NCBI RefSeq assembly: GCF_021462415.1
Contig: NZ_JAKEDS010000001.1
Location: 530,273-594,272, forward strand
Source of the DNA: Rhodohalobacter sp. 614A
GTDB taxonomy: Bacteria; Bacteroidota; Rhodothermia; Balneolales; Balneolaceae
Reading direction: 5' to 3'
DNA length: 64,000 nt
Made by a program: the position numbers and the translations under genes. The notes beneath the pieces were generated by a model. That model was not told the origin of the DNA. It searched no databases and saw nothing but the letters and a program-made list of their open reading frames with translations. This document shows, in pieces, positions 1 to 64,000 of the stretch; the first letter of the stretch is position 1; every line of letters starts with the position of its first letter.

Positions 1-715
1 ATTGTCCTGGTCCTGGATTTGGGAGGGGAATCGGTTGATTAGGCATCATCAACTGTAATCCATCCGGGAAGTAGTAGAAAAAGTAGCCAAATTCAACACT
101 GTTCAAACGGGAAAAGTTACCACCAATATCAAGCGCCAGTTTTATTTCGCCTGTACCGCCCATGTGCCAGTCTCCTTCGCTCCAACCGGTAAAAATATCA
201 TTCACAGGTTCATAAAAGTTCGAAAACTGCTCGCGGTAACCATTGTCATTTGTGTCGTCGAAATAGGGAAATGAAAAAGCCAGTGCGGGACCCATGGAGG
301 CACTTACAAAAAACCGATAATTTTCCTGAATCATATCTGTAAACAGTCGGTGCCTGAGACCAATTAAAAGTGGAAAAGCAAAAGCACGCTGATATTTATT
401 GGGTATAATCTGCTGGCCAAATAAGTAATCTGTAAATGTTTGTTCACTTGCATCGCGTAACCCGCCAATTCTTATCGATGTCATGAGTTCGGTGCTGGGC
501 CCCACCACCTTGCGATATTCCCCGCCAACATTAAATCCAAAATTGTTCATCGCTACATTGAAACCAAACCCCGAACCATATTCGCTCTGAATATTTGATG
601 TATTTCGAACCACTTTTTCTACCGGCGGCTCAATGGTTTGAGCTAAAACCTGATTCGAAAATAGAAAAGCCAAAAGAAAACCGAGCAGTACAACGTGTTT
701 AAGAAGCTGTTTCAT
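1..715 (-). CDS. Outer-membrane beta-barrel protein, C-terminus cut by window edge
   Basis: The frame is open from an ATG at 715 to base 1 (238 codons), so the gene runs off the left edge. The N-terminus is a clear Sec signal peptide: basic start MKQLLKH, a hydrophobic stretch of about 17 residues, and cleavage near VLAQ. The mature part is rich in alternating aromatic and glycine residues (for example SGFGFNVAMNNFGFNVGGEY), the usual look of a porin-like or outer-membrane beta-barrel protein. It probably sits in the outer membrane; no ligand can be inferred. It diverges from the gene at 917, with 201 bp of AT-rich promoter region between them. The family is uncertain. Confidence 0.75.
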   Translation of the reverse strand, partial: MKQLLKHVVLLGFLLAFLFSNQVLAQTIEPPVEKVVRNTSNIQSEYGSGFGFNVAMNNFGFNVGGEYRKVVGPSTELMTSIRIGGLRDASEQTFTDYLFGQQIIPNKYQRAFAFPLLIGLRHRLFTDMIQENYRFFVSASMGPALAFSFPYFDDTNDNGYREQFSNFYEPVNDIFTGWSEGDWHMGGTGEIKLALDIGGNFSRLNSVEFGYFFYYFPDGLQLMMPNQPIPLPNPGPGQ

Positions 716-916
716 ATACCAAAGTTTTTACCTGTTTGATTTCATAACGTAATATTTAGCCCTGGCATTGCATCAAAAAGTATAAAATAATTCAGCATAA
801 GTTGCTTATATAACATTCTTTGCATAACAAATTTGACAATTGTTGTATTTAGGCTTTTATTCCTGCTGAAATTTTGCCTTTTTTTCTAAAATTCAATAGG
901 GATTATTAATTAATAT

Positions 917-1315
917 ATGAGTACAGTAACTAAATATCTTGTCTACGGTCCCAACGACACTCTGAGAAGATTACCGTTAAAACTGTTTGAACAGCACGAA
1001 CCAAAATACCTCTACAAATATAATGCAACAGAAGGCAATGACCAGATCTTTGTAGCTGTATACGAGCAGTTCGAAAAACAGATTAATGCTACCATAACGG
1101 TTACTTGCATTGTTGAATGTACCAAGACCCATAATCGGATTGAAATGAAAAAAGCCGGTGGTCGAATGGGCTTTCGGGGTAGTTCACTCTCTGAGGAAAA
1201 AAATGTTGAATCGGATCTCGTAGATTTTATTATGGATTTTTCCAAGCGCTTTGGGCTTTCCCTTCAAGAGGAAGTGGATGATGATAAATCATCTGAAGAC
1301 GAGGACGAGAGTTAG
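917..1315 (+). CDS. Conserved hypothetical protein, 132 aa
   Basis: I do not recognise this protein. It is a small soluble protein with a mixed alpha/beta look and a strongly acidic tail (EEVDDDKSSEDEDES). It has no signal peptide or membrane segment. The ATG follows an AT-rich leader, and the stop lies 12 bp before prmC, so the two are probably co-transcribed. That proximity suggests a housekeeping role, but no function can be assigned from sequence. Confidence 0.75.
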   Translation: MSTVTKYLVYGPNDTLRRLPLKLFEQHEPKYLYKYNATEGNDQIFVAVYEQFEKQINATITVTCIVECTKTHNRIEMKKAGGRMGFRGSSLSEEKNVESDLVDFIMDFSKRFGLSLQEEVDDDKSSEDEDES

Positions 1316-1327
1316 GATATATAAATT

Positions 1328-2212
1328 ATGAGTGGATCTGAACGGGTATGGACAGTTCTGTCTATGCTCGAATGGGCTACAGACTATTTTAAGCAAAAAG
1401 ATGTACCTGATCCGCGATTGAGCATCGAATGGATTGTAGCGGAAGCCTTGCAGTGCAAACGGCTTGATCTTTACCTGCAATTCGAACGCCCCCTATCCAG
1501 CGATGAATTAGATGCTATCCGTCCTCTTGTAAAACGAAGAGCTTCTCTCGAACCTCTTCAGTATATCCTCGGCTCAACGGAATTTATTAACGCCACCATT
1601 ACGGTCGATTCGAACGTTTTAATTCCACGCATTGAAACCGAACAGCTCGTTGATCTTTTGCTGGATCATTTTAGAAAAAGGAAACACGAGCCTCTTAATT
1701 TGCTGGATATTGGAACAGGTAGCGGATGCATCCCAATTGCCATCAAAAAAGAAAATCCGGATTGGTATTGCGCCGGGTTCGACATCTCTGAAAAAGCCAT
1801 TGAACGGGCAAAGAAAAATGCCGGAATCAATGAAACGGATGTAGACTTTTTCAAAGCTGATATTCTTCAAATAAATCAGCTTCCTGAGGGCCTTCAAAAG
1901 GAGTGGGATATTATTATTTCAAATCCTCCGTATATAACTGAACCTGAAAAAGCAGAAATGCATAAACAGGTCACCAAACACGAACCCCATCTGGCTCTTT
2001 TTCATGACGATCCTTTAAAACTCTATTCAAAGATCATTGAATTTGCAGCCGCACAAAATGCCTCGCTTTACCTGGAGTGCAATGACAAGACCGCACCCGA
2101 CGTATTGCAAATTGCCAGTCGTCTTTTTAGTAATTCAAAGCTGTTTAAAGATCTCGATCAGAATGAACGGTTTGTGGTTGCTTCACCCAACCAGGAAGAC
2201 TACTTAATTTAA
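1328..2212 (+). CDS. prmC: Peptide chain release factor N5-glutamine methyltransferase
   Basis: PrmC (HemK) methylates the glutamine of the GGQ motif of release factors RF1 and RF2, using S-adenosylmethionine, in the cytoplasm. The 294-aa length is normal for the family. Residues 1-80 form the helical N-terminal substrate-binding domain. The SAM-binding motif DIGTGSG lies near residue 127, and the family signature NPPYI near residue 198 holds the substrate glutamine. IPRIETE just before the methyltransferase fold is also typical. It follows the 132-aa gene by 12 bp and precedes the candidate origin. Confidence 0.96.
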   Translation: MSGSERVWTVLSMLEWATDYFKQKDVPDPRLSIEWIVAEALQCKRLDLYLQFERPLSSDELDAIRPLVKRRASLEPLQYILGSTEFINATITVDSNVLIPRIETEQLVDLLLDHFRKRKHEPLNLLDIGTGSGCIPIAIKKENPDWYCAGFDISEKAIERAKKNAGINETDVDFFKADILQINQLPEGLQKEWDIIISNPPYITEPEKAEMHKQVTKHEPHLALFHDDPLKLYSKIIEFAAAQNASLYLECNDKTAPDVLQIASRLFSNSKLFKDLDQNERFVVASPNQEDYLI

Positions 2213-2585
2213 GTCTTACCTCTTGATTACATAAATAGTTAATCCGCCTATTTCACCCCTTCAAATACGTGTGGATAACTTGTTGAAAAGTTTTTTTAAA
2301 AAATTTCAGGTTTGGATATAGATGTTAAATCAGTGTTATCGAATTGTTACGGGCTGTCAAGTGAAATTTTACAATTCTTACTGATATTCTACAAATCATT
2401 GCAACACATTGACTTATAACGTTTATAGAAATGTGGATAACTTTCTAAAGATTGAGGATAAATTTTTTGATTTGTGAGGAAGAAATTCCCATTTTGACTG
2501 GAGAACAAAATGATCGCCACTTTTGCCGTGTGGATAACTAAAGAGATCTGGTAACACTTTTAACGCTTTTGGGAGGCTTTGTACG
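2213..2585 (+). other. oriC: Candidate chromosomal origin (DnaA-box cluster upstream of dnaA)
   Basis: This 373-bp gap holds three exact copies of the consensus DnaA box, read as TGTGGATAA on the + strand, at 2270-2278, 2432-2440 and 2529-2537, all in the same orientation. A one-mismatch copy, TGAGGATAA, lies at 2453-2461. An AT-rich stretch at about 2286-2306 could be the unwinding element. DnaA-box clusters next to dnaA commonly form oriC and also mediate dnaA autorepression. Strand-skew data would be needed to tell an origin from a regulatory cluster. Confidence 0.7.
2571..2576 (+). promoter_or_regulatory. Shine-Dalgarno site fixing the TTG start of dnaA
   Basis: GGGAGG lies 9 bp before the TTG at 2586. 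No ATG or GTG in frame nearby fits better, so the site supports the rare TTG start of dnaA. A weak start codon could limit initiator synthesis, which is an inference. Confidence 0.65.
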
Positions 2586-4031
2586 TTGAATAACTTGACT
2601 GCTGAAGATGCTTGGAATGAATGCTTAGAAATTATTCAGGACAACATCAGCTATCAAAAATATAAATCATGGTTTGAGCCCATCAAACCTGTAAAACTTG
2701 AAGGGGACACACTAACAATACAGGTACCAAGTCAGTTTTGGTACGAGTGGCTGGAGGAGCACTATTATAATATGCTTCGCTCCACAATTGCCAAAGTGTT
2801 AGGAAAGGAAGGCAAGCTCGAATATTCTGTATTGGTAGAGAGGTCCGAACGTCTCGAAGACAACCGATCTATTCGACTTCCACAACGCCCCATGCCTCCT
2901 CAAAAACCCCAGGAGATGAACACATTCTCGGAGTACAGCCCGGGCAAGATTGAGAACCCCTTTGTGATTCCCGGAATCCGGAAAATGAACATCGATTCCA
3001 ACCTGAACAGCAACTATGTTTTTGAGCGCTATATAGAAGGTGATTGCAACCGTTTGGCGCGGTCTGCCGCCATGGCCATTGCCGATAACCCCGGTAAGAA
3101 TTCTTTCAATCCGCTTTTTGTATATGGCGGAACCGGCCTTGGCAAAACACACCTGATTCAAAGTATCGGCAACAAAATTAAACAGCAGTTTGGTGATGAA
3201 CAGGCCGTACTTTATGTTTCTTCCGAAAGTTTTACAAATGAGTTCGTTCAGGCCATTCGAAATAACCGCGCCAGCGAATTTTCCATGTTTTACCGGAACA
3301 TTGATGTGTTGATAGTAGATGACATCCAGTTTTTTAGCGGGAAGGAAAAAACACAGGAAGAATTCTTTCATATTTTCAATGCACTTCACCAAGACGGCAA
3401 ACAAATTATCCTGAGCAGTGACCGTGCGCCAAAAGACATTCCAGATATTGAAGAACGCCTGATTTCCCGTTTTAGCTGGGGTTTGAGTGCCGATCTCCAA
3501 ATTCCGGAATACGAAACCCGTTACGCCATTCTGGAACGTAAGGCTTCTGACAACGGCATTTCTCTCGATCCTAATATCATTGAGTTCATTGCGTACAACT
3601 TCAAATCAAATGTGCGTGATTTAGAAGGAGCGATCATCAAACTTCTGGCAACGGCTTCTCTCAAACATGTGGATGAAATTGACCTGCCAATGGCAAAGTC
3701 AGTTTTAAAAGACATGGTGAAAAGTTCAAACTCACAAATATCTATCGAGTTCATTCAGAATTACGTCTGCGAATATTTCGGAATTGACACAAACAAAGTG
3801 CGTGAAAAAACCCGTAAGCAGGAAATTGTAGAAGCACGGCAGATCGCCATGTACCTGGCTAAGAAATTCACGAAATCCAGCCTGAAAACAATTGGCCTTC
3901 AATTTGGCGGGCGTGACCATTCTACTGTTATTCATGCCATTTCAACGGTCGAGGAACGGCTTTCCACGAGCCCAAAACACAAGCGAATTCTGAAAGAGCT
4001 TGAGCAAAAGATTGAGGTTGCTACATTGTAA
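2586..4031 (+). CDS. dnaA: Chromosomal replication initiator protein DnaA
   Basis: DnaA binds DnaA boxes as an ATP-bound AAA+ protein and opens the origin. The 481-aa protein has the N-terminal helicase-loading domain (about 1-85), a variable linker (about 86-140), the AAA+ core with Walker A GGTGLGKTH near residue 180 and Walker B VDDIQF near 243, and a C-terminal box-binding domain with the signature GGRDHST near 440. Translation starts at TTG 2586 behind GGGAGG. The DnaA boxes just upstream imply autoregulation. The folate genes follow after 98 bp. Confidence 0.98.
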   Translation: MNNLTAEDAWNECLEIIQDNISYQKYKSWFEPIKPVKLEGDTLTIQVPSQFWYEWLEEHYYNMLRSTIAKVLGKEGKLEYSVLVERSERLEDNRSIRLPQRPMPPQKPQEMNTFSEYSPGKIENPFVIPGIRKMNIDSNLNSNYVFERYIEGDCNRLARSAAMAIADNPGKNSFNPLFVYGGTGLGKTHLIQSIGNKIKQQFGDEQAVLYVSSESFTNEFVQAIRNNRASEFSMFYRNIDVLIVDDIQFFSGKEKTQEEFFHIFNALHQDGKQIILSSDRAPKDIPDIEERLISRFSWGLSADLQIPEYETRYAILERKASDNGISLDPNIIEFIAYNFKSNVRDLEGAIIKLLATASLKHVDEIDLPMAKSVLKDMVKSSNSQISIEFIQNYVCEYFGIDTNKVREKTRKQEIVEARQIAMYLAKKFTKSSLKTIGLQFGGRDHSTVIHAISTVEERLSTSPKHKRILKELEQKIEVATL

Positions 4032-4129
4032 CCAGGCCTCCTATCCAAGAGAGATTTCCCCGGATAAACATTCGTATCTGAAAGCACATCTGCTTATTTT
4101 GTGAACAGAAACAAATCAAACATCTGCAA

Positions 4130-4489
4130 GTGGATACGATTACGCTCAAGTCCCTGGAATTTCATGGGAAACATGGCTATTACGATGAAGAACGACAAGA
4201 AGGAAATCGTTTTGAGCTGGATGTAATTGCGAACGGTAATTTTAAGCCCTCCGTTAACGATGACAACCTAGATCTGACTTTCAATTATGAAATCGTAAAA
4301 AAAGTCGCCCAAAATATTATTAATGGTCCATCAGAAAAGTTGATCGAAACTCTCTGTAAGCGGATTGGTGATCAAATTTTTGAACAATCGCCCGTAGTGA
4401 ATCAACTGACGGTTTCCCTCCGAAAACTAAATCCTCCCATTGGCGTTCCTGCGAAATATGCCGAAATCTCGATGACATGGAACCGGTAA
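4130..4489 (+). CDS. folB: Dihydroneopterin aldolase
   Basis: FolB converts 7,8-dihydroneopterin to 6-hydroxymethyl-7,8-dihydropterin and glycolaldehyde in folate synthesis. The 119-aa length and the N-terminal pattern LKSLEFHGKHGYYDEERQ are typical, followed by the substrate-contact region NYEIVKKV and the C-terminal strand QLTVSLRKLNPPI. The start is GTG at 4130. The gene overlaps folK by 13 bp, so translational coupling with the next enzyme of the pathway is likely. folP, the following step, lies elsewhere in the window at 54785. Confidence 0.93.
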   Translation: MDTITLKSLEFHGKHGYYDEERQEGNRFELDVIANGNFKPSVNDDNLDLTFNYEIVKKVAQNIINGPSEKLIETLCKRIGDQIFEQSPVVNQLTVSLRKLNPPIGVPAKYAEISMTWNR

Positions 4490-4965
4490 TAATCGCAGTG
4501 GGAAGCAATATCGGCGACCGCCTTTCGTACATTCAGATGGCTGGAAAATTCCTGGAAGAATTGTCGGAAGGAGACATCAAAAAGTCTTCTATTTGGGAAT
4601 CTGAACCCGTTGGCGACGCTAAATATGATTTCTTAAATTGTGCAGCCAGAATTGAGACTTCTCTCGCACCGGAACAACTTCTTGTACGGCTGAAAGAATT
4701 TGAGCGCTCGTCTGGCCGGGAAGCAAACCCTGTACGATGGGGCCCGCGGGTAATAGATCTTGATTTGATTGGTTTTGGAGACTTGGTGATTCAACAGGAA
4801 CGCCTTATTATTCCTCATCCTGAATACGCAAAGCGGCTGTTTGTTTTGTTACCATTGCAGGAAATTGACAGCAAATGGAAGGACCCGGAAAACAAGAAAA
4901 ATATTGACGAACTTACAGATGAAGCACCCCGGATGGATATCACAAAAACAGGATATAATTGGTAA
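4477..4965 (+). CDS. folK: 2-amino-4-hydroxy-6-hydroxymethyldihydropteridine diphosphokinase
   Basis: FolK (HPPK) transfers pyrophosphate from ATP to 6-hydroxymethyl-7,8-dihydropterin. The 162-aa protein begins with the family motif VIIAVGSNIGDR and carries the signature RWGPRVIDLDLIGFG near residues 87-101, whose aspartates bind magnesium, then the IPHPEYAKRLFVLLPL segment. It overlaps folB by 13 bp and lies 42 bp before the deoxynucleoside kinase. That neighbourhood is common in Bacteroidota, where the two are sometimes fused. Confidence 0.95.
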   Translation: MEPVIIAVGSNIGDRLSYIQMAGKFLEELSEGDIKKSSIWESEPVGDAKYDFLNCAARIETSLAPEQLLVRLKEFERSSGREANPVRWGPRVIDLDLIGFGDLVIQQERLIIPHPEYAKRLFVLLPLQEIDSKWKDPENKKNIDELTDEAPRMDITKTGYNW

Positions 4966-5007
4966 TTTATCCGGAGTGAAAACTGACCGACAAACAGAAA
5001 GGGTTTA

Positions 5008-5655
5008 ATGCCAAATCAGTTTGATTTTATTGCAATTGAAGGGGTGATCGGGGCCGGCAAAACCACACTTGCCCAACTCCTTTCGGAGAGGAACAACGCA
5101 CGCCTTGTGCTGGAAAAGTTTGAAGAAAATCCCTTTCTCCCCAAATTTTATGAAGATCGAAAACGTTATGCCTTCCAGACACAGCTTGCATTTTTAGCAA
5201 GCCGGTTCAAACAGCAAGAAAAAATGACCAATAAAGAGCTGTTTGATGAATACATTATATCGGATTACATCTTCGAAAAAGATCGTATTTTTGCAAGGTT
5301 AAATCTTGATGACGACGAACTGGCATTGTATGATAACATTTACGGTATTATGACCGGAATTTCTGCAAAGCCCGATCTTGTTATTTATCTTCAGAGTACG
5401 GTTGAAAGATTGATGGGAAATATTGAACAACGTGGAAGAGATTATGAAAAACACATCACGCCCGATTACTTGCAGGAATTGAGTGATGCGTACAATCAAT
5501 TCTTCTATCATTATGATAAAGCGCCATTGATTATTATTAATACCACAAATATCGATTTTCTTCACAATCCCGATCATCTGACTTATCTGGAAGAGCAGAT
5601 CTTTGAAGCACCGATACGAAGCAATACACATATACATATTATCCCCGATTCATAA
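5008..5655 (+). CDS. Deoxynucleoside kinase (deoxyadenosine/deoxyguanosine kinase type)
   Basis: This 215-aa protein phosphorylates deoxynucleosides with ATP in nucleotide salvage. The P-loop GVIGAGKTT is at residues 12-20. The conserved glutamate and DRS-like region appears as ISDYIFEKDRIFA, and the arginine-rich lid as QRGRDYEKHI. Length and order of motifs match the bacterial dNK family; base preference cannot be read from sequence. It lies 42 bp after folK and shares one base (TAATG) with the next small gene, so the whole block is probably one operon. Confidence 0.9.
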   Translation: MPNQFDFIAIEGVIGAGKTTLAQLLSERNNARLVLEKFEENPFLPKFYEDRKRYAFQTQLAFLASRFKQQEKMTNKELFDEYIISDYIFEKDRIFARLNLDDDELALYDNIYGIMTGISAKPDLVIYLQSTVERLMGNIEQRGRDYEKHITPDYLQELSDAYNQFFYHYDKAPLIIINTTNIDFLHNPDHLTYLEEQIFEAPIRSNTHIHIIPDS

Positions 5656-5876
5656 TGATACGCTGGTTACTAATAGCGCTGTTTATTTACATTATTGTTC
5701 GATTGATTCGCGGACCAAAGCCAAAGAACCGATCATCCATAAAATTTCGGTTTGGCGATTTTAATAATCACTCCGATAATCAAAACAAAAATTCTCGGCG
5801 GCCAAGATTAGACGAAATCGAAGACGCAGAATTCGAAGACATAACTGATAAAGCGAAAAAAGAAGATAATACATGA
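5655..5876 (+). CDS. Small membrane protein with charged tail, 73 aa
   Basis: A single N-terminal hydrophobic helix (about residues 3-18, IRWLLIALFIYIIVRLI) is followed by a basic linker and an acidic tail (EDAEFEDITDKAKKEDN). It is probably an inner-membrane protein with a cytoplasmic tail. It resembles the DUF4834-type small proteins of Bacteroidota, but I am not sure of the family. It overlaps the kinase stop by 1 bp and the TPR gene start by 4 bp, which argues that it is real and translationally coupled to both. Confidence 0.7.
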   Translation: MIRWLLIALFIYIIVRLIRGPKPKNRSSIKFRFGDFNNHSDNQNKNSRRPRLDEIEDAEFEDITDKAKKEDNT

Positions 5877-6415
5877 GTTTTGAAGAGAAACATAAAGAAG
5901 GCTACGAACTGCTTCATGAAAAAGACCTCGACAAAAGCCTTGATATAGCACGCCGGCTCCAAAAAATGAGACCGGACGCCGCAGAAGGCTATACCCTTGA
6001 AGGCGAGGTGATGCAGAAATTGAATCAATGGGAACAGAGCATTAAATCCCTGAACGAGGCCATTGAACTGGATAGCGACAACGGACGGCTCTACAACCTC
6101 CGTGGTTATGCATATCTAAACGAAGACCACCTTGAAAAAGCTAGGGAAGATTTTGATCATGCCATTGCGCTTGACAATCTCGCCTCCGCACACCGCAACG
6201 TTGTTCTCTATAAACTTATGAGCGGTAAGGGACAAGAGGCTATCGCCTATCTCTTAGACCGTATTCGAAGCGAACCCCGAGACGTTGAAAACTGGATCCT
6301 GATGGGTGACCTGATGAAGAAAGGCGGTCACGATCAAAAGGCGCAAACCTATTACGAACAAGCCTTGAAGATGGATCCTGATAACGTCTACGCGAAAGAT
6401 CAGTTAGGGCAGTAA
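5873..6415 (+). CDS. Tetratricopeptide repeat protein
   Basis: The 180-aa protein consists almost wholly of about four to five TPR units, visible as repeating patterns such as WEQSIKSLNEAIELDSDNGRL and LEKAREDFDHAIALDN, ending with ALKMDPDNVYAKDQLGQ. TPRs form a protein-binding superhelix; no partner can be named. There is no signal peptide, so it is probably cytoplasmic. Its ATG overlaps the stop of the small membrane protein gene by 4 bp (ATGA), so it may work with that membrane protein. It is the last gene of the operon and converges on yajQ. Confidence 0.88.
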   Translation: MSFEEKHKEGYELLHEKDLDKSLDIARRLQKMRPDAAEGYTLEGEVMQKLNQWEQSIKSLNEAIELDSDNGRLYNLRGYAYLNEDHLEKAREDFDHAIALDNLASAHRNVVLYKLMSGKGQEAIAYLLDRIRSEPRDVENWILMGDLMKKGGHDQKAQTYYEQALKMDPDNVYAKDQLGQ

Positions 6416-6537
6416 AAAATTCCCTTTTACCTGCTCTGAATGTTTCTTGAGATTTGGGTTTTATAGCTGTGTAAAAAATCATGTTCTGTGTGGGATAACT
6501 ATATCAAGGTCATCCCTCTTGAATACTGTATTGTGCT

Positions 6538-7026
6538 CTATTTCATATTCACAAATTGGAGCGGGATGCCGAAATCCTTCTTCTTGAGGTTCTGAATCAC
6601 TTCCTGAAGGTCGTCAATCTTTTTCCCCGAAACGCGAACCTGATTATCCTGAATGGCCGGTTGAACTTTTAGCTTCAGGTCTTTAATGGCTTTCACAATT
6701 TTCTTTGCCGTTTCACGGTCAACCCCTTCTTTGATAGCAACACTCATTTTTACATGTCCCTGGCTGGTGCCTTCCTCCCGGCCAAAATCGAGAGCTTTTG
6801 GTTCCAGGTTTCGTTTGATGAAGTGCTTGATGAGCATATCCTTCACAGCCCGAAGCTTCATACTTTCAGCAGCTACAATGTCAATACGATTTTCTTTCTT
6901 GGCAAACTCCACTTCGGTGTGAAGCCCCCGAAAATCATACCTTGTGGAGACTTCTTTCAATGTATTGTTAACCGCGTTGTCTACTTCCTGCGTATTTATT
7001 TCATTTACGATATCAAACGATGCCAT
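6538..7026 (-). CDS. yajQ: YajQ family nucleotide-binding protein
   Basis: YajQ proteins are small two-domain proteins with ferredoxin-like folds that bind nucleotides or RNA; some members bind cyclic di-GMP. The sequence shows the family start MASFDIVNEINTQEVDNAVN, the RYDFRG motif, and a C-terminal KDFGIPLQFVNMK. I set the start at 7026 because MASFDIV aligns with the family N-terminus; an in-frame ATG at 7074 would add 16 unrelated residues. The resulting 162 aa is the usual length. It converges on the TPR gene. Confidence 0.93.
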   Translation of the reverse strand: MASFDIVNEINTQEVDNAVNNTLKEVSTRYDFRGLHTEVEFAKKENRIDIVAAESMKLRAVKDMLIKHFIKRNLEPKALDFGREEGTSQGHVKMSVAIKEGVDRETAKKIVKAIKDLKLKVQPAIQDNQVRVSGKKIDDLQEVIQNLKKKDFGIPLQFVNMK

Positions 7027-7299
7027 TATTATTGGAATTTTTGAAGGATGAATTTTCCTTTCGGAGAAAAACAATCAACATTGTAGATTTATTGAATGAT
7101 AAGCAGTGAAGACATAATTCTAAACAAATAAATTATGCAACCTAAAGCTAATCATTTCTCATTAGTCTAATACTGAAATAATATTTTAACTACCTGGCCT
7201 ACTAATTACTACACTCTTAGCACGACTCAAAATAATTCGCTAAGTTAATTTACAGTAATTTTTAAAAGACTATTCCAAAAATAATAAAAACACAAATCT

Positions 7300-9114
7300 A
7301 TGAGATTATTAAGAGGCGTTTTACTTGGCAGCATTTTTTTTCTCGCAATTTCCTGCTCCACAGAAAATACGCCCGTCTACCAACTAACCACATCAATCAA
7401 CCCATCAGAAGCTGGTTCCATCTCTCCTTCTGAAGGACAATATGATGAAAATTCTGAAGTAGAAATCACAGCAACTCCAGAGGAGGGATGGATGTTTGAT
7501 CGTTGGCAGGGAGATGTAAATGGTTCTGATAACCCTACAACTTTTACAATGGATTCGGATAAGGAAATTACCGCACTCTTCATCAAAAAAACCTATCCGC
7601 TAACGGTTTCAATTGAAGGCGAAGGAACCGTACAGGAAACGGTAATCCAGCAGAAATCTACCGATTATGATCATGGAACAACGGTTAGGCTTACAGCTGA
7701 AGCTAATGATGGATGGGAATTTATAGGTTGGAGTGGGAAAGAAGAGAGTACAGAAAACCCCCTCCAAATCACTGTTAAACAACCCATAGAAATCACGGCT
7801 ACGTTTGAAATAACAAATACTTTTTTTCTTGCAGATAATGGAGTCACCATCAAATGTCCTTCTGCGGAAGCTGGAGAATTAGGAATTGTTGATGGAGTTG
7901 AATATGAGGCAGTTGATCGGACTTTATTGGATCAGCGGCTAAATCAAGATGCCGACTTATCCATAGTGTGTACCTCACTGGTTGCGGATATGTCTGAACT
8001 ATTTGCACATAAGAAAACATTCAACCAACCAATTGGCAATTGGGATATAAGTAATGTTACAAATATGGCCGCCATGTTTAGAGGTGCCGAAAAATTTAAC
8101 CAGCCCATCGGGAATTGGGATGTCAGCAATGTTCAAACCATGGTAGAGTTATTTGAAGGAGCCCATTCCTTCAATCAACCGATTGGTAGTTGGGAAGTTA
8201 GCCAATTAAAAGGTATAACCGGTATGTTTAAGGAGGCATATTCATTTAACCAACCGATAGAAGAGTGGGACGTCAGCAATGTAGAATATATGGCCTATAT
8301 GTTTGCCAGTGCAACTTCTTTCAATCAACCGATTGGAGACTGGGACGTAGGTAAAGTCTTTGGAATGCCTGCTATGTTCAGGAATGCTGAACGATTTAAT
8401 CAACCCATTGGGGAATGGGATGTGAGTAAGGTGGAGGATATGAGTTACATGTTTTCAGAGGCCGAAGATTTTAATCAACCCATTGGAAACTGGGACGTTA
8501 GTAAGGTGGATGAAATGATTGGCATGTTTGAAACTGCCATTTCTTTTAATCAGTCACTTGAAAATTGGGAGACTGGAAACGTCGAACAAATGAATTTTAT
8601 GTTTCGTGGAGCAGATGAATTTAACGGAGATCTTAGTAACTGGGATGTGAGTAAGGTGGAAAAAATGCAATTCATGTTTGAGGATGCCAGATCATTCAAT
8701 CAGCCGATTGGAGATTGGGATGTTAGCAGAGTGAATGACATGCAAAATATGTTTTACAATGCCAGATCATTTGATCAGCCAATTGGTGAGTGGGACGTCT
8801 CCAGCGTATCCAATATGACCGGCATGTTCGAACTTGCAAAAGCGTTTAATCAGCCACTTGGAAACTGGGATGTTTCGAATGTAATCAGTATGCAAAGCAT
8901 GTTTAGTAAAGCTCTCCGTTTCAACCAGCCGATCGGTTCCTGGGATGTTAGTTCGGTTAGGGGTATGAAAAACATGTTTTTCGGTGCGAGTGCATTTGGT
9001 CAAAATTTATCTGGTTGGTGTGTTTCAAACATTTCTTCAAAACCTGCCCAGTTTTCAGATGGGAGTGATTTAGAAGAAGATCTACTGCCCATCTGGGGTA
9101 GCTGCCCAAATTAA
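7300..9114 (+). CDS. BspA-like lipoprotein with DUF285 repeats
   Basis: This 604-aa protein has a lipoprotein signal peptide with lipobox LAISC, so it is anchored by a lipidated cysteine, probably facing the surface. Residues about 28-95 and 96-170 form two InlB-B-like beta repeats (motifs GWMFDRWQGD and GWEFIGWSGK). From residue about 241 it has fourteen 25-residue DUF285 repeats of the form FNQPIGNWDVSNV..M..MF..A; the last is degenerate and contains a cysteine. Such repeats occur in bacterial surface proteins thought to mediate adhesion. It stands alone between yajQ and tRNA-Pro. Confidence 0.9.
   Translation: MRLLRGVLLGSIFFLAISCSTENTPVYQLTTSINPSEAGSISPSEGQYDENSEVEITATPEEGWMFDRWQGDVNGSDNPTTFTMDSDKEITALFIKKTYPLTVSIEGEGTVQETVIQQKSTDYDHGTTVRLTAEANDGWEFIGWSGKEESTENPLQITVKQPIEITATFEITNTFFLADNGVTIKCPSAEAGELGIVDGVEYEAVDRTLLDQRLNQDADLSIVCTSLVADMSELFAHKKTFNQPIGNWDISNVTNMAAMFRGAEKFNQPIGNWDVSNVQTMVELFEGAHSFNQPIGSWEVSQLKGITGMFKEAYSFNQPIEEWDVSNVEYMAYMFASATSFNQPIGDWDVGKVFGMPAMFRNAERFNQPIGEWDVSKVEDMSYMFSEAEDFNQPIGNWDVSKVDEMIGMFETAISFNQSLENWETGNVEQMNFMFRGADEFNGDLSNWDVSKVEKMQFMFEDARSFNQPIGDWDVSRVNDMQNMFYNARSFDQPIGEWDVSSVSNMTGMFELAKAFNQPLGNWDVSNVISMQSMFSKALRFNQPIGSWDVSSVRGMKNMFFGASAFGQNLSGWCVSNISSKPAQFSDGSDLEEDLLPIWGSCPN
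8020..9069 (+). repeat. Fourteen tandem 75-bp repeats in the BspA-like gene
   Basis: Each unit encodes 25 residues starting at FNQP. Units 1-13 keep the motif F-N/D-x-x-[IL]-x-x-W, while unit 14 (FGQNLSGWCVSN) is degenerate. DNA copies are diverged rather than identical, so the array looks old and selected at the protein level. Confidence 0.9.
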
Positions 9115-9186
9115 CGCGTTAACAATTCAGAGAAAACAATTATTGAAGAACGTTTCAAAAGCCCGTAACTTTAGGGTCTGTCGTTT

Positions 9187-9260
9187 CGGGACGTGGCTCA
9201 GTCCGGTAGAGCACTCGGCTGGGGGTCGAGGGGTCGCAGGTTCAAATCCTGTCGTCCCGA
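9187..9260 (+). tRNA. tRNA-Pro (anticodon GGG)
   Basis: The cloverleaf closes well: acceptor CGGGACG pairs with CGTCCCG, the anticodon stem is CTCGG/TCGAG around loop CTGGGGG with anticodon GGG, and the T arm is GCAGG-TTCAAAT-CCTGT. The discriminator is A, and CCA is not encoded. Its 3' part (from 9214) is identical to 30970-31018, so this gene is the integration target of the island. The 3' part now present probably came from the element. Confidence 0.95.
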
Positions 9261-9262
9261 CA
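9214..9262 (+). repeat. attL: Left attachment site (direct repeat, tRNA 3' end)
   Basis: This 49-bp stretch, beginning CTCGGCTGGGGGTCGAGG and ending GTCGTCCCGACA, covers the anticodon arm to the 3' end of tRNA-Pro plus two bases. It matches 30970-31018 base for base, and the flanking bases differ on both sides. It is the crossover region of integration. Confidence 0.93.
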
Positions 9263-9270
9263 GTAACATG

Positions 9271-9309
9271 CCCCTATACTGTGTTTAAGCACTGTATAGG
9301 GGTTTTTTT
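9271..9309 (+). terminator. Intrinsic terminator after tRNA-Pro, element-borne
   Basis: Arms CCCCTATAC (9271-9279) and GTATAGGGG (9294-9302) form a 9-bp stem followed by seven T residues. It ends tRNA-Pro transcription. It lies inside the island, so it would have replaced the ancestral terminator, now at 31025-31067. Confidence 0.85.
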
Positions 9310-9360
9310 ATTTCGTGCACTTCTGACGGTTTGGCGTAAGAGAAGCATTTCAAGTAGGTA

Positions 9361-9382
9361 CTGCTACGCTATTGCTACGCAA
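9361..9382 (+). repeat. Left copy of 22-bp arm-type repeat
   Basis: The core GCTACGCTATTGCTACGC contains two GCTACGC half-sites. An identical 22-bp copy in the same orientation lies at 30883-30904, so each island end carries one inside the 49-bp repeat. Position and spacing fit recombinase arm-binding sites. The left copy also sits 34 bp before the integrase start, where it could affect integrase expression. Confidence 0.7.
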
Positions 9383-9403
9383 CTTTCTTTGGTGAAAGCC
9401 CTT

Positions 9404-9408
9404 GGAGG
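9404..9408 (+). promoter_or_regulatory. Shine-Dalgarno site of the island integrase
   Basis: GGAGG lies 8 bp before the ATG at 9417. This selects that start over an in-frame TTG at 9402, which would put the site inside the coding sequence. Confidence 0.7.
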
Positions 9409-9416
9409 ACAAGGAA

Positions 9417-10538
9417 ATGGCTTCACTTTTAAGACAAGAAAAATGGTATTACACCCAATTCTATAGCAGTAAACGTAACCCTAAAAGGAAACGAATAGCG
9501 CTCAAAACAAAGACGCTCAAGACGGCTGAAAAACTCCATCGGGAGTTAGAGGATAAATATGCATCCGGTGTATTTGACCCTTGGAGTGGATTTGACGCTT
9601 CCATACAGTCTGAATGCATTACTAAGGAATCAACCCTTAGAGAAGCCTTGGAGTTTTATATTCACAAAAAAAGTCGAGAAGACTGGCGAAAAGAAACTGC
9701 CAAAAACACTTCCTATCTGTTATGGGATTTCGCTCGATTTACGGGAGTTGATCTTCCGGTTTCTGTTGTAACTCCAGGAGCCATTAATGATTTTCTCAAT
9801 CGAAAAAAATATGCATACGAAACGAAGAAAACCCACAAGACTAAGGTTGTACCATTTGCCAACTGGTTAAGGAAAAGAGGCTTGGTGAACTATGATTATT
9901 CGCAGGTTAAAATCTATAATAATGATCATGAGCAAGATGAGACTATCAGCTATCTATCCCTGGAAGAAATCGAAATTTTGAAAGAGGGAATACAGCGGAG
10001 GGTGCAGCAAGATATTGAAAGGGGTTACCAAAAAGAGGATCGCAATGCTTTGTGGTTGATTGATTTCATTGATTGGCAGCGTTACAGCGGCATGCGAATT
10101 TCAGAGACACTGAGCTTAACACCGAGAAGCATTAACACTGCTACGTGGGAAGTCACTATCGGCTCTGATTCATTTAGCACTAAAGTTAAAAGCAAGCAAG
10201 TCCTGCCGATTGGTGACGTTGAAATTTTGAAACGTATAGCAACTAAATTATTAGCAATATGCTCTGATCCAAGTGAGAGATTGTTTCAGCATAGAGATAG
10301 AAGACGGACGAGTCGAACATTCAAAAAATATTTAAGACTCAGTCTTCCTCATCGAGAGGACATTAATGTTCACTCACTTAGACACACATGCTGTATTGAG
10401 CTGCTAAGACGTGAAGTCCCTATTTATACTGTTCAAAGGTGGATGAGACATTCCAGCATACGTACAACTCAGAAATATGCAGACTTATTAGCAACGGACA
10501 TATCTAAGGCCGTAGGAGAAGCATTTAATTCTATTTGA
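9417..10538 (+). CDS. int: Tyrosine recombinase (integrase)
   Basis: This integrase cuts and rejoins DNA at the tRNA-Pro site through a tyrosine intermediate. Residues 1-60 form an arm-binding-like domain, about 65-155 the core-binding SAM-like domain, and about 175-373 the catalytic domain. All main catalytic residues are visible: arginine in YSGMRISETL (near 226), HSLRHT (H-x-x-R near 319-322), the second histidine in RWMRHSS (near 343), and the tyrosine in TTQKYADL (near 354). The ATG at 9417 behind GGAGG is preferred. It lies beside the intact tRNA, transcribed into the island. Confidence 0.95.
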   Translation: MASLLRQEKWYYTQFYSSKRNPKRKRIALKTKTLKTAEKLHRELEDKYASGVFDPWSGFDASIQSECITKESTLREALEFYIHKKSREDWRKETAKNTSYLLWDFARFTGVDLPVSVVTPGAINDFLNRKKYAYETKKTHKTKVVPFANWLRKRGLVNYDYSQVKIYNNDHEQDETISYLSLEEIEILKEGIQRRVQQDIERGYQKEDRNALWLIDFIDWQRYSGMRISETLSLTPRSINTATWEVTIGSDSFSTKVKSKQVLPIGDVEILKRIATKLLAICSDPSERLFQHRDRRRTSRTFKKYLRLSLPHREDINVHSLRHTCCIELLRREVPIYTVQRWMRHSSIRTTQKYADLLATDISKAVGEAFNSI

Positions 10539-10612
10539 GGAGTAATTTTCTTTTCAATATTTAGCTTGCAAAAGAATAAATTCAGATTACTTTAACTTGT
10601 AAATATTCCTCT

Positions 10613-10795
10613 ATGAAAAATAAACGCCCATCAAAGGAAAGTGAAGTGAATACTAAACATGAAAATGCCCACATGAATGAGGAGGAACTAAAACGACAAA
10701 ATGAATTGAAAATGATTAAGCAGCTTGGTTTTAGAGATGTAACTAAAGAAATGGAAGGTAAAGTGGCTATCCACCTTGTATATAAACGCTCATGA
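10613..10795 (+). CDS. Hypothetical small protein, 60 aa
   Basis: This small charged protein (MKNKRPSKESE... ending HLVYKRS) is not recognised. It is rich in lysine and glutamate, with no membrane segment or motif. It follows the integrase by 74 bp on the same strand. The ATG is preceded by an AT-rich stretch without a clear ribosome site, so coding is plausible but not certain. Confidence 0.4.
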   Translation: MKNKRPSKESEVNTKHENAHMNEEELKRQNELKMIKQLGFRDVTKEMEGKVAIHLVYKRS

Positions 10796-11041
10796 AATCG
10801 TACTCAATTTTAAGAATTAGTAAATTAAGAGCACGGTAAAAAAAAGATTTACGCTCTCAAAAAAGCGAAGTTTTTTTAAAATTTTGAGCTACAATCAAAA
10901 CGATAATTTTGAGCTAATCTGTAAATAGCAGAAAAACAGATATTTATGGCTCCAAATCTGAGATCTTCGCAGATTAGGCCAAACTTGACTTTGCGCTTAT
11001 ATTACATTATGGAATATAATAATCTACAATAATCTAAGCTA
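10796..11041 (+). promoter_or_regulatory. AT-rich control region before alpA-type gene, with short direct repeats
   Basis: This 246-bp gap has two copies of ATTTTGAGCTA at 10881-10891 and 10906-10916, with starts 25 bp apart. Placement just ahead of a small HTH regulator suggests an operator or promoter. No gene is visible. Confidence 0.35.
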
Positions 11042-11245
11042 ATGATAAAAATAATTCGCGTCAATAGACTTTGTGATATTTTATCTGTCTCTCGCTCAAC
11101 ATTATGGCGAATGGAACAAACCGGTGAATTACCACGAAGAAGGCAAATTGCCAAAAGAACAGTAGGTTGGCTTGAGTCTGAAATTGAAGAATGGCTTAAA
11201 AGTCGACCGTCAGCTTACCAAGATAAGAGTACCCTTAATAAGTAA
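11042..11245 (+). CDS. AlpA-type helix-turn-helix regulator/excisionase
   Basis: The 67-aa protein is almost wholly an AlpA/MerR-like winged HTH: RVNRLCDILSVSRSTLWRME, then a basic wing and VGWLESEIEEWLKSRP. AlpA-like proteins in prophages and islands activate integrase genes or act as excision factors. It starts at ATG 11042, upstream of the primase-like genes on the same strand. A related 106-aa protein lies at 29120-29440, so the island has one near each end. Confidence 0.85.
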   Translation: MIKIIRVNRLCDILSVSRSTLWRMEQTGELPRRRQIAKRTVGWLESEIEEWLKSRPSAYQDKSTLNK

Positions 11246-11353
11246 AGTACTTACCCGGATTTAAGGGGCCTCCTAAAAATTAATTACTCACCCTAAACGC
11301 GGTTTTCGTGTCACGGGTGAAGTATATCCTATAACCTTAAAAAAGATAAAAAA

Positions 11354-11668
11354 ATGATAAAAACCCATCCAAAATTTCGTGTTGCAGAGTCATTCCAGCC
11401 ACATGAAGTAAGACTCATATTAAACTTATTGGGTATCAAGTGGAATCCAAATAAGGTTAGCAGTTCAGGTTGGACTCTAATAAGCAGTCCACTCCGAATT
11501 GATAAACATCCTTCATTTGGCCTAAATATTCGAAAAGGTTGGTTTAAAGATCATGCACGTCCAGATATCAAAGGCGATATCATAACTTTAATCCAGTATG
11601 TAAAAGGCTCAAATCGTAGAGAAGCTGAAAGATGGGCCCTGTCAATTCTTAACCTTAATCAAAATTAA
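11354..11668 (+). CDS. Primase zinc-finger-like protein lacking zinc ligands
   Basis: This 104-aa protein follows the outline of the DnaG CHC2 zinc-binding domain. The segment SSPLRIDKHPSFGLNIRKGWFKDH aligns with the C-P-F-H-x-D-K-x-P-S-F region, and IKGDIITLIQYVKGSNRREAERWAL with the G-G-D-x-I-x-F region. The cysteines that bind zinc in CHC2 domains are absent; the protein has no cysteine at all. It ends 12 bp before the TOPRIM/DUF3987 gene, so the two may together form a split primase-like unit. Homology is inferred from pattern only. Confidence 0.7.
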   Translation: MIKTHPKFRVAESFQPHEVRLILNLLGIKWNPNKVSSSGWTLISSPLRIDKHPSFGLNIRKGWFKDHARPDIKGDIITLIQYVKGSNRREAERWALSILNLNQN

Positions 11669-11680
11669 TGAGGTATTAAT

Positions 11681-13708
11681 ATGACAAAAACTCTTACAGC
11701 CAAAGGTATATTTTGGTCATCAGAAATTAGAACCTTGATTCGAAAGGGCATCCAACTTGTAGAACAAAATAGTGATCATCAACTCGTAAAGATGATCCAG
11801 GAATATGATTCAATAGATATTCTCACTTTGAAAAAATTCAAAGTGGGAATAGTCAGTTATTATGGTTCTCAATGGTTGGCCTTTCCATATGAAACAGGTA
11901 TTCAGTTGTACACCCGATTAAATGGACAAAAAGTGATCAAGATGGTTAATGCATCACACCCAAATGAATCTTTCTTTAGATTAAAGAATGAACCAAAGAA
12001 AGATGTTTTAATCATTGCAAAATCCCCAAGAGAAACGATGTTACTCCATCAAAGATATGGGGAGAAAGCAAATGTAATAGGTCTCGTTTCTGGTGAAACT
12101 GATTTACTTTCGCAAACACAAGAGCAATACCTTAGAGAAGCCCTCCAAGGTATTCGCTCTGTGTATGTTTTTCTTGATACAGATACTGCTACCGCTAAAA
12201 CAATTGCGATGAAACTAACTTCTAATATAGCAAAACTCACAGAATCTCCGGCTTTTTACGTAGATATAACCAACCATAGTGGTGGCAAATACAAAGATGT
12301 CACTGACGCCGTAAGAGACGGGAATGGCTCCAACTATATAGACTCATTAATCGAAAATGCCAATAGTGTCAATGTGCCAACAATGTCAATTGATGAAGAG
12401 GAGATATTGGTTGATGATGTAAAGCCACATGATACATTGTCTGATCATATCTACCAGAGACTTCCAAAATCAATAAAGGATTTAACTGGACTGATTGACA
12501 AAAACTACATGAAGGATATATTTCTCTTGGCAAGTTTAACCGTGATTTCATCGCAGTTGAATAATGTACTCATAGAGCATATTGATAAAAGTTATTCTCC
12601 TGATTTTTTTGCTTTGGTTATAGCAAGTGCTGCCTCCGGCAAGGGATTTGCCTATAAGGCAAGAAATCTTGCAAGAGTACTTAATGATCACATATTAGAT
12701 CGAATTTACAGTTTATCTTCAAGTGACTCTGGCAAGCATAATAAAACTCAAAACATGCTTTTTCTACCTGCAAATTCATCGGATAGAGCCTTCTATGATC
12801 AGTTGCAAGCGAATAAGGGTAGAGGCATTATCTTTGAAACTGAAATAGATACAATGCTAAAAGCCTTTAAGCAAGATTGGGGCAATTTTTCGGATCTACT
12901 AAGAAAAGCCTTCCATCACGAAGACTTGTCGATTAATCGAAAGGGTGATCAATTTATTATTGCAAATCCATCACTATCTGTATTTCTAACCGGAACTCCT
13001 GATCAGTTCAGAAATTTATTTCAAAACACTGAAAATGGATTTTACTCCAGGTTTTTGATTTACGCTTATTCTCCACCATATGAATGGCAATCACATCAAC
13101 CAACAAAGGATAGTAAAGTTTTAGAGGAGTTGATCATTAAAACATCTGAAAGGCTCTATGAATTGAATACAATCCTTCTGAATAGAGAATTACCACTATA
13201 TGTTACTTTGAACCCATCACAATGGAATTTGTTGGATTCTACTTTTGAAGAGATTTTGATGAACTATTTCAACAAAGGATATTCAGATGTATTGATATCG
13301 ACTGTTAAAAGAGGGGCAATCATAGCTTTACGAATTAGTGCAATCCTAACAATGGTGAGATTAATGGATGAAATTTCTGATTCCATTAGAACCAGAGCTA
13401 CAGTTGTTCCTCAAACAGAAGATATTCAAACGGCCATAGATATTGTTACAGCTACTCTAGAACATTCGAGGCAAATGTATATGCAAGAACTTCAGCATCG
13501 GGATATATCTTATGATCCATTTATTGATAGCATCTTTATAAGATTGCCAGAAAGGTTTACAACAAGTGAGGCTATTCAAATTGGTGAATCTCTGGGGTGT
13601 CCTGAAAGAACCCTAAAAAGAAAACTCAGTAAATTGATTAGTAGGGGCAGACTCAAAAAGGTTGCTCACGGACATTATGAGAAAGTTATTTACACTTCTC
13701 TAAATTAA
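11681..13708 (+). CDS. TOPRIM-like and DUF3987 domain protein (replication module)
   Basis: This 675-aa protein is of the type found in Bacteroidota mobile elements. Residues about 109-185 look like a TOPRIM domain (VLIIAKSPRE, then SVYVFLDTDTATAK). Residues about 255-520 match DUF3987, with KDIFLLASLTVISSQL, a Walker A-like SAASGKGF near 317-324, an acidic Walker B-like FETEID, and SVFLTGTPDQF. The C-terminus has an HTH look (TTSEAIQIGESLGCPERTLKRKLSKL). It probably primes or unwinds DNA for element replication. It follows the zinc-finger-like gene by 12 bp. Confidence 0.82.
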   Translation: MTKTLTAKGIFWSSEIRTLIRKGIQLVEQNSDHQLVKMIQEYDSIDILTLKKFKVGIVSYYGSQWLAFPYETGIQLYTRLNGQKVIKMVNASHPNESFFRLKNEPKKDVLIIAKSPRETMLLHQRYGEKANVIGLVSGETDLLSQTQEQYLREALQGIRSVYVFLDTDTATAKTIAMKLTSNIAKLTESPAFYVDITNHSGGKYKDVTDAVRDGNGSNYIDSLIENANSVNVPTMSIDEEEILVDDVKPHDTLSDHIYQRLPKSIKDLTGLIDKNYMKDIFLLASLTVISSQLNNVLIEHIDKSYSPDFFALVIASAASGKGFAYKARNLARVLNDHILDRIYSLSSSDSGKHNKTQNMLFLPANSSDRAFYDQLQANKGRGIIFETEIDTMLKAFKQDWGNFSDLLRKAFHHEDLSINRKGDQFIIANPSLSVFLTGTPDQFRNLFQNTENGFYSRFLIYAYSPPYEWQSHQPTKDSKVLEELIIKTSERLYELNTILLNRELPLYVTLNPSQWNLLDSTFEEILMNYFNKGYSDVLISTVKRGAIIALRISAILTMVRLMDEISDSIRTRATVVPQTEDIQTAIDIVTATLEHSRQMYMQELQHRDISYDPFIDSIFIRLPERFTTSEAIQIGESLGCPERTLKRKLSKLISRGRLKKVAHGHYEKVIYTSLN

Positions 13709-13723
13709 GTAATTAAGAGTGGT

Positions 13724-13771
13724 ATTAATGGCACTTTGTCATTTTTGACCTTTTCAAAAAGTGCCATTAAT
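13724..13771 (+). terminator. Inverted repeat after the DUF3987 gene, terminator-like
   Basis: Arms ATTAATGGCACTTT (13724-13737) and its exact complement (13758-13771) form a perfect 14-bp stem with a 20-bp loop, 16 bp after the stop. The downstream sequence is only moderately T-rich, so it could instead be a protein-binding site. Confidence 0.5.
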
Positions 13772-14532
13772 CCTTCTTGTTTTCATTTAAAATATTTCCG
13801 TTAATCACAGTCAATTTTTCCCTTAATCTAAGGGCGAAATTTTAGTTATGGTAATGAGATGAGAGTTACTGTTTCAAAGTGTTTTGGGCAAAATTCAAAA
13901 CGATTTTCTGCGCCCTTTAAGTGGGCGCGTCCTACCTTTTGGCTTTTCGACTAAAAAAAATTTTTGACCAGGTTTACCTCAAAAAAATATAGCTTTAAGA
14001 CATCGTGCTTTACACATAGGGATAAGGTTCTAATTAAGTACCTTTAAGGGACTCCGACAAAGGGATTGCCCTCTGTGGATGGCCATTGAAGAGATTTGAT
14101 GCTCTTCTTGATTAAGAATTTTGAGTCTTCATTTTCAGCTTGTTTTGGCCGTTTTTGCTGTCCAATAATTAGCATTATGTAAAGTTGAGTCAATTTCCGA
14201 ACAAAATTAAGATATTCTGAAATTACTCTTTACATTTATTCTTAAAAACGCATTGTTACCTAATAGTATTCGGCTTGGTAAGGTGCGTTTATTGCGTCTA
14301 AATGCCATTTTACTCTCTCCTAAAATATTTAAGTTCGAATCGTCAGTTTTTTTGCTATTCGCTACTTGTAAAAACGGGAAAAATGGATGAGGATTTGTAT
14401 ATCAATTCTTTGCAGGAACTGCTCAATATACCTTTTACAATTTACATCATGAGGCACATGAATTTGTACATTTTCAAGTAACCTGCGTACAAAAGTATTC
14501 CCTTTTTGTTCAAGGTAATGTGTAGCGGTTAT
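13772..14532. other. Non-coding region of the island with hairpins, function unknown
   Basis: With the hairpin before it, this makes an 824-bp gap between the convergent DUF3987 and hsdR genes. It is AT-rich and holds no convincing gene; the longest candidate is a 32-codon frame from about 14384. A GCGCCC/GGGCGC hairpin lies at 13910-13928. Placement next to the replication genes would suit a replication origin or mobilisation site, but I see no iterons and no relaxase. The hsdR 3' end may lie in the last bases. Confidence 0.4.
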
Positions 14533-17500
14533 TTAATATCTGTTTAACACATGATCAAAAACCTCACTACAGGTCTGTGCATAAAGGGCCCGATCATACT
14601 TGTCTGGTAAAAAGCTGTCCAGTTCTTTCTCTATGGTAACTCGAACATCGGATATTCTTGATTGATAATTGGTCCAGTCGAGAACCAGTTTTTCTTTTTT
14701 AAGCTTATCCAGAAGTTCTTTGATTCCCATTTTAACACTCTCACGTTCTTTCTTGGTTAGCTCAACTTTTTCATGCTGGGTGATGACGTCGAATAGGGTT
14801 AACTGCTCTTCGGATAAATTTTCCCGGATATGCCGTTCTTCTTCATGATTTAATTTCTTGACAAATTTAAAGAGTTCTTCCAGTTGAACCTCAGCCGTAA
14901 CACTGTAATTATTATACTTCTCAATCATCTCTTCGAACTGTTCTTTGAAATCAATCCGAGTGTGATTCTGCTCGATCATCTTCTCTAATTTATCTTCAAT
15001 TTGAACTTTGATTTTCTGAAGTGCCACACGTTTATTCTTCGTTTTGGCAAACCGGTCCTTAAGCTTTTCAAAGTCCACATTACTCAAATCGATTGCATCA
15101 GAGCCGCTATCAATGACATAGGACTTGCTGTGAATCGATTCATCCAGTTTCTCTTCAATTTTTACATAGAGACTTGTCAGATCATCATTTGGAGTTGGCC
15201 CCAGACGTTTAATAAGATCACTGATTGCTTTCAATGCAGATCGTATAGGGAGAAATTCACCAGCCTTGGGATCTGGTAGAATTGCCTTATAAAGTTGATT
15301 CACGGTTCTGGCGTGCGCAACAAACTCCTTTTTCTTTTCTTCATTGATCAGAACTTTATCTGCTGCATTATTTACCTCTTCATCAAGTTCATTATACTCA
15401 ACAATTGCTTTGGCAAATTCATCCTGGTACTTCGATTTCTCAAAACCTTCAGCGTCAATGATCTTTTGAAGACCCACTCCCTGTCTTTCACAGTATTCTT
15501 TTGCGAGTTTGATAGCCTCTCTTAACTGTTGAATCAATTCTTCTTTATTCTTCACTGGAACAGTGGAGTCGTCACTGTCCGGGCCGGTAGCGTAAACGGC
15601 CAATGCATCCTGAAGGTGACGAAACACACCGACATAATCGACGATCATCCCGTTATTCTTGCCTTCAAATACACGATTAGCCCTGGCGATGGTCTGCATA
15701 AGCGTGTGGCTCTTCATCGGTTTATCGAGATACAGAGTTGACAAACTGGACACCGAAAAACCTGTGATCCACATCGCACAGACAAACACAAATCTTAGCG
15801 GATCTTCATCATCTTTGAACTTTTCATCAAGGGGTTCTTTTTCTAAGCGGATTCGATGGGGTCTGATATCCAGTCCAACATCATCAAACTCTTTGATCTC
15901 ATTTTGGGATTTTGATATCACAACGGCCATATCGGTTTCCTGAAGAAACTTTAATCGCTCCAGAAGCTGATCTTGCTCCAGTTTATCAGCCGTTTTCAAT
16001 TTCTCTTTTACTCTTTCCTTTTCAGCCTCCCACTCTTTTTGTACTAGGTCGTACATTCGGACTGTGGTAAACCGGTCGATACAGACCATCATCCCTTTAC
16101 CCATAAAACCACGGTTCAGAAAATGCTGAACTACATCTTTCGCAATGGTCTCCAGCCGATCCTTCCTTGTAATCAGATGATATTCCTGACGAAATTCTCT
16201 GGCCAGTTTCTCTTCCTGGGCTTCATTCAGCATTGCATCTTCAAGCAGTTGCTGTAACTCTTCATTTAAATGCTCGTTACTGAGCTCAAGCTCTGGAATT
16301 CGGTTCTCATAGAAGAGTGGAACTGTAGCATTGTCCTCAATGGATTGCTTGAAGTCATAAATGCTCACATAGTCTCCGAACACCTCTCTGGTTTTCTCGT
16401 CTTCTCCTTTAATGAGTGGGGTGCCAGTAAACCCAAGAAACGATGCATTGGGTAGAGCCTTCCTCATATTCATTGCCAGGGTATCATATTGAGTACGATG
16501 TGCCTCATCTGTAATGACAATAATGTCATCATCTTCACTTAATACCGGGAATTCCTCTCCATCCCGGCTGTGAAATTTGTGAATCAGGGTAAATGTGTAA
16601 CGATGATTTTCCTGGAGTAGCTGCTTGAGTTGCTCTTTACTGTCAGCCCGGACTTCACTTTCCGGTTCGGTGACAGCTCCCACTCCGGCAAAGTTTTTAT
16701 AGATCTGTTCATCCAGATCCAGCCGGTCCGTGACAATCACGAACTTCCAGTCACCGGGAATAGATCTCATGATCTTTCGTGTCAATAGGGCCATAGAATA
16801 ACTCTTCCCACTGCCCTGAGTGTGCCAAAAGACCCCAAGCTTCCCCTTGTTCTCCTCAATACTTTTAACGGCCTGTATCGCATTATTCACACCAAGATAT
16901 TGATGATTCCGAGCCATCAGCTTCTTTGGTTTTGAAACGACATTCTCAAAAAGGATAAAGTGTTCGAGAAGATCTAAAAGACGATTCTTTTCACAAACTC
17001 CACGAATAGCTGTTTCCAGTGAAACAATTCCCGGTTCTTCTTCATCACTGATCTTTTTCCATTCGGTGTAGAACTCCCAGGGAGATGAGATCGTGCCGAT
17101 TTTTGTATCAACTCCATTGGAAAGAAAGATAAACTGGTTATACCAGAAGATTTTAGGAATGGTATCCTTATAGTCACTGATGTTGCCATTCAATGCTTCC
17201 TGAACGGGTCGCGCCGGTTTCTTAAGCTCAAACAGAAGAAGTGGAAGGCCATTTACAAATCCAACCAGATCAGGACGTTTATTTCCATAATCGCCGTTTA
17301 CCCATAACTGAGAGACGAGCTGGAAGTCATTCTTGTCCGGCTCCTTCCAATCAATAACTTTAACAGTCTCCTGTTTCAGCATTCCGTCAGCACCACGAAA
17401 TTCGATGTCTACACCTTCGCGGATTAAATCGTAAATCTCTTTATTGACACGGACCGGATGCATCGAGGACCGGTCTTTCGTAAACTCTTTTACAATTTCC

Positions 17501-17721
17501 ACCAGGTTTTCTTGTGGAATATCGGGATTGAATTCCTCCAGTTTGCTCTTGAGTGTGGCAGTTAATACAACTTCATCACGGGTTTCCCGGCCAAGTGTAC
17601 CTTTTGATTCTGTGGAGGCTAAGACTTCATCATACGCATTGACCGTCCGCCAGCCAAGGTGATTAAACAAGTCGATGGCTGGCTGCTCTACCTGATGATC
17701 TTCTGTATATCCCGATGCCAT
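14533..17721 (-). CDS. hsdR: Type I restriction enzyme, R (endonuclease/translocase) subunit
   Basis: HsdR is the ATP-driven translocase and nuclease of a type I restriction complex. The protein is 1062 aa from ATG 17721. It shows the nuclease core RPDLVGFVNGL...LLFELKKP (about 150-170), Walker A HTQGSGKS (about 298) and DEAH-box ITDEAHRTQ (about 403), followed by a second RecA domain and a long coiled C-terminus. MASGYTEDHQVEQPAI is the usual family start; an upstream GTG at 17754 would add 11 residues. Oddly, it lies 8.5 kb from hsdM. Its 5' region is shared with the divergent regulator at 17872. Confidence 0.95.
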   Translation of the reverse strand: MASGYTEDHQVEQPAIDLFNHLGWRTVNAYDEVLASTESKGTLGRETRDEVVLTATLKSKLEEFNPDIPQENLVEIVKEFTKDRSSMHPVRVNKEIYDLIREGVDIEFRGADGMLKQETVKVIDWKEPDKNDFQLVSQLWVNGDYGNKRPDLVGFVNGLPLLLFELKKPARPVQEALNGNISDYKDTIPKIFWYNQFIFLSNGVDTKIGTISSPWEFYTEWKKISDEEEPGIVSLETAIRGVCEKNRLLDLLEHFILFENVVSKPKKLMARNHQYLGVNNAIQAVKSIEENKGKLGVFWHTQGSGKSYSMALLTRKIMRSIPGDWKFVIVTDRLDLDEQIYKNFAGVGAVTEPESEVRADSKEQLKQLLQENHRYTFTLIHKFHSRDGEEFPVLSEDDDIIVITDEAHRTQYDTLAMNMRKALPNASFLGFTGTPLIKGEDEKTREVFGDYVSIYDFKQSIEDNATVPLFYENRIPELELSNEHLNEELQQLLEDAMLNEAQEEKLAREFRQEYHLITRKDRLETIAKDVVQHFLNRGFMGKGMMVCIDRFTTVRMYDLVQKEWEAEKERVKEKLKTADKLEQDQLLERLKFLQETDMAVVISKSQNEIKEFDDVGLDIRPHRIRLEKEPLDEKFKDDEDPLRFVFVCAMWITGFSVSSLSTLYLDKPMKSHTLMQTIARANRVFEGKNNGMIVDYVGVFRHLQDALAVYATGPDSDDSTVPVKNKEELIQQLREAIKLAKEYCERQGVGLQKIIDAEGFEKSKYQDEFAKAIVEYNELDEEVNNAADKVLINEEKKKEFVAHARTVNQLYKAILPDPKAGEFLPIRSALKAISDLIKRLGPTPNDDLTSLYVKIEEKLDESIHSKSYVIDSGSDAIDLSNVDFEKLKDRFAKTKNKRVALQKIKVQIEDKLEKMIEQNHTRIDFKEQFEEMIEKYNNYSVTAEVQLEELFKFVKKLNHEEERHIRENLSEEQLTLFDVITQHEKVELTKKERESVKMGIKELLDKLKKEKLVLDWTNYQSRISDVRVTIEKELDSFLPDKYDRALYAQTCSEVFDHVLNRY

Positions 17722-17825
17722 TGGTACTTTTTTTGGTTTGAATGAATATGGCACGGTTTATCAAGGTTGTCAATAGGGAATTCAATTCCACTTTTGATAG
17801 TGTAGAGAATGAAATATGTATGGCG

Positions 17826-17849
17826 ATTCGCGATTTGCAAATCGCGAAT
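17826..17849. promoter_or_regulatory. Perfect 24-bp palindrome between hsdR and winged-helix gene
   Basis: The half-site ATTCGCGATTTG is followed directly by its exact reverse complement. It lies in the 150-bp divergent region between hsdR (start 17721) and the winged-helix gene (start 17872). A palindrome this long is a strong operator candidate, most simply for the adjacent HTH protein, and could co-regulate both transcripts. Confidence 0.75.
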
Positions 17850-17871
17850 TAAATCCTATTTTAAATCAAAA

Positions 17872-18390
17872 ATGAAAGAACATACCGGAATGCGACCGCA
17901 CGATATTGTTGTACTCAGTGCTGTGCTGCTTCAAAAAAGTGATAATTGGTATATGAAGGATCTGGCTCACAGTTTGCGACTAAGCCAGTCTGAAATCAGT
18001 GAGTCTTTACATCGCTCAATGCAAGTGAACCTTATTGGCCCCGAGAAAAAACACGTACAGCGTATGAATCTTAGGGATTTTATTCAATTTGGTTTGCAAT
18101 ATGTATTCCCTGCACTTCCCGGCACTATTGATCGTGGCATTCCCGCTGCCATTTCCGTACCTCCTTTTAAGGAACAAATAAGTTCCTCAATGGATATTGT
18201 CTGGGCATATCCGGGAGGAGAAACTAGTGGAATAACAATCCCCCCGCTATATCCAAAACTCCCACAAGCCTGCCTTGAATGGCAGGAACTGTATCAATTT
18301 GTGAGTATTCTTGATGTAATTCGAATGAATCAAAATAGACGGGAAATGGATATAGCCACACAATTATTGAAATCTCAACTTGATGTATGA
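17872..18390 (+). CDS. Winged-helix regulator/putative antitoxin of nucleotidyltransferase pair
   Basis: The N-terminal 60 residues form an HTH (PHDIVVLSAVLLQ, then MKDLAHSLRLSQSEISESLHRS). The C-terminal part has VWAYPGGETSGITIPPLYPKLP, a pattern I associate with HTH proteins found beside nucleotidyltransferases. The frame is open upstream to 17809, but that would translate the 24-bp palindrome, so ATG 17872 (172 aa) is preferred. The stop overlaps the next ATG by 4 bp. By context it is the regulatory or antitoxin partner and probably represses its own promoter; this is an inference. Confidence 0.72.
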   Translation: MKEHTGMRPHDIVVLSAVLLQKSDNWYMKDLAHSLRLSQSEISESLHRSMQVNLIGPEKKHVQRMNLRDFIQFGLQYVFPALPGTIDRGIPAAISVPPFKEQISSSMDIVWAYPGGETSGITIPPLYPKLPQACLEWQELYQFVSILDVIRMNQNRREMDIATQLLKSQLDV

Positions 18391-19064
18391 ATCCTGTAAC
18401 GAAGAAACACTTAATCAAAGCTGCTAAGAAGTTAGAAGATTTTTTAGAAGATGCAGCATTTGTGGGCGGAGCAATTCTCCATACATACTTACCGAAGAAC
18501 TTTGAAGGTCAGACTCGAATTACTTACGATCTTGATATTGTAATTCGTCTAACCCATTATGGAAGGTTGGAAGATCTAAATGAAAGGCTTGCAACCATAG
18601 GATTCTATCCCGACAAAGAGAGTTCTATAATTTGCAGGTATACTGATGGCGAACTTTTGTTGGACGTGATGCCAACCAAATCAAAAATTCTGGGATTTAC
18701 GAATCAGTGGTATGAAGAGGGGCTGGACAACAAAGAGTGGATCAGTCTGAATGAAGAAACAAGTATCCCTCGTTTTACACTGCCCTACTACCTTGCAGCA
18801 AAATGGGAAGCGGTTAAAAACCGTGGAAAAAATGACTGGCGAATGAGTAAAGATATGGAAGACATCATCACGTTAGTCAACTATGGCGCCATTGAAAATC
18901 TAGTCAACCCAAAGAGCAAAGTTTTAGAATACCTGAAAGATTCATTTCGAGAACTAATTGATCACAGAAATGGTAGAGAAATCATCTTGAGCCATTTGAG
19001 CGGAGTGGACAGAACCAATGTGGGTGGAATCCTTCGTGATTTATACAGCTTTTCTAAAAAGTAA
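18387..19064 (+). CDS. Nucleotidyltransferase, putative AbiEii-like toxin/effector
   Basis: The 225-aa protein has a minimal nucleotidyltransferase core: FVGGAILHTYL near residue 25 (GG motif) and TYDLDIVIRL near 47-52 (D-x-D), followed by a third acidic strand ELLLDVMPTKS. AbiEii-type and MenT-type toxins use this fold to modify tRNA or other targets. Translational coupling (ATGA) to a winged-helix gene fits a two-gene toxin-antitoxin or abortive-infection unit inside a defence island. Family membership is by motif only, and the substrate is unknown. Confidence 0.75.
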   Translation: MNPVTKKHLIKAAKKLEDFLEDAAFVGGAILHTYLPKNFEGQTRITYDLDIVIRLTHYGRLEDLNERLATIGFYPDKESSIICRYTDGELLLDVMPTKSKILGFTNQWYEEGLDNKEWISLNEETSIPRFTLPYYLAAKWEAVKNRGKNDWRMSKDMEDIITLVNYGAIENLVNPKSKVLEYLKDSFRELIDHRNGREIILSHLSGVDRTNVGGILRDLYSFSKK

Positions 19065-19065
19065 A

Positions 19066-19097
19066 CTTTTTTGAGTACTGATTTAACCTCAAAAAAG
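19066..19097 (+). terminator. Inverted repeat after nucleotidyltransferase gene
   Basis: Arms CTTTTTTGAG (19066-19075) and CTCAAAAAAG (19088-19097) form a perfect 10-bp stem just after the stop. It is AT-rich and lacks a T-run, so it is a weak terminator candidate. Confidence 0.35.
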
Positions 19098-19142
19098 CCT
19101 TGAACTTTCCCTTAATTATTGAAAAATTAGTCGAAAAAAATA

Positions 19143-19538
19143 ATGCAGTTATTTTTATACTTGGCTATAAATGGCGGGATTGGATATTTAATCGCAACTA
19201 AAATTGGTAGAAATAGACAAATAGGATTTAATAATTCCCTTTTTTTCTCACTCACATTAACATTTGTTGTTGGACTTATTATCACGTTGTTGAGTAATAA
19301 ATCCTCTTCCGATATACCTAAAAAATCACTTTCAAGAAAAATTCTGGGAGCTTTATTCATTGTATTTGGTTTAACCCTATTAATATTATTTGTACTTGAA
19401 AGCTTTGATCCATCTCGGTTCTCTCCGAATTTGAGTCCTCAAGCAGCAATTATTTACATAGGTATAGCTGGGTACGGATATTATTTGCTAAGAAGATCTA
19501 AAGGCATAAGGTTTGACAATATGGACCAGATGGTATGA
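19143..19538 (+). CDS. Small integral membrane protein, 131 aa
   Basis: I do not recognise a family. The protein has about four hydrophobic segments: residues 2-19, 31-50, 67-89 (ILGALFIVFGLTLLILFVLES) and 99-115. Loops are short and basic (KIGRNRQ, KKSLSRK). It lies 78 bp after the nucleotidyltransferase, on the same strand, and converges on mcrC with a 39-bp gap. Being in a defence island it may be a membrane effector or an island passenger; the sequence does not say which. Confidence 0.65.
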   Translation: MQLFLYLAINGGIGYLIATKIGRNRQIGFNNSLFFSLTLTFVVGLIITLLSNKSSSDIPKKSLSRKILGALFIVFGLTLLILFVLESFDPSRFSPNLSPQAAIIYIGIAGYGYYLLRRSKGIRFDNMDQMV

Positions 19539-19577
19539 GTATGAAAGTTCAATAATTTTAAATAAATAATGAGCATA

Positions 19578-20999
19578 TCAGTGAGAAACATGAAACATTA
19601 ATTTCAATTCTTCAATTAAATGAAGACGTGTATTTAGAAATAGTTCTTTATAACTTGCTCTATTTATCTTTCTCAAAAAAATATCACGATTTATCACAGA
19701 CAACTGATACGCCATCACCTTCACATCCACCTGGTCAGCAAACTCATCTCGAATGATAAATCCTGACGCTTCTTGTTGCCAGCCGTCAATTGTATCAGGA
19801 TATAAAAGCAGAATTTCATCTATTTTGTATCGAACGGCATAGGCCAGAACCTGATAGAGATCCGATTGTGAAATCCCTTTCTTTGGATCTTTGGGATCTT
19901 GATAAACCATCTTGTACTTGGTATCGGCTATAATTTTCTTCTCCCCGGTATCCAATATCAAATCCGGTCGAAGGAAAAACGTTTTATCTTCATCCAGGTA
20001 AACGGAAGAAGACTGTGGTACTGCCTTTACGCCATCCATTTCTTTTTCAATAAATCCATAGATAAAATCCTCAAACAGGTATTCCATCGGAATCAGGAAA
20101 GCGAAGAGCTTAAGATCGTTTTTGTAGTCAAAAGAGACTGCGTGATTCAGGAATAGCTGGCAGTAATCCCGAACGGTTTCAAATTCGGCAAAGGCGGGAT
20201 TGAACTGGATGGCTGCACACTCATCAGCAGTTGCCGGTTCATCAGAGACATCATCCAAGGTGAAGAGGATCTCTCTAAGATACTTCTTGCTGTCATCATT
20301 CGTCGTATGGTTGATCAGAATCGATGTGACGTACTTGATGATCTGATTGAAACGATTGTCCAGCACAAATGGATCATAAATGCAATTCACTTTGTGCCAA
20401 CGTGCCTTGGACAAATTTTCAGTCACATACCGTGTAATATCAAGCCGACCACGAACATACTGCACCTCGCGCCAGACCTCTTCATATTGCTGATAAATGG
20501 AATGCCCCAACAGCTCACGGGTGTATTTGGCGAATAGATAGATAAGAACCTCGAAGAAATCACTCTTTTCTGTATCCAGTGATGTTTGATAGTTCGGAAA
20601 TTTAATCTTCCGGCAATAGCTCAGCCACCATAATATATGCTGCTGGATGGCCAAAAGATCGGATTGGTCGTATTCGCGGTCCTCATTAAAAAAGATCTTG
20701 GGCAGAAGGTTGATCTTTTGCTCTTCGTAGTGGATTACACCTACATACTTGTTAGACTTAATCTCCACGGTTTTGTGCAGAAATTGAAGGAACTGTTGAG
20801 ACTCGATCTTGCTACCGTCTTCGTCATCTTGGGCGAAGTATTGGTTCTTTTCCCGCTGTCTCCAGATATCATCCAGAAAGACCTCCAGACCCTCGAAGTC
20901 TTCGGTTACCTCTTCCTTGTTCTGATATTCAAATAGATTGATCAACTCTGCCGTTGATTTGTAGTGGCCAGCTATTCTCCTGAATCTGGAGACCCGCAT
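19578..20999 (-). CDS. mcrC: McrBC restriction system, McrC-like nuclease subunit
   Basis: McrC is the nuclease partner of the McrB GTPase in a modification-dependent restriction system. The 473-aa protein has an N-terminal bridging region (FLQFLHKTVEIKSNKYVGVIHY) and a C-terminal PD-(D/E)xK nuclease: RPDLILD near residue 342, then KKIIADTKYK. Downstream is the conserved QSDLYQVLAYA. The ATG at 20999 overlaps mcrB by 71 bp; a TTG at 20945 would shorten the overlap to 17 bp and remove 18 residues of uncertain homology. Coupling to mcrB is clear either way. Confidence 0.9.
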   Translation of the reverse strand: MRVSRFRRIAGHYKSTAELINLFEYQNKEEVTEDFEGLEVFLDDIWRQREKNQYFAQDDEDGSKIESQQFLQFLHKTVEIKSNKYVGVIHYEEQKINLLPKIFFNEDREYDQSDLLAIQQHILWWLSYCRKIKFPNYQTSLDTEKSDFFEVLIYLFAKYTRELLGHSIYQQYEEVWREVQYVRGRLDITRYVTENLSKARWHKVNCIYDPFVLDNRFNQIIKYVTSILINHTTNDDSKKYLREILFTLDDVSDEPATADECAAIQFNPAFAEFETVRDYCQLFLNHAVSFDYKNDLKLFAFLIPMEYLFEDFIYGFIEKEMDGVKAVPQSSSVYLDEDKTFFLRPDLILDTGEKKIIADTKYKMVYQDPKDPKKGISQSDLYQVLAYAVRYKIDEILLLYPDTIDGWQQEASGFIIRDEFADQVDVKVMAYQLSVINRDIFLRKINRASYKELFLNTRLHLIEELKLMFHVSH

Positions 21000-23355
21000 T
21001 CTTCAGGATTTCCGTTACCTCTTTTTCATCATTCATAAAGTATTCCAGCAGCAATGGAATCACTTTCCTGTTCATTCGCTCGACTAAGGTAAGATCACTA
21101 TTCATGAAGTAACTGTGGCCGATCTGGAAATCGTGGCCCTTTAGTTTGATGATTCGTTCGTTGATCTTTCGAAGAATATCCTCATCGTGAATCTCTTTAC
21201 CAGGAATATGATACAGTGGATACATCGCTTCAAACTCAAACCGGCGCCGTAGAGCGATGTCCAGTAAAGCAATAGATTTATCAGCCGTGTTCATTGTGCT
21301 GATAATGTAAAGATTAGATGGCACGGTAAAATCTTCCCCGGAAGGCAGCTTTGTAGATAATGCGAATTCACCTTCAGACCGTTTATCCGGTTCGATGAGT
21401 GTAATGAGTTCACCAAAAACCCTCGAAATATTGGCGCGGTTAATTTCATCAATGATGATCACATAATTCTTGCGTTCGACAACCTCCGTTTCTCCCGGTG
21501 ATTTGCCGAGTTCCAGCAGTTTGTCCAGAAGTGGTTTGTAATAGGAGGAAAGTCCCTGTATTTCCAAAACGGATTCAGCTTCATACATTTTTCGCAACGT
21601 ATTGATGCTCAGTGTATGATCTGTTCCACCACTTGTTTTTCGAAACTCGATGGATCGATTGGTAACTGCTGTTATGAAGTAGGAAACTCGTTTCATCTCC
21701 ACTTCCAGATCTTCAACTTCCCCCTGCACGAGTGGATCTACATATTCGTTAAATACTGCCTCAAAAGATTTCTTTTTTGTGGTTGGCTTTTTGGAATTTT
21801 TCAGATTCTTTAGTGCTCGATCTGCAAGATCTTTAAAAATTCCATCATGTCTATCAAATGTGAGTTCTTTATTATTCTCAATATCTGGCCGTAAGCCCTG
21901 GATGAAGTCTTCGTAGCTATAGTTCTGGTGGAATGTGATGAATTCAATCGTATCTCTAAGATTCCTATTGAATATTTCTCGAGCCTCAGAATACTCTTCA
22001 ATTTTCCGATTTTCGACAATTTCTGCCGCACGTTTTACTGTCAGATACGTTTTGCCGGTTCCTGGTGGGCCATAGAAAATGGTATTCAATGGGTAATTGA
22101 TTGTAGTCTCGAACACCTTTTTATCTTCCATAACTTCAGCAGTAAATAATTTATCCAGGATTGAAGTATCAAGTGCAACTTTTGCAATCCAGGGATTATG
22201 CTTATCTGGATAAATGGATCGAAACTGTGACTTTTCCTGTCCCTTAACTCCTTTTCGTGCAAGCGCCAAAATTCCATCATAAAAATCTTTAACATTCACG
22301 TTATCTGCTTCCAGGTACACCCACGTCATTTCTCCCTCCTCAACCGGTACTGCTTTATCACTGATTTCTAAATCAAGATATAGCTCTTTTAGCTGATCCA
22401 GGTAATCATTATCAACGTAAAACCCTTGAATAACTTTACCACTTTTGCGCTGAAGATGAGTCACATATCGGCTGCCAATTGTAAATTGAACATAGTTATC
22501 AATTGCTGATGCATAGATTATTGGTTCATCATCATTGAGATCAAGTTCATGTAATACATAGTGCACTGTTTTGAAGAATTTTCGAACGGCCTTTTCATCA
22601 TCAATTTTTTGGATAACCCGAACCAGCTCCCTCCACTTGTTTTTATCCAGATTCTCTTCAGCTTTTTTACTTTTTTCAGCTTCTTTCTTTTCATACTCAG
22701 TCGTCCAAAGCCAAGATTCGTGAGATATTTCATAGAATGGGAGATCGACTTTTTCACTTACCTGGTTTAGAATCCTTTCATAATCGCTGTAAGATTTAAA
22801 ATCTACATCAATGGAGAGATGTTTAATTAAATATGGTTTCGCTGGTCCGTTTATGGGCAAATATTTTTCTGGATCAATATAGAATAAACCTGCCGTTAAA
22901 CTTGCTTTGCCTGTTCCGTGTATAGATAGTACATCTGCAAATTTTGCATTTGTGATCGTATGATTAATTGCTTCATAAAAAAAGCTCCATAAACGAGCAA
23001 TCTCATCATTTTTTCTATCATATTTATAGGGAAAAAACCAAACATTTTGTGCATGAATGGATGGAAGGCCTCGATGATCTTGTGGTTTACTTAAATTTAG
23101 TTTTTCGGCAATATTTTGCAGAATGACCAAGCGTTTATCGTCTCCATATTTATTGATATATGCAAAGAACGTAAACGGATCGATCTCCTCAAGATCAATG
23201 GTTTCACCTGATTCGTTTTTGTCATTAAAGATCGTACAGCCTGCCTCTTTCAAAAGCTCAATCAGCTCCTTCTGTTCACCTTCCATTTTGGAGAGGTATT
23301 GCGCCAGCTCTTTATGTGTTTGTACCCAGGTGAATTTTTTATCCATAGAATTCAA
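20929..23355 (-). CDS. mcrB: McrBC restriction system, McrB-like GTPase subunit
   Basis: McrB is an AAA+ GTP-driven ring that binds modified DNA through its N-terminal domain and drives McrC. The C-terminal half of this 808-aa protein carries Walker A FYGPPGTGKTYL near residue 427, Walker B IIIDEINRANISRVFGEL near 634, and the McrB-type STMNTADKSIALLDIALRRRF. The first 400 residues are a substrate-recognition region I cannot assign to a known reader domain, so the modification it targets is unknown. It has its own 167-bp upstream gap and forms an operon with mcrC. Confidence 0.92.
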   Translation of the reverse strand: MNSMDKKFTWVQTHKELAQYLSKMEGEQKELIELLKEAGCTIFNDKNESGETIDLEEIDPFTFFAYINKYGDDKRLVILQNIAEKLNLSKPQDHRGLPSIHAQNVWFFPYKYDRKNDEIARLWSFFYEAINHTITNAKFADVLSIHGTGKASLTAGLFYIDPEKYLPINGPAKPYLIKHLSIDVDFKSYSDYERILNQVSEKVDLPFYEISHESWLWTTEYEKKEAEKSKKAEENLDKNKWRELVRVIQKIDDEKAVRKFFKTVHYVLHELDLNDDEPIIYASAIDNYVQFTIGSRYVTHLQRKSGKVIQGFYVDNDYLDQLKELYLDLEISDKAVPVEEGEMTWVYLEADNVNVKDFYDGILALARKGVKGQEKSQFRSIYPDKHNPWIAKVALDTSILDKLFTAEVMEDKKVFETTINYPLNTIFYGPPGTGKTYLTVKRAAEIVENRKIEEYSEAREIFNRNLRDTIEFITFHQNYSYEDFIQGLRPDIENNKELTFDRHDGIFKDLADRALKNLKNSKKPTTKKKSFEAVFNEYVDPLVQGEVEDLEVEMKRVSYFITAVTNRSIEFRKTSGGTDHTLSINTLRKMYEAESVLEIQGLSSYYKPLLDKLLELGKSPGETEVVERKNYVIIIDEINRANISRVFGELITLIEPDKRSEGEFALSTKLPSGEDFTVPSNLYIISTMNTADKSIALLDIALRRRFEFEAMYPLYHIPGKEIHDEDILRKINERIIKLKGHDFQIGHSYFMNSDLTLVERMNRKVIPLLLEYFMNDEKEVTEILKNAGLQIQENSWPLQINGRVDQSI

Positions 23356-23522
23356 GACTTAATGAAGTTTGAATTGCAACAATTAAATTTCGAATAAACA
23401 AAGGCATTATAAATACCAGATCATCCTTGGAATTAATCATATTACTAATCTAGTCTTTGAAGGGGCATTGGCTGGTTTCTCAAACTGATTGCCATCAGTG
23501 TATTTACTACCATTCTATGATC

Positions 23523-24104
23523 TTATTTGAATTCAGACTCTAAAATTAGATACGTTCTCTTCAAGATCATAAATAATGTCAATAGTAAATTAAGATACAA
23601 ATAGTATACGAGGAAATTGGGTATTAGAGAGGCTTTAATGCTAATCCCAGGTATATAAATTTCACTTAATATGTACCCAATAAACACAACTACTAAGCTC
23701 AGTACTGCAATAATAATTGAGTAAGATATATTACTGTATAACTCTTTAATCAAGTAATTTTTTTTGAGCTGTAATTCTAGATCCTTATCTGTAATCGATG
23801 GATTTTTCTGTTTTAAAGATTCCCTTGTTTCTTTTTTTAACTGAGCACTTATCAATACCAAAAGATTTAATAAAAGGCCCACAAAAATTGATAATGAAAT
23901 AGAAATAGCATTTATGATTTTATCATGCTTTAAATCAATAAACAGAAATAAAAAAGTGACTACTACCCCTGGAAATATAAAGAACCAAAAAACATCCCAA
24001 GGATCTAGCTTTTTCTCATCATCATCTACTTTGGCACTTTTAGCATCATATAGTGTACTAATATGAGCTTTAAGAATACCTTTAATATTTACTTTGCTTG
24101 ACAT
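23523..24104 (-). CDS. Four-helix membrane protein, second gene of unrecognised cassette
   Basis: The 193-aa protein has four strong transmembrane segments at about residues 33-57, 64-90, 125-150 and 160-187, with a charged cytoplasmic-looking loop between the second and third (KKETRESLKQKNPSITDKDLELQ). No known family is recognised. It begins 8 bp after the stop of the 320-aa gene and shares its operon with hsdM and hsdS. Membrane proteins paired with a soluble partner in defence islands are often effectors that damage the membrane; that role is inferred here. KwaA of the Kiwa system has a similar layout and must be excluded. Confidence 0.75.
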   Translation of the reverse strand: MSSKVNIKGILKAHISTLYDAKSAKVDDDEKKLDPWDVFWFFIFPGVVVTFLFLFIDLKHDKIINAISISLSIFVGLLLNLLVLISAQLKKETRESLKQKNPSITDKDLELQLKKNYLIKELYSNISYSIIIAVLSLVVVFIGYILSEIYIPGISIKASLIPNFLVYYLYLNLLLTLFMILKRTYLILESEFK

Positions 24105-24112
24105 AGCTATAT

Positions 24113-25075
24113 TTAATGAACGAGAGTTTCACCAATTTCTAATAACTCTTGTCTTGCCGCATCTCTTACACTTTCGAAAACGGCATAATTAGTTTTATCG
24201 TCTCTTTGAACCTGATCATCTATCTCTACACTCCCCCGAATTCTTTCGAGCTTTCCTAGGTTTAAGGTTTTCTCATGTCCATTTCTTTCTATTTTAATTT
24301 TCAAATCATCGTAATCAAAGACATCTCCAGAAGTACTTATTTCTATATATCTGCTATTTTTATCACTTATTGCTTTCATCAAATTCCTTCTGAAAATATT
24401 CAATGAATTTTCATCATACTCTTCAATTTTAATACTAAGTTGTGCCCTGACATATTCTGGCTCAAGCCCCCCTATGTTATTAAATGCATCTCTATCAGCG
24501 TTATATTTAATAAATGTAAATTCAGAGGCCACACTTTCATTTATTAATTCTTCAATTGCCTCTTTTGGTAGGTAGGTATTAAACTCTACATATAAATTTT
24601 CGTATTCGTTTCTTAGAAATTCTCGAAAAGCTAAAGCTAATTGGGTTTTCATTGAAAACCTTCCATCAATTTGTAAACCTATCAACCCTGTATAAAAACC
24701 AGACCTAACATAAAATGAACCTAATAGAGGATAAGTACTCGCTTGATTTGGAGTTTGGACATGAACCCTTTTACCTGTCTCTACATCATCTATATTAGAT
24801 GAATACCCGAAGTCCCCGGATCTGAAAACCCCAAAATAAAACTGTTTATTCCCATCCTCTATTTTTTCAACTTCACTTTCCGAATCTTTTTGATCACGGT
24901 ATTTAAACAATTTATTGTAATTGCTTAAATTCTGTGGATTATCCTCTAGCCATTCTTCAAATTCAACTATGATATCTATCAAATGGACTCCCTCAATATC
25001 ATTTAAAGGGTAATAACTATCTTTATCCCTTTGTTGACGAATCTTTATTGTATAGATATCTAATTTTGTTGTCAT
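24113..25075 (-). CDS. Unrecognised soluble protein, 320 aa, first gene of cassette
   Basis: No domain is recognised with confidence. The protein is soluble and acidic, with a beta-rich N-terminus (LDIYTIKIRQQRDKD) and an internal region SGFYTGLIGLQIDGRFSMKTQLALAF that may be a conserved core. No catalytic motif such as P-loop, HD, PD-(D/E)xK or TIR is visible. It starts 4 bp after hsdS and is followed after 8 bp by the four-helix protein, so it is made with the methyltransferase. It may be a sensor or regulator; size and partner also resemble KwaB of Kiwa, though the gene order is reversed. Confidence 0.75.
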   Translation of the reverse strand: MTTKLDIYTIKIRQQRDKDSYYPLNDIEGVHLIDIIVEFEEWLEDNPQNLSNYNKLFKYRDQKDSESEVEKIEDGNKQFYFGVFRSGDFGYSSNIDDVETGKRVHVQTPNQASTYPLLGSFYVRSGFYTGLIGLQIDGRFSMKTQLALAFREFLRNEYENLYVEFNTYLPKEAIEELINESVASEFTFIKYNADRDAFNNIGGLEPEYVRAQLSIKIEEYDENSLNIFRRNLMKAISDKNSRYIEISTSGDVFDYDDLKIKIERNGHEKTLNLGKLERIRGSVEIDDQVQRDDKTNYAVFESVRDAARQELLEIGETLVH

Positions 25076-25079
25076 AATC

Positions 25080-26282
25080 TTATAGTTGTTTTGTGTCGAT
25101 TTTCCCTGAAATCAACTTTGGCAAAAGCAAATCTCTGGTTTCTTTAAGCCTTTGTAGATTTTTGTGTAATAGTAGAATTTGTCTATTTATTGGACTAATA
25201 GCACTGTCAAAGTGACGATATACATCTTGAGGCGGTAACGCTATGTGAACCTCATCCAATGCAGATTTTCTTATATGTTGCATTGTTGTCCCAGCAGTTT
25301 TTGTTAGAAACTCTTTTAAACTAACATCCAACGCATAATACAAATAGTCTTTTGTTAAATAGCTGACTTTTGGAGACACATTAAAAATGTGTTGATTTAA
25401 AAGTGCTTTCCCTCTATACCATAAAAAGATTCCTAATGATGCAGACCACGCAAACAATAAGTCTCCATCATTGATGTAGTACTTTTTATCAATATCCCTA
25501 CCGTGATAATATGATGTATTATCTGAAAACCCACTTTTTAATTCTCGGATCTTGACTATAGGTAGTCCTTCATCTTGCCAATGTTTAGGCTTAAAAGCTT
25601 TGCCATTTTGAAATTCAGCAATCTCACTGAAACTCTTAATATCCCATTCCTTTGGCACATCACCCAATTCTACCCCCGAATCCACCAACTCATCCTTCTC
25701 ATGACCGGGATAGCGATAATGCACAAACCACTCACGATAGATGAGCTGCGCCATCTCCTCCAGGATGGCAATACGCCGGGTGTTGTTTTCAATCAGATCA
25801 TCAAAGGCAGAAAGGATGGAGGCGATTTTTTGCTGGGTTTCATATGATGGCAGGTCGGATAATTCTAGTCCCCGAATATCACTCATATTTAAATGTGGAA
25901 CGGTTGATCCAGTAGAAACAGCGTGAAACCGTTCTTGAATCTCATCACCCAATAAGAGATAAACTAAATACTGAGGGTAAATTTTGTCTTCATCAGGTCG
26001 TATTAAAACAGTGCGCTGACCAAGACACGGCTTCAATCCGTCAGTTACTATAGCAACATTACCAACCGGTGCTTCTCTCGCTAATATCAGATCATTCTTT
26101 TGAGGTACAGCCCTCCTTGTCCATTTCTCATAACTTTCTTGTGAAATTCTTCTAACATCATCTAAAATCAATCTTCCTCTGCCAATATTTGGAGTTCTGA
26201 TATAAGGATACCCCTCATCCTCAGTTGGTGCAGTTTTGTGTTCCGAATCAACAATCAGTTCGGTAATTTCTTCAAGTTTCAT
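25080..26282 (-). CDS. hsdS: Type I restriction system, specificity subunit
   Basis: HsdS gives the methyltransferase and restriction complex its DNA target. The 400-aa protein has two target-recognition domains (about 1-150 and 205-355), each followed by a coiled spacer: LPSYETQQKIASILSAFDDLIENNTRRIAILEEMAQ and ALPPQDVYRHFDSAISPINRQILLLHKNLQRLKE. The pattern GSTVPHLNMSDI in the first domain and GTTMQHIRKSAL in the second are the usual paired motifs. The target sequence cannot be read directly. It starts 2 bp after hsdM and is followed after 4 bp by the unrecognised cassette. Confidence 0.94.
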   Translation of the reverse strand: MKLEEITELIVDSEHKTAPTEDEGYPYIRTPNIGRGRLILDDVRRISQESYEKWTRRAVPQKNDLILAREAPVGNVAIVTDGLKPCLGQRTVLIRPDEDKIYPQYLVYLLLGDEIQERFHAVSTGSTVPHLNMSDIRGLELSDLPSYETQQKIASILSAFDDLIENNTRRIAILEEMAQLIYREWFVHYRYPGHEKDELVDSGVELGDVPKEWDIKSFSEIAEFQNGKAFKPKHWQDEGLPIVKIRELKSGFSDNTSYYHGRDIDKKYYINDGDLLFAWSASLGIFLWYRGKALLNQHIFNVSPKVSYLTKDYLYYALDVSLKEFLTKTAGTTMQHIRKSALDEVHIALPPQDVYRHFDSAISPINRQILLLHKNLQRLKETRDLLLPKLISGKIDTKQL

Positions 26283-26284
26283 AT

Positions 26285-27919
26285 CTATAACTTTGAAAGT
26301 ATCTCAGAAATCGAATCGGAAATTTGCGATTCAAGTTTTTCAGATTGAGAATTTAATAACTCCAACTCTTCATATAGTTCTTCCAATCGAATCTCAAAAT
26401 CTATTTCATCCTCTTTCTGTTCAGCCACACCCACATAACGACCGGGATTCAGGCTCCAACCCTGGGCTTCAATCTCTTCTACTGTAGCTACTTTGCAGAG
26501 TCCGGGAATGTCTTCGTACTCACCATTTGGGAAGAGCTCATCCATATTCTCCGGCTGGGTTAATGAGTTGCCGTTGGCTGAATATTCAACCTCTGGCTCG
26601 GCGGCCATCGGCAGGGTATCTTCTAAAGCCTCGCCACGGTATCGGCGCACAATTCTGGCAATGAAGTCAATCTGTTCAGGAGTAAAATCGCGGTGGGCGC
26701 GGTCAAGCTGCCGGTAAATGTTACGGGCGTCAATAAAGAGAACTTTGTTTTCCCGGTCGGTTCCTTTCTTGCCCTTATCAAAAAACCAGAGAGTACAGGG
26801 GAGAGTTACCGTATAAAAGAAGTTGGACCCAATGGAGATGATCACATCCACCACGCCTTCTTCAATAATCTTTTTGCGGATCTCCATCTCACTGTGGCGG
26901 GCATCGGCGGCGGAGTTGGCCATTACAAATCCGGCGCGCCCCTTCTCATTCAGTGCACTGTAGAATTCCTGAATCCAGAGGTAGTTGGCATTATCCGGGT
27001 TTGGTATGCCGAATGGATAGCGCTTGTCACCTTCAATGGATTCCTTATTCACGCCATCCACATTGAAGGGCGGATTGGCCATCACATAATCAAACCGGCC
27101 TACACAATTATGTCGGTTTTCGTAATAGGTATTTCCCGGCAAGATATTACCCTCCATTCCGTGTACTGCCAGGTTCATCTTGCAGAGCCGAACAGTGGCA
27201 TCGACTTTTTCTTGTCCGTAAATAGAAAGAACCTTGTTGTTCTTGGTGGCATGCTTGCGCTCTGAAGCTTCAGCGTAGGAGTGACGTTTCCGAAACTGCT
27301 CACTCTGAATAAACATACCACCCGAACCGCACGCCGGGTCCAGCACCAGCCCGCCATAGGGTTCCAGCACTTCCACAATCAGCTTTACAATAGAGGTAGG
27401 TGTGAAAAACTCGCCGCCCTTTTGTCCCTCACTCATCGCGAAGTTGCCCAGGAAATATTCGTAAATCTTGCCAAATACATCCCCTCCAATATCCATCGGA
27501 ATATTGGAAAAGGTTTTGAGCAAATCCTTCAGTGTCTGGTCACCGAATCTCTTGTATTGCTTTGGAAGTGTATCACGCAGTTCTGGATTTGCCTCTTCAA
27601 TAGATTCCATAGCGATGTTAATCGCCTTACCAATATCTTCACTTTCCGGCATCTCTAAGAGATTATCATACCAGGCTTCTTCCGGGAGATACATCACACC
27701 TTCGGCTTTATAATCATCCGGTCCGATGGTCCGCCGCCCGGTGGCCTGCTTGGATAGCTTTTCATGCGCCGGTTTAAAACGGCTCCAGGCATACCGCAAA
27801 AAGATAAGTCCAAGCACTGGCGTTGAATATTCGTATGAGCTGAGAGAGGAGTTAGCCCTCAGATTATCTGCTGCTTCCCATAGACGTTTTTCGAGTTGCT
27901 TAACATCCGTACTGCTCAT
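26285..27919 (-). CDS. hsdM: Type I restriction system, DNA N6-adenine methyltransferase
   Basis: HsdM methylates adenine in the target set by HsdS and protects host DNA. The 544-aa protein has the N-terminal HsdM helical domain, then motif [13 protein letters not shown] near residue 191, which binds S-adenosylmethionine, and motif IV ANPPFN near 280, which holds the flipped adenine. The C-terminal coiled segment ([21 protein letters not shown]) contacts HsdS. It leads the operon hsdM-hsdS-320aa-193aa. HsdR is encoded 8.5 kb away on the same strand. Confidence 0.95.
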
Positions 27920-28015
27920 GTGTTCCCCAAAAATTGATGAAGGTGGTTCTTAATTCTGTAAACTTAAAATAACAGAATGATGGTAAATGGGAAGCGGGAA
28001 TTTTCGAGGAATAAA

Positions 28016-29041
28016 TCAGGTAAATTGTTCTCGCAAAACTTCAGCCTTCTTGGATAAAATATCCTTCAACTCATCAAGTGAATGGTTTTTTAAGCCATAT
28101 CTATTTTTTGCACCGCACTCACAACTGTTTCCTTTCATTGAATTCGTTCTCAAGCATCTTGGACAAATCCAAGCTTCCGTATTTCTAAATGTGCCTTCCT
28201 CTACAGTTTTCTTGATTTGTGTATTGAATTTGTTATTCAGAAAGTCTGAAATCTTTGAATATCTCACTACATCTTTTCTATCATAAAAACTCTTGTTAAT
28301 AGCACAAAGGTGCAGAGCTCGAAATCTTCGTATTGGATCTTGATCCTCTAACAATTTCAAAATGAGACTGCTGTTAAACCAATTTCTATTCTCTAAAGCA
28401 GTTACAATACATATCCAATATTTGATAGAAATTGAATGGATTTCTCGAAAAACAAGCATTTCAAGTTCACTTTGAGGAATAATCTCTAAATATTTAATCA
28501 ACTTTTTGTCGTCTACATAAGCCAGTGAATTGAGATCAATCCCATCATCGAAAAGACCAAAGATTTTATACTTAATTAATTCATCACTATTAATGTCTAC
28601 AAATGGGCGTTCGTCTTTCTTGAGCCTCTCTTGTATTGATTTTTTCTTTATTTCATATTCTACAATTTCAGAACTTAACTGACTGCCAATTTGCCTGCCA
28701 TCTTTATCTTCTTCGTTAATTTTAAATTTTACGGCAGTGCCATATACATTTAACATAAACATAGATTTGCCACCACCGGAGATTTCATCGATATCCATAT
28801 GAAATCCAATCACTCCATTTGCATGAAGTTTTTTTGCTTCATTTTCTAAACCTCGAATGGCCGCTGACTTTAACTTGTCCAACTCATTTTTATAACCTTT
28901 TGTCTCGCCACCAAACACATCTCTGAAGGAGGCAAAAACATCTTTGAATAAATTAGCTCCTATAACAATCTGTTCGTTTACCTGTCCTAAGTACTCTTCA
29001 ATCTCTTTGTTGTGAAAATAATCGTTGGTTGTGATTAGCAT
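28016..29041 (-). CDS. YbjQ-like domain fused to C-terminal zinc ribbon, 341 aa
   Basis: Residues 1-105 match the YbjQ/UPF0145 family (VIGANLFKDVFASFRDVFGG, then LHANGVIGFHMDIDEISGGG), small proteins that form oligomeric barrels. A helical middle (about 120-285) of unknown type follows. Near residues 293-313 there is a zinc-ribbon-like motif, CPRCLRTNS...CECGAKN. Fusion of YbjQ to a zinc ribbon is unusual. It lies 96 bp upstream of hsdM on the same strand and may be part of that operon; it diverges from the AlpA-like gene at 29120. Its function is unknown. Confidence 0.72.
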   Translation of the reverse strand: MLITTNDYFHNKEIEEYLGQVNEQIVIGANLFKDVFASFRDVFGGETKGYKNELDKLKSAAIRGLENEAKKLHANGVIGFHMDIDEISGGGKSMFMLNVYGTAVKFKINEEDKDGRQIGSQLSSEIVEYEIKKKSIQERLKKDERPFVDINSDELIKYKIFGLFDDGIDLNSLAYVDDKKLIKYLEIIPQSELEMLVFREIHSISIKYWICIVTALENRNWFNSSLILKLLEDQDPIRRFRALHLCAINKSFYDRKDVVRYSKISDFLNNKFNTQIKKTVEEGTFRNTEAWICPRCLRTNSMKGNSCECGAKNRYGLKNHSLDELKDILSKKAEVLREQFT

Positions 29042-29119
29042 AGTATGTTGTGTCCCCTTTCAGATAAATTGAATTTGACATTATTATAACTAATTGATCC
29101 CAAACTAATTAATGATACT

Positions 29120-29440
29120 ATGAAAGCTTTGGAATACTCACTCAAAGAACTAATCAAAGAAGCCGTCAGGGAAGTCATTCTTGAGGAAAAGGAGAAAGGA
29201 ACGTTTGATTCTGTAGTCCACAAGAAAATTCAAGTCCGTGAATCAGAACAAACTAAAATTAAAAAAAGAGATCCGTTATCCATTATACGTGCTGATGAAT
29301 TAGCTGAACTACTCTCTGTGTCCACCGTTACACTCTGGCGCTGGGAGACCGAAGGAAAAATGCCAGCCAAAGTTAAGTTTGGAGGTAGAATGGTTGGCTG
29401 GCGTTATTTTGAGATTGAGGAGTGGTTGGGAAGAAACTAA
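29120..29440 (+). CDS. AlpA-type helix-turn-helix protein with N-terminal extension
   Basis: The C-terminal 55 residues form an AlpA/excisionase-like winged HTH (IRADELAELLSVSTVTLWRWE, then GGRMVGWRYFEIEEWLGRN). The first 50 residues are a charged helix (ELIKEAVREVILEEKEK), perhaps for dimerisation. It resembles the protein at 11042-11245 in fold and sequence pattern. It converges on the degenerate recombinase and diverges from the YbjQ fusion, with a 78-bp shared promoter gap. It probably regulates the defence genes or excision. Confidence 0.8.
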   Translation: MKALEYSLKELIKEAVREVILEEKEKGTFDSVVHKKIQVRESEQTKIKKRDPLSIIRADELAELLSVSTVTLWRWETEGKMPAKVKFGGRMVGWRYFEIEEWLGRN

Positions 29441-29486
29441 ATTGATATTTTCATTACTGGTACCATTTTCGATTTGTAAATTCAGT

Positions 29487-30434
29487 TCAATTTATCCCTT
29501 TATTTTCCAATTTTTTATCCAGCTCTGTCATTGCCTTAGAAAGATTTAGCATCATCAACTGCTGATAGGGGTCTGTTTTTTCGATGGCTTTCTGACCCAA
29601 TACATCATCAGCCACGTTAGTAGGCAACCTATATTCAAGGGCTACAGTTGTTGCAAATGTGTACCTGCCCAAAACGAATGGCAAAGCACGCATTATCCCG
29701 GCAAGGCGTGCCAACTTATTAAGATGTTTGCCAGTTGATGGTGGCATACGTTCTGGAAATAGTAAAGTCGTATCTGCTACTAATCTTGATTTATTGTATT
29801 TGTCAATAATTCCTTGAGCTTCCTTCAGTACAGGTATTTTTCGTGGCTCCCAAGAATCACCTCTACTAACATATAACCACATTGAAGAGTCCGCTTCTTT
29901 CTGAATATGATTTGTAGATACAGCTTTGATCTCTTCAAATGATAGACCCGTATAACAACTAAAAAGAAAAATGTCTTTTACTAATTGAAGAATTTCATCA
30001 GATGGATCTGTCCGTCTGATGGCTTCTAATTCTTCTTTTGATAGATAATCAATAGAATTCTCTTTTTTTGAATGGCTATAGAAATCGGATGGATTAAATC
30101 GGATCAGATTTTTTTGAATCGCGAGACGAAAGATCTTACCCAGCATCTCCACATAGGTAACTGCCGTATTGTGAGCCATCTTTCTATCATGTACCAAATA
30201 ATCATGAAAGTCATTACTGAAGGATCTCTTGATTGCTGAAAATTTAAGATCCTCTTTCTTAAATCGATCTAAAAAAAACTCCGACAGCCTCGAACAGATT
30301 GTTCTGTACTTTACCCAGGTACTTTTTGCAAGATTCCCTTGGTGAACCTCTTTTTCGAGTTGTTCATTATGCTCATCAAAAATTGAGAGAAGACCAGATT
30401 TTGAACGTTTATTCATAGTGTTTGAAGCTTTCAT
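29487..30434 (-). CDS. Divergent tyrosine recombinase, probably catalytically impaired
   Basis: The 315-aa protein has a SAM-like core-binding domain (about 20-115) and a tyrosine-recombinase catalytic fold (about 135-300). Several signature residues look changed: the first arginine position reads CYTGLSFEEI, the H-x-x-R box reads VLGR, and the second histidine box reads LGQ instead of LGH. The arginine of that box and the tyrosine in TDPYQQL remain. Loss of the first arginine is known in some Bacteroidota recombinases, but the combined losses suggest decay or a non-catalytic role. It may be a relic of a second element. Confidence 0.82.
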   Translation of the reverse strand: MKASNTMNKRSKSGLLSIFDEHNEQLEKEVHQGNLAKSTWVKYRTICSRLSEFFLDRFKKEDLKFSAIKRSFSNDFHDYLVHDRKMAHNTAVTYVEMLGKIFRLAIQKNLIRFNPSDFYSHSKKENSIDYLSKEELEAIRRTDPSDEILQLVKDIFLFSCYTGLSFEEIKAVSTNHIQKEADSSMWLYVSRGDSWEPRKIPVLKEAQGIIDKYNKSRLVADTTLLFPERMPPSTGKHLNKLARLAGIMRALPFVLGRYTFATTVALEYRLPTNVADDVLGQKAIEKTDPYQQLMMLNLSKAMTELDKKLENKGIN

Positions 30435-30969
30435 TTTATTTGAAATTTACCTGTTTTGATCAGCTTTTCAAATAATATAAATACAATATAAACAGTTGTT
30501 TAGTGTACTTTGCTTTGTAAATAGCAGTGGACGCATTAGCCTATTTAATGATGTAAAACTAAACACTCTCTTTTCCTATAATTCAACTTTAAACCGTATA
30601 AGAGAAGCCTAAACAGACTTCATAATGTGATTGGAATTGTGATGATTACTTAGTAACGGTTATGGACTTTGTAATGTATTGTGGACAATCTTTTTTCGAA
30701 ATTTTTTTCCAATTAATTCGACACTGAACTTTCCATTAAAACTTGAGTGCGTATTGCGTCTGCCAAAGGGTGCAAGAAATGACAATTAATCAGGTCTATT
30801 GTAAATAAATTCATCCCGTCTTATCATGAATCATGCAAACCACAACAAATAACTTTCCAAAGAATGTAATTGCAAGCAAGGGCTGCTACGCTATTGCTAC
30901 GCAAAATTACCCAGGTATAAAAAAAGACCGTTTAAATGTACCTACGGGGCAGTTTTCGTCCGGCGAATC
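30435..30969. other. Right-end non-coding region of the island
   Basis: This 535-bp AT-rich stretch lies between the divergent recombinase and the right attachment site. It holds the right copy of the 22-bp arm repeat at 30883-30904 and presumably the promoter of the recombinase. No gene is visible; the one open frame, at its right end, reads across the tRNA fragment. Confidence 0.6.
30883..30904 (+). repeat. Right copy of 22-bp arm-type repeat
   Basis: It is identical to 9361-9382 (core GCTACGCTATTGCTACGC) and in the same orientation, 65 bp before the right 49-bp repeat. In the excised circle the two copies would flank the crossover site, as arm sites do. Confidence 0.7.
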
Positions 30970-31018
30970 CTCGGCTGGGGGTCGAGGGGTCGCAGGTTCA
31001 AATCCTGTCGTCCCGACA
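30970..31018 (+). repeat. attR: Right attachment site (tRNA-Pro 3' fragment)
   Basis: This 49-bp copy is identical to 9214-9262. The sequence to its left does not resemble the 5' half of a tRNA, so it is not a functional gene. It is the displaced original 3' end of tRNA-Pro and marks the right boundary of the island. Confidence 0.93.
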
Positions 31019-31024
31019 TTTAAA

Positions 31025-31067
31025 AGCCTTCATATAGCGAATATTTGCTGTATGGAGGCTTTTTTTA
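31025..31067 (+). terminator. Intrinsic terminator beyond the right boundary, ancestral to tRNA-Pro
   Basis: Arms from AGCCTTCATA (31025-31034) and TATGGAGGCT (31051-31060) form a 10-bp stem with one G-T pair, extended by further pairs, and a T-run to 31066. Its position just after the tRNA fragment suggests it ended tRNA-Pro transcription before integration. Confidence 0.75.
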
Positions 31068-31146
31068 TTAGTAAGTGCATCTCTTGTGTAACACCCAATC
31101 ATTATTGTAAAGCTGTAGTTGGTATTTGAAATAATTCACTATGTAT

Positions 31147-33900
31147 CTATTCACTTCTCAAACTCTTCACAGGATTTGCCAATGCAGCCTTAATTGTCTG
31201 AAAACAGATGGTGATTAGTGCTATTGTCAAAACAATTCCTCCGCCGATCAGGAATGTGTACAATCCGGGAGAAATGTGATATTCAAAATCCTGCAGCCAT
31301 TCCTGCATCATAAACCAAGCAACAGGACTCGCCAACATGAAAGAGATTCCAACCAGTTTTGCAAAATCGGATGAGAGCAGGTATACAATGCTAAACGTAG
31401 AAGCACCCATCACTTTTCGTATGCCGATCTCCTTTGTTCGTTGCTCAACCACAAATGCAATCAATCCAAGTAAGCCGAGACATGCGATAAAAATAGCCAG
31501 AAATGTAAAAATGCTGAAAATCGAGCCGGCTTTTTGAACTGATTCATACGACCAATTCAGTACATCATTTACAAACGTATACTCAAAAGGTGCCTGGGGA
31601 AAATTTTCAGTCCAGTAGGATTGAATCCGGTTGATTGTCGCATTCATATCATCATCCTCATTTACACGGGCTAAAAAAAATGCTCTGGGCCCAAACCAGG
31701 CATCAGCATCTTTATGAAAAACCGCTAAAGGCGGCACTTCTGTGTAAAGAGATCGATAATTAAAATCATTAATCACACCAATAACCTGGAACTGCGCTCC
31801 ATCATATACGATGTATTCTCCAAGTGGAAAATTCTCATTCGGTTTTTCGTTCGTCCAGTGGAGTCGCTGCACGGCCGCCTCATTCAGCACCACACCATTC
31901 ACATCGGCAGGACGATCTTTCGAGAAATTTCTGCCTTTTATAAACTCCACATCCAGCGTCGGCAAAAATTCTTCATCAGCCAGTACCCCGTTAATCGGAA
32001 CCGCCGGCTCCGTACTTCCATATACACGGTAGTAATCTTCATACCAGATTTGTGGCGGCACCGCATTGGTATAGGACACCTGCTGAATTCCCGGCTGATT
32101 CTCCAGGATCTGATCAAACGTTTCCACGCTGGTATCCAAAAGCTCTGCATTATGAAGTACCAGCAGATGGTCTTTATTGAAACCAAGGTCTTTGGTCTGG
32201 ATAAATTCCAGTTGATTGTAGATCACCAGCGAACTGATAATCAGGCAGATAGATACCGAAAACTGGATGACCACCAGAACGTTTCTAAAACTGCCAAATG
32301 ACACACTTTTCTTTTTGAGATAAGATCCGACATTACCTTTCAGAGCATTTACGGGACTAAACGATGTGAGGAAAAAAGCGGGATACACGCCTGCAAAAAT
32401 CCCGATCAGAACTAAAAAAGTGAAGATCCCCAACAAGTAGAATGGAGTGAACAGGTAACCGATTTCCAATTCCCTGCCCGAAAGCTGGTTAAACATTGGC
32501 AGAACCGCTTCAACAATAAAGACCGCAATAATTCCGGCCAAAACCGTATAAAAAACAGATTCCCCAAGAAATTGGGCAATGAGCTGTGTTTTCCCGGAAC
32601 CCAGTGTTTTCCGAACACCAACTTCTTTTCCACGCTTTACCGATCGGGCCGTTGACAGGTTCATAAAATTAATGCAAGCTAAAATAATAATCAGCAATGC
32701 GACTGCGGAAAAAACGTAAACATATGTGATGTCGCTCGTAACCCCCAACCGGTTTCCGGCTTGATCGGCATCCAGCCAGATATCTGTCAGCGGCTGCATG
32801 TAAAGATTCCATTCACCCTCCTGCTCCTTGTATTCATTAATCGAAAGGCCAAAGATTTGCTGAATGGATCCGGCTGCATGCTTCTCAACTACGGTGGGGA
32901 GTTGCTGCCTGATTTGTTCTGGTGATGCATTCTCTTCCAGCAATATATACGTCACGAAAGTTGTCCAAACCCAGCTGGGTTCCCGCTCTTCCACATGCGG
33001 AAAGGATGACATGGATGTGAGCATTGTAAAATCAAAGTGAGAATTGGCGGGAGGATTTGCAACGATGCCGGTTATCGTAAATGATTTTTTAAGCTTGCCT
33101 GATTTAATGGTAAGCTGTTTTCCAATTGGATTTTCATTGTCGAAATAGCGCTCCGCCGCTTCTTGTGTGAGCACAACCGAATTGGGCTGATCCAGGGCCA
33201 TTTGTACATTTCCTTCGATCATCTCAAAGCTGAAGATCTCGAAGAAAGTAGAATCCACAGCAAGCGTTTTTTTCTCTTCAAAACTCCGTCTTGTGGATTG
33301 GCCTTCCTGCTCAATAGTTACAATAAAATCCGTGGGCGTATGGATACGAAGAATTGATTCGATCCCCGGAATTTCTGCTTCCAAAGCACCTGCAACGGCC
33401 GGCCCTGTAGAGCTGAATTTTTCGCTATGGTCTCCCCAAATATTACTTTGGTTGATTCGATAAATGCGGTCTGCTTTCTCGTGAAATGTATCGAACGAAA
33501 GTTCATGCTGTACATAAATCAGAATTAGCAGACAGCTTGCAATGCCCAACGCCAATCCTGCAATGTTGATCATTGAATACGCTTTGTTCCTGGCAAAATT
33601 TCGTAGGGCAATTTTCATGAAATTGGGCAGCATCACCGGAATCCAGCTTTTACTTTTCCACGGAGGAAGACCCACCTTCGTTTTCCGTGCCTGGAAAAAC
33701 TGATTGGCAATCTCCTCCGGATCGTCAAAATTTTTCACGGCCTGATGAAACGCATCTTCTTCAGAATGACCTTTTTGCACCAAATCATCTATTTTATCGC
33801 GGAGATGAGATTCCATCTCTTCAACAAAACCAGGCTCCAAACCTTGATGTTTTAAGAGACGTTTCCGCCAGTTTTGTATCGATTTTTCTACGTTGAACAT
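31147..33900 (-). CDS. ABC transporter permease with two FtsX-like domains
   Basis: The 917-aa protein is of the MacB/FtsX type. Residues 1-70 form a cytoplasmic permease-prefix domain (KRLLKHQGLEPGFVEEMESHLRDKIDDL). Two halves follow, each with a first helix, a large periplasmic MacB-like domain and three helices; the second half ends with TKEIGIRKVMGASTFSIVYLL, and the first has GKEVGVRKTLGSGKTQLIAQF, both classic FtsX signatures. It probably exports or senses a compound with an ATPase coded elsewhere. It lies 73 bp after the padR-type gene, which likely controls it. Confidence 0.9.
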   Translation of the reverse strand: MFNVEKSIQNWRKRLLKHQGLEPGFVEEMESHLRDKIDDLVQKGHSEEDAFHQAVKNFDDPEEIANQFFQARKTKVGLPPWKSKSWIPVMLPNFMKIALRNFARNKAYSMINIAGLALGIASCLLILIYVQHELSFDTFHEKADRIYRINQSNIWGDHSEKFSSTGPAVAGALEAEIPGIESILRIHTPTDFIVTIEQEGQSTRRSFEEKKTLAVDSTFFEIFSFEMIEGNVQMALDQPNSVVLTQEAAERYFDNENPIGKQLTIKSGKLKKSFTITGIVANPPANSHFDFTMLTSMSSFPHVEEREPSWVWTTFVTYILLEENASPEQIRQQLPTVVEKHAAGSIQQIFGLSINEYKEQEGEWNLYMQPLTDIWLDADQAGNRLGVTSDITYVYVFSAVALLIIILACINFMNLSTARSVKRGKEVGVRKTLGSGKTQLIAQFLGESVFYTVLAGIIAVFIVEAVLPMFNQLSGRELEIGYLFTPFYLLGIFTFLVLIGIFAGVYPAFFLTSFSPVNALKGNVGSYLKKKSVSFGSFRNVLVVIQFSVSICLIISSLVIYNQLEFIQTKDLGFNKDHLLVLHNAELLDTSVETFDQILENQPGIQQVSYTNAVPPQIWYEDYYRVYGSTEPAVPINGVLADEEFLPTLDVEFIKGRNFSKDRPADVNGVVLNEAAVQRLHWTNEKPNENFPLGEYIVYDGAQFQVIGVINDFNYRSLYTEVPPLAVFHKDADAWFGPRAFFLARVNEDDDMNATINRIQSYWTENFPQAPFEYTFVNDVLNWSYESVQKAGSIFSIFTFLAIFIACLGLLGLIAFVVEQRTKEIGIRKVMGASTFSIVYLLSSDFAKLVGISFMLASPVAWFMMQEWLQDFEYHISPGLYTFLIGGGIVLTIALITICFQTIKAALANPVKSLRSE

Positions 33901-33909
33901 GTTTTTGTA

Positions 33910-33975
33910 GCTAACAGCCGTCAGCTTTCAACTATCAGATCTGTTTACTGACGGCTGAAAGCTGATAGCTTATTT
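33910..33975. repeat. REP-like palindromic intergenic repeat
   Basis: The gap between the permease and padR genes contains CAGCCGTCAGCTTTCA and its near-complement TGACGGCTGAAAGCTGA, with short CTATCAG/CTGATAG arms. A related set of words occurs at 35490-35555, so it looks like a dispersed REP-type element. Confidence 0.6.
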
Positions 33976-34318
33976 ATTCTAACACCAATTGCGGATTATC
34001 TCCCCACAACGCTTTCAGTGCTTCGTGAACACTCATCCATTGTGATTTTTCGGCTTCTAATGCGTCTTTCCCACTTGCAGTGAGACTGTAATATTTACGT
34101 TTGCGGCCATTCTCCATCACCTTCCATTGAGACTGAATTAGCCCGTCGGCATTCATTCTGTGAAGTACCGGGTACAACATCGCTTCGGACCATTCCCACT
34201 TCCCACCGGATAGTTTTTCAATATTCTGAATAATCTGGTATCCGTAACTCTCTCCGTGTGAAAGAATGGAGAGAATCATTGGCTTGGAAGAAGCGGCTTT
34301 CAGTTCGCGTGAAATCAT
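33974..34318 (-). CDS. PadR family transcriptional repressor
   Basis: PadR proteins are winged-helix repressors. The 114-aa protein has the conserved core MILSILSHGESYGYQIIQNIEKLSGGKWEWSEAMLYPVLHRMNADGLI and the wing KRKYYSLTASGKDAL. ATG 34318 gives the usual N-terminus MISRELKAASSKP; an in-frame ATG at 34345 is behind AGGAA but would add unrelated residues. It is transcribed with the downstream permease gene. Twin palindromes in its promoter (34353-34405) are the likely operators, so it probably represses itself and the permease. Confidence 0.92.
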   Translation of the reverse strand: MISRELKAASSKPMILSILSHGESYGYQIIQNIEKLSGGKWEWSEAMLYPVLHRMNADGLIQSQWKVMENGRKRKYYSLTASGKDALEAEKSQWMSVHEALKALWGDNPQLVLE

Positions 34319-34352
34319 ACTTTTCTGATTGAAAATGAATAACAAATTCCTA

Positions 34353-34405
34353 TACCTAATTTGCTTAGGTAAAGTTTCAGGATTTTACCTAATTGTTTTA
34401 GGTAA
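34353..34405. promoter_or_regulatory. Twin palindromic operators upstream of the padR gene
   Basis: Two copies of ACCTAA-N5-TTAGGT occur: TACCTAA/TTAGGTA at 34353-34359 and 34365-34371, and TTACCTAA/TTAGGTAA at 34385-34392 and 34398-34405. The centres are 33 bp apart, about three helical turns, so dimers would bind the same DNA face. This strongly suggests the binding sites of the adjacent PadR protein. Confidence 0.75.
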
Positions 34406-34436
34406 GTCAAGAGAAGGGTGATAAATTGTATACTCC

Positions 34437-34520
34437 GTCAGTTTGAGCGCAATGAAGTAGCGTGAGCGGATGAACGGATTCGAAAATCAGAGATGCTTTT
34501 CGATCAAAGAATGGGTTCGT
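34437..34520. repeat. Dispersed intergenic repeat of the GTCA-TTTGAGCGCA type
   Basis: The stretch starts GTCAGTTTGAGCGCAATG and shares TTTGAGCGCA with the MITE-like element at 57674-57783. It is probably a partial copy of the same repeat family in the gap downstream of cysM. Confidence 0.4.
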
Positions 34521-34521
34521 T

Positions 34522-35406
34522 TTACGATTCACCAAACAACGGAGAACTCAAATAACGATCCCCGCGGTCGCAGGTGATGCAGACAATCACTCCCTTATCA
34601 ATTTGATCAGCTATTTTCAAAGCTGCAGCGAGTGCACCACCGCTGCTCATTCCGGCAAAAACTCCTTCTTCTTTAGCCATTCGGCGGGCCATTTCTGTTG
34701 CTTCTTCCTGGCTGACGTCAACCGTTTGATCCACACGGTCTGCATCAAAAATCTCCGGAAGAAACTCAGGCGACCATCGCCGAATACCCGGAATGGAGGA
34801 ACCTTCTGTTGGCTGTGTTCCTACAATTTTCACGTCCGAATTCTGTGATTTCAGGTACCTGGAAACGCCCATAATGGTACCGGTGGTTCCCATCGCCGAA
34901 ACGAAATGCGTGATTTTGCCATCAGTATCTCTCCAGATTTCAGGTCCCGTGGTCTGTTCGTGCACCTTATAATTATCGGGATTGGCAAACTGGTTCAGTT
35001 GAAAATACCCGTTTTCTTCCGCCATCTGTTCAGCCACATCACGCGAATATTCAATTGTTTTTTCGGCGGGAGTTAAAATCACTTCCGCACCAAACGCTCT
35101 CATCGATTTAATCCGCTCTTCGGTCGCATCTTCCGGCATGATCAATTTCATCTTCAGCCTTTTTATAGCTGCAATCATGGCGAGTGCAATCCCGGTATTT
35201 CCGCTTGTGGCTTCCACTAATGTATCGCCGGGTTTTACATCTCCTCTCTCCAAAGCCCCGTTAATCATTCCCAAAGCCGCGCGGTCCTTCACACTTCCGC
35301 CGGGGTTTTGGCCTTCGAGTTTACAATAAATCTCCACCTCTTTTTTAACGGGAATTTTCTCCAGCTTTACTAACGGTGTATTTCCAATAAGATCTTCGAT
35401 GTTCAT
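34522..35406 (-). CDS. cysM: Cysteine synthase (O-acetylserine sulfhydrylase, CysM type)
   Basis: This PLP enzyme makes cysteine from O-acetylserine and a sulfur donor. In the 294-aa protein the PLP lysine is K40 in GGSVKDRAA, the substrate loop is EATSGNTGIA, and the phosphate-binding loop reads SAMGTTGTIMG. The ending CITCDRGDRYLSSPLF is typical of the CysM (B isozyme) branch, which can use thiosulfate; the branch assignment is moderately sure. It follows cysE by 156 bp on the same strand, so the two steps of cysteine synthesis are encoded together. Confidence 0.92.
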   Translation of the reverse strand: MNIEDLIGNTPLVKLEKIPVKKEVEIYCKLEGQNPGGSVKDRAALGMINGALERGDVKPGDTLVEATSGNTGIALAMIAAIKRLKMKLIMPEDATEERIKSMRAFGAEVILTPAEKTIEYSRDVAEQMAEENGYFQLNQFANPDNYKVHEQTTGPEIWRDTDGKITHFVSAMGTTGTIMGVSRYLKSQNSDVKIVGTQPTEGSSIPGIRRWSPEFLPEIFDADRVDQTVDVSQEEATEMARRMAKEEGVFAGMSSGGALAAALKIADQIDKGVIVCITCDRGDRYLSSPLFGES

Positions 35407-35489
35407 GGCTTTAATCGTTGTTTTTAGAAGATTCTAATTTCAGTGGCAGAAATTCCAAATAACAAGCACAAAGTTTCAACTGCTTTAAG

Positions 35490-35555
35490 CTCTCAGCATT
35501 CAGCCGTCAGTAAGAAGCCTCTACACTAAGACACTGATAGCTGACAGCCGACTGC
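35490..35555. repeat. REP-like repeat between cysE and cysM
   Basis: The gap contains CAGCCGTCAG and GATAGCTGACAGCCG, the same words found at 33910-33975 in part-inverted arrangement. This supports a family of short palindromic intergenic repeats in this genome. Confidence 0.55.
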
Positions 35556-35562
35556 TTTTTTC

Positions 35563-36402
35563 CTAATTTTCCTGTTTAAACGTAATCATATCCGTTTCGC
35601 CGGAGCTGTCTGTCATACTTGCTTTGTAATAAATTTTAGACTTTGGCGGAACGCTTCGGGTCAGCCACACATTTCCTCCAATAATACTTCCTTCTCCAAT
35701 GACCGTTTCTCCACCCAAAATAGATGCACCGGCATAAATCACAACGTTATCTTCAATCGTGGGGTGGCGTTTCTTGCTGGCATCTTCTTTATCTACGCTC
35801 AGTCCGCCAAGCGTTACTCCCTGGTATACTTTAACATTTGAACCGATAACCGTCGTTTCACCGATCACCACTCCGGTTCCGTGATCAATACAAAAATGGT
35901 CTCCGATGGTTGCGCCGGGGTGGATGTCTATTCCTGTCTGCCGATGGGCATACTCCGAGATAATGCGGGGAATCAAAAGCACACCCAATTTCAGAAGTTC
36001 GTGGGCAATTCGATGAGCGGCTAACGCATAAAATCCGGGATAGGTTCGAATGACCTCCGCCCTGGTTTTTGCGGCCGGATCACCGCGATAGATGGCATCG
36101 ATATCATCAACCAGCATTCTGCGTATTTCCGGTAATTTCTCAAAAAAATGTTCTTCAACACCACCGGTATCATTCTGAATGCATTCCTGGTTATGATCAA
36201 GAATTTTGCGGAATGCTTCTTTCTGTTGATCAAATTTCTCAACAATTTTTTCTTTATCCAGCAGCCGGTCGTAAGAAAACTCCGGGAACAGAAGCTGGAG
36301 AATATCCTCAAAAAAACGAATCACCATTTCCGGCGGCGGGCATTCCGATGCCTCAATATTCGCCATCAGCAGTTCATCATAAAAGGTATCTAAATCTTTC
36401 AA
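35563..36402 (-). CDS. cysE: Serine O-acetyltransferase
   Basis: CysE acetylates serine with acetyl-CoA in the first committed step of cysteine synthesis. The 279-aa protein has an N-terminal helical domain and a C-terminal left-handed beta-helix of hexapeptide repeats (GIDIHPGATIGDHFCIDHGTGVVIGE, IGSNVKVYQGVTLGGLS, IEDNVVIYAGASILGGE). DHGTGVVIGE contains the catalytic histidine. An in-frame TAA lies 21 bases upstream of the TTG at 36402, so TTG is the most upstream start available. cysM follows downstream. Confidence 0.92.
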   Translation of the reverse strand: MKDLDTFYDELLMANIEASECPPPEMVIRFFEDILQLLFPEFSYDRLLDKEKIVEKFDQQKEAFRKILDHNQECIQNDTGGVEEHFFEKLPEIRRMLVDDIDAIYRGDPAAKTRAEVIRTYPGFYALAAHRIAHELLKLGVLLIPRIISEYAHRQTGIDIHPGATIGDHFCIDHGTGVVIGETTVIGSNVKVYQGVTLGGLSVDKEDASKKRHPTIEDNVVIYAGASILGGETVIGEGSIIGGNVWLTRSVPPKSKIYYKASMTDSSGETDMITFKQEN

Positions 36403-36582
36403 ATCAAAAAGTGGATGAGTTTATATAATCTTCATAGCGAAGTTAATCATCTCCATAACACAAAACACTTTTTTGAAAGTTCAGCAAACCGGTATTCTTC
36501 TATTTTTTTACAGTTTATAAATTTCTCTAAAATTCAACTTTCAAAAAAACTTGTGAGTCCTTACCTTATCTAAACTTCAAAC

Positions 36583-36705
36583 ATGGCTGATGAATACGCT
36601 TCAACTGACCAAATTCACAACCTTTTTTCCGAATACCAAATCCGACGCGGTTTCCGAGGTCGGATTTTTTTTGGACATCAGCTTTCGCTTTTTTGTAACT
36701 GCTAA
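36583..36705 (+). CDS. Putative 40-codon leader peptide of carAB
   Basis: An ATG at 36583 opens a 40-codon frame (MADEYASTDQIHNLFSEYQ... ending SLFCNC) that runs through a U-rich run (36623-36628) and the terminator hairpin (36638-36672), stopping 12 bp before carA. This is the arrangement of the pyrBI leader of E. coli, where a ribosome following closely behind stalled RNA polymerase prevents termination. There is no clear ribosome site, so translation is not proven. The reading frame itself may matter more than the peptide. Confidence 0.5.
   Translation: MADEYASTDQIHNLFSEYQIRRGFRGRIFFGHQLSLFCNC
36638..36672 (+). terminator. Terminator-like hairpin (attenuator) upstream of carA
   Basis: Arms AAATCCGAC (36638-36646) and GTCGGATTT (36659-36667) form a 9-bp stem, with CGG/CCG pairing inside the loop, followed by eight T residues at 36665-36672. 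It is a strong intrinsic terminator only 46 bp before carA on the same strand, so transcription into carAB must pass it. A U6 run at 36623-36628 could be a UTP-sensitive pause. Confidence 0.75.
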
Positions 36706-36717
36706 TCCCAAGCCTAT

Positions 36718-37839
36718 ATGACCCCCGCAGCACCCGAAAAAAAACCGGCCATTCTTGCGCTCTCCGACGGCACCGTTGTTCACGGCCGCGCCATTGGAAT
36801 TAAAGGAACCACAGGTGGAGAGCTCTGTTTTAACACAAGCATGTCCGGCTACCAGGAAATTTTTACCGACCCGAGCTACTATGGCCAGCTCATGATGATG
36901 ACCTACCCGCACATCGGTAATTACGGCACCATGAGCCGCGACGATGAAGCCCGAAAAGTAATGATTGCCGGACTTATCGTCCGTGCTTTCTCGGACGATT
37001 ACAGCAACCTAATGGCCGACGGAAGCCTCCAGGAATACCTCGAACGAAATAAAGTAGTAGGTATTTCTGATGTAGATACCCGGATGCTTGTAAAGCATAT
37101 CCGAACCAAAGGCGTGATGAATGCCGTTATCAGTTCGGAAATTCTGGATGAGGACGAACTCGTAAAACGAGCCAAAGATTGGGACCCGATGGACGGGCTC
37201 GAACTGGCGACGAAAGTCACACGAAATGAAGCTCAGACCATTCCGTCAGACGGACCTTTCAAAATTGCCGCGTTTGATTATGGAATCAAACAAAATATCA
37301 TCAACAATTTTAACCAGCGTGGATGTACACTCCGGATTTTTCCGGCCGAAACTGAGGTGGATGAACTTAAAGAATGGAATGCCGACGGCTACTTTTTCAG
37401 TAATGGCCCCGGCGATCCGAACGCCTCATCATCGTACGCTCTGCCTATTGTAAAGTACGCGAAAGAAAGCGGAAAACCCGTATTTGGTATTTGTCTCGGC
37501 CACCAGTTAATGGCACTCGCAGAGGGAATTCCCGTGAAAAAAATGTTTGTGGGCCATCGTGGTGCCAATCATCCGGTAAAAAATCTTGAGACCGGCTTGG
37601 TTGAGATCACAACTCAAAACCACGGGTTTGCCGTTGATGAAAAATCACTGGACGATTCCAAGGTTGAAGTAACCCACATCAACCTGAATGACAAAACCAT
37701 TGAAGGATTGAAATTCAAAACCTACCCGGGAATGTCGGTACAATATCACCCCGAAGCTTCGCCCGGCCCACACGATTCATCCTATCTATTTGACCAGTTT
37801 TTAGAGATGGTAAAAGAAACCAAAGGGGAACCGGCTTAA
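36718..37839 (+). CDS. carA: Carbamoyl-phosphate synthase, small (glutaminase) subunit
   Basis: CarA hydrolyses glutamine and passes ammonia to CarB for carbamoyl phosphate, used for pyrimidines and arginine. The 373-aa protein has the N-terminal CPSase domain (LALSDGTVVHGRAIG) and a class I glutaminase with catalytic cysteine in GICLGHQLMA near residue 258, plus the histidine and glutamate in YHPEASPGPHD. An attenuator-like hairpin lies just upstream. carB follows after 126 bp. Confidence 0.96.
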   Translation: MTPAAPEKKPAILALSDGTVVHGRAIGIKGTTGGELCFNTSMSGYQEIFTDPSYYGQLMMMTYPHIGNYGTMSRDDEARKVMIAGLIVRAFSDDYSNLMADGSLQEYLERNKVVGISDVDTRMLVKHIRTKGVMNAVISSEILDEDELVKRAKDWDPMDGLELATKVTRNEAQTIPSDGPFKIAAFDYGIKQNIINNFNQRGCTLRIFPAETEVDELKEWNADGYFFSNGPGDPNASSSYALPIVKYAKESGKPVFGICLGHQLMALAEGIPVKKMFVGHRGANHPVKNLETGLVEITTQNHGFAVDEKSLDDSKVEVTHINLNDKTIEGLKFKTYPGMSVQYHPEASPGPHDSSYLFDQFLEMVKETKGEPA

Positions 37840-37965
37840 CGATGTTTATAACACGAGCCAATAAAAATCTCACCTTCTCAGACATCTCAATTTTATTTCT
37901 GTTTTCAAAGAATTGCTCTTTGGAGAAGAAACGTTTAACACTAAATAAAACCAACACATTCTCTG

Positions 37966-40794
37966 ATGCCACGCCGTAACGACATCCACAAAATTCTAAT
38001 TATTGGTTCCGGTCCTATTATTATCGGACAAGCTTGCGAATTTGATTATTCCGGAACCCAGGCATGCCGATCTTTGAAAGACGATGGGTACGAAGTTGTA
38101 CTCATCAACTCGAACCCGGCCACCATTATGACAGATCCCATGATGGCCGACTCCATTTACCTGCAGCCGTTAACTACCGAATCCATCAAAGAAGTTGTAG
38201 CAAAGGAAAAGCCTGATGCCGTTCTGCCAACAATGGGTGGGCAAACCGGGCTGAACCTGGCGCGAGATCTTCAACACGAAAATTTCTGGACAGACAACGG
38301 CATCAAAGTGATTGGCGTAAATATGGACGCCGTAGACATCACTGAAGATCGTCAGTTGTTCCGTGATTTAATGGAAAAAATCGGCATTGACCAGTGCCGC
38401 AGCCGAACTGCAAACTCCCTTCTGGATGCGAAAGAAATTGTGGAAGAACTGGGCGGTTTGCCAATTGTTATTCGGCCTTCTTTTACGCTGGGCGGAACCG
38501 GCGGCGGAATTGTTTGGAATGAAGAAGAATTTGAACGAAAAGTACTCCGCGGGCTTGAAATGAGCCCGATTCACCAGGTGCTGATTGAAGAAAGCATCTT
38601 CGGCTGGAAAGAGTTTGAGCTGGAACTTCTCCGGGACGACAATGAAAATGTGGTCATTGTCTGTCCGGTTGAAAACCTGGATCCGTGCGGCGTTCACACG
38701 GGAGATTCTTTAACTGTGGCTCCACATCAAACATTGACGGATAAACAGTATCAAATTCTGCGGGACAACGCTATTAAAATGATGCGATCCATCGGTGACT
38801 TCGCCGGCGGATGTAACGTTCAGTTTGCTGTTGAACCGGGAAGTGACCGGGTTGTTGCGATTGAAATCAATCCGAGAGTAAGCCGGTCTTCTGCGCTGGC
38901 TTCGAAAGCTACGGGTTATCCCATTGCAAAAATTGCTACCAAACTTGCCGTGGGTTACACGCTGGATGAACTTCCAAATCCCATCACGCAAGTTTCATCC
39001 GCATGTTTTGAGCCTTCTATTGATTATGTTGTCGTGAAAATTCCACGATTCAACTTTGAAAAATTTCATAATGTAGATGAAGAGCTCACCACCCAGATGA
39101 AAGCTGTTGGCGAGGTAATGGCCATCGGCAGAACATTTCCTGAAGCCCTTAACAAAGCCTGGCAGTCTCTCGAAGTTGGGCGTGCCGGTTTGGGTGCAGA
39201 CGGTTATGCCGAACCGGACCGAAAAGAGGTTCGCGAACGGCTGTTAAAACCTTATTGGGACCGCACTCTGAACATCCGGAATGCCTTTAAATTCGGAACT
39301 TCGGTTGAAGAGATTTCGGATATCACAAAAGTGGATCCCTGGTTTTTACAACAGATCCGGTATATGGTTAGCCTGGAGAATAAAACAGAAGGTCACACGC
39401 TGGAATCGTTCACAAAAGAAGATCTTCTTGAAGTAAAACGAGCCGGATTTTCCGATGTGCAGATCGCATGGCTTCTTAGCAAAACCGGAGATAAAATCAC
39501 GGAAGAACAGGTTCGCCAAAAACGGCTTGAAATGGGCATCAAACCAAGTTTTAAACTGGTAGATACCTGTGCCGCCGAGTTCCCCGCTGAAACACCGTAT
39601 TACTATTCTACTTACGACAGCGATAACGAAAGTGAAGTCTCCGACAAGAAAAAAGTGATGATTTTGGGCAGCGGCCCGAACCGTATCGGCCAGGGAATTG
39701 AGTTCGATTATTCTTGCGTTCACGCCGTACTTGCCGCCCAGGAAATGGGTTACGAAGCCATCATGGTGAATTGTAACCCTGAAACCGTCTCTACGGATTT
39801 CGACATTGCCGACAAGCTTTATTTTGAACCGGTTTTCTGGGAACGGGTTCTTGATATCTATGAGCACGAAAAACCCGAAGGCGTTATTCTTCAGGTGGGC
39901 GGACAAACGGCCCTCAAGCTTGGAAAGAAATTTGTAGAAGCCGGAATACACATCTTTGGAACTGAATTTGAAATGATCGATTTTGCCGAAGACCGGGGAG
40001 CATTTTCCAAGTTCCTTAAAAAGCTGGATATCCCTTTTCCTGAGTACGGAACCGCCCGAAATGTGGAGGATGCCATCGATATTGCAAGAGGCATCGGGTA
40101 TCCTGTTTTGATTCGGCCGAGCTATGTTCTTGGCGGACAGGGAATGAGAATTGCCGTGAAAGAAGAAGAGATGAAAGGCTATGTAGAACGGATTCTACAA
40201 ACCCATCCCGAAAACGATTTTCTAATCGACAAATATCTCGATAAAGCCATTGAGGTTGATGTGGATGCTGTTTTTGATGGCACGCAACTTCATATCGCCG
40301 GAATTATGCAGCACATTGAACCGGCCGGTGTTCACTCAGGTGATTCTACCGCTGTGCTCCCACCTTACTCGCTTAGCGAAGAAGTGATTAAGAAGATTGA
40401 GGAGTATCAGTACAAGATTGCCAAGAACATGAATATCGTTGGATTTCTGAATGTGCAGTATGCGGTGAAAGACGAGAAAGTCTATGTTCTGGAAGCCAAT
40501 CCGCGATCTACCCGAACCATTCCTTTTTTGGCAAAAGCCACGCAGCGACCGGAGGCAAATATCGCCGTAAAAGTGATGCTGGGAGCTAAACTCACTGAGT
40601 TCGACCTGACATCAAAACTCAAAAACTGGGCGGTTAAAGAACCGGTGTTCCCATTCGACAAATTCCCTGAAGTAAAAAAAGAGCTTGGACCTGAAATGAA
40701 ATCCACCGGCGAAAGTATCTACTTCATGGAGAATTTCAACGACGAACACTTCAAGAAGCCGTATGAGTTTAAGAATCTTTATTTGAGCAAATAA
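37966..40794 (+). CDS. carB: Carbamoyl-phosphate synthase, large subunit, lacking allosteric domain
   Basis: CarB makes carbamoyl phosphate from ammonia, bicarbonate and two ATP. The 942-aa protein has two ATP-grasp halves, beginning [22 protein letters not shown] (about 8) and [22 protein letters not shown] (about 562), and an oligomerisation domain between. E. coli CarB is 1073 aa; this one ends at about the point where the C-terminal allosteric domain, which binds UMP and ornithine, would begin. The ending [12 protein letters not shown] is followed by a normal stop, so this looks like the native form rather than a break. Confidence 0.95.
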
Positions 40795-40853
40795 AATAAC
40801 CCTGATTATTTGGAATTTACATTCAACAGGAATTTTATAAATCATAAAATCTC

Positions 40854-41462
40854 GTGAAACGACTTCAAGACTTACTGGATTACAATTTAGCCTGGGCTCA
40901 GGAGAAAAAATCTACAGAGCCCGATTTTTTCAAGAATCTGTCCAAACAGCAAACTCCAAATTTCTTATGGATTGGTTGTTCTGACAGCAGGGTGCCCGAA
41001 ACACAGATTTCGCAGCAAAACCCCGGTGATATTTTTGTACACAGAAATATTGCAAACCTGGTTTTGCACTCAGACATGAATCTGCAATCTGTTCTGCAAT
41101 ATGCTGTAGAGGTACTGAAAGTTGGCCACGTAATTGTGTGCGGACATTATGGATGCGGTGGAATTAAAGCCGCACTTGAAGATCAAAAACTGGGGTTGAT
41201 TGATAACTGGCTTCGAAATATAAAAGACCTGTACCAGCTTCATAAAGAAGAAATAGATTCGTTTGAAAAAGAAAGCGAAAGGGTTAACCGGCTGTCTGAA
41301 CTCAACGTTGAGCAACAGGTGCGTTATGTTTGCGATAATCCTTTTGTACGGTCGGAATGGGCTTCTGGCAGAGATTTATGGGTACATGGATGGGTTTATG
41401 ACCTGGAAACCGGCTTAATCAAAGACCTGGAAGTTACGGTTGGGAAGAAAGATTGTGTCTAA
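40854..41462 (+). CDS. can: Beta-class carbonic anhydrase
   Basis: The enzyme interconverts carbon dioxide and bicarbonate, which is also the substrate of the CarB enzyme encoded just upstream. The 202-aa protein has the zinc ligands in IGCSDSRVP (C-x-D-x-R near residues 41-45) and CGHYGCGG (H-x-x-C near 96-103). The start is GTG at 40854, 59 bp after carB, so supply of bicarbonate to carbamoyl phosphate synthesis is a sensible reason for the linkage. It converges on the matrixin gene with only 14 bp between. Confidence 0.94.
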   Translation: MKRLQDLLDYNLAWAQEKKSTEPDFFKNLSKQQTPNFLWIGCSDSRVPETQISQQNPGDIFVHRNIANLVLHSDMNLQSVLQYAVEVLKVGHVIVCGHYGCGGIKAALEDQKLGLIDNWLRNIKDLYQLHKEEIDSFEKESERVNRLSELNVEQQVRYVCDNPFVRSEWASGRDLWVHGWVYDLETGLIKDLEVTVGKKDCV

Positions 41463-41476
41463 CCTTTAACCTTTCT

Positions 41477-42439
41477 TCAATCAGAAATTCTTGTACTTAA
41501 CGGCTGGCAAACACTTTGCAAGGCACGGATATCTTCATCAGTAAGTTCAATTCCCGGCCGTGCCTGACTGCCCATTAATTCGTACATCACCGATTCGGGA
41601 TTTTGGACATGATCCATCCCGAGAGCGTGCCCGATTTCATGGGCTAAAACCAGCCGCAATTCATCCCTGTCGAGGAAATGAAAAATGTTAATATTCTTGC
41701 TGTCAGCCGTCCATTCATAGGCACCCTGTGTAAACTTTCTTACACCTGTGAACATTCGGTTGTATTCATCAACAAGCTTGTTTTTCCGCTCCACTTTATC
41801 ATTTAGAAAATCGATTTTTTCATTTAACTCATTCGCCTGCCGTTTCAACGTGATTTCCCGCTGATCCAGATCTTGTTTCATCCGGTCAATTTCCTGCTTT
41901 CGGTTTTCATATTGATTGAGATCCTCTTCGTTAAATCCTCCCTCATTATTTTTTCGAACCACCCATTCATTCATCCCATCAATCCGTTGCTGTAAATTTT
42001 TGGAGTCTTCTTCGTAACGAGTCACACCCGCTTCATATTCGCGGTTCATCCTCTGATACTCATTTTCCAAAACAGTGATACTGAACTCCTCGTCTTCCAG
42101 GCGATCACGATGTTGTTTCTCCCTGTCTGAGAGTTGCTGCACCTCGGCGTAGACAAGATTTACGGCAATGTCTCCATTCTCGTCATAAACAACCACGGTC
42201 GTATCCGCAGCTTGCGACCATACTTCTGCCACATCCTGTATCAAACCGACCAATTCTTCGCGGGTTATATAAAAACGTTCATCTATATCCCCAACCCGGA
42301 ATGTAAGTGCCTGAGAGCACGGAGCGGCAACACGGCTGGTATCTTCTCCAAACCGATTCGTTCCAACCATAAAAAGAATGACGGCTGCAATGAGGGCTAA
42401 CATCCATTGAAGAGGTTTAGATTGTAGAATTTTTATCAT
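41477..42439 (-). CDS. Membrane-anchored matrixin-type zinc metalloprotease
   Basis: The 320-aa protein has one N-terminal membrane segment (about 11-26, MLALIAAVILFMVG), a long coiled coil (about 95-230, LNEKIDFLNDKVERKNKLVDE), and a C-terminal M10-type protease domain with HEIGHALGMDH (HExxHxxGxxH, near residue 266) and the Met-turn SVMYELM. It probably acts in the periplasm as a membrane-anchored protease; the substrate is unknown. The coiled coil between anchor and catalytic domain is unusual for the family and may oligomerise it. Confidence 0.88.
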   Translation of the reverse strand: MIKILQSKPLQWMLALIAAVILFMVGTNRFGEDTSRVAAPCSQALTFRVGDIDERFYITREELVGLIQDVAEVWSQAADTTVVVYDENGDIAVNLVYAEVQQLSDREKQHRDRLEDEEFSITVLENEYQRMNREYEAGVTRYEEDSKNLQQRIDGMNEWVVRKNNEGGFNEEDLNQYENRKQEIDRMKQDLDQREITLKRQANELNEKIDFLNDKVERKNKLVDEYNRMFTGVRKFTQGAYEWTADSKNINIFHFLDRDELRLVLAHEIGHALGMDHVQNPESVMYELMGSQARPGIELTDEDIRALQSVCQPLSTRISD

Positions 42440-42647
42440 CTGAATACAACATTTTCAGAAATATTGAGCCTAAATTAAATAACTGAGAAACCATTTGGCA
42501 GTAAATTTCAGGTTTAATTTCAGCCATTCTGAAGTAAAAGTTTTATTTATGATGATAAACTCAAATCCTGAAAAAAAATTTGCGTTCCCTGCGTTCATAG
42601 AATGATAGCATCGTTTCAAAAAACCTTTCATGAAAATATGTGAACGA

Positions 42648-43082
42648 TTATCTCTCGCAGTAACTTTTAACCGCATCCATATCCTTAGCCAAAGCTTTCT
42701 TCATTACTCCTTTTATAAAAAAGTTCGAGAACCTGGCTGAAAGTTTATACGGTTTTGCATGCATTTCCAGGGTTAACTCAGTGTCTCCGTCAAGGTCCGT
42801 CAACGTAAAAACGGAATCCCAAACGGTTCCCTCAGTATTAGTGACTAAGCGAATGCGTTCATCTTCTTCGAACTCCGTCACTTCAAGTACGGTGGCCATT
42901 TTTCTGCCGTTAAATTCCCGTGTCTCTTTAAACCTCGTTCCAACCCCGGTTTTTTGATCTGATAAGAATTCAACATCCACAATATCCGGAACGGCTTTTG
43001 AAAAATTACGGATGTCGGAAATCGCCTTGAATACTGCTTCCACCGGAGCTTGTATTCTTCTGGTAACTGTTATTGTGCTCAT
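42648..43082 (-). CDS. SRPBCC family (START-like fold) protein
   Basis: The 144-aa protein has the pattern of polyketide cyclase/dehydrase-type SRPBCC proteins: ITVTRRIQAPVEAVFKAISDIRNFSKAVPDIVDVEFLS at the start and TELTLEMHAKPYKLSARF followed by a C-terminal helix. The fold makes a hydrophobic ligand pocket; the ligand is not predictable. It stands alone, 208 bp upstream of the matrixin on the same strand. Confidence 0.85.
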   Translation of the reverse strand: MSTITVTRRIQAPVEAVFKAISDIRNFSKAVPDIVDVEFLSDQKTGVGTRFKETREFNGRKMATVLEVTEFEEDERIRLVTNTEGTVWDSVFTLTDLDGDTELTLEMHAKPYKLSARFSNFFIKGVMKKALAKDMDAVKSYCER

Positions 43083-43406
43083 TATTATTATTTATCTGCT
43101 GACCCAGCAGATAGACACCTCCATCTGAACAATAGCAAATCTGCCAAAAACAATCTCTACCATTTATTTAAATATTCAATTGTCCGGAGAAATGAGATCC
43201 ATAGACAAATCTTAATAGTCCCGATTTTATTGTAGGCGAATTCACTGGCTTCGTGAGTTGAAAAGATGGTTTGTCAATAACTAACATGGAGCTCATAAAG
43301 CTACATTTCATGTCTTAACTTGTCATGAAGCTAATCTAACCATAGACTAATAGAGGCTGATTATTGGCAAAACAACACATCCAAAGAGTCTTAAAATGGA
43401 TCTGAA
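43083..43406. other. Intergenic gap without recognisable content
   Basis: This 324-bp stretch between the SRPBCC gene and the HTTM-type membrane gene is AT-rich. I see no gene, hairpin with T-run, or repeat in it. It presumably contains the promoter of the SRPBCC gene and the 3' region of the membrane pair. Confidence 0.5.
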
Positions 43407-44519
43407 TTATGTATAAACCCTGTCCCTTCGGTTGTCCAGAACTACGCTGATTTTTCTTGCCGCCAGAAATAAAACTATTACAATAGCAACAACAGAGAAA
43501 AGAACATCATAAAAAACAACCGCAGAATCCTGTAACAGGATATCCATATCTGAAATTATACGAATCACCAGGAATAGAATAAAAAGTAATACCCCGAATA
43601 TGACTCCACTGTAGTAATCTGGATAAGAAGGCTTTTTTATAAAATCACTTATCCATGCTGTAAATTTTACAAAAATCTTAGTCCAGTCAAAAAAAGCAGC
43701 ATAAGCAATGAAATTAAATATAAAAATGATGTTTAAAATGAGAAGATTTAATAAATGGAAAATTAAAGCAAAACATATAAATAATTTAACCCACCTTGAT
43801 TTCAGCACTGCAAAAAGAAATCCGATTTCAAAAATGATCGTAGCCCAATCCAGCAGTTCCCATATTAAATCCATTTTTAAGTAAAGAACATATGGCGCCA
43901 ACATTGCTTGCCTTTCATTAGCGAAGAATTGGTTTAGAAAATGTCCCTCAGTTGCCTGGGTGGCGTGATCCAGCCATCCGCCTAAAATTTTAGGAACCCC
44001 TGCTGTAAACATCATAAATCCAATCATAAGAGCTAATAATGCCAGTGGCCAGCTTTCTACTTTTTTGGGTACTCTACCCATTACTGTATCTACAGAGAAA
44101 GCGGCGCCCCAATTACTGAAAGCCATCACAATAGGTGTTATTCCCAATAAAATATTGTGGTTTATTTTGCCAATACTAAAAGTAAAGCCACATATAATTA
44201 AAATGAAAATACCTGTCGCTATCGAGCTGATCTTCGTTTGATATCCCACCAATACCAGGCATAGTGAAATAAACAGGAGGCAGTGTATGAACCAGAACAT
44301 GTCTTCCGGGGGGAATTTATCAAATAACATCATGGGACCCGGAGGAGGAGCAAATAGATCTGCTGGTAAAGATGATAAAAATGAATAGCTTTCAGTATCC
44401 GGCATCAGGAAGAAAAGGAAAAAAAGTGAAGATGCAATTCTGAAAAACCCCAGGCCTTGTGGCGATACTGAATAAGATTCAAAAATCCAGGACTCAAAAC
44501 TGTTCTTACTCACCTTCAA
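43407..44519 (-). CDS. HTTM-like integral membrane protein
   Basis: The 370-aa protein has about eight to nine membrane helices. The segments GFFRIASSLFFLFFLMPD, the aromatic FPPEDMFWFIHCLLFISLCL and INHNILLGITPIVMAFSNWG resemble the HTTM domain shared with vitamin K-dependent gamma-carboxylase. The reaction cannot be assigned. It begins inside the 3' end of the 164-aa gene (14-bp overlap), so the pair is translationally coupled, as often seen for such membrane proteins with a small partner. Confidence 0.72.
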   Translation of the reverse strand: MKVSKNSFESWIFESYSVSPQGLGFFRIASSLFFLFFLMPDTESYSFLSSLPADLFAPPPGPMMLFDKFPPEDMFWFIHCLLFISLCLVLVGYQTKISSIATGIFILIICGFTFSIGKINHNILLGITPIVMAFSNWGAAFSVDTVMGRVPKKVESWPLALLALMIGFMMFTAGVPKILGGWLDHATQATEGHFLNQFFANERQAMLAPYVLYLKMDLIWELLDWATIIFEIGFLFAVLKSRWVKLFICFALIFHLLNLLILNIIFIFNFIAYAAFFDWTKIFVKFTAWISDFIKKPSYPDYYSGVIFGVLLFILFLVIRIISDMDILLQDSAVVFYDVLFSVVAIVIVLFLAARKISVVLDNRRDRVYT

Positions 44520-45000
44520 TGTATCCGCTTACTAATGAAAACCGTTTATATTCAATTGTTGAATCGACCTTGGTATCTCTATCGGATTTTGAATAGAAAT
44601 TTTGTTGCCATACGACTTGAACATCCGTAACAGGTCCATCTGTAAATTTTGCAGCTTGAGCCATCAACCAATCCTTTGTTTCATTGCTAAATGAAATTTC
44701 TTTCTCTTCTGAATAGAAACTGGTTCTTAAAAAACCCGAAAGTTGAGAGATGGGTACTTCGGGTAGAAAAACATGGGGTTTTAATGATATAGCTTCATCT
44801 TTGTCTTCTTCATATAGCTCAAAAATGGTACTAGAAAATTCATAACCATCCTCATACACATAAATACTTTTAAACCCAGGAAACACAAATGCTGGCCATG
44901 GTTCGCTTTTATAAACACCAATAACACCGACCAATGCATACTGGAAAAGCAAAAAAATTATAAAAAATGTGAATAGTTTTCTTACATCGCTTTTCGTCAT
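44506..45000 (-). CDS. Membrane-anchored partner protein of HTTM-like protein, 164 aa
   Basis: An N-terminal hydrophobic helix (about 9-27, LFTFFIIFLLFQYALVGVIGV) anchors a soluble domain of about 130 residues, probably outside the cytoplasm (EPWPAFVFPGFKSIYVYEDGYEFSS). No known family is recognised. It overlaps the HTTM-like gene by 14 bp, so the two are probably one functional unit. Confidence 0.7.
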   Translation of the reverse strand: MTKSDVRKLFTFFIIFLLFQYALVGVIGVYKSEPWPAFVFPGFKSIYVYEDGYEFSSTIFELYEEDKDEAISLKPHVFLPEVPISQLSGFLRTSFYSEEKEISFSNETKDWLMAQAAKFTDGPVTDVQVVWQQNFYSKSDRDTKVDSTIEYKRFSLVSGYIEGE

Positions 45001-45522
45001 TTACAATGAAATAATTAAATAAAGTAAAACTTTAAATGAAAATGCTCGGGGAGGAACTCTTCTTAGTTGAAACGCTTATGCCTCATTGTTCAACAAGCTC
45101 AGAGATTTTGCTATTTTCCAAATTCTATTTTGAATACGTATTTGATGAATAGTATAAGAACATTGGATTCTTCAGCCGAAAAAACTAGACAAGCAAAAAG
45201 ATATAAAAATCCTAAAAGATTATCCCAAAAAATGAGCCGAGTCAGACAGACTGAAGGCACATCTGCCAATTAAACTGCTTTTGCAGATAAAGGTCTATGT
45301 ATGAGAAAAATGATAGTTGTAACAGATAATCTATTCATGCATATTAATTAATAAGAAGTATAAAATTCATCAAAGATTTCAAGACCGTTGTAGACGCCTT
45401 ACGTAGAAGAAAGGCCAACTCTTTTGATTTTACATAACCCGGGTTGTCAAATGTCATTTAAAATGATGTTTCTAACGCTGGGGAATAATGTTTATCAGTT
45501 TTATTCAATCTATTCACAAGAT
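45001..45522. other. Intergenic region, no convincing gene
   Basis: This 522-bp region lies between two divergent genes and should hold both promoters. One small frame from TTG 45067 (68 codons, or 42 from an internal ATG) is basic and has no ribosome site or recognisable motif. I see no clear hairpin, tRNA or repeat. Confidence 0.45.
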
Positions 45523-46187
45523 ATGATTCGATTTAAAAAAAATCTCAAGGGAAATTCGGCCTGTTTATTGTGCTTCTTGTAATTGTACCTTTAAGCGGCA
45601 TTGCCCAACATCATTCTCCTATTGGAGTTAGTATTTACAGCGATTTTTTCCCGGGTTTTAAACTCCATAAAAATCGTTTTACCGGCAGTTCTGTGTACTC
45701 TCTCCAACTCTCCTTTTATGATCGGGATTATACACGAATGGAATATACTCTGCACTACTCCCGGGGCTACGATTCTTCTATTTCTCATTCCGTCGGCCTG
45801 TCAGCCGCTTATGTAATCGGATTGTCGAACCGGTTTTTATTGAAACCCGGTTTAGGACTGGACGGATACAAACTTACCGATCGTTCCTGTCACACCACAT
45901 TTCGTTCAATTTTGAACAAAATTTTTGATATTTATGAACCGTGTGATGACGATATACATACATCATTCAATCCGTTTTTGGCGTTTGAAGCAAGGCTCTC
46001 CGAACACTTGTCGCTATTCATTCGCACCAGTTATAGATTGATGTTAAGCAGTACAGACTACGTGAAGGAAACCATCACTGAAACAGCTCCAAACGGAGAA
46101 GAAATTACACGCGACATTCATGGCACCGAACACTCTGTATATGGAGCCGGTTATGGTATCGGAATGGGACTCAGGATAAATTTTTAG
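45523..46187 (+). CDS. Outer-membrane beta-barrel protein with apparent frameshift in signal peptide
   Basis: The main frame (45570-46187, 205 codons from GTG) encodes half a signal sequence (LLVIVPLSGIAQ) and a barrel-like body with alternating aromatic strands, ending in GIGMGLRINF with a terminal phenylalanine. An ATG at 45523 starts MIRFKK in another frame and runs into an A8 tract at 45535-45542. Adding one A would join the two into MIRFKKKSQGKFGLFIVLL, then VIVPLSGIAQ, a perfect signal peptide. The gene is thus frameshifted, phase-variable, or rescued by slippage. The family is unknown. Confidence 0.65.
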
Positions 46188-46221
46188 TTATTGACCAATC
46201 TGAATCATTTTTATCATTATT

Positions 46222-49200
46222 TCAATAATCCCGCTTCCACTGCAGGTCAATTCCCTGGCGGGTGTCGTCTCCCTGGGTGATGATCAGTTCAAGATTGTCC
46301 TTCAACATAATTTCGAGCATAAACAACGTTTTTGGATTTGATCCGTCAATCTCGTTCAGAATTGCAAAAAACGTGGAGCGGTTCAGGTACCAACCGGTTT
46401 TAATAACAGTGTTGTTGGAGCCGGATCGGGAGTTATCAATCTGAACCACATCAATTCCCAGCCGTTGTGAGGCAAGCATTTCAACTCGGTCCAGAACTAC
46501 CTGAAGGGCATAGTCAGCGGCGGACGGGCTGTTACTGCTGCCGGCAACCACCTGTTCCCATGATTCAAGTTCGTAAAAAGGCCTGCCAAAGAGAGTATAA
46601 CTAAGAATATCCTGCAATTCCATCTGAGGCTGGCTTTCGAACCGAAATTCCGGCTCTTCAAGAGTTCCTTCTATCACATAAAAAATTTGTACTTCGGCAG
46701 CCTGTGGCGGCGAATAACTACTCCTGATTTGTAGCTCAGGATTATTCGCAGGTCCATAAAACGATACAAGTGCCTCTTCAAGCTCAAACTGTTTTCCCAA
46801 AGGACTGGCATAACCGTCCACACCTTCAAGCGTACCGAATATCTGCATGTCTTCATTCGGCTCTTTAACCAGATCTACCTGTCCTCCCAATTCTACTTCC
46901 ATTTCCAGGTACTGCTGATTTCGAATAAAGAACTGCCGATCGAAACCAACGGTCATTTCCATATCCAAGGCCTCGTAAAAGCTGACAGATTCCTCTGTTT
47001 CACTCTCACCTTCAAGTTCTACTTCTTCGACGGAACTCTCGCCAAAATCCTGCAGGTAGTAAAATCCATTGAGGAAAGTAAGATTTCCATTTATGCGCGG
47101 CTCTTCTGCCGTGCCACTCAGTGATGCACTCAGATTTATAATTGCATTATAATCCGATGTATTGAGCAACCGGAATTGATTGGCAGAAATACTGATGTCC
47201 ATTTCACCGGGCTCGAGGTTTTGGAGATTAACGGTTCCGTTTGCTCTTAATCTGCCGGGGCCGCTGGTAGCAGAAAAGCTTTGCAGCTCAACCCCTCCGG
47301 CCGTAAACAACATCGTTGATGAAACATCATTCAAAGTAATCCCCGCCGGTATAACCCGTAACGAACCTCGGGTAAGCTGCATTTGTCCGTCGGTCTGCAA
47401 ATCATTCATCACCCCAGACAGAGTTACGGCGCCTTCCAATCTCCCGGAGATGTTTCTTACTCTGTCCCGGTTCACATAACTGTTTAAAAGTGCAAGATCA
47501 AAATTGTTTGTTGTTACGTCTATAAATAGTTCGTCTTCGCTGGTTGGCAAATCTACCTGGGCTTGTCTTAAATCTACCTGGAAAGGAAGATTAGCTTCAA
47601 AATCAAGAATTCTGAGCTGGTCTCTTACGATTGAACCGCTCAGATCCAGCCACTCATTTTCATGCCGGTAAGCAATATCAACGCCAACGGTATCAACCCT
47701 TATCCCGGAAAACAAACCGTTCGAAACCGTCAGCTCCCCATCTAAATCGGGGTTACCGGCAATACCGCCTAGTTCTGCGTCCATCTGCACAGTACCATTT
47801 GTGGATTCCGGCGCCCCTTCAGGAAGGAAGGATAACCAATAACTTAATTGCGATTCGTATACACGGAACCGGCCATTTACATCACGTTCAAAAAACTGGT
47901 CGTCAAATGTCAGTGGATCGCCCGGCAGGAAGGGAACTTTGAATGAACCCTCTGCAAGTTTTTTACTCTCATGCCAGCTCTCCAGCGAAGCCGTCAGCCA
48001 CTCTTGCCTGACATCCATAGTAACTTTCAGCGAATCCATTTGTCCGGATGAAAGTTCGAGTTCGGTTAAATGCACTTCCGCAGAAACATCCAGGCTGTCC
48101 GGACTGTTATACAGATTCGCGGAACCATTTAAATATCCATCCAGGTAACTTTCCTTCAAAATCGTTTGTTGCAATACACCCACGTTCAGATTTTGAGCGT
48201 CCAACCCGCCTTCTTGTACCAGCGAATCCACCCTGGGAACCCATAATTTTAAAAATGCCTCTCCCTGATCGGTAGATATCGTGAGTGTATCAACACTGAC
48301 CCTGCTGTTCTCAACGGTTGTCAGGAAGGGTTCTTCAAGTGACAATTCTCTTAGTTGAGTGCGAAATTCAAGCGTTTGAGTGAGTAGGGTTGACCTCGTA
48401 GAGTCGATTGTGAACTCCCCGCTATGAGCAAGTGAGCTTTCATTTCCATTGCTTAAGTTAATTTTGATATTGCCTGTTGTTCCAGTCTCACGTTTTTTTG
48501 CGTAGAGATACAGCTCCACATCCTGCACCGTTTTTTGGTAGACAGACGGCTCAGTAAGCGTCACGTTCAGGTCTAATTCAGGCTCATCAATAACATAAGA
48601 TGTAAGCCGCCCCGATATTTCTTCGGCGTTGAACAGCGTATCCACAACCACATCTTCAAGTTCCAGCTCGCCGTTAAATTCGAGCATGCCATCGGCACTG
48701 CGTCCTAAATTTCCACTGATGGATCCCTGGGATTCCAGTCTTTCCATTTCGAACAGGGGAGCCAGCGGCATCAGGTCTTTTAATGAAGCGTTGAAGTTCA
48801 GACGATTGGCCCGGTTGGTGATATCAAACAGGTGCTGGTTAAATGAAAAGGATGCATCCGCAATGGGACTTTGCAGGGCTCCATCATCTACAATGATAAA
48901 CTCATTTTCAATTCGAAAATCCGTATTCAACTCCCGGACTTCTTCCCCGTTTACAATACTTGAATCAAAATTAGCCTCTGCAAACATTCGCATTTGTTGG
49001 GGATCAAATGATGTGCCACGACCTTCAATACTCCCATTAATATAGGTTGGAAACTCTTCAAGGCCATTCAGTTCGGCGAGGTTCAGGCGGTTCATCACCA
49101 GATTAAATTCATACTCCGGAACCGATCTCCAATCGTATAATTCAATCTCCATATTTGCATTGCTTTCCTGGAGCTGGCCTGTAAGCTCACCAATAATTCT

Positions 49201-50679
49201 GTCTTGATTGAGGCTGCCGCTAAACGCCAACCTGGAAAATTCCTGTCCCTGGATTTCCCTGCCCGCAATAATGATATCTGCCGAGCTTGAAAAATTAGAC
49301 GGATCAAAACCCTGTCCGGTAGCATCTATCCTGATATTCAGATTCCCTGCATACTCCTCATTTTGCAACCATACACCGGGATTAATTTGATCGGTGTTGA
49401 CATGGAATTCCCAATCCGGAGTTGTACCAAATAGAGAATCTGCACTGGCAATAAGAGCAACCTGTTCATTTTGATATTGGATATTCCCGTCAACTTCAAG
49501 AGAACCCTCTTCCAAAGAAAAATGAGTTGTAAAATGGTCAAATTCATATGGTTGATAACCTGCCTGCCGGATATCAACCGAACCCTCCCAGTTCGAGTCA
49601 GAAAGTGAGCCGAATAAAACGATTCCGTTCCCCTGGAGATCTACCGACTCAATAACAGGAGAATTTTCGAGACCGGTAAGTACCGGGGCATTCAAGCCTT
49701 GAACCGTAATGCTTAACTCATTGAGCGCCATAGGTTCTTGCAAACTTAAAATGGCCTGAACCTGAAATTGGTTCAATCCATCTGCTGAAGCATCCAGGGT
49801 AAGACGCAGGTTGTCCAGTGTTCCGTCTGCACTCAGCTCAAGCTGTATATTTTGTTCGATGGGAACATTTGCAGCAAATTCCGAAATATCCTGCCAGGAG
49901 AGGGGAGAGAGTTCAATATTCTGCTGCAACTCGCCACCCTCTTCGTATTGACCCGAGCCGCGAAGCACAGACCGGCCGGTACTAATCACAATGGAATCAA
50001 GCGTGTATTGGTCTCCCTGCGCGGCACCGGCAAGATAAACGTCAACGGCTTCAGGAAAGCGGCTTTCACGAATGGCAAATCCCAAATCCCTGAGAGTTGC
50101 CGAAATACCAGACTCCAACATTCCGGCCGACAAATTTGCAAATGCCCGGTCAACATAAAGTACATCATCCGGCAAATATTGCTCGGACCGCACTTCGATG
50201 TTGGTTCCGGCGAGGGAAAAGTTCTCAACATACCAATAGAGAGGTTCCGTTTCTTGGGCAGGCTGATCGGCGGGTGGAATCAATCCTAAAACATTCCATG
50301 TTGAATCGGCATACTGTTCAACAAGTATCTCGGCGCCAAAAACCTCCACCGATTCAATGGTGTGAGGCGAGAACAGTACCGAGAAAAAATCATAATTTAT
50401 ATTTACCGAATCGATCTGGGCTACCTGGGTTGATGAGGTATCCTGCACACTCACGTCACGAATCATAAAGCCATTCAGCACATCACCCCGGATGGAGCCG
50501 ATGGAGAGTGAACCCTGAAGCTGCTGATTTGCCTGCTCCACAGCTATCCCGCGAAGTTTATTAAACAGCCAGTCACTTTTAAGAATCAAGCGCCCACTGA
50601 TTCCAAGAATCAGGATCGCCACGGCGGCGATGATCCAACCTTTATAGCTTCGCTTTGATTGTTCGTTTTCAGTGTTCAT
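46222..50679 (-). CDS. tamB: TamB-like translocation and assembly protein
   Basis: TamB proteins are long beta-rich bridges that span the periplasm and help insert outer-membrane proteins or move lipids. The 1485-aa protein has one N-terminal membrane helix (about 13-28, GWIIAAVAILILGISG), a very long repetitive beta region, and a C-terminal DUF490-like domain (VSFYGPANNPELQIRSSY, then LQDILSYTLFGRPFYELES). It starts at the last base of the upstream tamA-like gene, a tight operon typical for this pair. Confidence 0.92.
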   Translation of the reverse strand: MNTENEQSKRSYKGWIIAAVAILILGISGRLILKSDWLFNKLRGIAVEQANQQLQGSLSIGSIRGDVLNGFMIRDVSVQDTSSTQVAQIDSVNINYDFFSVLFSPHTIESVEVFGAEILVEQYADSTWNVLGLIPPADQPAQETEPLYWYVENFSLAGTNIEVRSEQYLPDDVLYVDRAFANLSAGMLESGISATLRDLGFAIRESRFPEAVDVYLAGAAQGDQYTLDSIVISTGRSVLRGSGQYEEGGELQQNIELSPLSWQDISEFAANVPIEQNIQLELSADGTLDNLRLTLDASADGLNQFQVQAILSLQEPMALNELSITVQGLNAPVLTGLENSPVIESVDLQGNGIVLFGSLSDSNWEGSVDIRQAGYQPYEFDHFTTHFSLEEGSLEVDGNIQYQNEQVALIASADSLFGTTPDWEFHVNTDQINPGVWLQNEEYAGNLNIRIDATGQGFDPSNFSSSADIIIAGREIQGQEFSRLAFSGSLNQDRIIGELTGQLQESNANMEIELYDWRSVPEYEFNLVMNRLNLAELNGLEEFPTYINGSIEGRGTSFDPQQMRMFAEANFDSSIVNGEEVRELNTDFRIENEFIIVDDGALQSPIADASFSFNQHLFDITNRANRLNFNASLKDLMPLAPLFEMERLESQGSISGNLGRSADGMLEFNGELELEDVVVDTLFNAEEISGRLTSYVIDEPELDLNVTLTEPSVYQKTVQDVELYLYAKKRETGTTGNIKINLSNGNESSLAHSGEFTIDSTRSTLLTQTLEFRTQLRELSLEEPFLTTVENSRVSVDTLTISTDQGEAFLKLWVPRVDSLVQEGGLDAQNLNVGVLQQTILKESYLDGYLNGSANLYNSPDSLDVSAEVHLTELELSSGQMDSLKVTMDVRQEWLTASLESWHESKKLAEGSFKVPFLPGDPLTFDDQFFERDVNGRFRVYESQLSYWLSFLPEGAPESTNGTVQMDAELGGIAGNPDLDGELTVSNGLFSGIRVDTVGVDIAYRHENEWLDLSGSIVRDQLRILDFEANLPFQVDLRQAQVDLPTSEDELFIDVTTNNFDLALLNSYVNRDRVRNISGRLEGAVTLSGVMNDLQTDGQMQLTRGSLRVIPAGITLNDVSSTMLFTAGGVELQSFSATSGPGRLRANGTVNLQNLEPGEMDISISANQFRLLNTSDYNAIINLSASLSGTAEEPRINGNLTFLNGFYYLQDFGESSVEEVELEGESETEESVSFYEALDMEMTVGFDRQFFIRNQQYLEMEVELGGQVDLVKEPNEDMQIFGTLEGVDGYASPLGKQFELEEALVSFYGPANNPELQIRSSYSPPQAAEVQIFYVIEGTLEEPEFRFESQPQMELQDILSYTLFGRPFYELESWEQVVAGSSNSPSAADYALQVVLDRVEMLASQRLGIDVVQIDNSRSGSNNTVIKTGWYLNRSTFFAILNEIDGSNPKTLFMLEIMLKDNLELIITQGDDTRQGIDLQWKRDY

Positions 50680-52613
50680 TAAAACGCTTGTCCGATACTA
50701 AAATGAATTCCGATGCGGTCCCATGCGGATCCGTAATCTGTCCCGTTGTAAATTCTTAAATCTTCATCCGTTGGGTTTAATTTGTAAGCAATATCCACCC
50801 TTACGGGACCAATAGGCGATTGATAGCGGATGCCACCTCCAGCACCAAACTGTATAGGCCTTTCGTGGATCGATTCGATATCCTGCCAAATCTGTCCGCC
50901 GTCCAGGAAAGCGGCTATTCCAAAATTCGGGATCAATCTCTGTAACGATTGTCTCAACTCAATATTAAAAAGGAATGAAGTTCTTCCTCCCACAGGAATG
51001 TACGAATCAAAATTTCCTTCCTGATCAAAAGCCGGGATGCTTGGCCCAAGTCTTTGCCGATCCCACCCGCGCACGGAGTTTGTACCCCCGGAGTAATACC
51101 GGATATTGGACGGGAGACTATCGGGCTGAGTATAAAAAATTACACCGCCGTTAATGCGATTCGCCAGGGTGAGAGAATTTGTGAGAGGAGTATACCTTCG
51201 TACATCCAGATTTACTTTCTGAAATTTAAAACTTGACTCTCCAAAGGTTCCTGAAAGCTCGATGGATGGCTGTACTACCCATCCTCTTTGATCACGGGTA
51301 AATCCTTCACTGTAATATGCGGAAAGTACAAAGGATGAAATATCATATGAACGAACCGTATCGGGCAGTTCCACCTGTTGATCCCTGGAAAGCTCTTCGT
51401 TCAGAGAATATTCATAGGTCAGTGAAGCTGTTTTATTCTGGTCAATCTGGTAAATCAGGCTGTTGTTCAAACCCATTTGAAACAGTTCATAAGCTTCTTC
51501 GAGGCGGTGAAGTCCAAAAAGGGAAGAAACATTTCGGCTTTTGGCATTGAAGATATAAGGAACCAGATAATCCGTAGCCAAACGCTGTTCGATGAAAGAA
51601 GCGCGTGCATTTGCACTGTACCGATGTCCTTTGCCATTAATATTTCGATGTTCCCACCGAACCTGTCCCCGAATAATCTCTTCCATTCCAACCCCGATGG
51701 AAGCCTGGATGGTTCTCGGCTCGTATTCACGTATCCTGATAAGTGCTGTGAGTGTGGAATCGTGAGGCTGCTCGGGCAGGGTAATGGTTGCAAAACGGAA
51801 AAGATGATGATTAAAAATATTTCGCTGGGCATCCCGGATTGTTTCACGGCCATACTGTTCGCCTTCATCCAAACCGGATTGCCGCAACAATATGCTTTTG
51901 GGAACTGATAAATCTCCCTCTACCTGGAATTCACTAAAAAATGCTTTCGAATTCGGAATGAGTTGAATATCCATAGAAACCTGGCTTGCAAGCGAATCAA
52001 CTGATGTCTGAATATTTACATCGGGCCAGGCATAGCCCAGATTCTCCACAGTTTCCAAAAAGAGTCCCTCAACATCGGGCTGCCGGATCATTTCAAAGCG
52101 TCGTCCCTCCCGAAAATCATGCCTTGATACCGCACGCTCAAAATCTCTGGAATCCCTGATTTCCCGAACGGTTGTGCTGTCAGCATCAATACTTATTTCT
52201 GATGACACAATCCGAAGCGGTACTCCTTCACTAATCGTAAACCGAATTCTCTTTTGCCAGGGTTTATCATCGTCCGTAACCTCGTAATTCACTTCCACAT
52301 TATGGAATCCACGACGTTCATAATAGCGCCGCAATCGAATACGATCTCGCCGAACTTCCAGTTCATCAAAATAATAGCCATCAAATCTTTTGAAAATCTT
52401 CTTGATAAATGAGGGACTTTCCGAAGCAATAATCTCCTTCAACACCATATCGCGATAGGTTTCGTTGCCATCAACCTCTACGCTCCATATTACCGGTTCT
52501 CTCTCATCTTCTTCCTGAAATGCATACACTCCTTCTACGGCAAATGCGAAACAGATCAGAAATAAAAGCGCGATATTTTTTAGTGCTATTGTATTGGTCT
52601 TGTTACGTGACAA
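50679..52613 (-). CDS. tamA: BamA/TamA family outer-membrane protein
   Basis: This Omp85-type protein inserts or exports through the outer membrane with TamB. It has POTRA domains (about 40-290; PVIWSVEVDGNETYRD, YYERRGFHNVEVNYEV) and a 16-strand barrel with the family region GGTNSVRGWDRQRLGP and QFGAGGGIRYQSPIGPVRVDIAY, ending in a phenylalanine. The frame is open to ATG 52730, but TTG 52613 gives a clean signal peptide (MSRNKTNTIALKNIALLFLI). The longer start would overlap the divergent SCO gene region. The stop overlaps tamB by 1 bp. Confidence 0.88.
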   Translation of the reverse strand: MSRNKTNTIALKNIALLFLICFAFAVEGVYAFQEEDEREPVIWSVEVDGNETYRDMVLKEIIASESPSFIKKIFKRFDGYYFDELEVRRDRIRLRRYYERRGFHNVEVNYEVTDDDKPWQKRIRFTISEGVPLRIVSSEISIDADSTTVREIRDSRDFERAVSRHDFREGRRFEMIRQPDVEGLFLETVENLGYAWPDVNIQTSVDSLASQVSMDIQLIPNSKAFFSEFQVEGDLSVPKSILLRQSGLDEGEQYGRETIRDAQRNIFNHHLFRFATITLPEQPHDSTLTALIRIREYEPRTIQASIGVGMEEIIRGQVRWEHRNINGKGHRYSANARASFIEQRLATDYLVPYIFNAKSRNVSSLFGLHRLEEAYELFQMGLNNSLIYQIDQNKTASLTYEYSLNEELSRDQQVELPDTVRSYDISSFVLSAYYSEGFTRDQRGWVVQPSIELSGTFGESSFKFQKVNLDVRRYTPLTNSLTLANRINGGVIFYTQPDSLPSNIRYYSGGTNSVRGWDRQRLGPSIPAFDQEGNFDSYIPVGGRTSFLFNIELRQSLQRLIPNFGIAAFLDGGQIWQDIESIHERPIQFGAGGGIRYQSPIGPVRVDIAYKLNPTDEDLRIYNGTDYGSAWDRIGIHFSIGQAF

Positions 52614-52769
52614 TCGTAGTTTCAGAGGTATATTTTTAAGGAAAAATAATGATAATGAGCGTGCTTGGTTCAACAAATCATCAATATTCAAATTTTTTAA
52701 TGAACACCCGTGTTTGGCAAAGTACACCATTCACAACGCATTCATAATTGGCCTGTAGGTTTTACACAA

Positions 52770-53378
52770 ATGATTGATCAATTTCTTCGATATATGCCAG
52801 AACGATATTCTCCAATTCCTGTTTTAATCTTGTTGATTTTATTTTTATTTGCCGGGTGCAGAAACAATGCCATCGACGATTTCAGCGACACCTCCTTCGA
52901 ACTGATCAACCAAAATGGGGAAACGGTTCATTTTCCTGATGATTTTGAAGGAGCGCCCATGGTTATGGGATTTATTTATACCAATTGCCCCGACATTTGT
53001 TCATTCATAACAGCAAATGTTCGAAATGTTTACAGGCAAATGGAAAATCCCGATAATGTGCAGTTCATTCTCGTCACTTTTGACCCCCAAAGGGACACTC
53101 CCGAAGTGTTGAAAAAATATGCACAATCTTTTGAAATGGACCAGGAACCGTTCCAGTTCTTAACGGCCGATTCCAGCACCATCGCTTCTTTTATGGAACG
53201 AATGAGCGTGAGAACACAGGAATCGTATTCCGAAGAGCTTGACAACGGCGACCGAATCTATTTCCTTAATCACTCCGACAAAATACTGCTAATTGATGAA
53301 GACTCCCGACTAATTTTTGATTACGGTGGCAGCATGACTTCTCCCAACCTTATCATAGAAGACTTACAAAAATTATGA
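52770..53378 (+). CDS. SCO1/SenC family copper protein (lipoprotein)
   Basis: SCO proteins deliver copper to, or reduce, the CuA site of cytochrome oxidase. The protein has the copper-binding motif TNCPDIC (C-x3-C near residues 73-77) and the conserved histidine in FLNHSDKI, on a thioredoxin fold (QFILVTFDPQRDTPEVLKKY). The N-terminus is a lipoprotein signal with lipobox LFAGC. ATG 52770 is chosen; the frame is open upstream to 52710. It overlaps the PCu(A)C gene by 4 bp, so both copper proteins are made together. Confidence 0.92.
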   Translation: MIDQFLRYMPERYSPIPVLILLILFLFAGCRNNAIDDFSDTSFELINQNGETVHFPDDFEGAPMVMGFIYTNCPDICSFITANVRNVYRQMENPDNVQFILVTFDPQRDTPEVLKKYAQSFEMDQEPFQFLTADSSTIASFMERMSVRTQESYSEELDNGDRIYFLNHSDKILLIDEDSRLIFDYGGSMTSPNLIIEDLQKL

Positions 53379-53860
53379 ACAAAAAAAGTATCCTGATTCT
53401 ATTAATACCTTTTCTGCTGGTATCGTTTCTATCCTGCGGGAATGAGGAAGAAAATCAACAATCCGAAAGTATTCAAACCGTTGAGTTGCCTGATGAAGGG
53501 ATTGAAATTGAAAATATCTGGGCACGGCCTGGAAGCGAGAATGGTGTTTCTGCTGTCTATTTAACGATTCTGAACGGATCTTCTGAAATGGACTCAATCG
53601 TTTCAGTATCTTCGCCGGTTGCCAGAATGGTGGAAATCCACGAATCTTTTGAAGGAGATGATGGGATGATGGGAATGCGGCCGGCTGAAAATTTAAATAT
53701 ACCTGCCAGGGATGTTCTCCACCTGGAACCCGGCGGCCTTCATATTATGCTCATGAACCTGAATAACCAACTTGCAGAAGGAGATGAAGTGGAAATCTCT
53801 CTCGAGTTTTCAAATGCCGGCCAAATGACGATAACGGCACCCGTTCAATCCATACAGTAG
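53375..53860 (+). CDS. PCu(A)C-type copper chaperone (lipoprotein)
   Basis: The 161-aa lipoprotein (lipobox FLSC) belongs to the PCu(A)C family that transfers copper(I) in the periplasm to SCO or the CuA site. The binding pattern is visible as VEIHES, then MMGMR, and LEPGGLHIMLM near the C-terminal half, matching H-M-x(n)-H-x-M types. WARPGSENGVSAVYLTILNG is the conserved start of the domain. The coupled SCO gene upstream supports the role. Confidence 0.92.
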   Translation: MNKKSILILLIPFLLVSFLSCGNEEENQQSESIQTVELPDEGIEIENIWARPGSENGVSAVYLTILNGSSEMDSIVSVSSPVARMVEIHESFEGDDGMMGMRPAENLNIPARDVLHLEPGGLHIMLMNLNNQLAEGDEVEISLEFSNAGQMTITAPVQSIQ

Positions 53861-53920
53861 AAATCGATTCTTTTGAGTCGAAGATCAGCTGAAATAAATA
53901 ATGAGCGCTTCTCTAAAACC

Positions 53921-54733
53921 TCAATTCATTTCCAGATCGGCTTTTTCTGCGCTGAAACCTACTTCTTCTTCTTTCACTTCGCCCAAAGAAGATTCCATTT
54001 CCGAGCGGAGTTTTTGAATAGAAAGTCCGCTGGTAAGCGCGCCATTCTTGGCAACGGAAACACGGCCCGTCTCTTCGGATACGATTACAACAAAAACATT
54101 ATTCGTCTCACTGATACCAACAGCCGCGCGATGGCGTGTTCCAAAAACAGATGAGATATTCGGGTTCTGTGAAATCGGCAGATAACAGCTTGCTGCAACA
54201 ATTCGGTTATTCCGGATGATTACAGCACCGTCATGAAGAGGAGTATCTTTTTGGAAAATAGTTTGAAGAAGAGATGCATTCACGCGCGCATCCAGCTTTA
54301 CCCCAACATCCACCAAATCCTGCAGAGACGAGGTTCTGGCAAAAACGATTAACGCGCCGGTTTTTGTCTGGGCCATATTCCGAACGGCTTCAATCACTTC
54401 CGAAATCATGTCTTCCGAACCGGTCCGCCCGAGAAATCGGTCGAACGATGTATTCTGGCCAAGATTGTACAACAGCTTTCTGATTTCGGGTTGAAAAATG
54501 ATAAAAACCGCCAAAACCCCTACATCCAAAACACTGCGGAGTAAAAAGTTCAAGGTGGTAAAACCCAACAATCCAACAGCTGCATTCAACAGAATAATAA
54601 ACAGCAACCCAAGCGCCGCCTGAATCGCAAATGTCCCGCGAATCCACCGGTACAGGTAGTACAAAACAAGGGCAATGACCAACGTTTCAAGCAGGTCTTT
54701 AATGCCAAACTCTATGAATCCAATCGGGATCAA
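53921..54733 (-). CDS. cdaA: Diadenylate cyclase CdaA
   Basis: CdaA makes cyclic di-AMP from two ATP at the inner membrane. The 270-aa protein has three N-terminal membrane helices (LVIALVLYYLYRW, AALGLLFIILLNAAVGLLGF, LDVGVLAVFIIF) followed by the DisA_N domain, with DGAVIIRN near residue 166 and GTRHRAAVGISE near 197, the two motifs that hold ATP and metal. It follows folP by 51 bp, a linkage common in Bacteroidota and Balneolota. Confidence 0.95.
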   Translation of the reverse strand: MIPIGFIEFGIKDLLETLVIALVLYYLYRWIRGTFAIQAALGLLFIILLNAAVGLLGFTTLNFLLRSVLDVGVLAVFIIFQPEIRKLLYNLGQNTSFDRFLGRTGSEDMISEVIEAVRNMAQTKTGALIVFARTSSLQDLVDVGVKLDARVNASLLQTIFQKDTPLHDGAVIIRNNRIVAASCYLPISQNPNISSVFGTRHRAAVGISETNNVFVVIVSEETGRVSVAKNGALTSGLSIQKLRSEMESSLGEVKEEEVGFSAEKADLEMN

Positions 54734-54784
54734 TCTTTCCTTTTTTATTTAATATATCGAGCAGTAAAACGAATTATTTTCTAC

Positions 54785-55573
54785 TCACCACTCTTGTTTA
54801 TCGCAAAGGGCTTCAAATATTTTAACGGAATCAACCGCTTCTTTTACATCATGAACCCTCAAAATATTTGCACCCTGCATCAGGCAATGGTAATGAACGG
54901 CCAATGTTCCGGCCAGTCGTTCCTCTGCTGGGCGATTTCCAAGCAACTTCCCAAGCATCGATTTGCGTGACGCGCCTACCAAAACCGGGCAATCTAATGT
55001 AATAAATTTTTTGAGTCCTTTTATGATATCCAAATTGTGCTGAAGTGTTTTTCCAAAGCCAATGCCGGGATCAACCACTATGGATGATACTCCGGCTTTC
55101 TTTAATTGTTCAATACCTTTTTTCAAGAAAGCAAAAATATCATCAAGAACATTCTCGTACTCTGGATTTTTTTGCATCGTCTGAGGATTTCCCTGCGAAT
55201 GCATCAGCACATAACCGGCATTGTATACTGAACACAAGCTTGCCAGACGAGGCTCTTTTTGAAGTCCGCTAATATCGTTAATGATATGTGCGCCAAGCTT
55301 GAGAGACTCCTCAGCAACCCGATATTTGGTGGTATCAATCGAGAAAAACAAGTCAGGAAAATGATCCAGTGCCGGTTCCAGAACAGGCAAAACTCTGTCC
55401 ATTTCTTCCGATTCGGATACCGGATTTGCTCCCGGCCGTGTGGATTCGCCACCAATGTCGATAATAGCCGCGCCCTCTTCCATCATCCGCCCGATTTCAT
55501 CTACGGCATGCTGTGCTGAACTGTACTTGCCGCCGTCTGAGAAAGAGTCGGGAGTTACATTCACGATTCCCAT
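54785..55573 (-). CDS. folP: Dihydropteroate synthase, with unclear start
   Basis: FolP joins 6-hydroxymethyl-dihydropterin pyrophosphate and p-aminobenzoate, after FolK in the pathway. The 262-aa frame has MGIVNVTPDSFSDGG, IDIGGESTRPGA, SIDTTKYRVAE and GASRKSMLG, the usual pterin and phosphate motifs. It begins at ATG 55573, which in other DHPS proteins is an internal residue. Upstream codons in frame encode LSLDIPAV, which fits the missing N-terminus, but no ATG, GTG or TTG is available before a TAG. A frameshift or non-standard start is likely. cdaA follows. Confidence 0.9.
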   Translation of the reverse strand: MGIVNVTPDSFSDGGKYSSAQHAVDEIGRMMEEGAAIIDIGGESTRPGANPVSESEEMDRVLPVLEPALDHFPDLFFSIDTTKYRVAEESLKLGAHIINDISGLQKEPRLASLCSVYNAGYVLMHSQGNPQTMQKNPEYENVLDDIFAFLKKGIEQLKKAGVSSIVVDPGIGFGKTLQHNLDIIKGLKKFITLDCPVLVGASRKSMLGKLLGNRPAEERLAGTLAVHYHCLMQGANILRVHDVKEAVDSVKIFEALCDKQEW

Positions 55574-55771
55574 TACGGCCGGAATATCCAGCGAGAGTGT
55601 AGAATTTCTAAGAAGTAAACTTAAATGTCTGCTGATGACCTACTCCGTTCTTTTTTGATACAGAAAACATGTTAAGAAATGGGACTGAAGAACAAGAAGG
55701 ATAGCCTGCAAACGTAACTTCTGGAAGAAACCTTTCTGCGAAGAATAAATGGGAGGAGACTGAGATTCTCT

Positions 55772-56110
55772 TTAATCCCAGTCTTCTTGCAATAAGTCCA
55801 GTTTATCCTCTTTTTCGGCCCACTCATCGGCACCCGGAAATTCATCCTTGGTTTCGTTAATCACGTACTCATCCCATTTTTCAGCCAGACGCTCATTCAA
55901 TTCTATATAGTGCTCCCATTGCTCGGGAACTTCATCATCGGGATAAATAGCTTCAACAGGACATTCCGGAACGCAGGCATCACAATCGATGCACTCAAGC
56001 GGATCGATAGTTAAAAAGTTTGGACCTTCACGAAAAGCATCCACGGGGCAAACAGCCGCACAATTCGTGTACTTACAGTTAATACAAGGCTCGGTTACTA
56101 CGTATGCCAT
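55772..56110 (-). CDS. fdxA: 7Fe/8Fe ferredoxin, FdxA type
   Basis: The 112-aa protein has two iron-sulfur cluster motifs: [18 protein letters not shown] and [16 protein letters not shown], followed by an acidic C-terminal extension of about 60 residues typical of FdxA. It carries electrons in the cytoplasm; its partner is not known. It stands alone, with 155 bp between it and the divergent or tandem neighbour. MAYVVTEPC is the usual family start. Confidence 0.94.
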
Positions 56111-56265
56111 TTAATAAAGTGGTTAATATTTGTATTGAAAATAAATAAGTATTTAGTGTATTCGAAAATGAATTAAGATGCAATCCAAACAACACTCATC
56201 CGCATTATTTGTATAAATATATCCTTCCAGAGCGAAAAGATAAATATGGATTCAAGACTCCTTTT

Positions 56266-57519
56266 TTAATTCCTCAACAAGGCGTTTACTTCTTCCAAAT
56301 TTCCATCGTTTTCGGCCGGATTGATTCCAAGAATTTTACACAGCAATTCGTATATATGAATGCTTTGGAAAGGTTGAGCAGTCTCTCCGGTTTTAAAGTC
56401 CGGCCCGCTGGCGATAAAAATTGTCCTCATTTCAGGAGCTTCATAATCAAACCCGTGAGTACCTCCCATGACTCCATTTTTTTCAAAAAAATCTCTCCTG
56501 GTGATGGTATAACCTACATCGGCAATCATGATGATTTCAGGAATCCGGTAATGATCAGAAAAGTGATAATGATCGGGCAGCTCATCCCTTAAATAAACCC
56601 GGTAGTTATTCTCGTGTTCTTTGAGTGTTGAATAGATTTTCGATGTTTCTCCTTCATTCGGCTGAATCAACGCAACGGGAGTCCAGTCAACCATTTTAAC
56701 GTTTTCAAGATTGATGATTTCATCCAAAAAAATGACCTTTTCGGGAGAGAGTTCTGCCATTCCGTGATCGGACGTGATGATGACATTCAGCTTATCGGAC
56801 AAGTTATGCTCATCTATCTTTTTTAACAGGTATCCCAGCAAGTCATCTGCGTGAAGAGACGCCTCATCCATTTGAGATGAATTCGGTCCGAAATCGTGGC
56901 CCACATGATCAATAAAACTAAAGTAGAGCGTGCCAAGATCGGCCTGTACAGAACCGTTCGGATCCAGCCAGGCTGTTATGCTGTCGATGCGGGATGAGTC
57001 TGGCACGGAGCCATCATATGCAACCCATTTTGTAGACCACGTACTGTCGATTGAGGCTTCCGAGCCCGGCCAGAAAAAGGTTGCTGAAGTTAAGCCCTGC
57101 TTTTCGGCGGTTATCCAGATGGGTTCGCCACCCCACCAACGCTCGTCATTTGGCGAATTGATAGGGCCATAACTGAACCTGGCGTCCAGCCTGGAGTCGG
57201 GAAAACTGTTGGCAATAATTCCATGATTTTCCACATACAAGCCTGTGACAATTGTGTAATGATTGGGAAATGTTTTGGTGGGAAAAACAGGAATCAGATA
57301 GTCTGCTTTTACTCCGTTTTTAATAAACCTGTCAAAATTCGGAGTGTTATTTCTATCGATGTATTCATTCATAAATCCATCAAAAGAGATGAGTAAAACA
57401 GGATTGATCTCTTTTGATGATGAACGGACTTGATTTTCGGATGGACCGCAACTGATCAGGACGGAAATTGCCGAAAGGCAGACAAATAGTGTTTGAATTC
57501 TTTTGTGAGCCAACTTCAT
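56266..57519 (-). CDS. NPP-type alkaline phosphatase superfamily phosphodiesterase (lipoprotein)
   Basis: The 417-aa protein is of the nucleotide pyrophosphatase/phosphodiesterase group. It has a lipoprotein signal (ISVLISC), metal-binding VLLISFDGFMNEYI, the nucleophile threonine in FPTKTFPNHYTIVTGLY, and later ligands ITSDHGMAE and GGTHGFD. It probably cleaves phosphodiester or pyrophosphate bonds outside the cytoplasm. It lies 292 bp downstream of the TonB-dependent receptor gene and may work with it, but a terminator sits between them. Confidence 0.9.
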   Translation of the reverse strand: MKLAHKRIQTLFVCLSAISVLISCGPSENQVRSSSKEINPVLLISFDGFMNEYIDRNNTPNFDRFIKNGVKADYLIPVFPTKTFPNHYTIVTGLYVENHGIIANSFPDSRLDARFSYGPINSPNDERWWGGEPIWITAEKQGLTSATFFWPGSEASIDSTWSTKWVAYDGSVPDSSRIDSITAWLDPNGSVQADLGTLYFSFIDHVGHDFGPNSSQMDEASLHADDLLGYLLKKIDEHNLSDKLNVIITSDHGMAELSPEKVIFLDEIINLENVKMVDWTPVALIQPNEGETSKIYSTLKEHENNYRVYLRDELPDHYHFSDHYRIPEIIMIADVGYTITRRDFFEKNGVMGGTHGFDYEAPEMRTIFIASGPDFKTGETAQPFQSIHIYELLCKILGINPAENDGNLEEVNALLRN

Positions 57520-57582
57520 TTCGATGTTTTGGAATAATAATTACAACTTGATGTCTCTGAATGTTACAACTCCTCCTGAAAG

Positions 57583-57617
57583 AAAAAAAGGACGATTGGC
57601 AAACCAAGCGTCCTTTT
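57583..57617 (-). terminator. Intrinsic terminator after the first TonB-dependent receptor gene
   Basis: Arms AAAAGGACG (57586-57594) and CGTCCTTTT (57609-57617), extended inward by TTGG/CCAA, are followed on the minus strand by a T7 run. It ends receptor transcription before the NPP gene. Confidence 0.8.
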
Positions 57618-57673
57618 ATCAAAATTTAATATAATCTGCATCTGAAATGAGGAATGATTTAAAATTATTGAAT

Positions 57674-57783
57674 GCGTCATATGGAGCGCAATCCTGAGGG
57701 TGGGGGTCCCTCAAAATAAAGTCAAAGTATGTCTCGACTCCGTTTCAACCAAAAAGTGGTTAAAGCTGCGCTCAAAATGACGT
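57674..57783. repeat. MITE-like repeat with 17-bp terminal inverted repeats
   Basis: The left end GCGTCATATGGAGCGCA (57674-57690) and right end TGCGCTCAAAATGACGT (57767-57783) are inverted with 4 mismatches in 17. The 110-bp unit has an internal AACCA/TGGTT hairpin and no gene. The ends resemble GTCA-x-TTGAGCG repeats found scattered in this phylum; a partial relative lies at 34437. Confidence 0.6.
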
Positions 57784-57811
57784 GTGTTCTTACATTCCTA
57801 TCCAATCATGT

Positions 57812-60800
57812 TTAGTTAAACATATACCGAATCCCCAATTGGGCACTCCATGTATTGCTAATATTAATATTTTGCCGGAAGCTCTCTGTGGGAGGAGCAT
57901 CGGACCCGGAAGCATTGTTTACAGTAAATGTGGCATTTCCGCTGCCATCCGCCCCGCGATACTGCATAAGGTTGCTCTGAACCGGAGACTGCGTTACCCC
58001 CCATTCGTTGTTGATCAGGTTGCCAACATTCAGGATATCGAACGTAACCTGAATTTTATGAACCCCGCGAAAGATGTTTACATCCTGTGCAACACGGAAA
58101 TCGAACCGGTGCAGCCAGGGAAGTGTGGCTCCGTTTCGCTCAGTTACTTCGCCGCGATGATCGCTGAGGTACGGGTCTTGCTCAATAAACGCATTCAGAT
58201 CATTCCATTGTTCCTGGGCTGTTCTAACAACATTCCCCTCACCATCCGTGATATCTACCAGTTGGGCGTCTTCAAAACTTTCGGGAACATACATCAGGCG
58301 AACCCCATTACCGTCACCAAAGTTGCCGGAATAGGTGTAGCTGTACCGTCCCTGATCGCCACCAATATATAACAGTGAAAACCGTGTCAGGTTATTTCGG
58401 CTGATGGTTCTCGTGTCGTACGAAATTTGTGCGATGATTCGGTTTGGCTGATCAAATCGTGAGAAACCTGTTTCGGGGTCGTTACGGTCTTTCTGAGCTA
58501 CATTCGGCCAGAGCGACTGAGCCTGTGAACCGCCAATCAAACCATAGTCCCGAGATCGGCTGAGCGTATAGTTAATGCTTGTGAACAATCCGAACTCAAA
58601 GGTTTTCTCAAGCCCAACATTTACAGACGCATACGAACCCGAGTTGATGTTGGTGAGGTAGTACACCTCTCTCAACGGAGTTCCTTCAGCGCCGGGAAGC
58701 TGTTGTGTGTACAGCGGGTAGCTGTTTCCACCAACGTCCACAGTTTGACCTGTGGGCTGGTGAGCCAGGTTTACGGCCAGAGGACTATTGAAATCTTTGG
58801 AATACATCAACTCAAGAGTCCCGATAAATCCGTATGGCAATCTTTGGTCTACAGCCAGGTTCGACCTCCAGACTTGGGGAAGTTTGAAATCGTCAGCCGT
58901 AATGTTGATCTGGTTTGGAATTTCGGCATCCAATGTTGCAGGATCGGGCCGATAATAATCAACATCTGCCTGGAAACCATTCCACACCGGAGCGCCATTT
59001 GTACCCCAGGAATCAGAATAATATCCACGCTGACCGCGGGTTACACCATTGGCATTCACCTGGTTGGAGATCCATACGAATGGAAGACGTCCGGAGAAAA
59101 TACCGGTACCGCCACGAAGCTGTGTACTTCTTTCTCCGCCACTTACGTCCCAGTTAAAACCAACTCTTGGCGACCACAACGGATTAATTGTTGGAAATTC
59201 ACTCACATCCGGGTTGATGTTATCTCCGCCGGTTGGATTTGGAATCGACAGGTTCATTCCTTCAACGGCCGGGTTTCGGGGAGCATCCACCGGATAGAAC
59301 GGAAGATCCACACGCAACCCTGCAGTCAGTTTCAAATCGGGATTTACCTGGTACTCATCCTGAATGTAGAAACCGATCTGTGCAAAATTCACCTCATCCA
59401 AAGGAAGGGTTGTAGGGTTGTCTACATCGTAAGTATAACCAATGGCAAAGTGAGACGGACGTACATTCGGATCCTGGTTAATGACGGATGCTACAAAATC
59501 ATCGTACGACTCATACCTGTACCACGAATTCCACACCGGGTTGAAGGCATTGGCAAACGTCATATGCTCAAAATTCACACCGCCGGTAATGGTATTCTTG
59601 CCTGCAAAATAGGTTAGCGTATTGGATACGCTAAACGTGTTGTTGTCTAAAAGATTACCCACTGTAAAAAGCTCATTACCCATCGACATGTAGTACTGTA
59701 GTGAACCTGACTCGTCCGGTTCCATCACTTCAATCATCGGGAAGGTTTGGCCGCCCGGAATGCTTCGCTGCGGATCGGTAACCCATGTATAGCCAACATT
59801 AAAGCTGTTTGCCAGGTTGTCTGTAAGCGTAGAGTTTACTTCGCCGACAATTGAGGTAATAATGTTGTCAACAGCGTAGTTTCCATTTCTGAAGGTGATG
59901 GCTTCCGGGCCGTACCGGTTGGTGTTGAAATATCGGTCGGATGACGGAAATCCACGAATACTGTTCCCGTTAATGCTAACATCCTGAAAACTGTCGTACC
60001 GGTTAAACCGTACCATAGCCCGGTGGCTGCTGTTGATATTAAAATCAAGGCGGGCATTTAAACGGAGAGCCTCATTGGCAAACGGAATACTCTCAAACCC
60101 GCCGGTGCTATAACCGTATAATTGGTCCATTTGTTGTTGAACGAATTCAGCCTGCTCAAGAGGAACACGCGTAATTTGACGACCATCAGGCGATTCCCCC
60201 GGTCGCAACGCACGCCGGCTGTCACCGGGATTGTCAGCTTCCTGCTGTTCAACAGAAACAAAAAAGAAGAGCTTGTCTTTGATGATAGGCCCACCGGCAG
60301 ATGCCCCGATAATTCGGGTATAGGAATCTTCAATGGTAATTTCGTTACTGCCAATTTTGGTGCCTACTAAATCCTGGTTTCTGTAATAACTGTAAATACT
60401 TCCTTTATAAGTATTACTTCCACTTTTTGTGATGGCGTTTACGTTTGCACCTGTAAATCCGCCCTGTCTCACATCATAAGGAGCAAGGTTGATCTGAACT
60501 TCCTCAATGGCATCCAGGCTGACCGGGTTGCCACCGGCAAACTGGTCGGATCCCAAACCGAAATTATTGTTATACACATTACCGTCAATCGTGTAATTGT
60601 TGAAACGATTATCACGGCCGGCAAAACTCGTTCCGCTGCTTTGCGGCGTAAGCTGGGTCAGGTCGTTAATGCTTCGGTTAATGGTCGGAACATTTATGAT
60701 CCGGTCGGAAGTAACGTTTGTAGCCGCACCCGTTCTCTCCCGGTTAAAAACACGGTCACCAACTCCAACTATGACCAATTCTTCAAGTTCTACAGATTCA

Positions 60801-61144
60801 GAGCTCAGTGTGCCACGCTGATTGTACGTTTCACCCAAACTGAGGTAAACATTTTCAACCACGTAAGAGCGGAATCCCACATAGGTAAAGGTGATAGTAT
60901 ATGGACCACCTACACGCATATTTGAGATTCTGTATGATCCATCGGGACGGCTTGATGTTCCGTACGATGTACCCGAAGGAGTATGAACCGCAATGACGGA
61001 TGCGCCGGGAAGAGTTTCTCCCGTATCATCTACAACAACACCCGTTAAAGAAGCAGTTGTCACCCCTTGTGCTTGTAGCTGCCCATGCCCGACAACTAAT
61101 AGAATTATTCCTGCATACAGCAGGTGCATGTATCTATTTAACAT
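57812..61144 (-). CDS. TonB-dependent receptor, Oar-like
   Basis: The 1110-aa protein imports a substrate through the outer membrane using TonB. It has a signal peptide (about 1-26, cleaved near QLQAQ), a carboxypeptidase-regulatory-like domain (about 28-110; VVVDDTGETLPGASVIAV), a plug (about 125-250; FNNYTIDGNVYNNNFG, AIEEVQINLAPYDVRQGGFTG, VNAITKSGSNTYKGS), and a long barrel ending in phenylalanine-rich strands (LGIRYMFN). The Oar type is common in Bacteroidota and Balneolota; the substrate is unknown. A related gene lies just upstream. Confidence 0.92.
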   Translation of the reverse strand: MLNRYMHLLYAGIILLVVGHGQLQAQGVTTASLTGVVVDDTGETLPGASVIAVHTPSGTSYGTSSRPDGSYRISNMRVGGPYTITFTYVGFRSYVVENVYLSLGETYNQRGTLSSESVELEELVIVGVGDRVFNRERTGAATNVTSDRIINVPTINRSINDLTQLTPQSSGTSFAGRDNRFNNYTIDGNVYNNNFGLGSDQFAGGNPVSLDAIEEVQINLAPYDVRQGGFTGANVNAITKSGSNTYKGSIYSYYRNQDLVGTKIGSNEITIEDSYTRIIGASAGGPIIKDKLFFFVSVEQQEADNPGDSRRALRPGESPDGRQITRVPLEQAEFVQQQMDQLYGYSTGGFESIPFANEALRLNARLDFNINSSHRAMVRFNRYDSFQDVSINGNSIRGFPSSDRYFNTNRYGPEAITFRNGNYAVDNIITSIVGEVNSTLTDNLANSFNVGYTWVTDPQRSIPGGQTFPMIEVMEPDESGSLQYYMSMGNELFTVGNLLDNNTFSVSNTLTYFAGKNTITGGVNFEHMTFANAFNPVWNSWYRYESYDDFVASVINQDPNVRPSHFAIGYTYDVDNPTTLPLDEVNFAQIGFYIQDEYQVNPDLKLTAGLRVDLPFYPVDAPRNPAVEGMNLSIPNPTGGDNINPDVSEFPTINPLWSPRVGFNWDVSGGERSTQLRGGTGIFSGRLPFVWISNQVNANGVTRGQRGYYSDSWGTNGAPVWNGFQADVDYYRPDPATLDAEIPNQINITADDFKLPQVWRSNLAVDQRLPYGFIGTLELMYSKDFNSPLAVNLAHQPTGQTVDVGGNSYPLYTQQLPGAEGTPLREVYYLTNINSGSYASVNVGLEKTFEFGLFTSINYTLSRSRDYGLIGGSQAQSLWPNVAQKDRNDPETGFSRFDQPNRIIAQISYDTRTISRNNLTRFSLLYIGGDQGRYSYTYSGNFGDGNGVRLMYVPESFEDAQLVDITDGEGNVVRTAQEQWNDLNAFIEQDPYLSDHRGEVTERNGATLPWLHRFDFRVAQDVNIFRGVHKIQVTFDILNVGNLINNEWGVTQSPVQSNLMQYRGADGSGNATFTVNNASGSDAPPTESFRQNINISNTWSAQLGIRYMFN

Positions 61145-61440
61145 TGTGTGATTATTAAAGATTAGCAGTTAGTAAAACAAGATGAGATGTGTTCCCTCTC
61201 AGGCGAAAACTATCTACAGAATGTTAAATAAATATTACTTGATAAAGAATATGCCGAATCTTTTTTTCGACTTTTTTTGATTAAGATTTTCAACCAAAAA
61301 GACGAATGTAAATTAAATATTTGTAATCACTTGTGGGCTTTGTGCTTACAAAAATAAGCCCTTAAAAAATTAGCGTATTCCTCGCGTGAATTGCCTTATT
61401 TCGTACCTGAATTCAGCCTTTTTAAAACTCTCGAAAATAA
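61145..61440. other. Receptor-receptor intergenic region
   Basis: This AT-rich stretch of about 300 bp upstream of the first receptor gene holds its presumed promoter. No gene is visible; the terminator of the second receptor gene follows at 61441-61469. Confidence 0.5.
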
Positions 61441-61469
61441 AAAAGGGAGACCAAAATGGCCTCCCTTTT
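61441..61469 (-). terminator. Intrinsic terminator after the second TonB-dependent receptor gene
   Basis: Arms AAAAGGGAGACC (61441-61452) and GGCCTCCCTTTT (61458-61469) pair with one mismatch around loop AAAAT. On the minus strand a T-rich tail follows. It separates the two receptor genes into different transcripts. Confidence 0.8.
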
Positions 61470-61492
61470 GTAAATCGTTGGCTACAATAAGT

Positions 61493-64000
61493 TTAGAAAT
61501 TATAGCGTACGGAGAATTGCATTTGCCATCTGGAAGTAAAGTCGCTGACTTCGAATTTGTTATCATCCAGTTGCTCCTCCGGATCGAATGAAATTACCGG
61601 TTTGCCAATGTCTGAGCTTGAAAGACCGTATTCCGGATTTTCATTAATAAAATCCTGGTCAACATATTGTTGGAAGTAGATTGCCTGGTGATTGTTGTAG
61701 CTCACACCTTTTCTTACTCCCCACTCTGAGTTCAGCAGGTTGAGGGCATTAATGACACTTGCGCTCAATTCGATTGACTGACCACCGAAGGTTTCAATTT
61801 CCTGAGTTACTTTGAAGTCCAGGTAATTTGTCCAATCTTCACGGGCAGTATTACGTTCTACATGGCCTCCACGAGCATCTGAAAGTGAGCTTTCACTTTC
61901 AATCCATGCATCGAACTCATTCCAGTTATCACTGGCTAAAACAACTTCACCAGCAGATGCAGGAACATAAATCAGGTCGTTATCATACTGACCATCGCCG
62001 TTTGCATCTCCGCTGTAGATCCAGCTGTATGGAGTTCCTGATCGGCCATCATAAATAACCGATATAGTTGTCGCGAATCGATTTGCGTACGCAGCACGGT
62101 AAGAAAGAACACCAAGAATGCGGTGTCTTCTTTCGAAATCCGCAGTTCCTAATTCAGGAGCATTCACATCAACATTTTCGTTGTATACCCAGTTAGACCG
62201 GGCCTGGCTTGAGGTACCGTTATTTACATTTTTAGCTCGGTTCCAGGTATAGGCTGCTTTCGCATAAAGGCCCGAATCGAATCGTTTTTCAAGTTCACCA
62301 GTAATACTGTACTGATATCCTTTGTCGGTATTGCTTAGCAGAATGGCATCTGTGAAGTTAGCATCACGACGTGATGGATAACCAGACGCATTTCCATAGC
62401 GCTCGGTAAAAACAATATCCCCATAAATCGGACGGCCATACATTGAAGTGCCTTCTTGATTCAGATTAATATTAGAAAAAGCAACATCATTGATAGCGCT
62501 TGAATAAACACCTTCAAGAGTTGCAACAACACCCCACGGAAGTTCCTGATCTACAGCCAGGTTGACTTTCAAAGATTGAGGGTATTTAAAATCTTCATCA
62601 ATAAGGTTTACCTCAGTAGTGTTGATCGGCTCTAATGCCGGGTGATCACCTGGGCGAGGCTGGTTGTCTGGGTCAGGAGAAAACAAGCCATCAAATCCAC
62701 CCGAAACGTCCACTCGACCGTAATCTACACCTGTATTGCTGTATTGGTTGGAAATCCAAACGAACGGAGGAGTACCTGAAAAGATACCAACACCACCACG
62801 AATCTGTGTGGTTTTTGCACCGCCGCTTGCATCCCAGTTAAACCCTAACCGTGGAGACCAGAGTAGATTTCCTGACGCCACATTTGTTGTAGAATATCCC
62901 GGGAATGCAGATGGAACAAGTGGGTTATTGTTGGGAGTATCAGGCAAAATGGGAACATCTACTCTCAACCCGTATGTCACTTTCAGATCATTTGTTACAG
63001 ACCATTTATCCTGCACATAGAGACCAAACTGCATGCCGGTAAAGTTGGCGGTTGGATTTCCATCTTCAAGCAGATAACTAAGTTCATAATCATAAGGAGA
63101 GCCACTTGCCAAATCTTCAATACTGCGGAATGTATAGGCACCAAATGCATTTCTCGCAAAAAGATTATCAAATGCAAAGATCTGATTACTTGTACCCAGC
63201 GTAAACTCATGTTCACCTGAGATGTAGGTAAAGTTATTGGTAATCTCAATGAGATCCTGGTCCAGACTGTTTGCCTGAGAATACTGCTCAACACCAGCGT
63301 TAATAGTACCAAAGCCACTTCTGTCGCTATCGTAAGGAATACTTACCGTTACACTTGGAAAACGCTGGGAAGGAACATCCCTTGAATCACGAATCCGAGT
63401 GTAAACCACACGAGCTTCGTTATATGCATTATTGCTGAGTGTACTTGTAAGTTCCGCAACAATGGAGTTTTGAGAACTGTTGAAGTCGTATTGGCGGTTA
63501 CTGAATGTAAATGAACTTGTTCCACGGCTAATCCCTCGATTCGCAATAGCATCCACATAGTTGTAACGAAGGCTCAGCTTGTTACTTTGATTGATGTTCC
63601 AATCAAGTTTTGCAAGAAGCTTGTTGTTGTTGGTGTCGGTATCCAACGGAGAGCTATATCCCCCAGGATCATAACCATATTGATTCTGTAAAATACTGGA
63701 AATCTCATCAAAGGTAGAGCTCTCAAAATCAACTTCGTTTGGAGCACCACTATTTAAAATACCGCCTGTAATCGGGCTGGTTTCTCTTTTAAACTCTCCG
63801 TTTACAAAGAAGAACAGTTTGTCTTTAACAATGGGGCCGCCAATATTTAAACCGATATATCTTTCAGTAAAATCAGGATAATCATCTGAAGACTCTCCAT
63901 CTATCTCAAAATTACCAATCAGGTTCTGATTTCGGGTTTGAAAATAAACGGAGCCTGTATAATCATTTGTTCCGCTTTTGGTAATTGCATTAATCTGGCC
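61493..64000 (-). CDS. TonB-dependent receptor, Oar-like, N-terminus beyond window
   Basis: The frame is open to base 64000 and continues beyond, so 835 codons are visible. It begins inside the plug (GQINAITKSGTNDYTGSVYF) and includes GGPIVKDKLFFFVNGEFKRE, the Oar-like barrel, and the ending MQFSVRYNF with a terminal phenylalanine. An in-frame TTG at 63646 is internal, not the start. It has the same layout as the receptor at 57812-61144 (GGVGIFSGTPPFVWISNQ vs GGTGIFSGRLPFVWISNQ), so the two are tandem paralogues. Confidence 0.93.
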   Translation of the reverse strand, partial: GQINAITKSGTNDYTGSVYFQTRNQNLIGNFEIDGESSDDYPDFTERYIGLNIGGPIVKDKLFFFVNGEFKRETSPITGGILNSGAPNEVDFESSTFDEISSILQNQYGYDPGGYSSPLDTDTNNNKLLAKLDWNINQSNKLSLRYNYVDAIANRGISRGTSSFTFSNRQYDFNSSQNSIVAELTSTLSNNAYNEARVVYTRIRDSRDVPSQRFPSVTVSIPYDSDRSGFGTINAGVEQYSQANSLDQDLIEITNNFTYISGEHEFTLGTSNQIFAFDNLFARNAFGAYTFRSIEDLASGSPYDYELSYLLEDGNPTANFTGMQFGLYVQDKWSVTNDLKVTYGLRVDVPILPDTPNNNPLVPSAFPGYSTTNVASGNLLWSPRLGFNWDASGGAKTTQIRGGVGIFSGTPPFVWISNQYSNTGVDYGRVDVSGGFDGLFSPDPDNQPRPGDHPALEPINTTEVNLIDEDFKYPQSLKVNLAVDQELPWGVVATLEGVYSSAINDVAFSNINLNQEGTSMYGRPIYGDIVFTERYGNASGYPSRRDANFTDAILLSNTDKGYQYSITGELEKRFDSGLYAKAAYTWNRAKNVNNGTSSQARSNWVYNENVDVNAPELGTADFERRHRILGVLSYRAAYANRFATTISVIYDGRSGTPYSWIYSGDANGDGQYDNDLIYVPASAGEVVLASDNWNEFDAWIESESSLSDARGGHVERNTAREDWTNYLDFKVTQEIETFGGQSIELSASVINALNLLNSEWGVRKGVSYNNHQAIYFQQYVDQDFINENPEYGLSSSDIGKPVISFDPEEQLDDNKFEVSDFTSRWQMQFSVRYNF

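Follow-up and report, generated by a model that had tools for sequence, protein, structure and literature searches.

Introduction

The carA and carB genes are the entry genes of pyrimidine and arginine synthesis. In the pyrBI operon, another of the operons for pyrimidine synthesis, close translation of a leader prevents the terminator from acting (PMC5021804, PMC4824070). For carAB itself, the work of Kwon (1994), as recounted in PMC4997734, describes a leader peptide, together with a stem-loop on which the pyrimidine response depends, in Pseudomonas aeruginosa. A structured RNA located directly 5' of carA, the Polynucleobacter carA motif, is regarded as a riboswitch candidate (PMC8632094). 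Control of the pyrBI kind depends on ribosomes that stay close to RNA polymerase, and a 2026 study of this coupling gives a list of phyla with 'runaway transcription' that does not include Bacteroidota (PMC13323073); beyond this phylum-level list, no other statements on coupling in Bacteroidota were found.

Here we compare the carAB leader of a Bacteroidota genome with those of its relatives. The leader is rather probably a pyrBI-type transcription attenuator that depends on ribosome coupling, with pyrimidine supply as its likeliest signal. In the literature searched, which comprised open-licence papers only, no description of such carAB control in Bacteroidota was found.

The carAB locus and the collection of leaders

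The window (the whole stretch of 64,000 nucleotides that was analysed) comes from a Rhodohalobacter-like Balneolaceae genome, for which the nearest named carA relative found was Rhodohalobacter sulfatireducens, with 91% protein identity. The two genes are the following:

36718..37839, plus strand: carA, small subunit of carbamoyl-phosphate synthase (Pfam PF00988 and PF00117)
37966..40794, plus strand: carB, large subunit of carbamoyl-phosphate synthase (Pfam PF02786, PF25596 and PF02787)

Upstream of carA, the cysE gene is found in the opposite orientation, and the intergenic region is therefore divergent. Directly 3' of carB, on the same strand, lies a gene for a beta-type carbonic anhydrase (window positions 40854-41462, plus strand, Pfam Pro_CA), the product of which could furnish bicarbonate to carbamoyl-phosphate synthase.

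The collection consisted of 94 distinct carA upstream regions and 66 further loci sampled phylum-wide, which partly repeat the first set. Reading frames were counted in 62 Balneolales leaders, with start codons picked by clade pattern; loci L025, L029, L081, L083 and L084, in which the start codon was unrecognisable, and the loci of more distant families were excluded from these counts. Many of the relatives sampled are metagenome assemblies, and related genomes are non-independent samples.

A terminator precedes carA in nearly all Balneolales examined

36638..36672, plus strand: intrinsic terminator, composed of a hairpin (36638-36667) and a T8 tract (36665-36672), recognised from sequence, fold and conservation in Balneolales

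The original prediction had placed a strong terminator shortly upstream of carA, and this was confirmed. The hairpin, AAATCCGAC-GCGGTTTCCGAG-GTCGGATTT with a 12-nt apex, is followed by eight T, has an energy of about -14.6 kcal/mol and is located 45 nt upstream of carA, with a long T tract in the plus direction only. It was not called by the consensus terminator scan, probably because its apex exceeds the 3-8 nt loop limit of that scan. The terminator motif occurs a single time in this genome, which rules out a dispersed repeat, and since the intergenic region is divergent the hairpin is not the terminator of cysE.

In nearly all of the Balneolales examined, carA is preceded by a hairpin with a T8-T9 tract, usually with the core TCCGAC..GTCGGA. 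In the sampled Rhodothermales this place is mostly taken by different hairpins, several of them with a divergent TonB-like gene upstream, and among the more distant Bacteroidota sampled (L186-L203) the majority lack a terminator hairpin before carA. Among other Bacteroidota (L172-L185), several terminators were found 35-170 nt 5' of carA, without a convincing leader ORF.

A leader reading frame is kept open through the terminator

36539..36569, plus strand: Bacteroidota-type promoter-like element with conserved spacing, TTT at 36539 and -7 box TACCTTAT at 36562-36569
36583..36705, plus strand: 40-codon frame of the original prediction, present here, with a start codon that is not conserved in the leader comparison
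36590..36721, plus strand: conserved leader ORF of 43 codons, running through the terminator, with its TGA overlapping the carA ATG (ATGA); supported by 61/62 leaders and by stop counts

The 40-codon frame proposed to run from 36583 through the terminator does exist and stops 12 nt 5' of carA, but its ATG is private to this genome, the remaining 24 Rhodohalobacter-group leaders having none at that place. The start that is conserved, the ATG at 36590, lies in a GAGCTGATGAA-like context and differs in frame from the ATG at 36583. Conservation of a leader frame and hairpin in relatives was thus borne out across Balneolales, in the 36590 frame rather than in the one first noted. The distance from the start of the TAnnTT -7 element to the leader start codon is 28-31 nt in 25/25 Rhodohalobacter-group leaders, and from the promoter-like element the transcription start is predicted near 36574-36577. 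A carA transcription start downstream of the hairpin had been named as evidence that would speak against attenuation; the conserved promoter-like element sits upstream.

In 61 of the 62 Balneolales leaders the frame traverses the T tract and ends between -25 and +30 nt from the carA start, while 29.6 were expected from dinucleotide-shuffled spacers. From the T tract to carA, these 62 leaders have 3 stops in the 1570 codons of the leader frame, and 83 and 103 in the other two frames. Spacers between terminator and carA range from 32 to 281 nt; in those of at least 70 nt (n = 26), a stop was found once in the leader frame, versus 25 and 24 times in the other frames. The chance of an open frame under shuffling was 0.01-0.08 apiece for long spacers (114-281 nt), short spacers being little informative, and the long open spacers are spread over several clades, although the genomes are related and hence non-independent. 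Five loci have no recognised leader start codon, and the ORF is less clear in more distant families.

Long repeat-like insertions separate the terminator from carA in L030, L075, L082, L088 and L091 (spacers of 200-281 nt), with the leader frame still open. In the Fodinibius-type carA leaders L029, L083 and L084, an AUU in UUUCCGAA..UUCGGAAA is found where relatives have the AUG in a GACCAU..AUGGUC hairpin; this AUU is in frame with an ORF through the terminator and is a possible start codon.

Differences between the spacers of close relatives fall on codon positions 1, 2 and 3 in the numbers 321, 299 and 363, most of the changed codons are nonsynonymous, and the hairpin is read in differing frames by clade, as KSDAVSVVGFFL or QIRRGFRSRIFF. 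Because codon positions differ evenly and hairpin frames vary, it is translation through the terminator up to carA that appears conserved, and not the peptide. Judged from these comparisons, the peptide sequence is unimportant and passage of the ribosome through the terminator to carA is the conserved trait, an open frame being maintained up to about 110 codons despite peptide drift. The architecture of an attenuator, a terminator with a leader ORF crossing it, is very probably present, as far as sequence can indicate. Since terminator and crossing frame are both conserved in Balneolales, a ribosome on the leader frame probably governs whether carAB is transcribed.

RNA structure of the leaders

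36585..36592, plus strand: GGCUGAUG, outer stem, 5' arm, containing the leader start codon (leader fold and partner-swap test)
36676..36683, plus strand: CAUCAGCU, outer stem, 3' arm, immediately after the T tract (leader fold and partner-swap test)

The whole 135-nt leader is more stable than its own shuffles (z -2.3). Pairing of any upstream sequence with the 5' arm of the terminator did not exceed shuffles; an antiterminator is therefore not indicated, and an alternative structure of this kind was rejected. In the Rhodohalobacter group, the start region prefers its own downstream partner over partners taken from other genomes (P = 0.0008, against P = 0.14 for a control region). The outer stem GGCUGAUG/CAUCAGCU, which would pair the start region with the sequence after the T tract, is put forward with modest confidence. 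The pairing probability of the AUG by itself was not generally above shuffles, and for this reason sequestration of the start codon is treated as a structural hypothesis. A pseudoknot between the loop of a 5' hairpin and the leader start found no support (P = 0.78).

Balneola-/Gracilimonas-type leaders have a covarying stem that encloses the leader start codon (0/5000 in the swapped-partner test), with three pairs changed on both sides and nine cells versus 3.4 in shuffled data; its loop often contains a Shine-Dalgarno-like sequence. This stem is preceded by an almost invariant element, CAAAGCU..UAGCA..AGCUUUG, and the combination belongs to one subclade only. A covariance model of element plus stem gave 24 matches in 23/58 Balneolaceae genomes, with no match in the genome studied here. 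The matches checked against carA coordinates are located in the carA leader, none was found at other genes, and one genome has two. In the Balneolaceae chromosome record CP051242.1 (L100, L104), which has the coordinates of the two-match genome, two carA copies with identical upstream leaders are found at the record ends; this duplicate could be an assembly overlap. In Fodinibius leaders, inspection showed that GACCAU..AUGGUC flanks the start. The Rfam search gave no relevant family match in the leaders scanned.

Proposed mechanism and its signal

Transcription would begin about 15 nt 5' of the leader ORF. With no ribosome close behind RNA polymerase, the GC-rich hairpin and T8 tract would form and transcription would stop before carA, while a ribosome translating the leader right behind the polymerase would cover the hairpin and permit read-through; having finished at the carA start codon, this ribosome might be handed over to carA. 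Low UTP, and perhaps low CTP, would slow the polymerase before the hairpin and allow the ribosome to catch up. We infer that termination takes place in vivo, that translation prevents it and that pyrimidines provide the signal.

36623..36628, plus strand: U6 run 5' of the hairpin, which in this genome may serve as a UTP-sensitive pause site; present in 4/25 Rhodohalobacter-group leaders

The U6 run that the original prediction had pointed out is present, but it is unconserved, with U3 in the two nearest relatives. In Balneola-type leaders, the ORF stretch before the hairpin contains 48% U, which fits UTP-sensitive pausing; the same stretch contains 27% U and 29% C in the Rhodohalobacter group, and the three Fodinibius leaders are C-rich before the hairpin. 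Sensing of UTP by the carAB leader is plausible, and we give about even chances to nucleotide-dependent pausing as the signal. Pausing at UTP, or at UTP and CTP, is our first choice, and gating by PyrR is its main rival.

According to this rival, which we regard as unlikely though the strongest of the alternatives, the attenuator is unchanged but responds to whether leader translation can start, a step that PyrR or a small molecule would control: with plentiful pyrimidines the RNA around the start codon would be closed, no ribosome would load and the terminator would fire. PyrR was found above the family cut-off in 20/21 relatives examined, which keeps such gating in consideration, and the covarying start-codon stem of Balneola-type leaders adjoins a 5' element that hardly varies and is confined to carA leaders. 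The Thermus pyr operon has been accounted for by a combination of PyrR and a leader peptide. However, no PyrR-binding RNA of a known type gave a sensible Rfam match up to E = 1 in the leaders scanned, nor did any other family, the leader of this genome lacks the 5' element, and pairing of the start codon does not by itself exceed shuffles in general. A carA-specific RNA sensor made up of the Balneola-/Gracilimonas-type element and start-codon stem, and responding to PyrR or a small molecule, is rated as unlikely. If it exists, it would control whether the leader ORF is translated and thereby the terminator, a two-step translation-gated attenuator of which no description was found in the literature searched.

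Other observations concern pyr genes elsewhere in the genome. A further PyrR-like phosphoribosyltransferase, scoring under the family cut-off, is encoded at G000:C1:1590373-1590852 and is also present in most relatives. Upstream of pyrR-pyrB (G000:C1), at about 1745-1780 of locus L131, a small hairpin-like sequence, CACCUCGAGGUA, is located just 5' of the pyrR start, with variants in L135 and L139 (UUACACCGAGGUAA and CACCCUGAGGUA); it has no Rfam match and is a possible site of PyrR self-control. Visual inspection of the regions 5' of pyrR-pyrB, pyrE and pyrG showed no obvious leader attenuator.

Less probable again is that the leader senses general translation or coupling, such as ribosome supply or growth rate, instead of pyrimidines, so that any condition keeping ribosomes near the polymerase would give read-through. 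Conservation of the open frame alongside clade-to-clade variation in U content and peptide agrees with this, but the carA leader is the only known carrier and the U-rich stretch of Balneola-type leaders would be left unexplained.

Attenuation by an amino acid such as arginine, with ribosomes stalling at control codons and an antiterminator, is very improbable: carbamoyl phosphate feeds arginine synthesis and a leader ORF exists, but arginine makes up about 1% of the codons before the hairpin in the two large clades, no run of control codons for any amino acid is conserved there across clades, and no antiterminator pairing exceeds shuffles; the arginine version was rejected for lack of an arginine run and for this codon frequency. 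Equally improbable is that the hairpin simply ends an upstream transcription unit and that carA has its own promoter 3' of it, which would agree with the pre-carA terminators without a convincing leader ORF in some other Bacteroidota, but not with the divergent cysE here or the divergent TonB-like gene in several Rhodothermales, and which would not account for the leader frame being open or for a promoter element lying upstream at a constant spacing.

Comparison with known systems

Gating of the leader by PyrR invites comparison with the PyrR-controlled pyr operons of Bacillus and Thermus, which resemble the present case in that PyrR is encoded and in premature termination before pyrimidine genes; they differ in that the leaders scanned here have no Rfam match and no antiterminator. 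The carA motif of Polynucleobacter belongs to Betaproteobacteria and is an extended hairpin for which an effect on translation initiation has been proposed, unlike the ORF-crossed terminator described here. The P. aeruginosa carAB leader, as far as it is described in the account cited above, shares the operon and the combination of leader peptide and stem-loop, in another phylum.

Our preferred reading, a coupled attenuator responding to pyrimidine supply, is closest to E. coli pyrBI with its leader pyrL, in which an intrinsic terminator likewise lies within a leader ORF whose end is at the first structural gene, ahead of the first pyrimidine-synthesis genes. The resemblance to pyrBI originally proposed for this genome holds for the terminator crossed by a leader ORF, which is order-wide in Balneolales, but not for the start and frame then chosen or for conservation of the U6 run. 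The differences are that pyrBI of E. coli is in Proteobacteria and the present operon is carAB in Bacteroidota, that the leader stop here often overlaps the gene start, that the U tract is unconserved in the Rhodohalobacter group and that some clades have start-codon stems.

The conserved leader should work only with ribosomes close behind RNA polymerase, and it therefore offers a natural, testable reporter of coupling in Bacteroidota. Coupled attenuation itself is known from pyrBI; the same architecture before carAB of Bacteroidota, as predicted from these leaders, appears to be a variant for which no prior description was found, and it would place pyrBI-style, coupling-dependent control in a different phylum and a different operon, conserved across an order.
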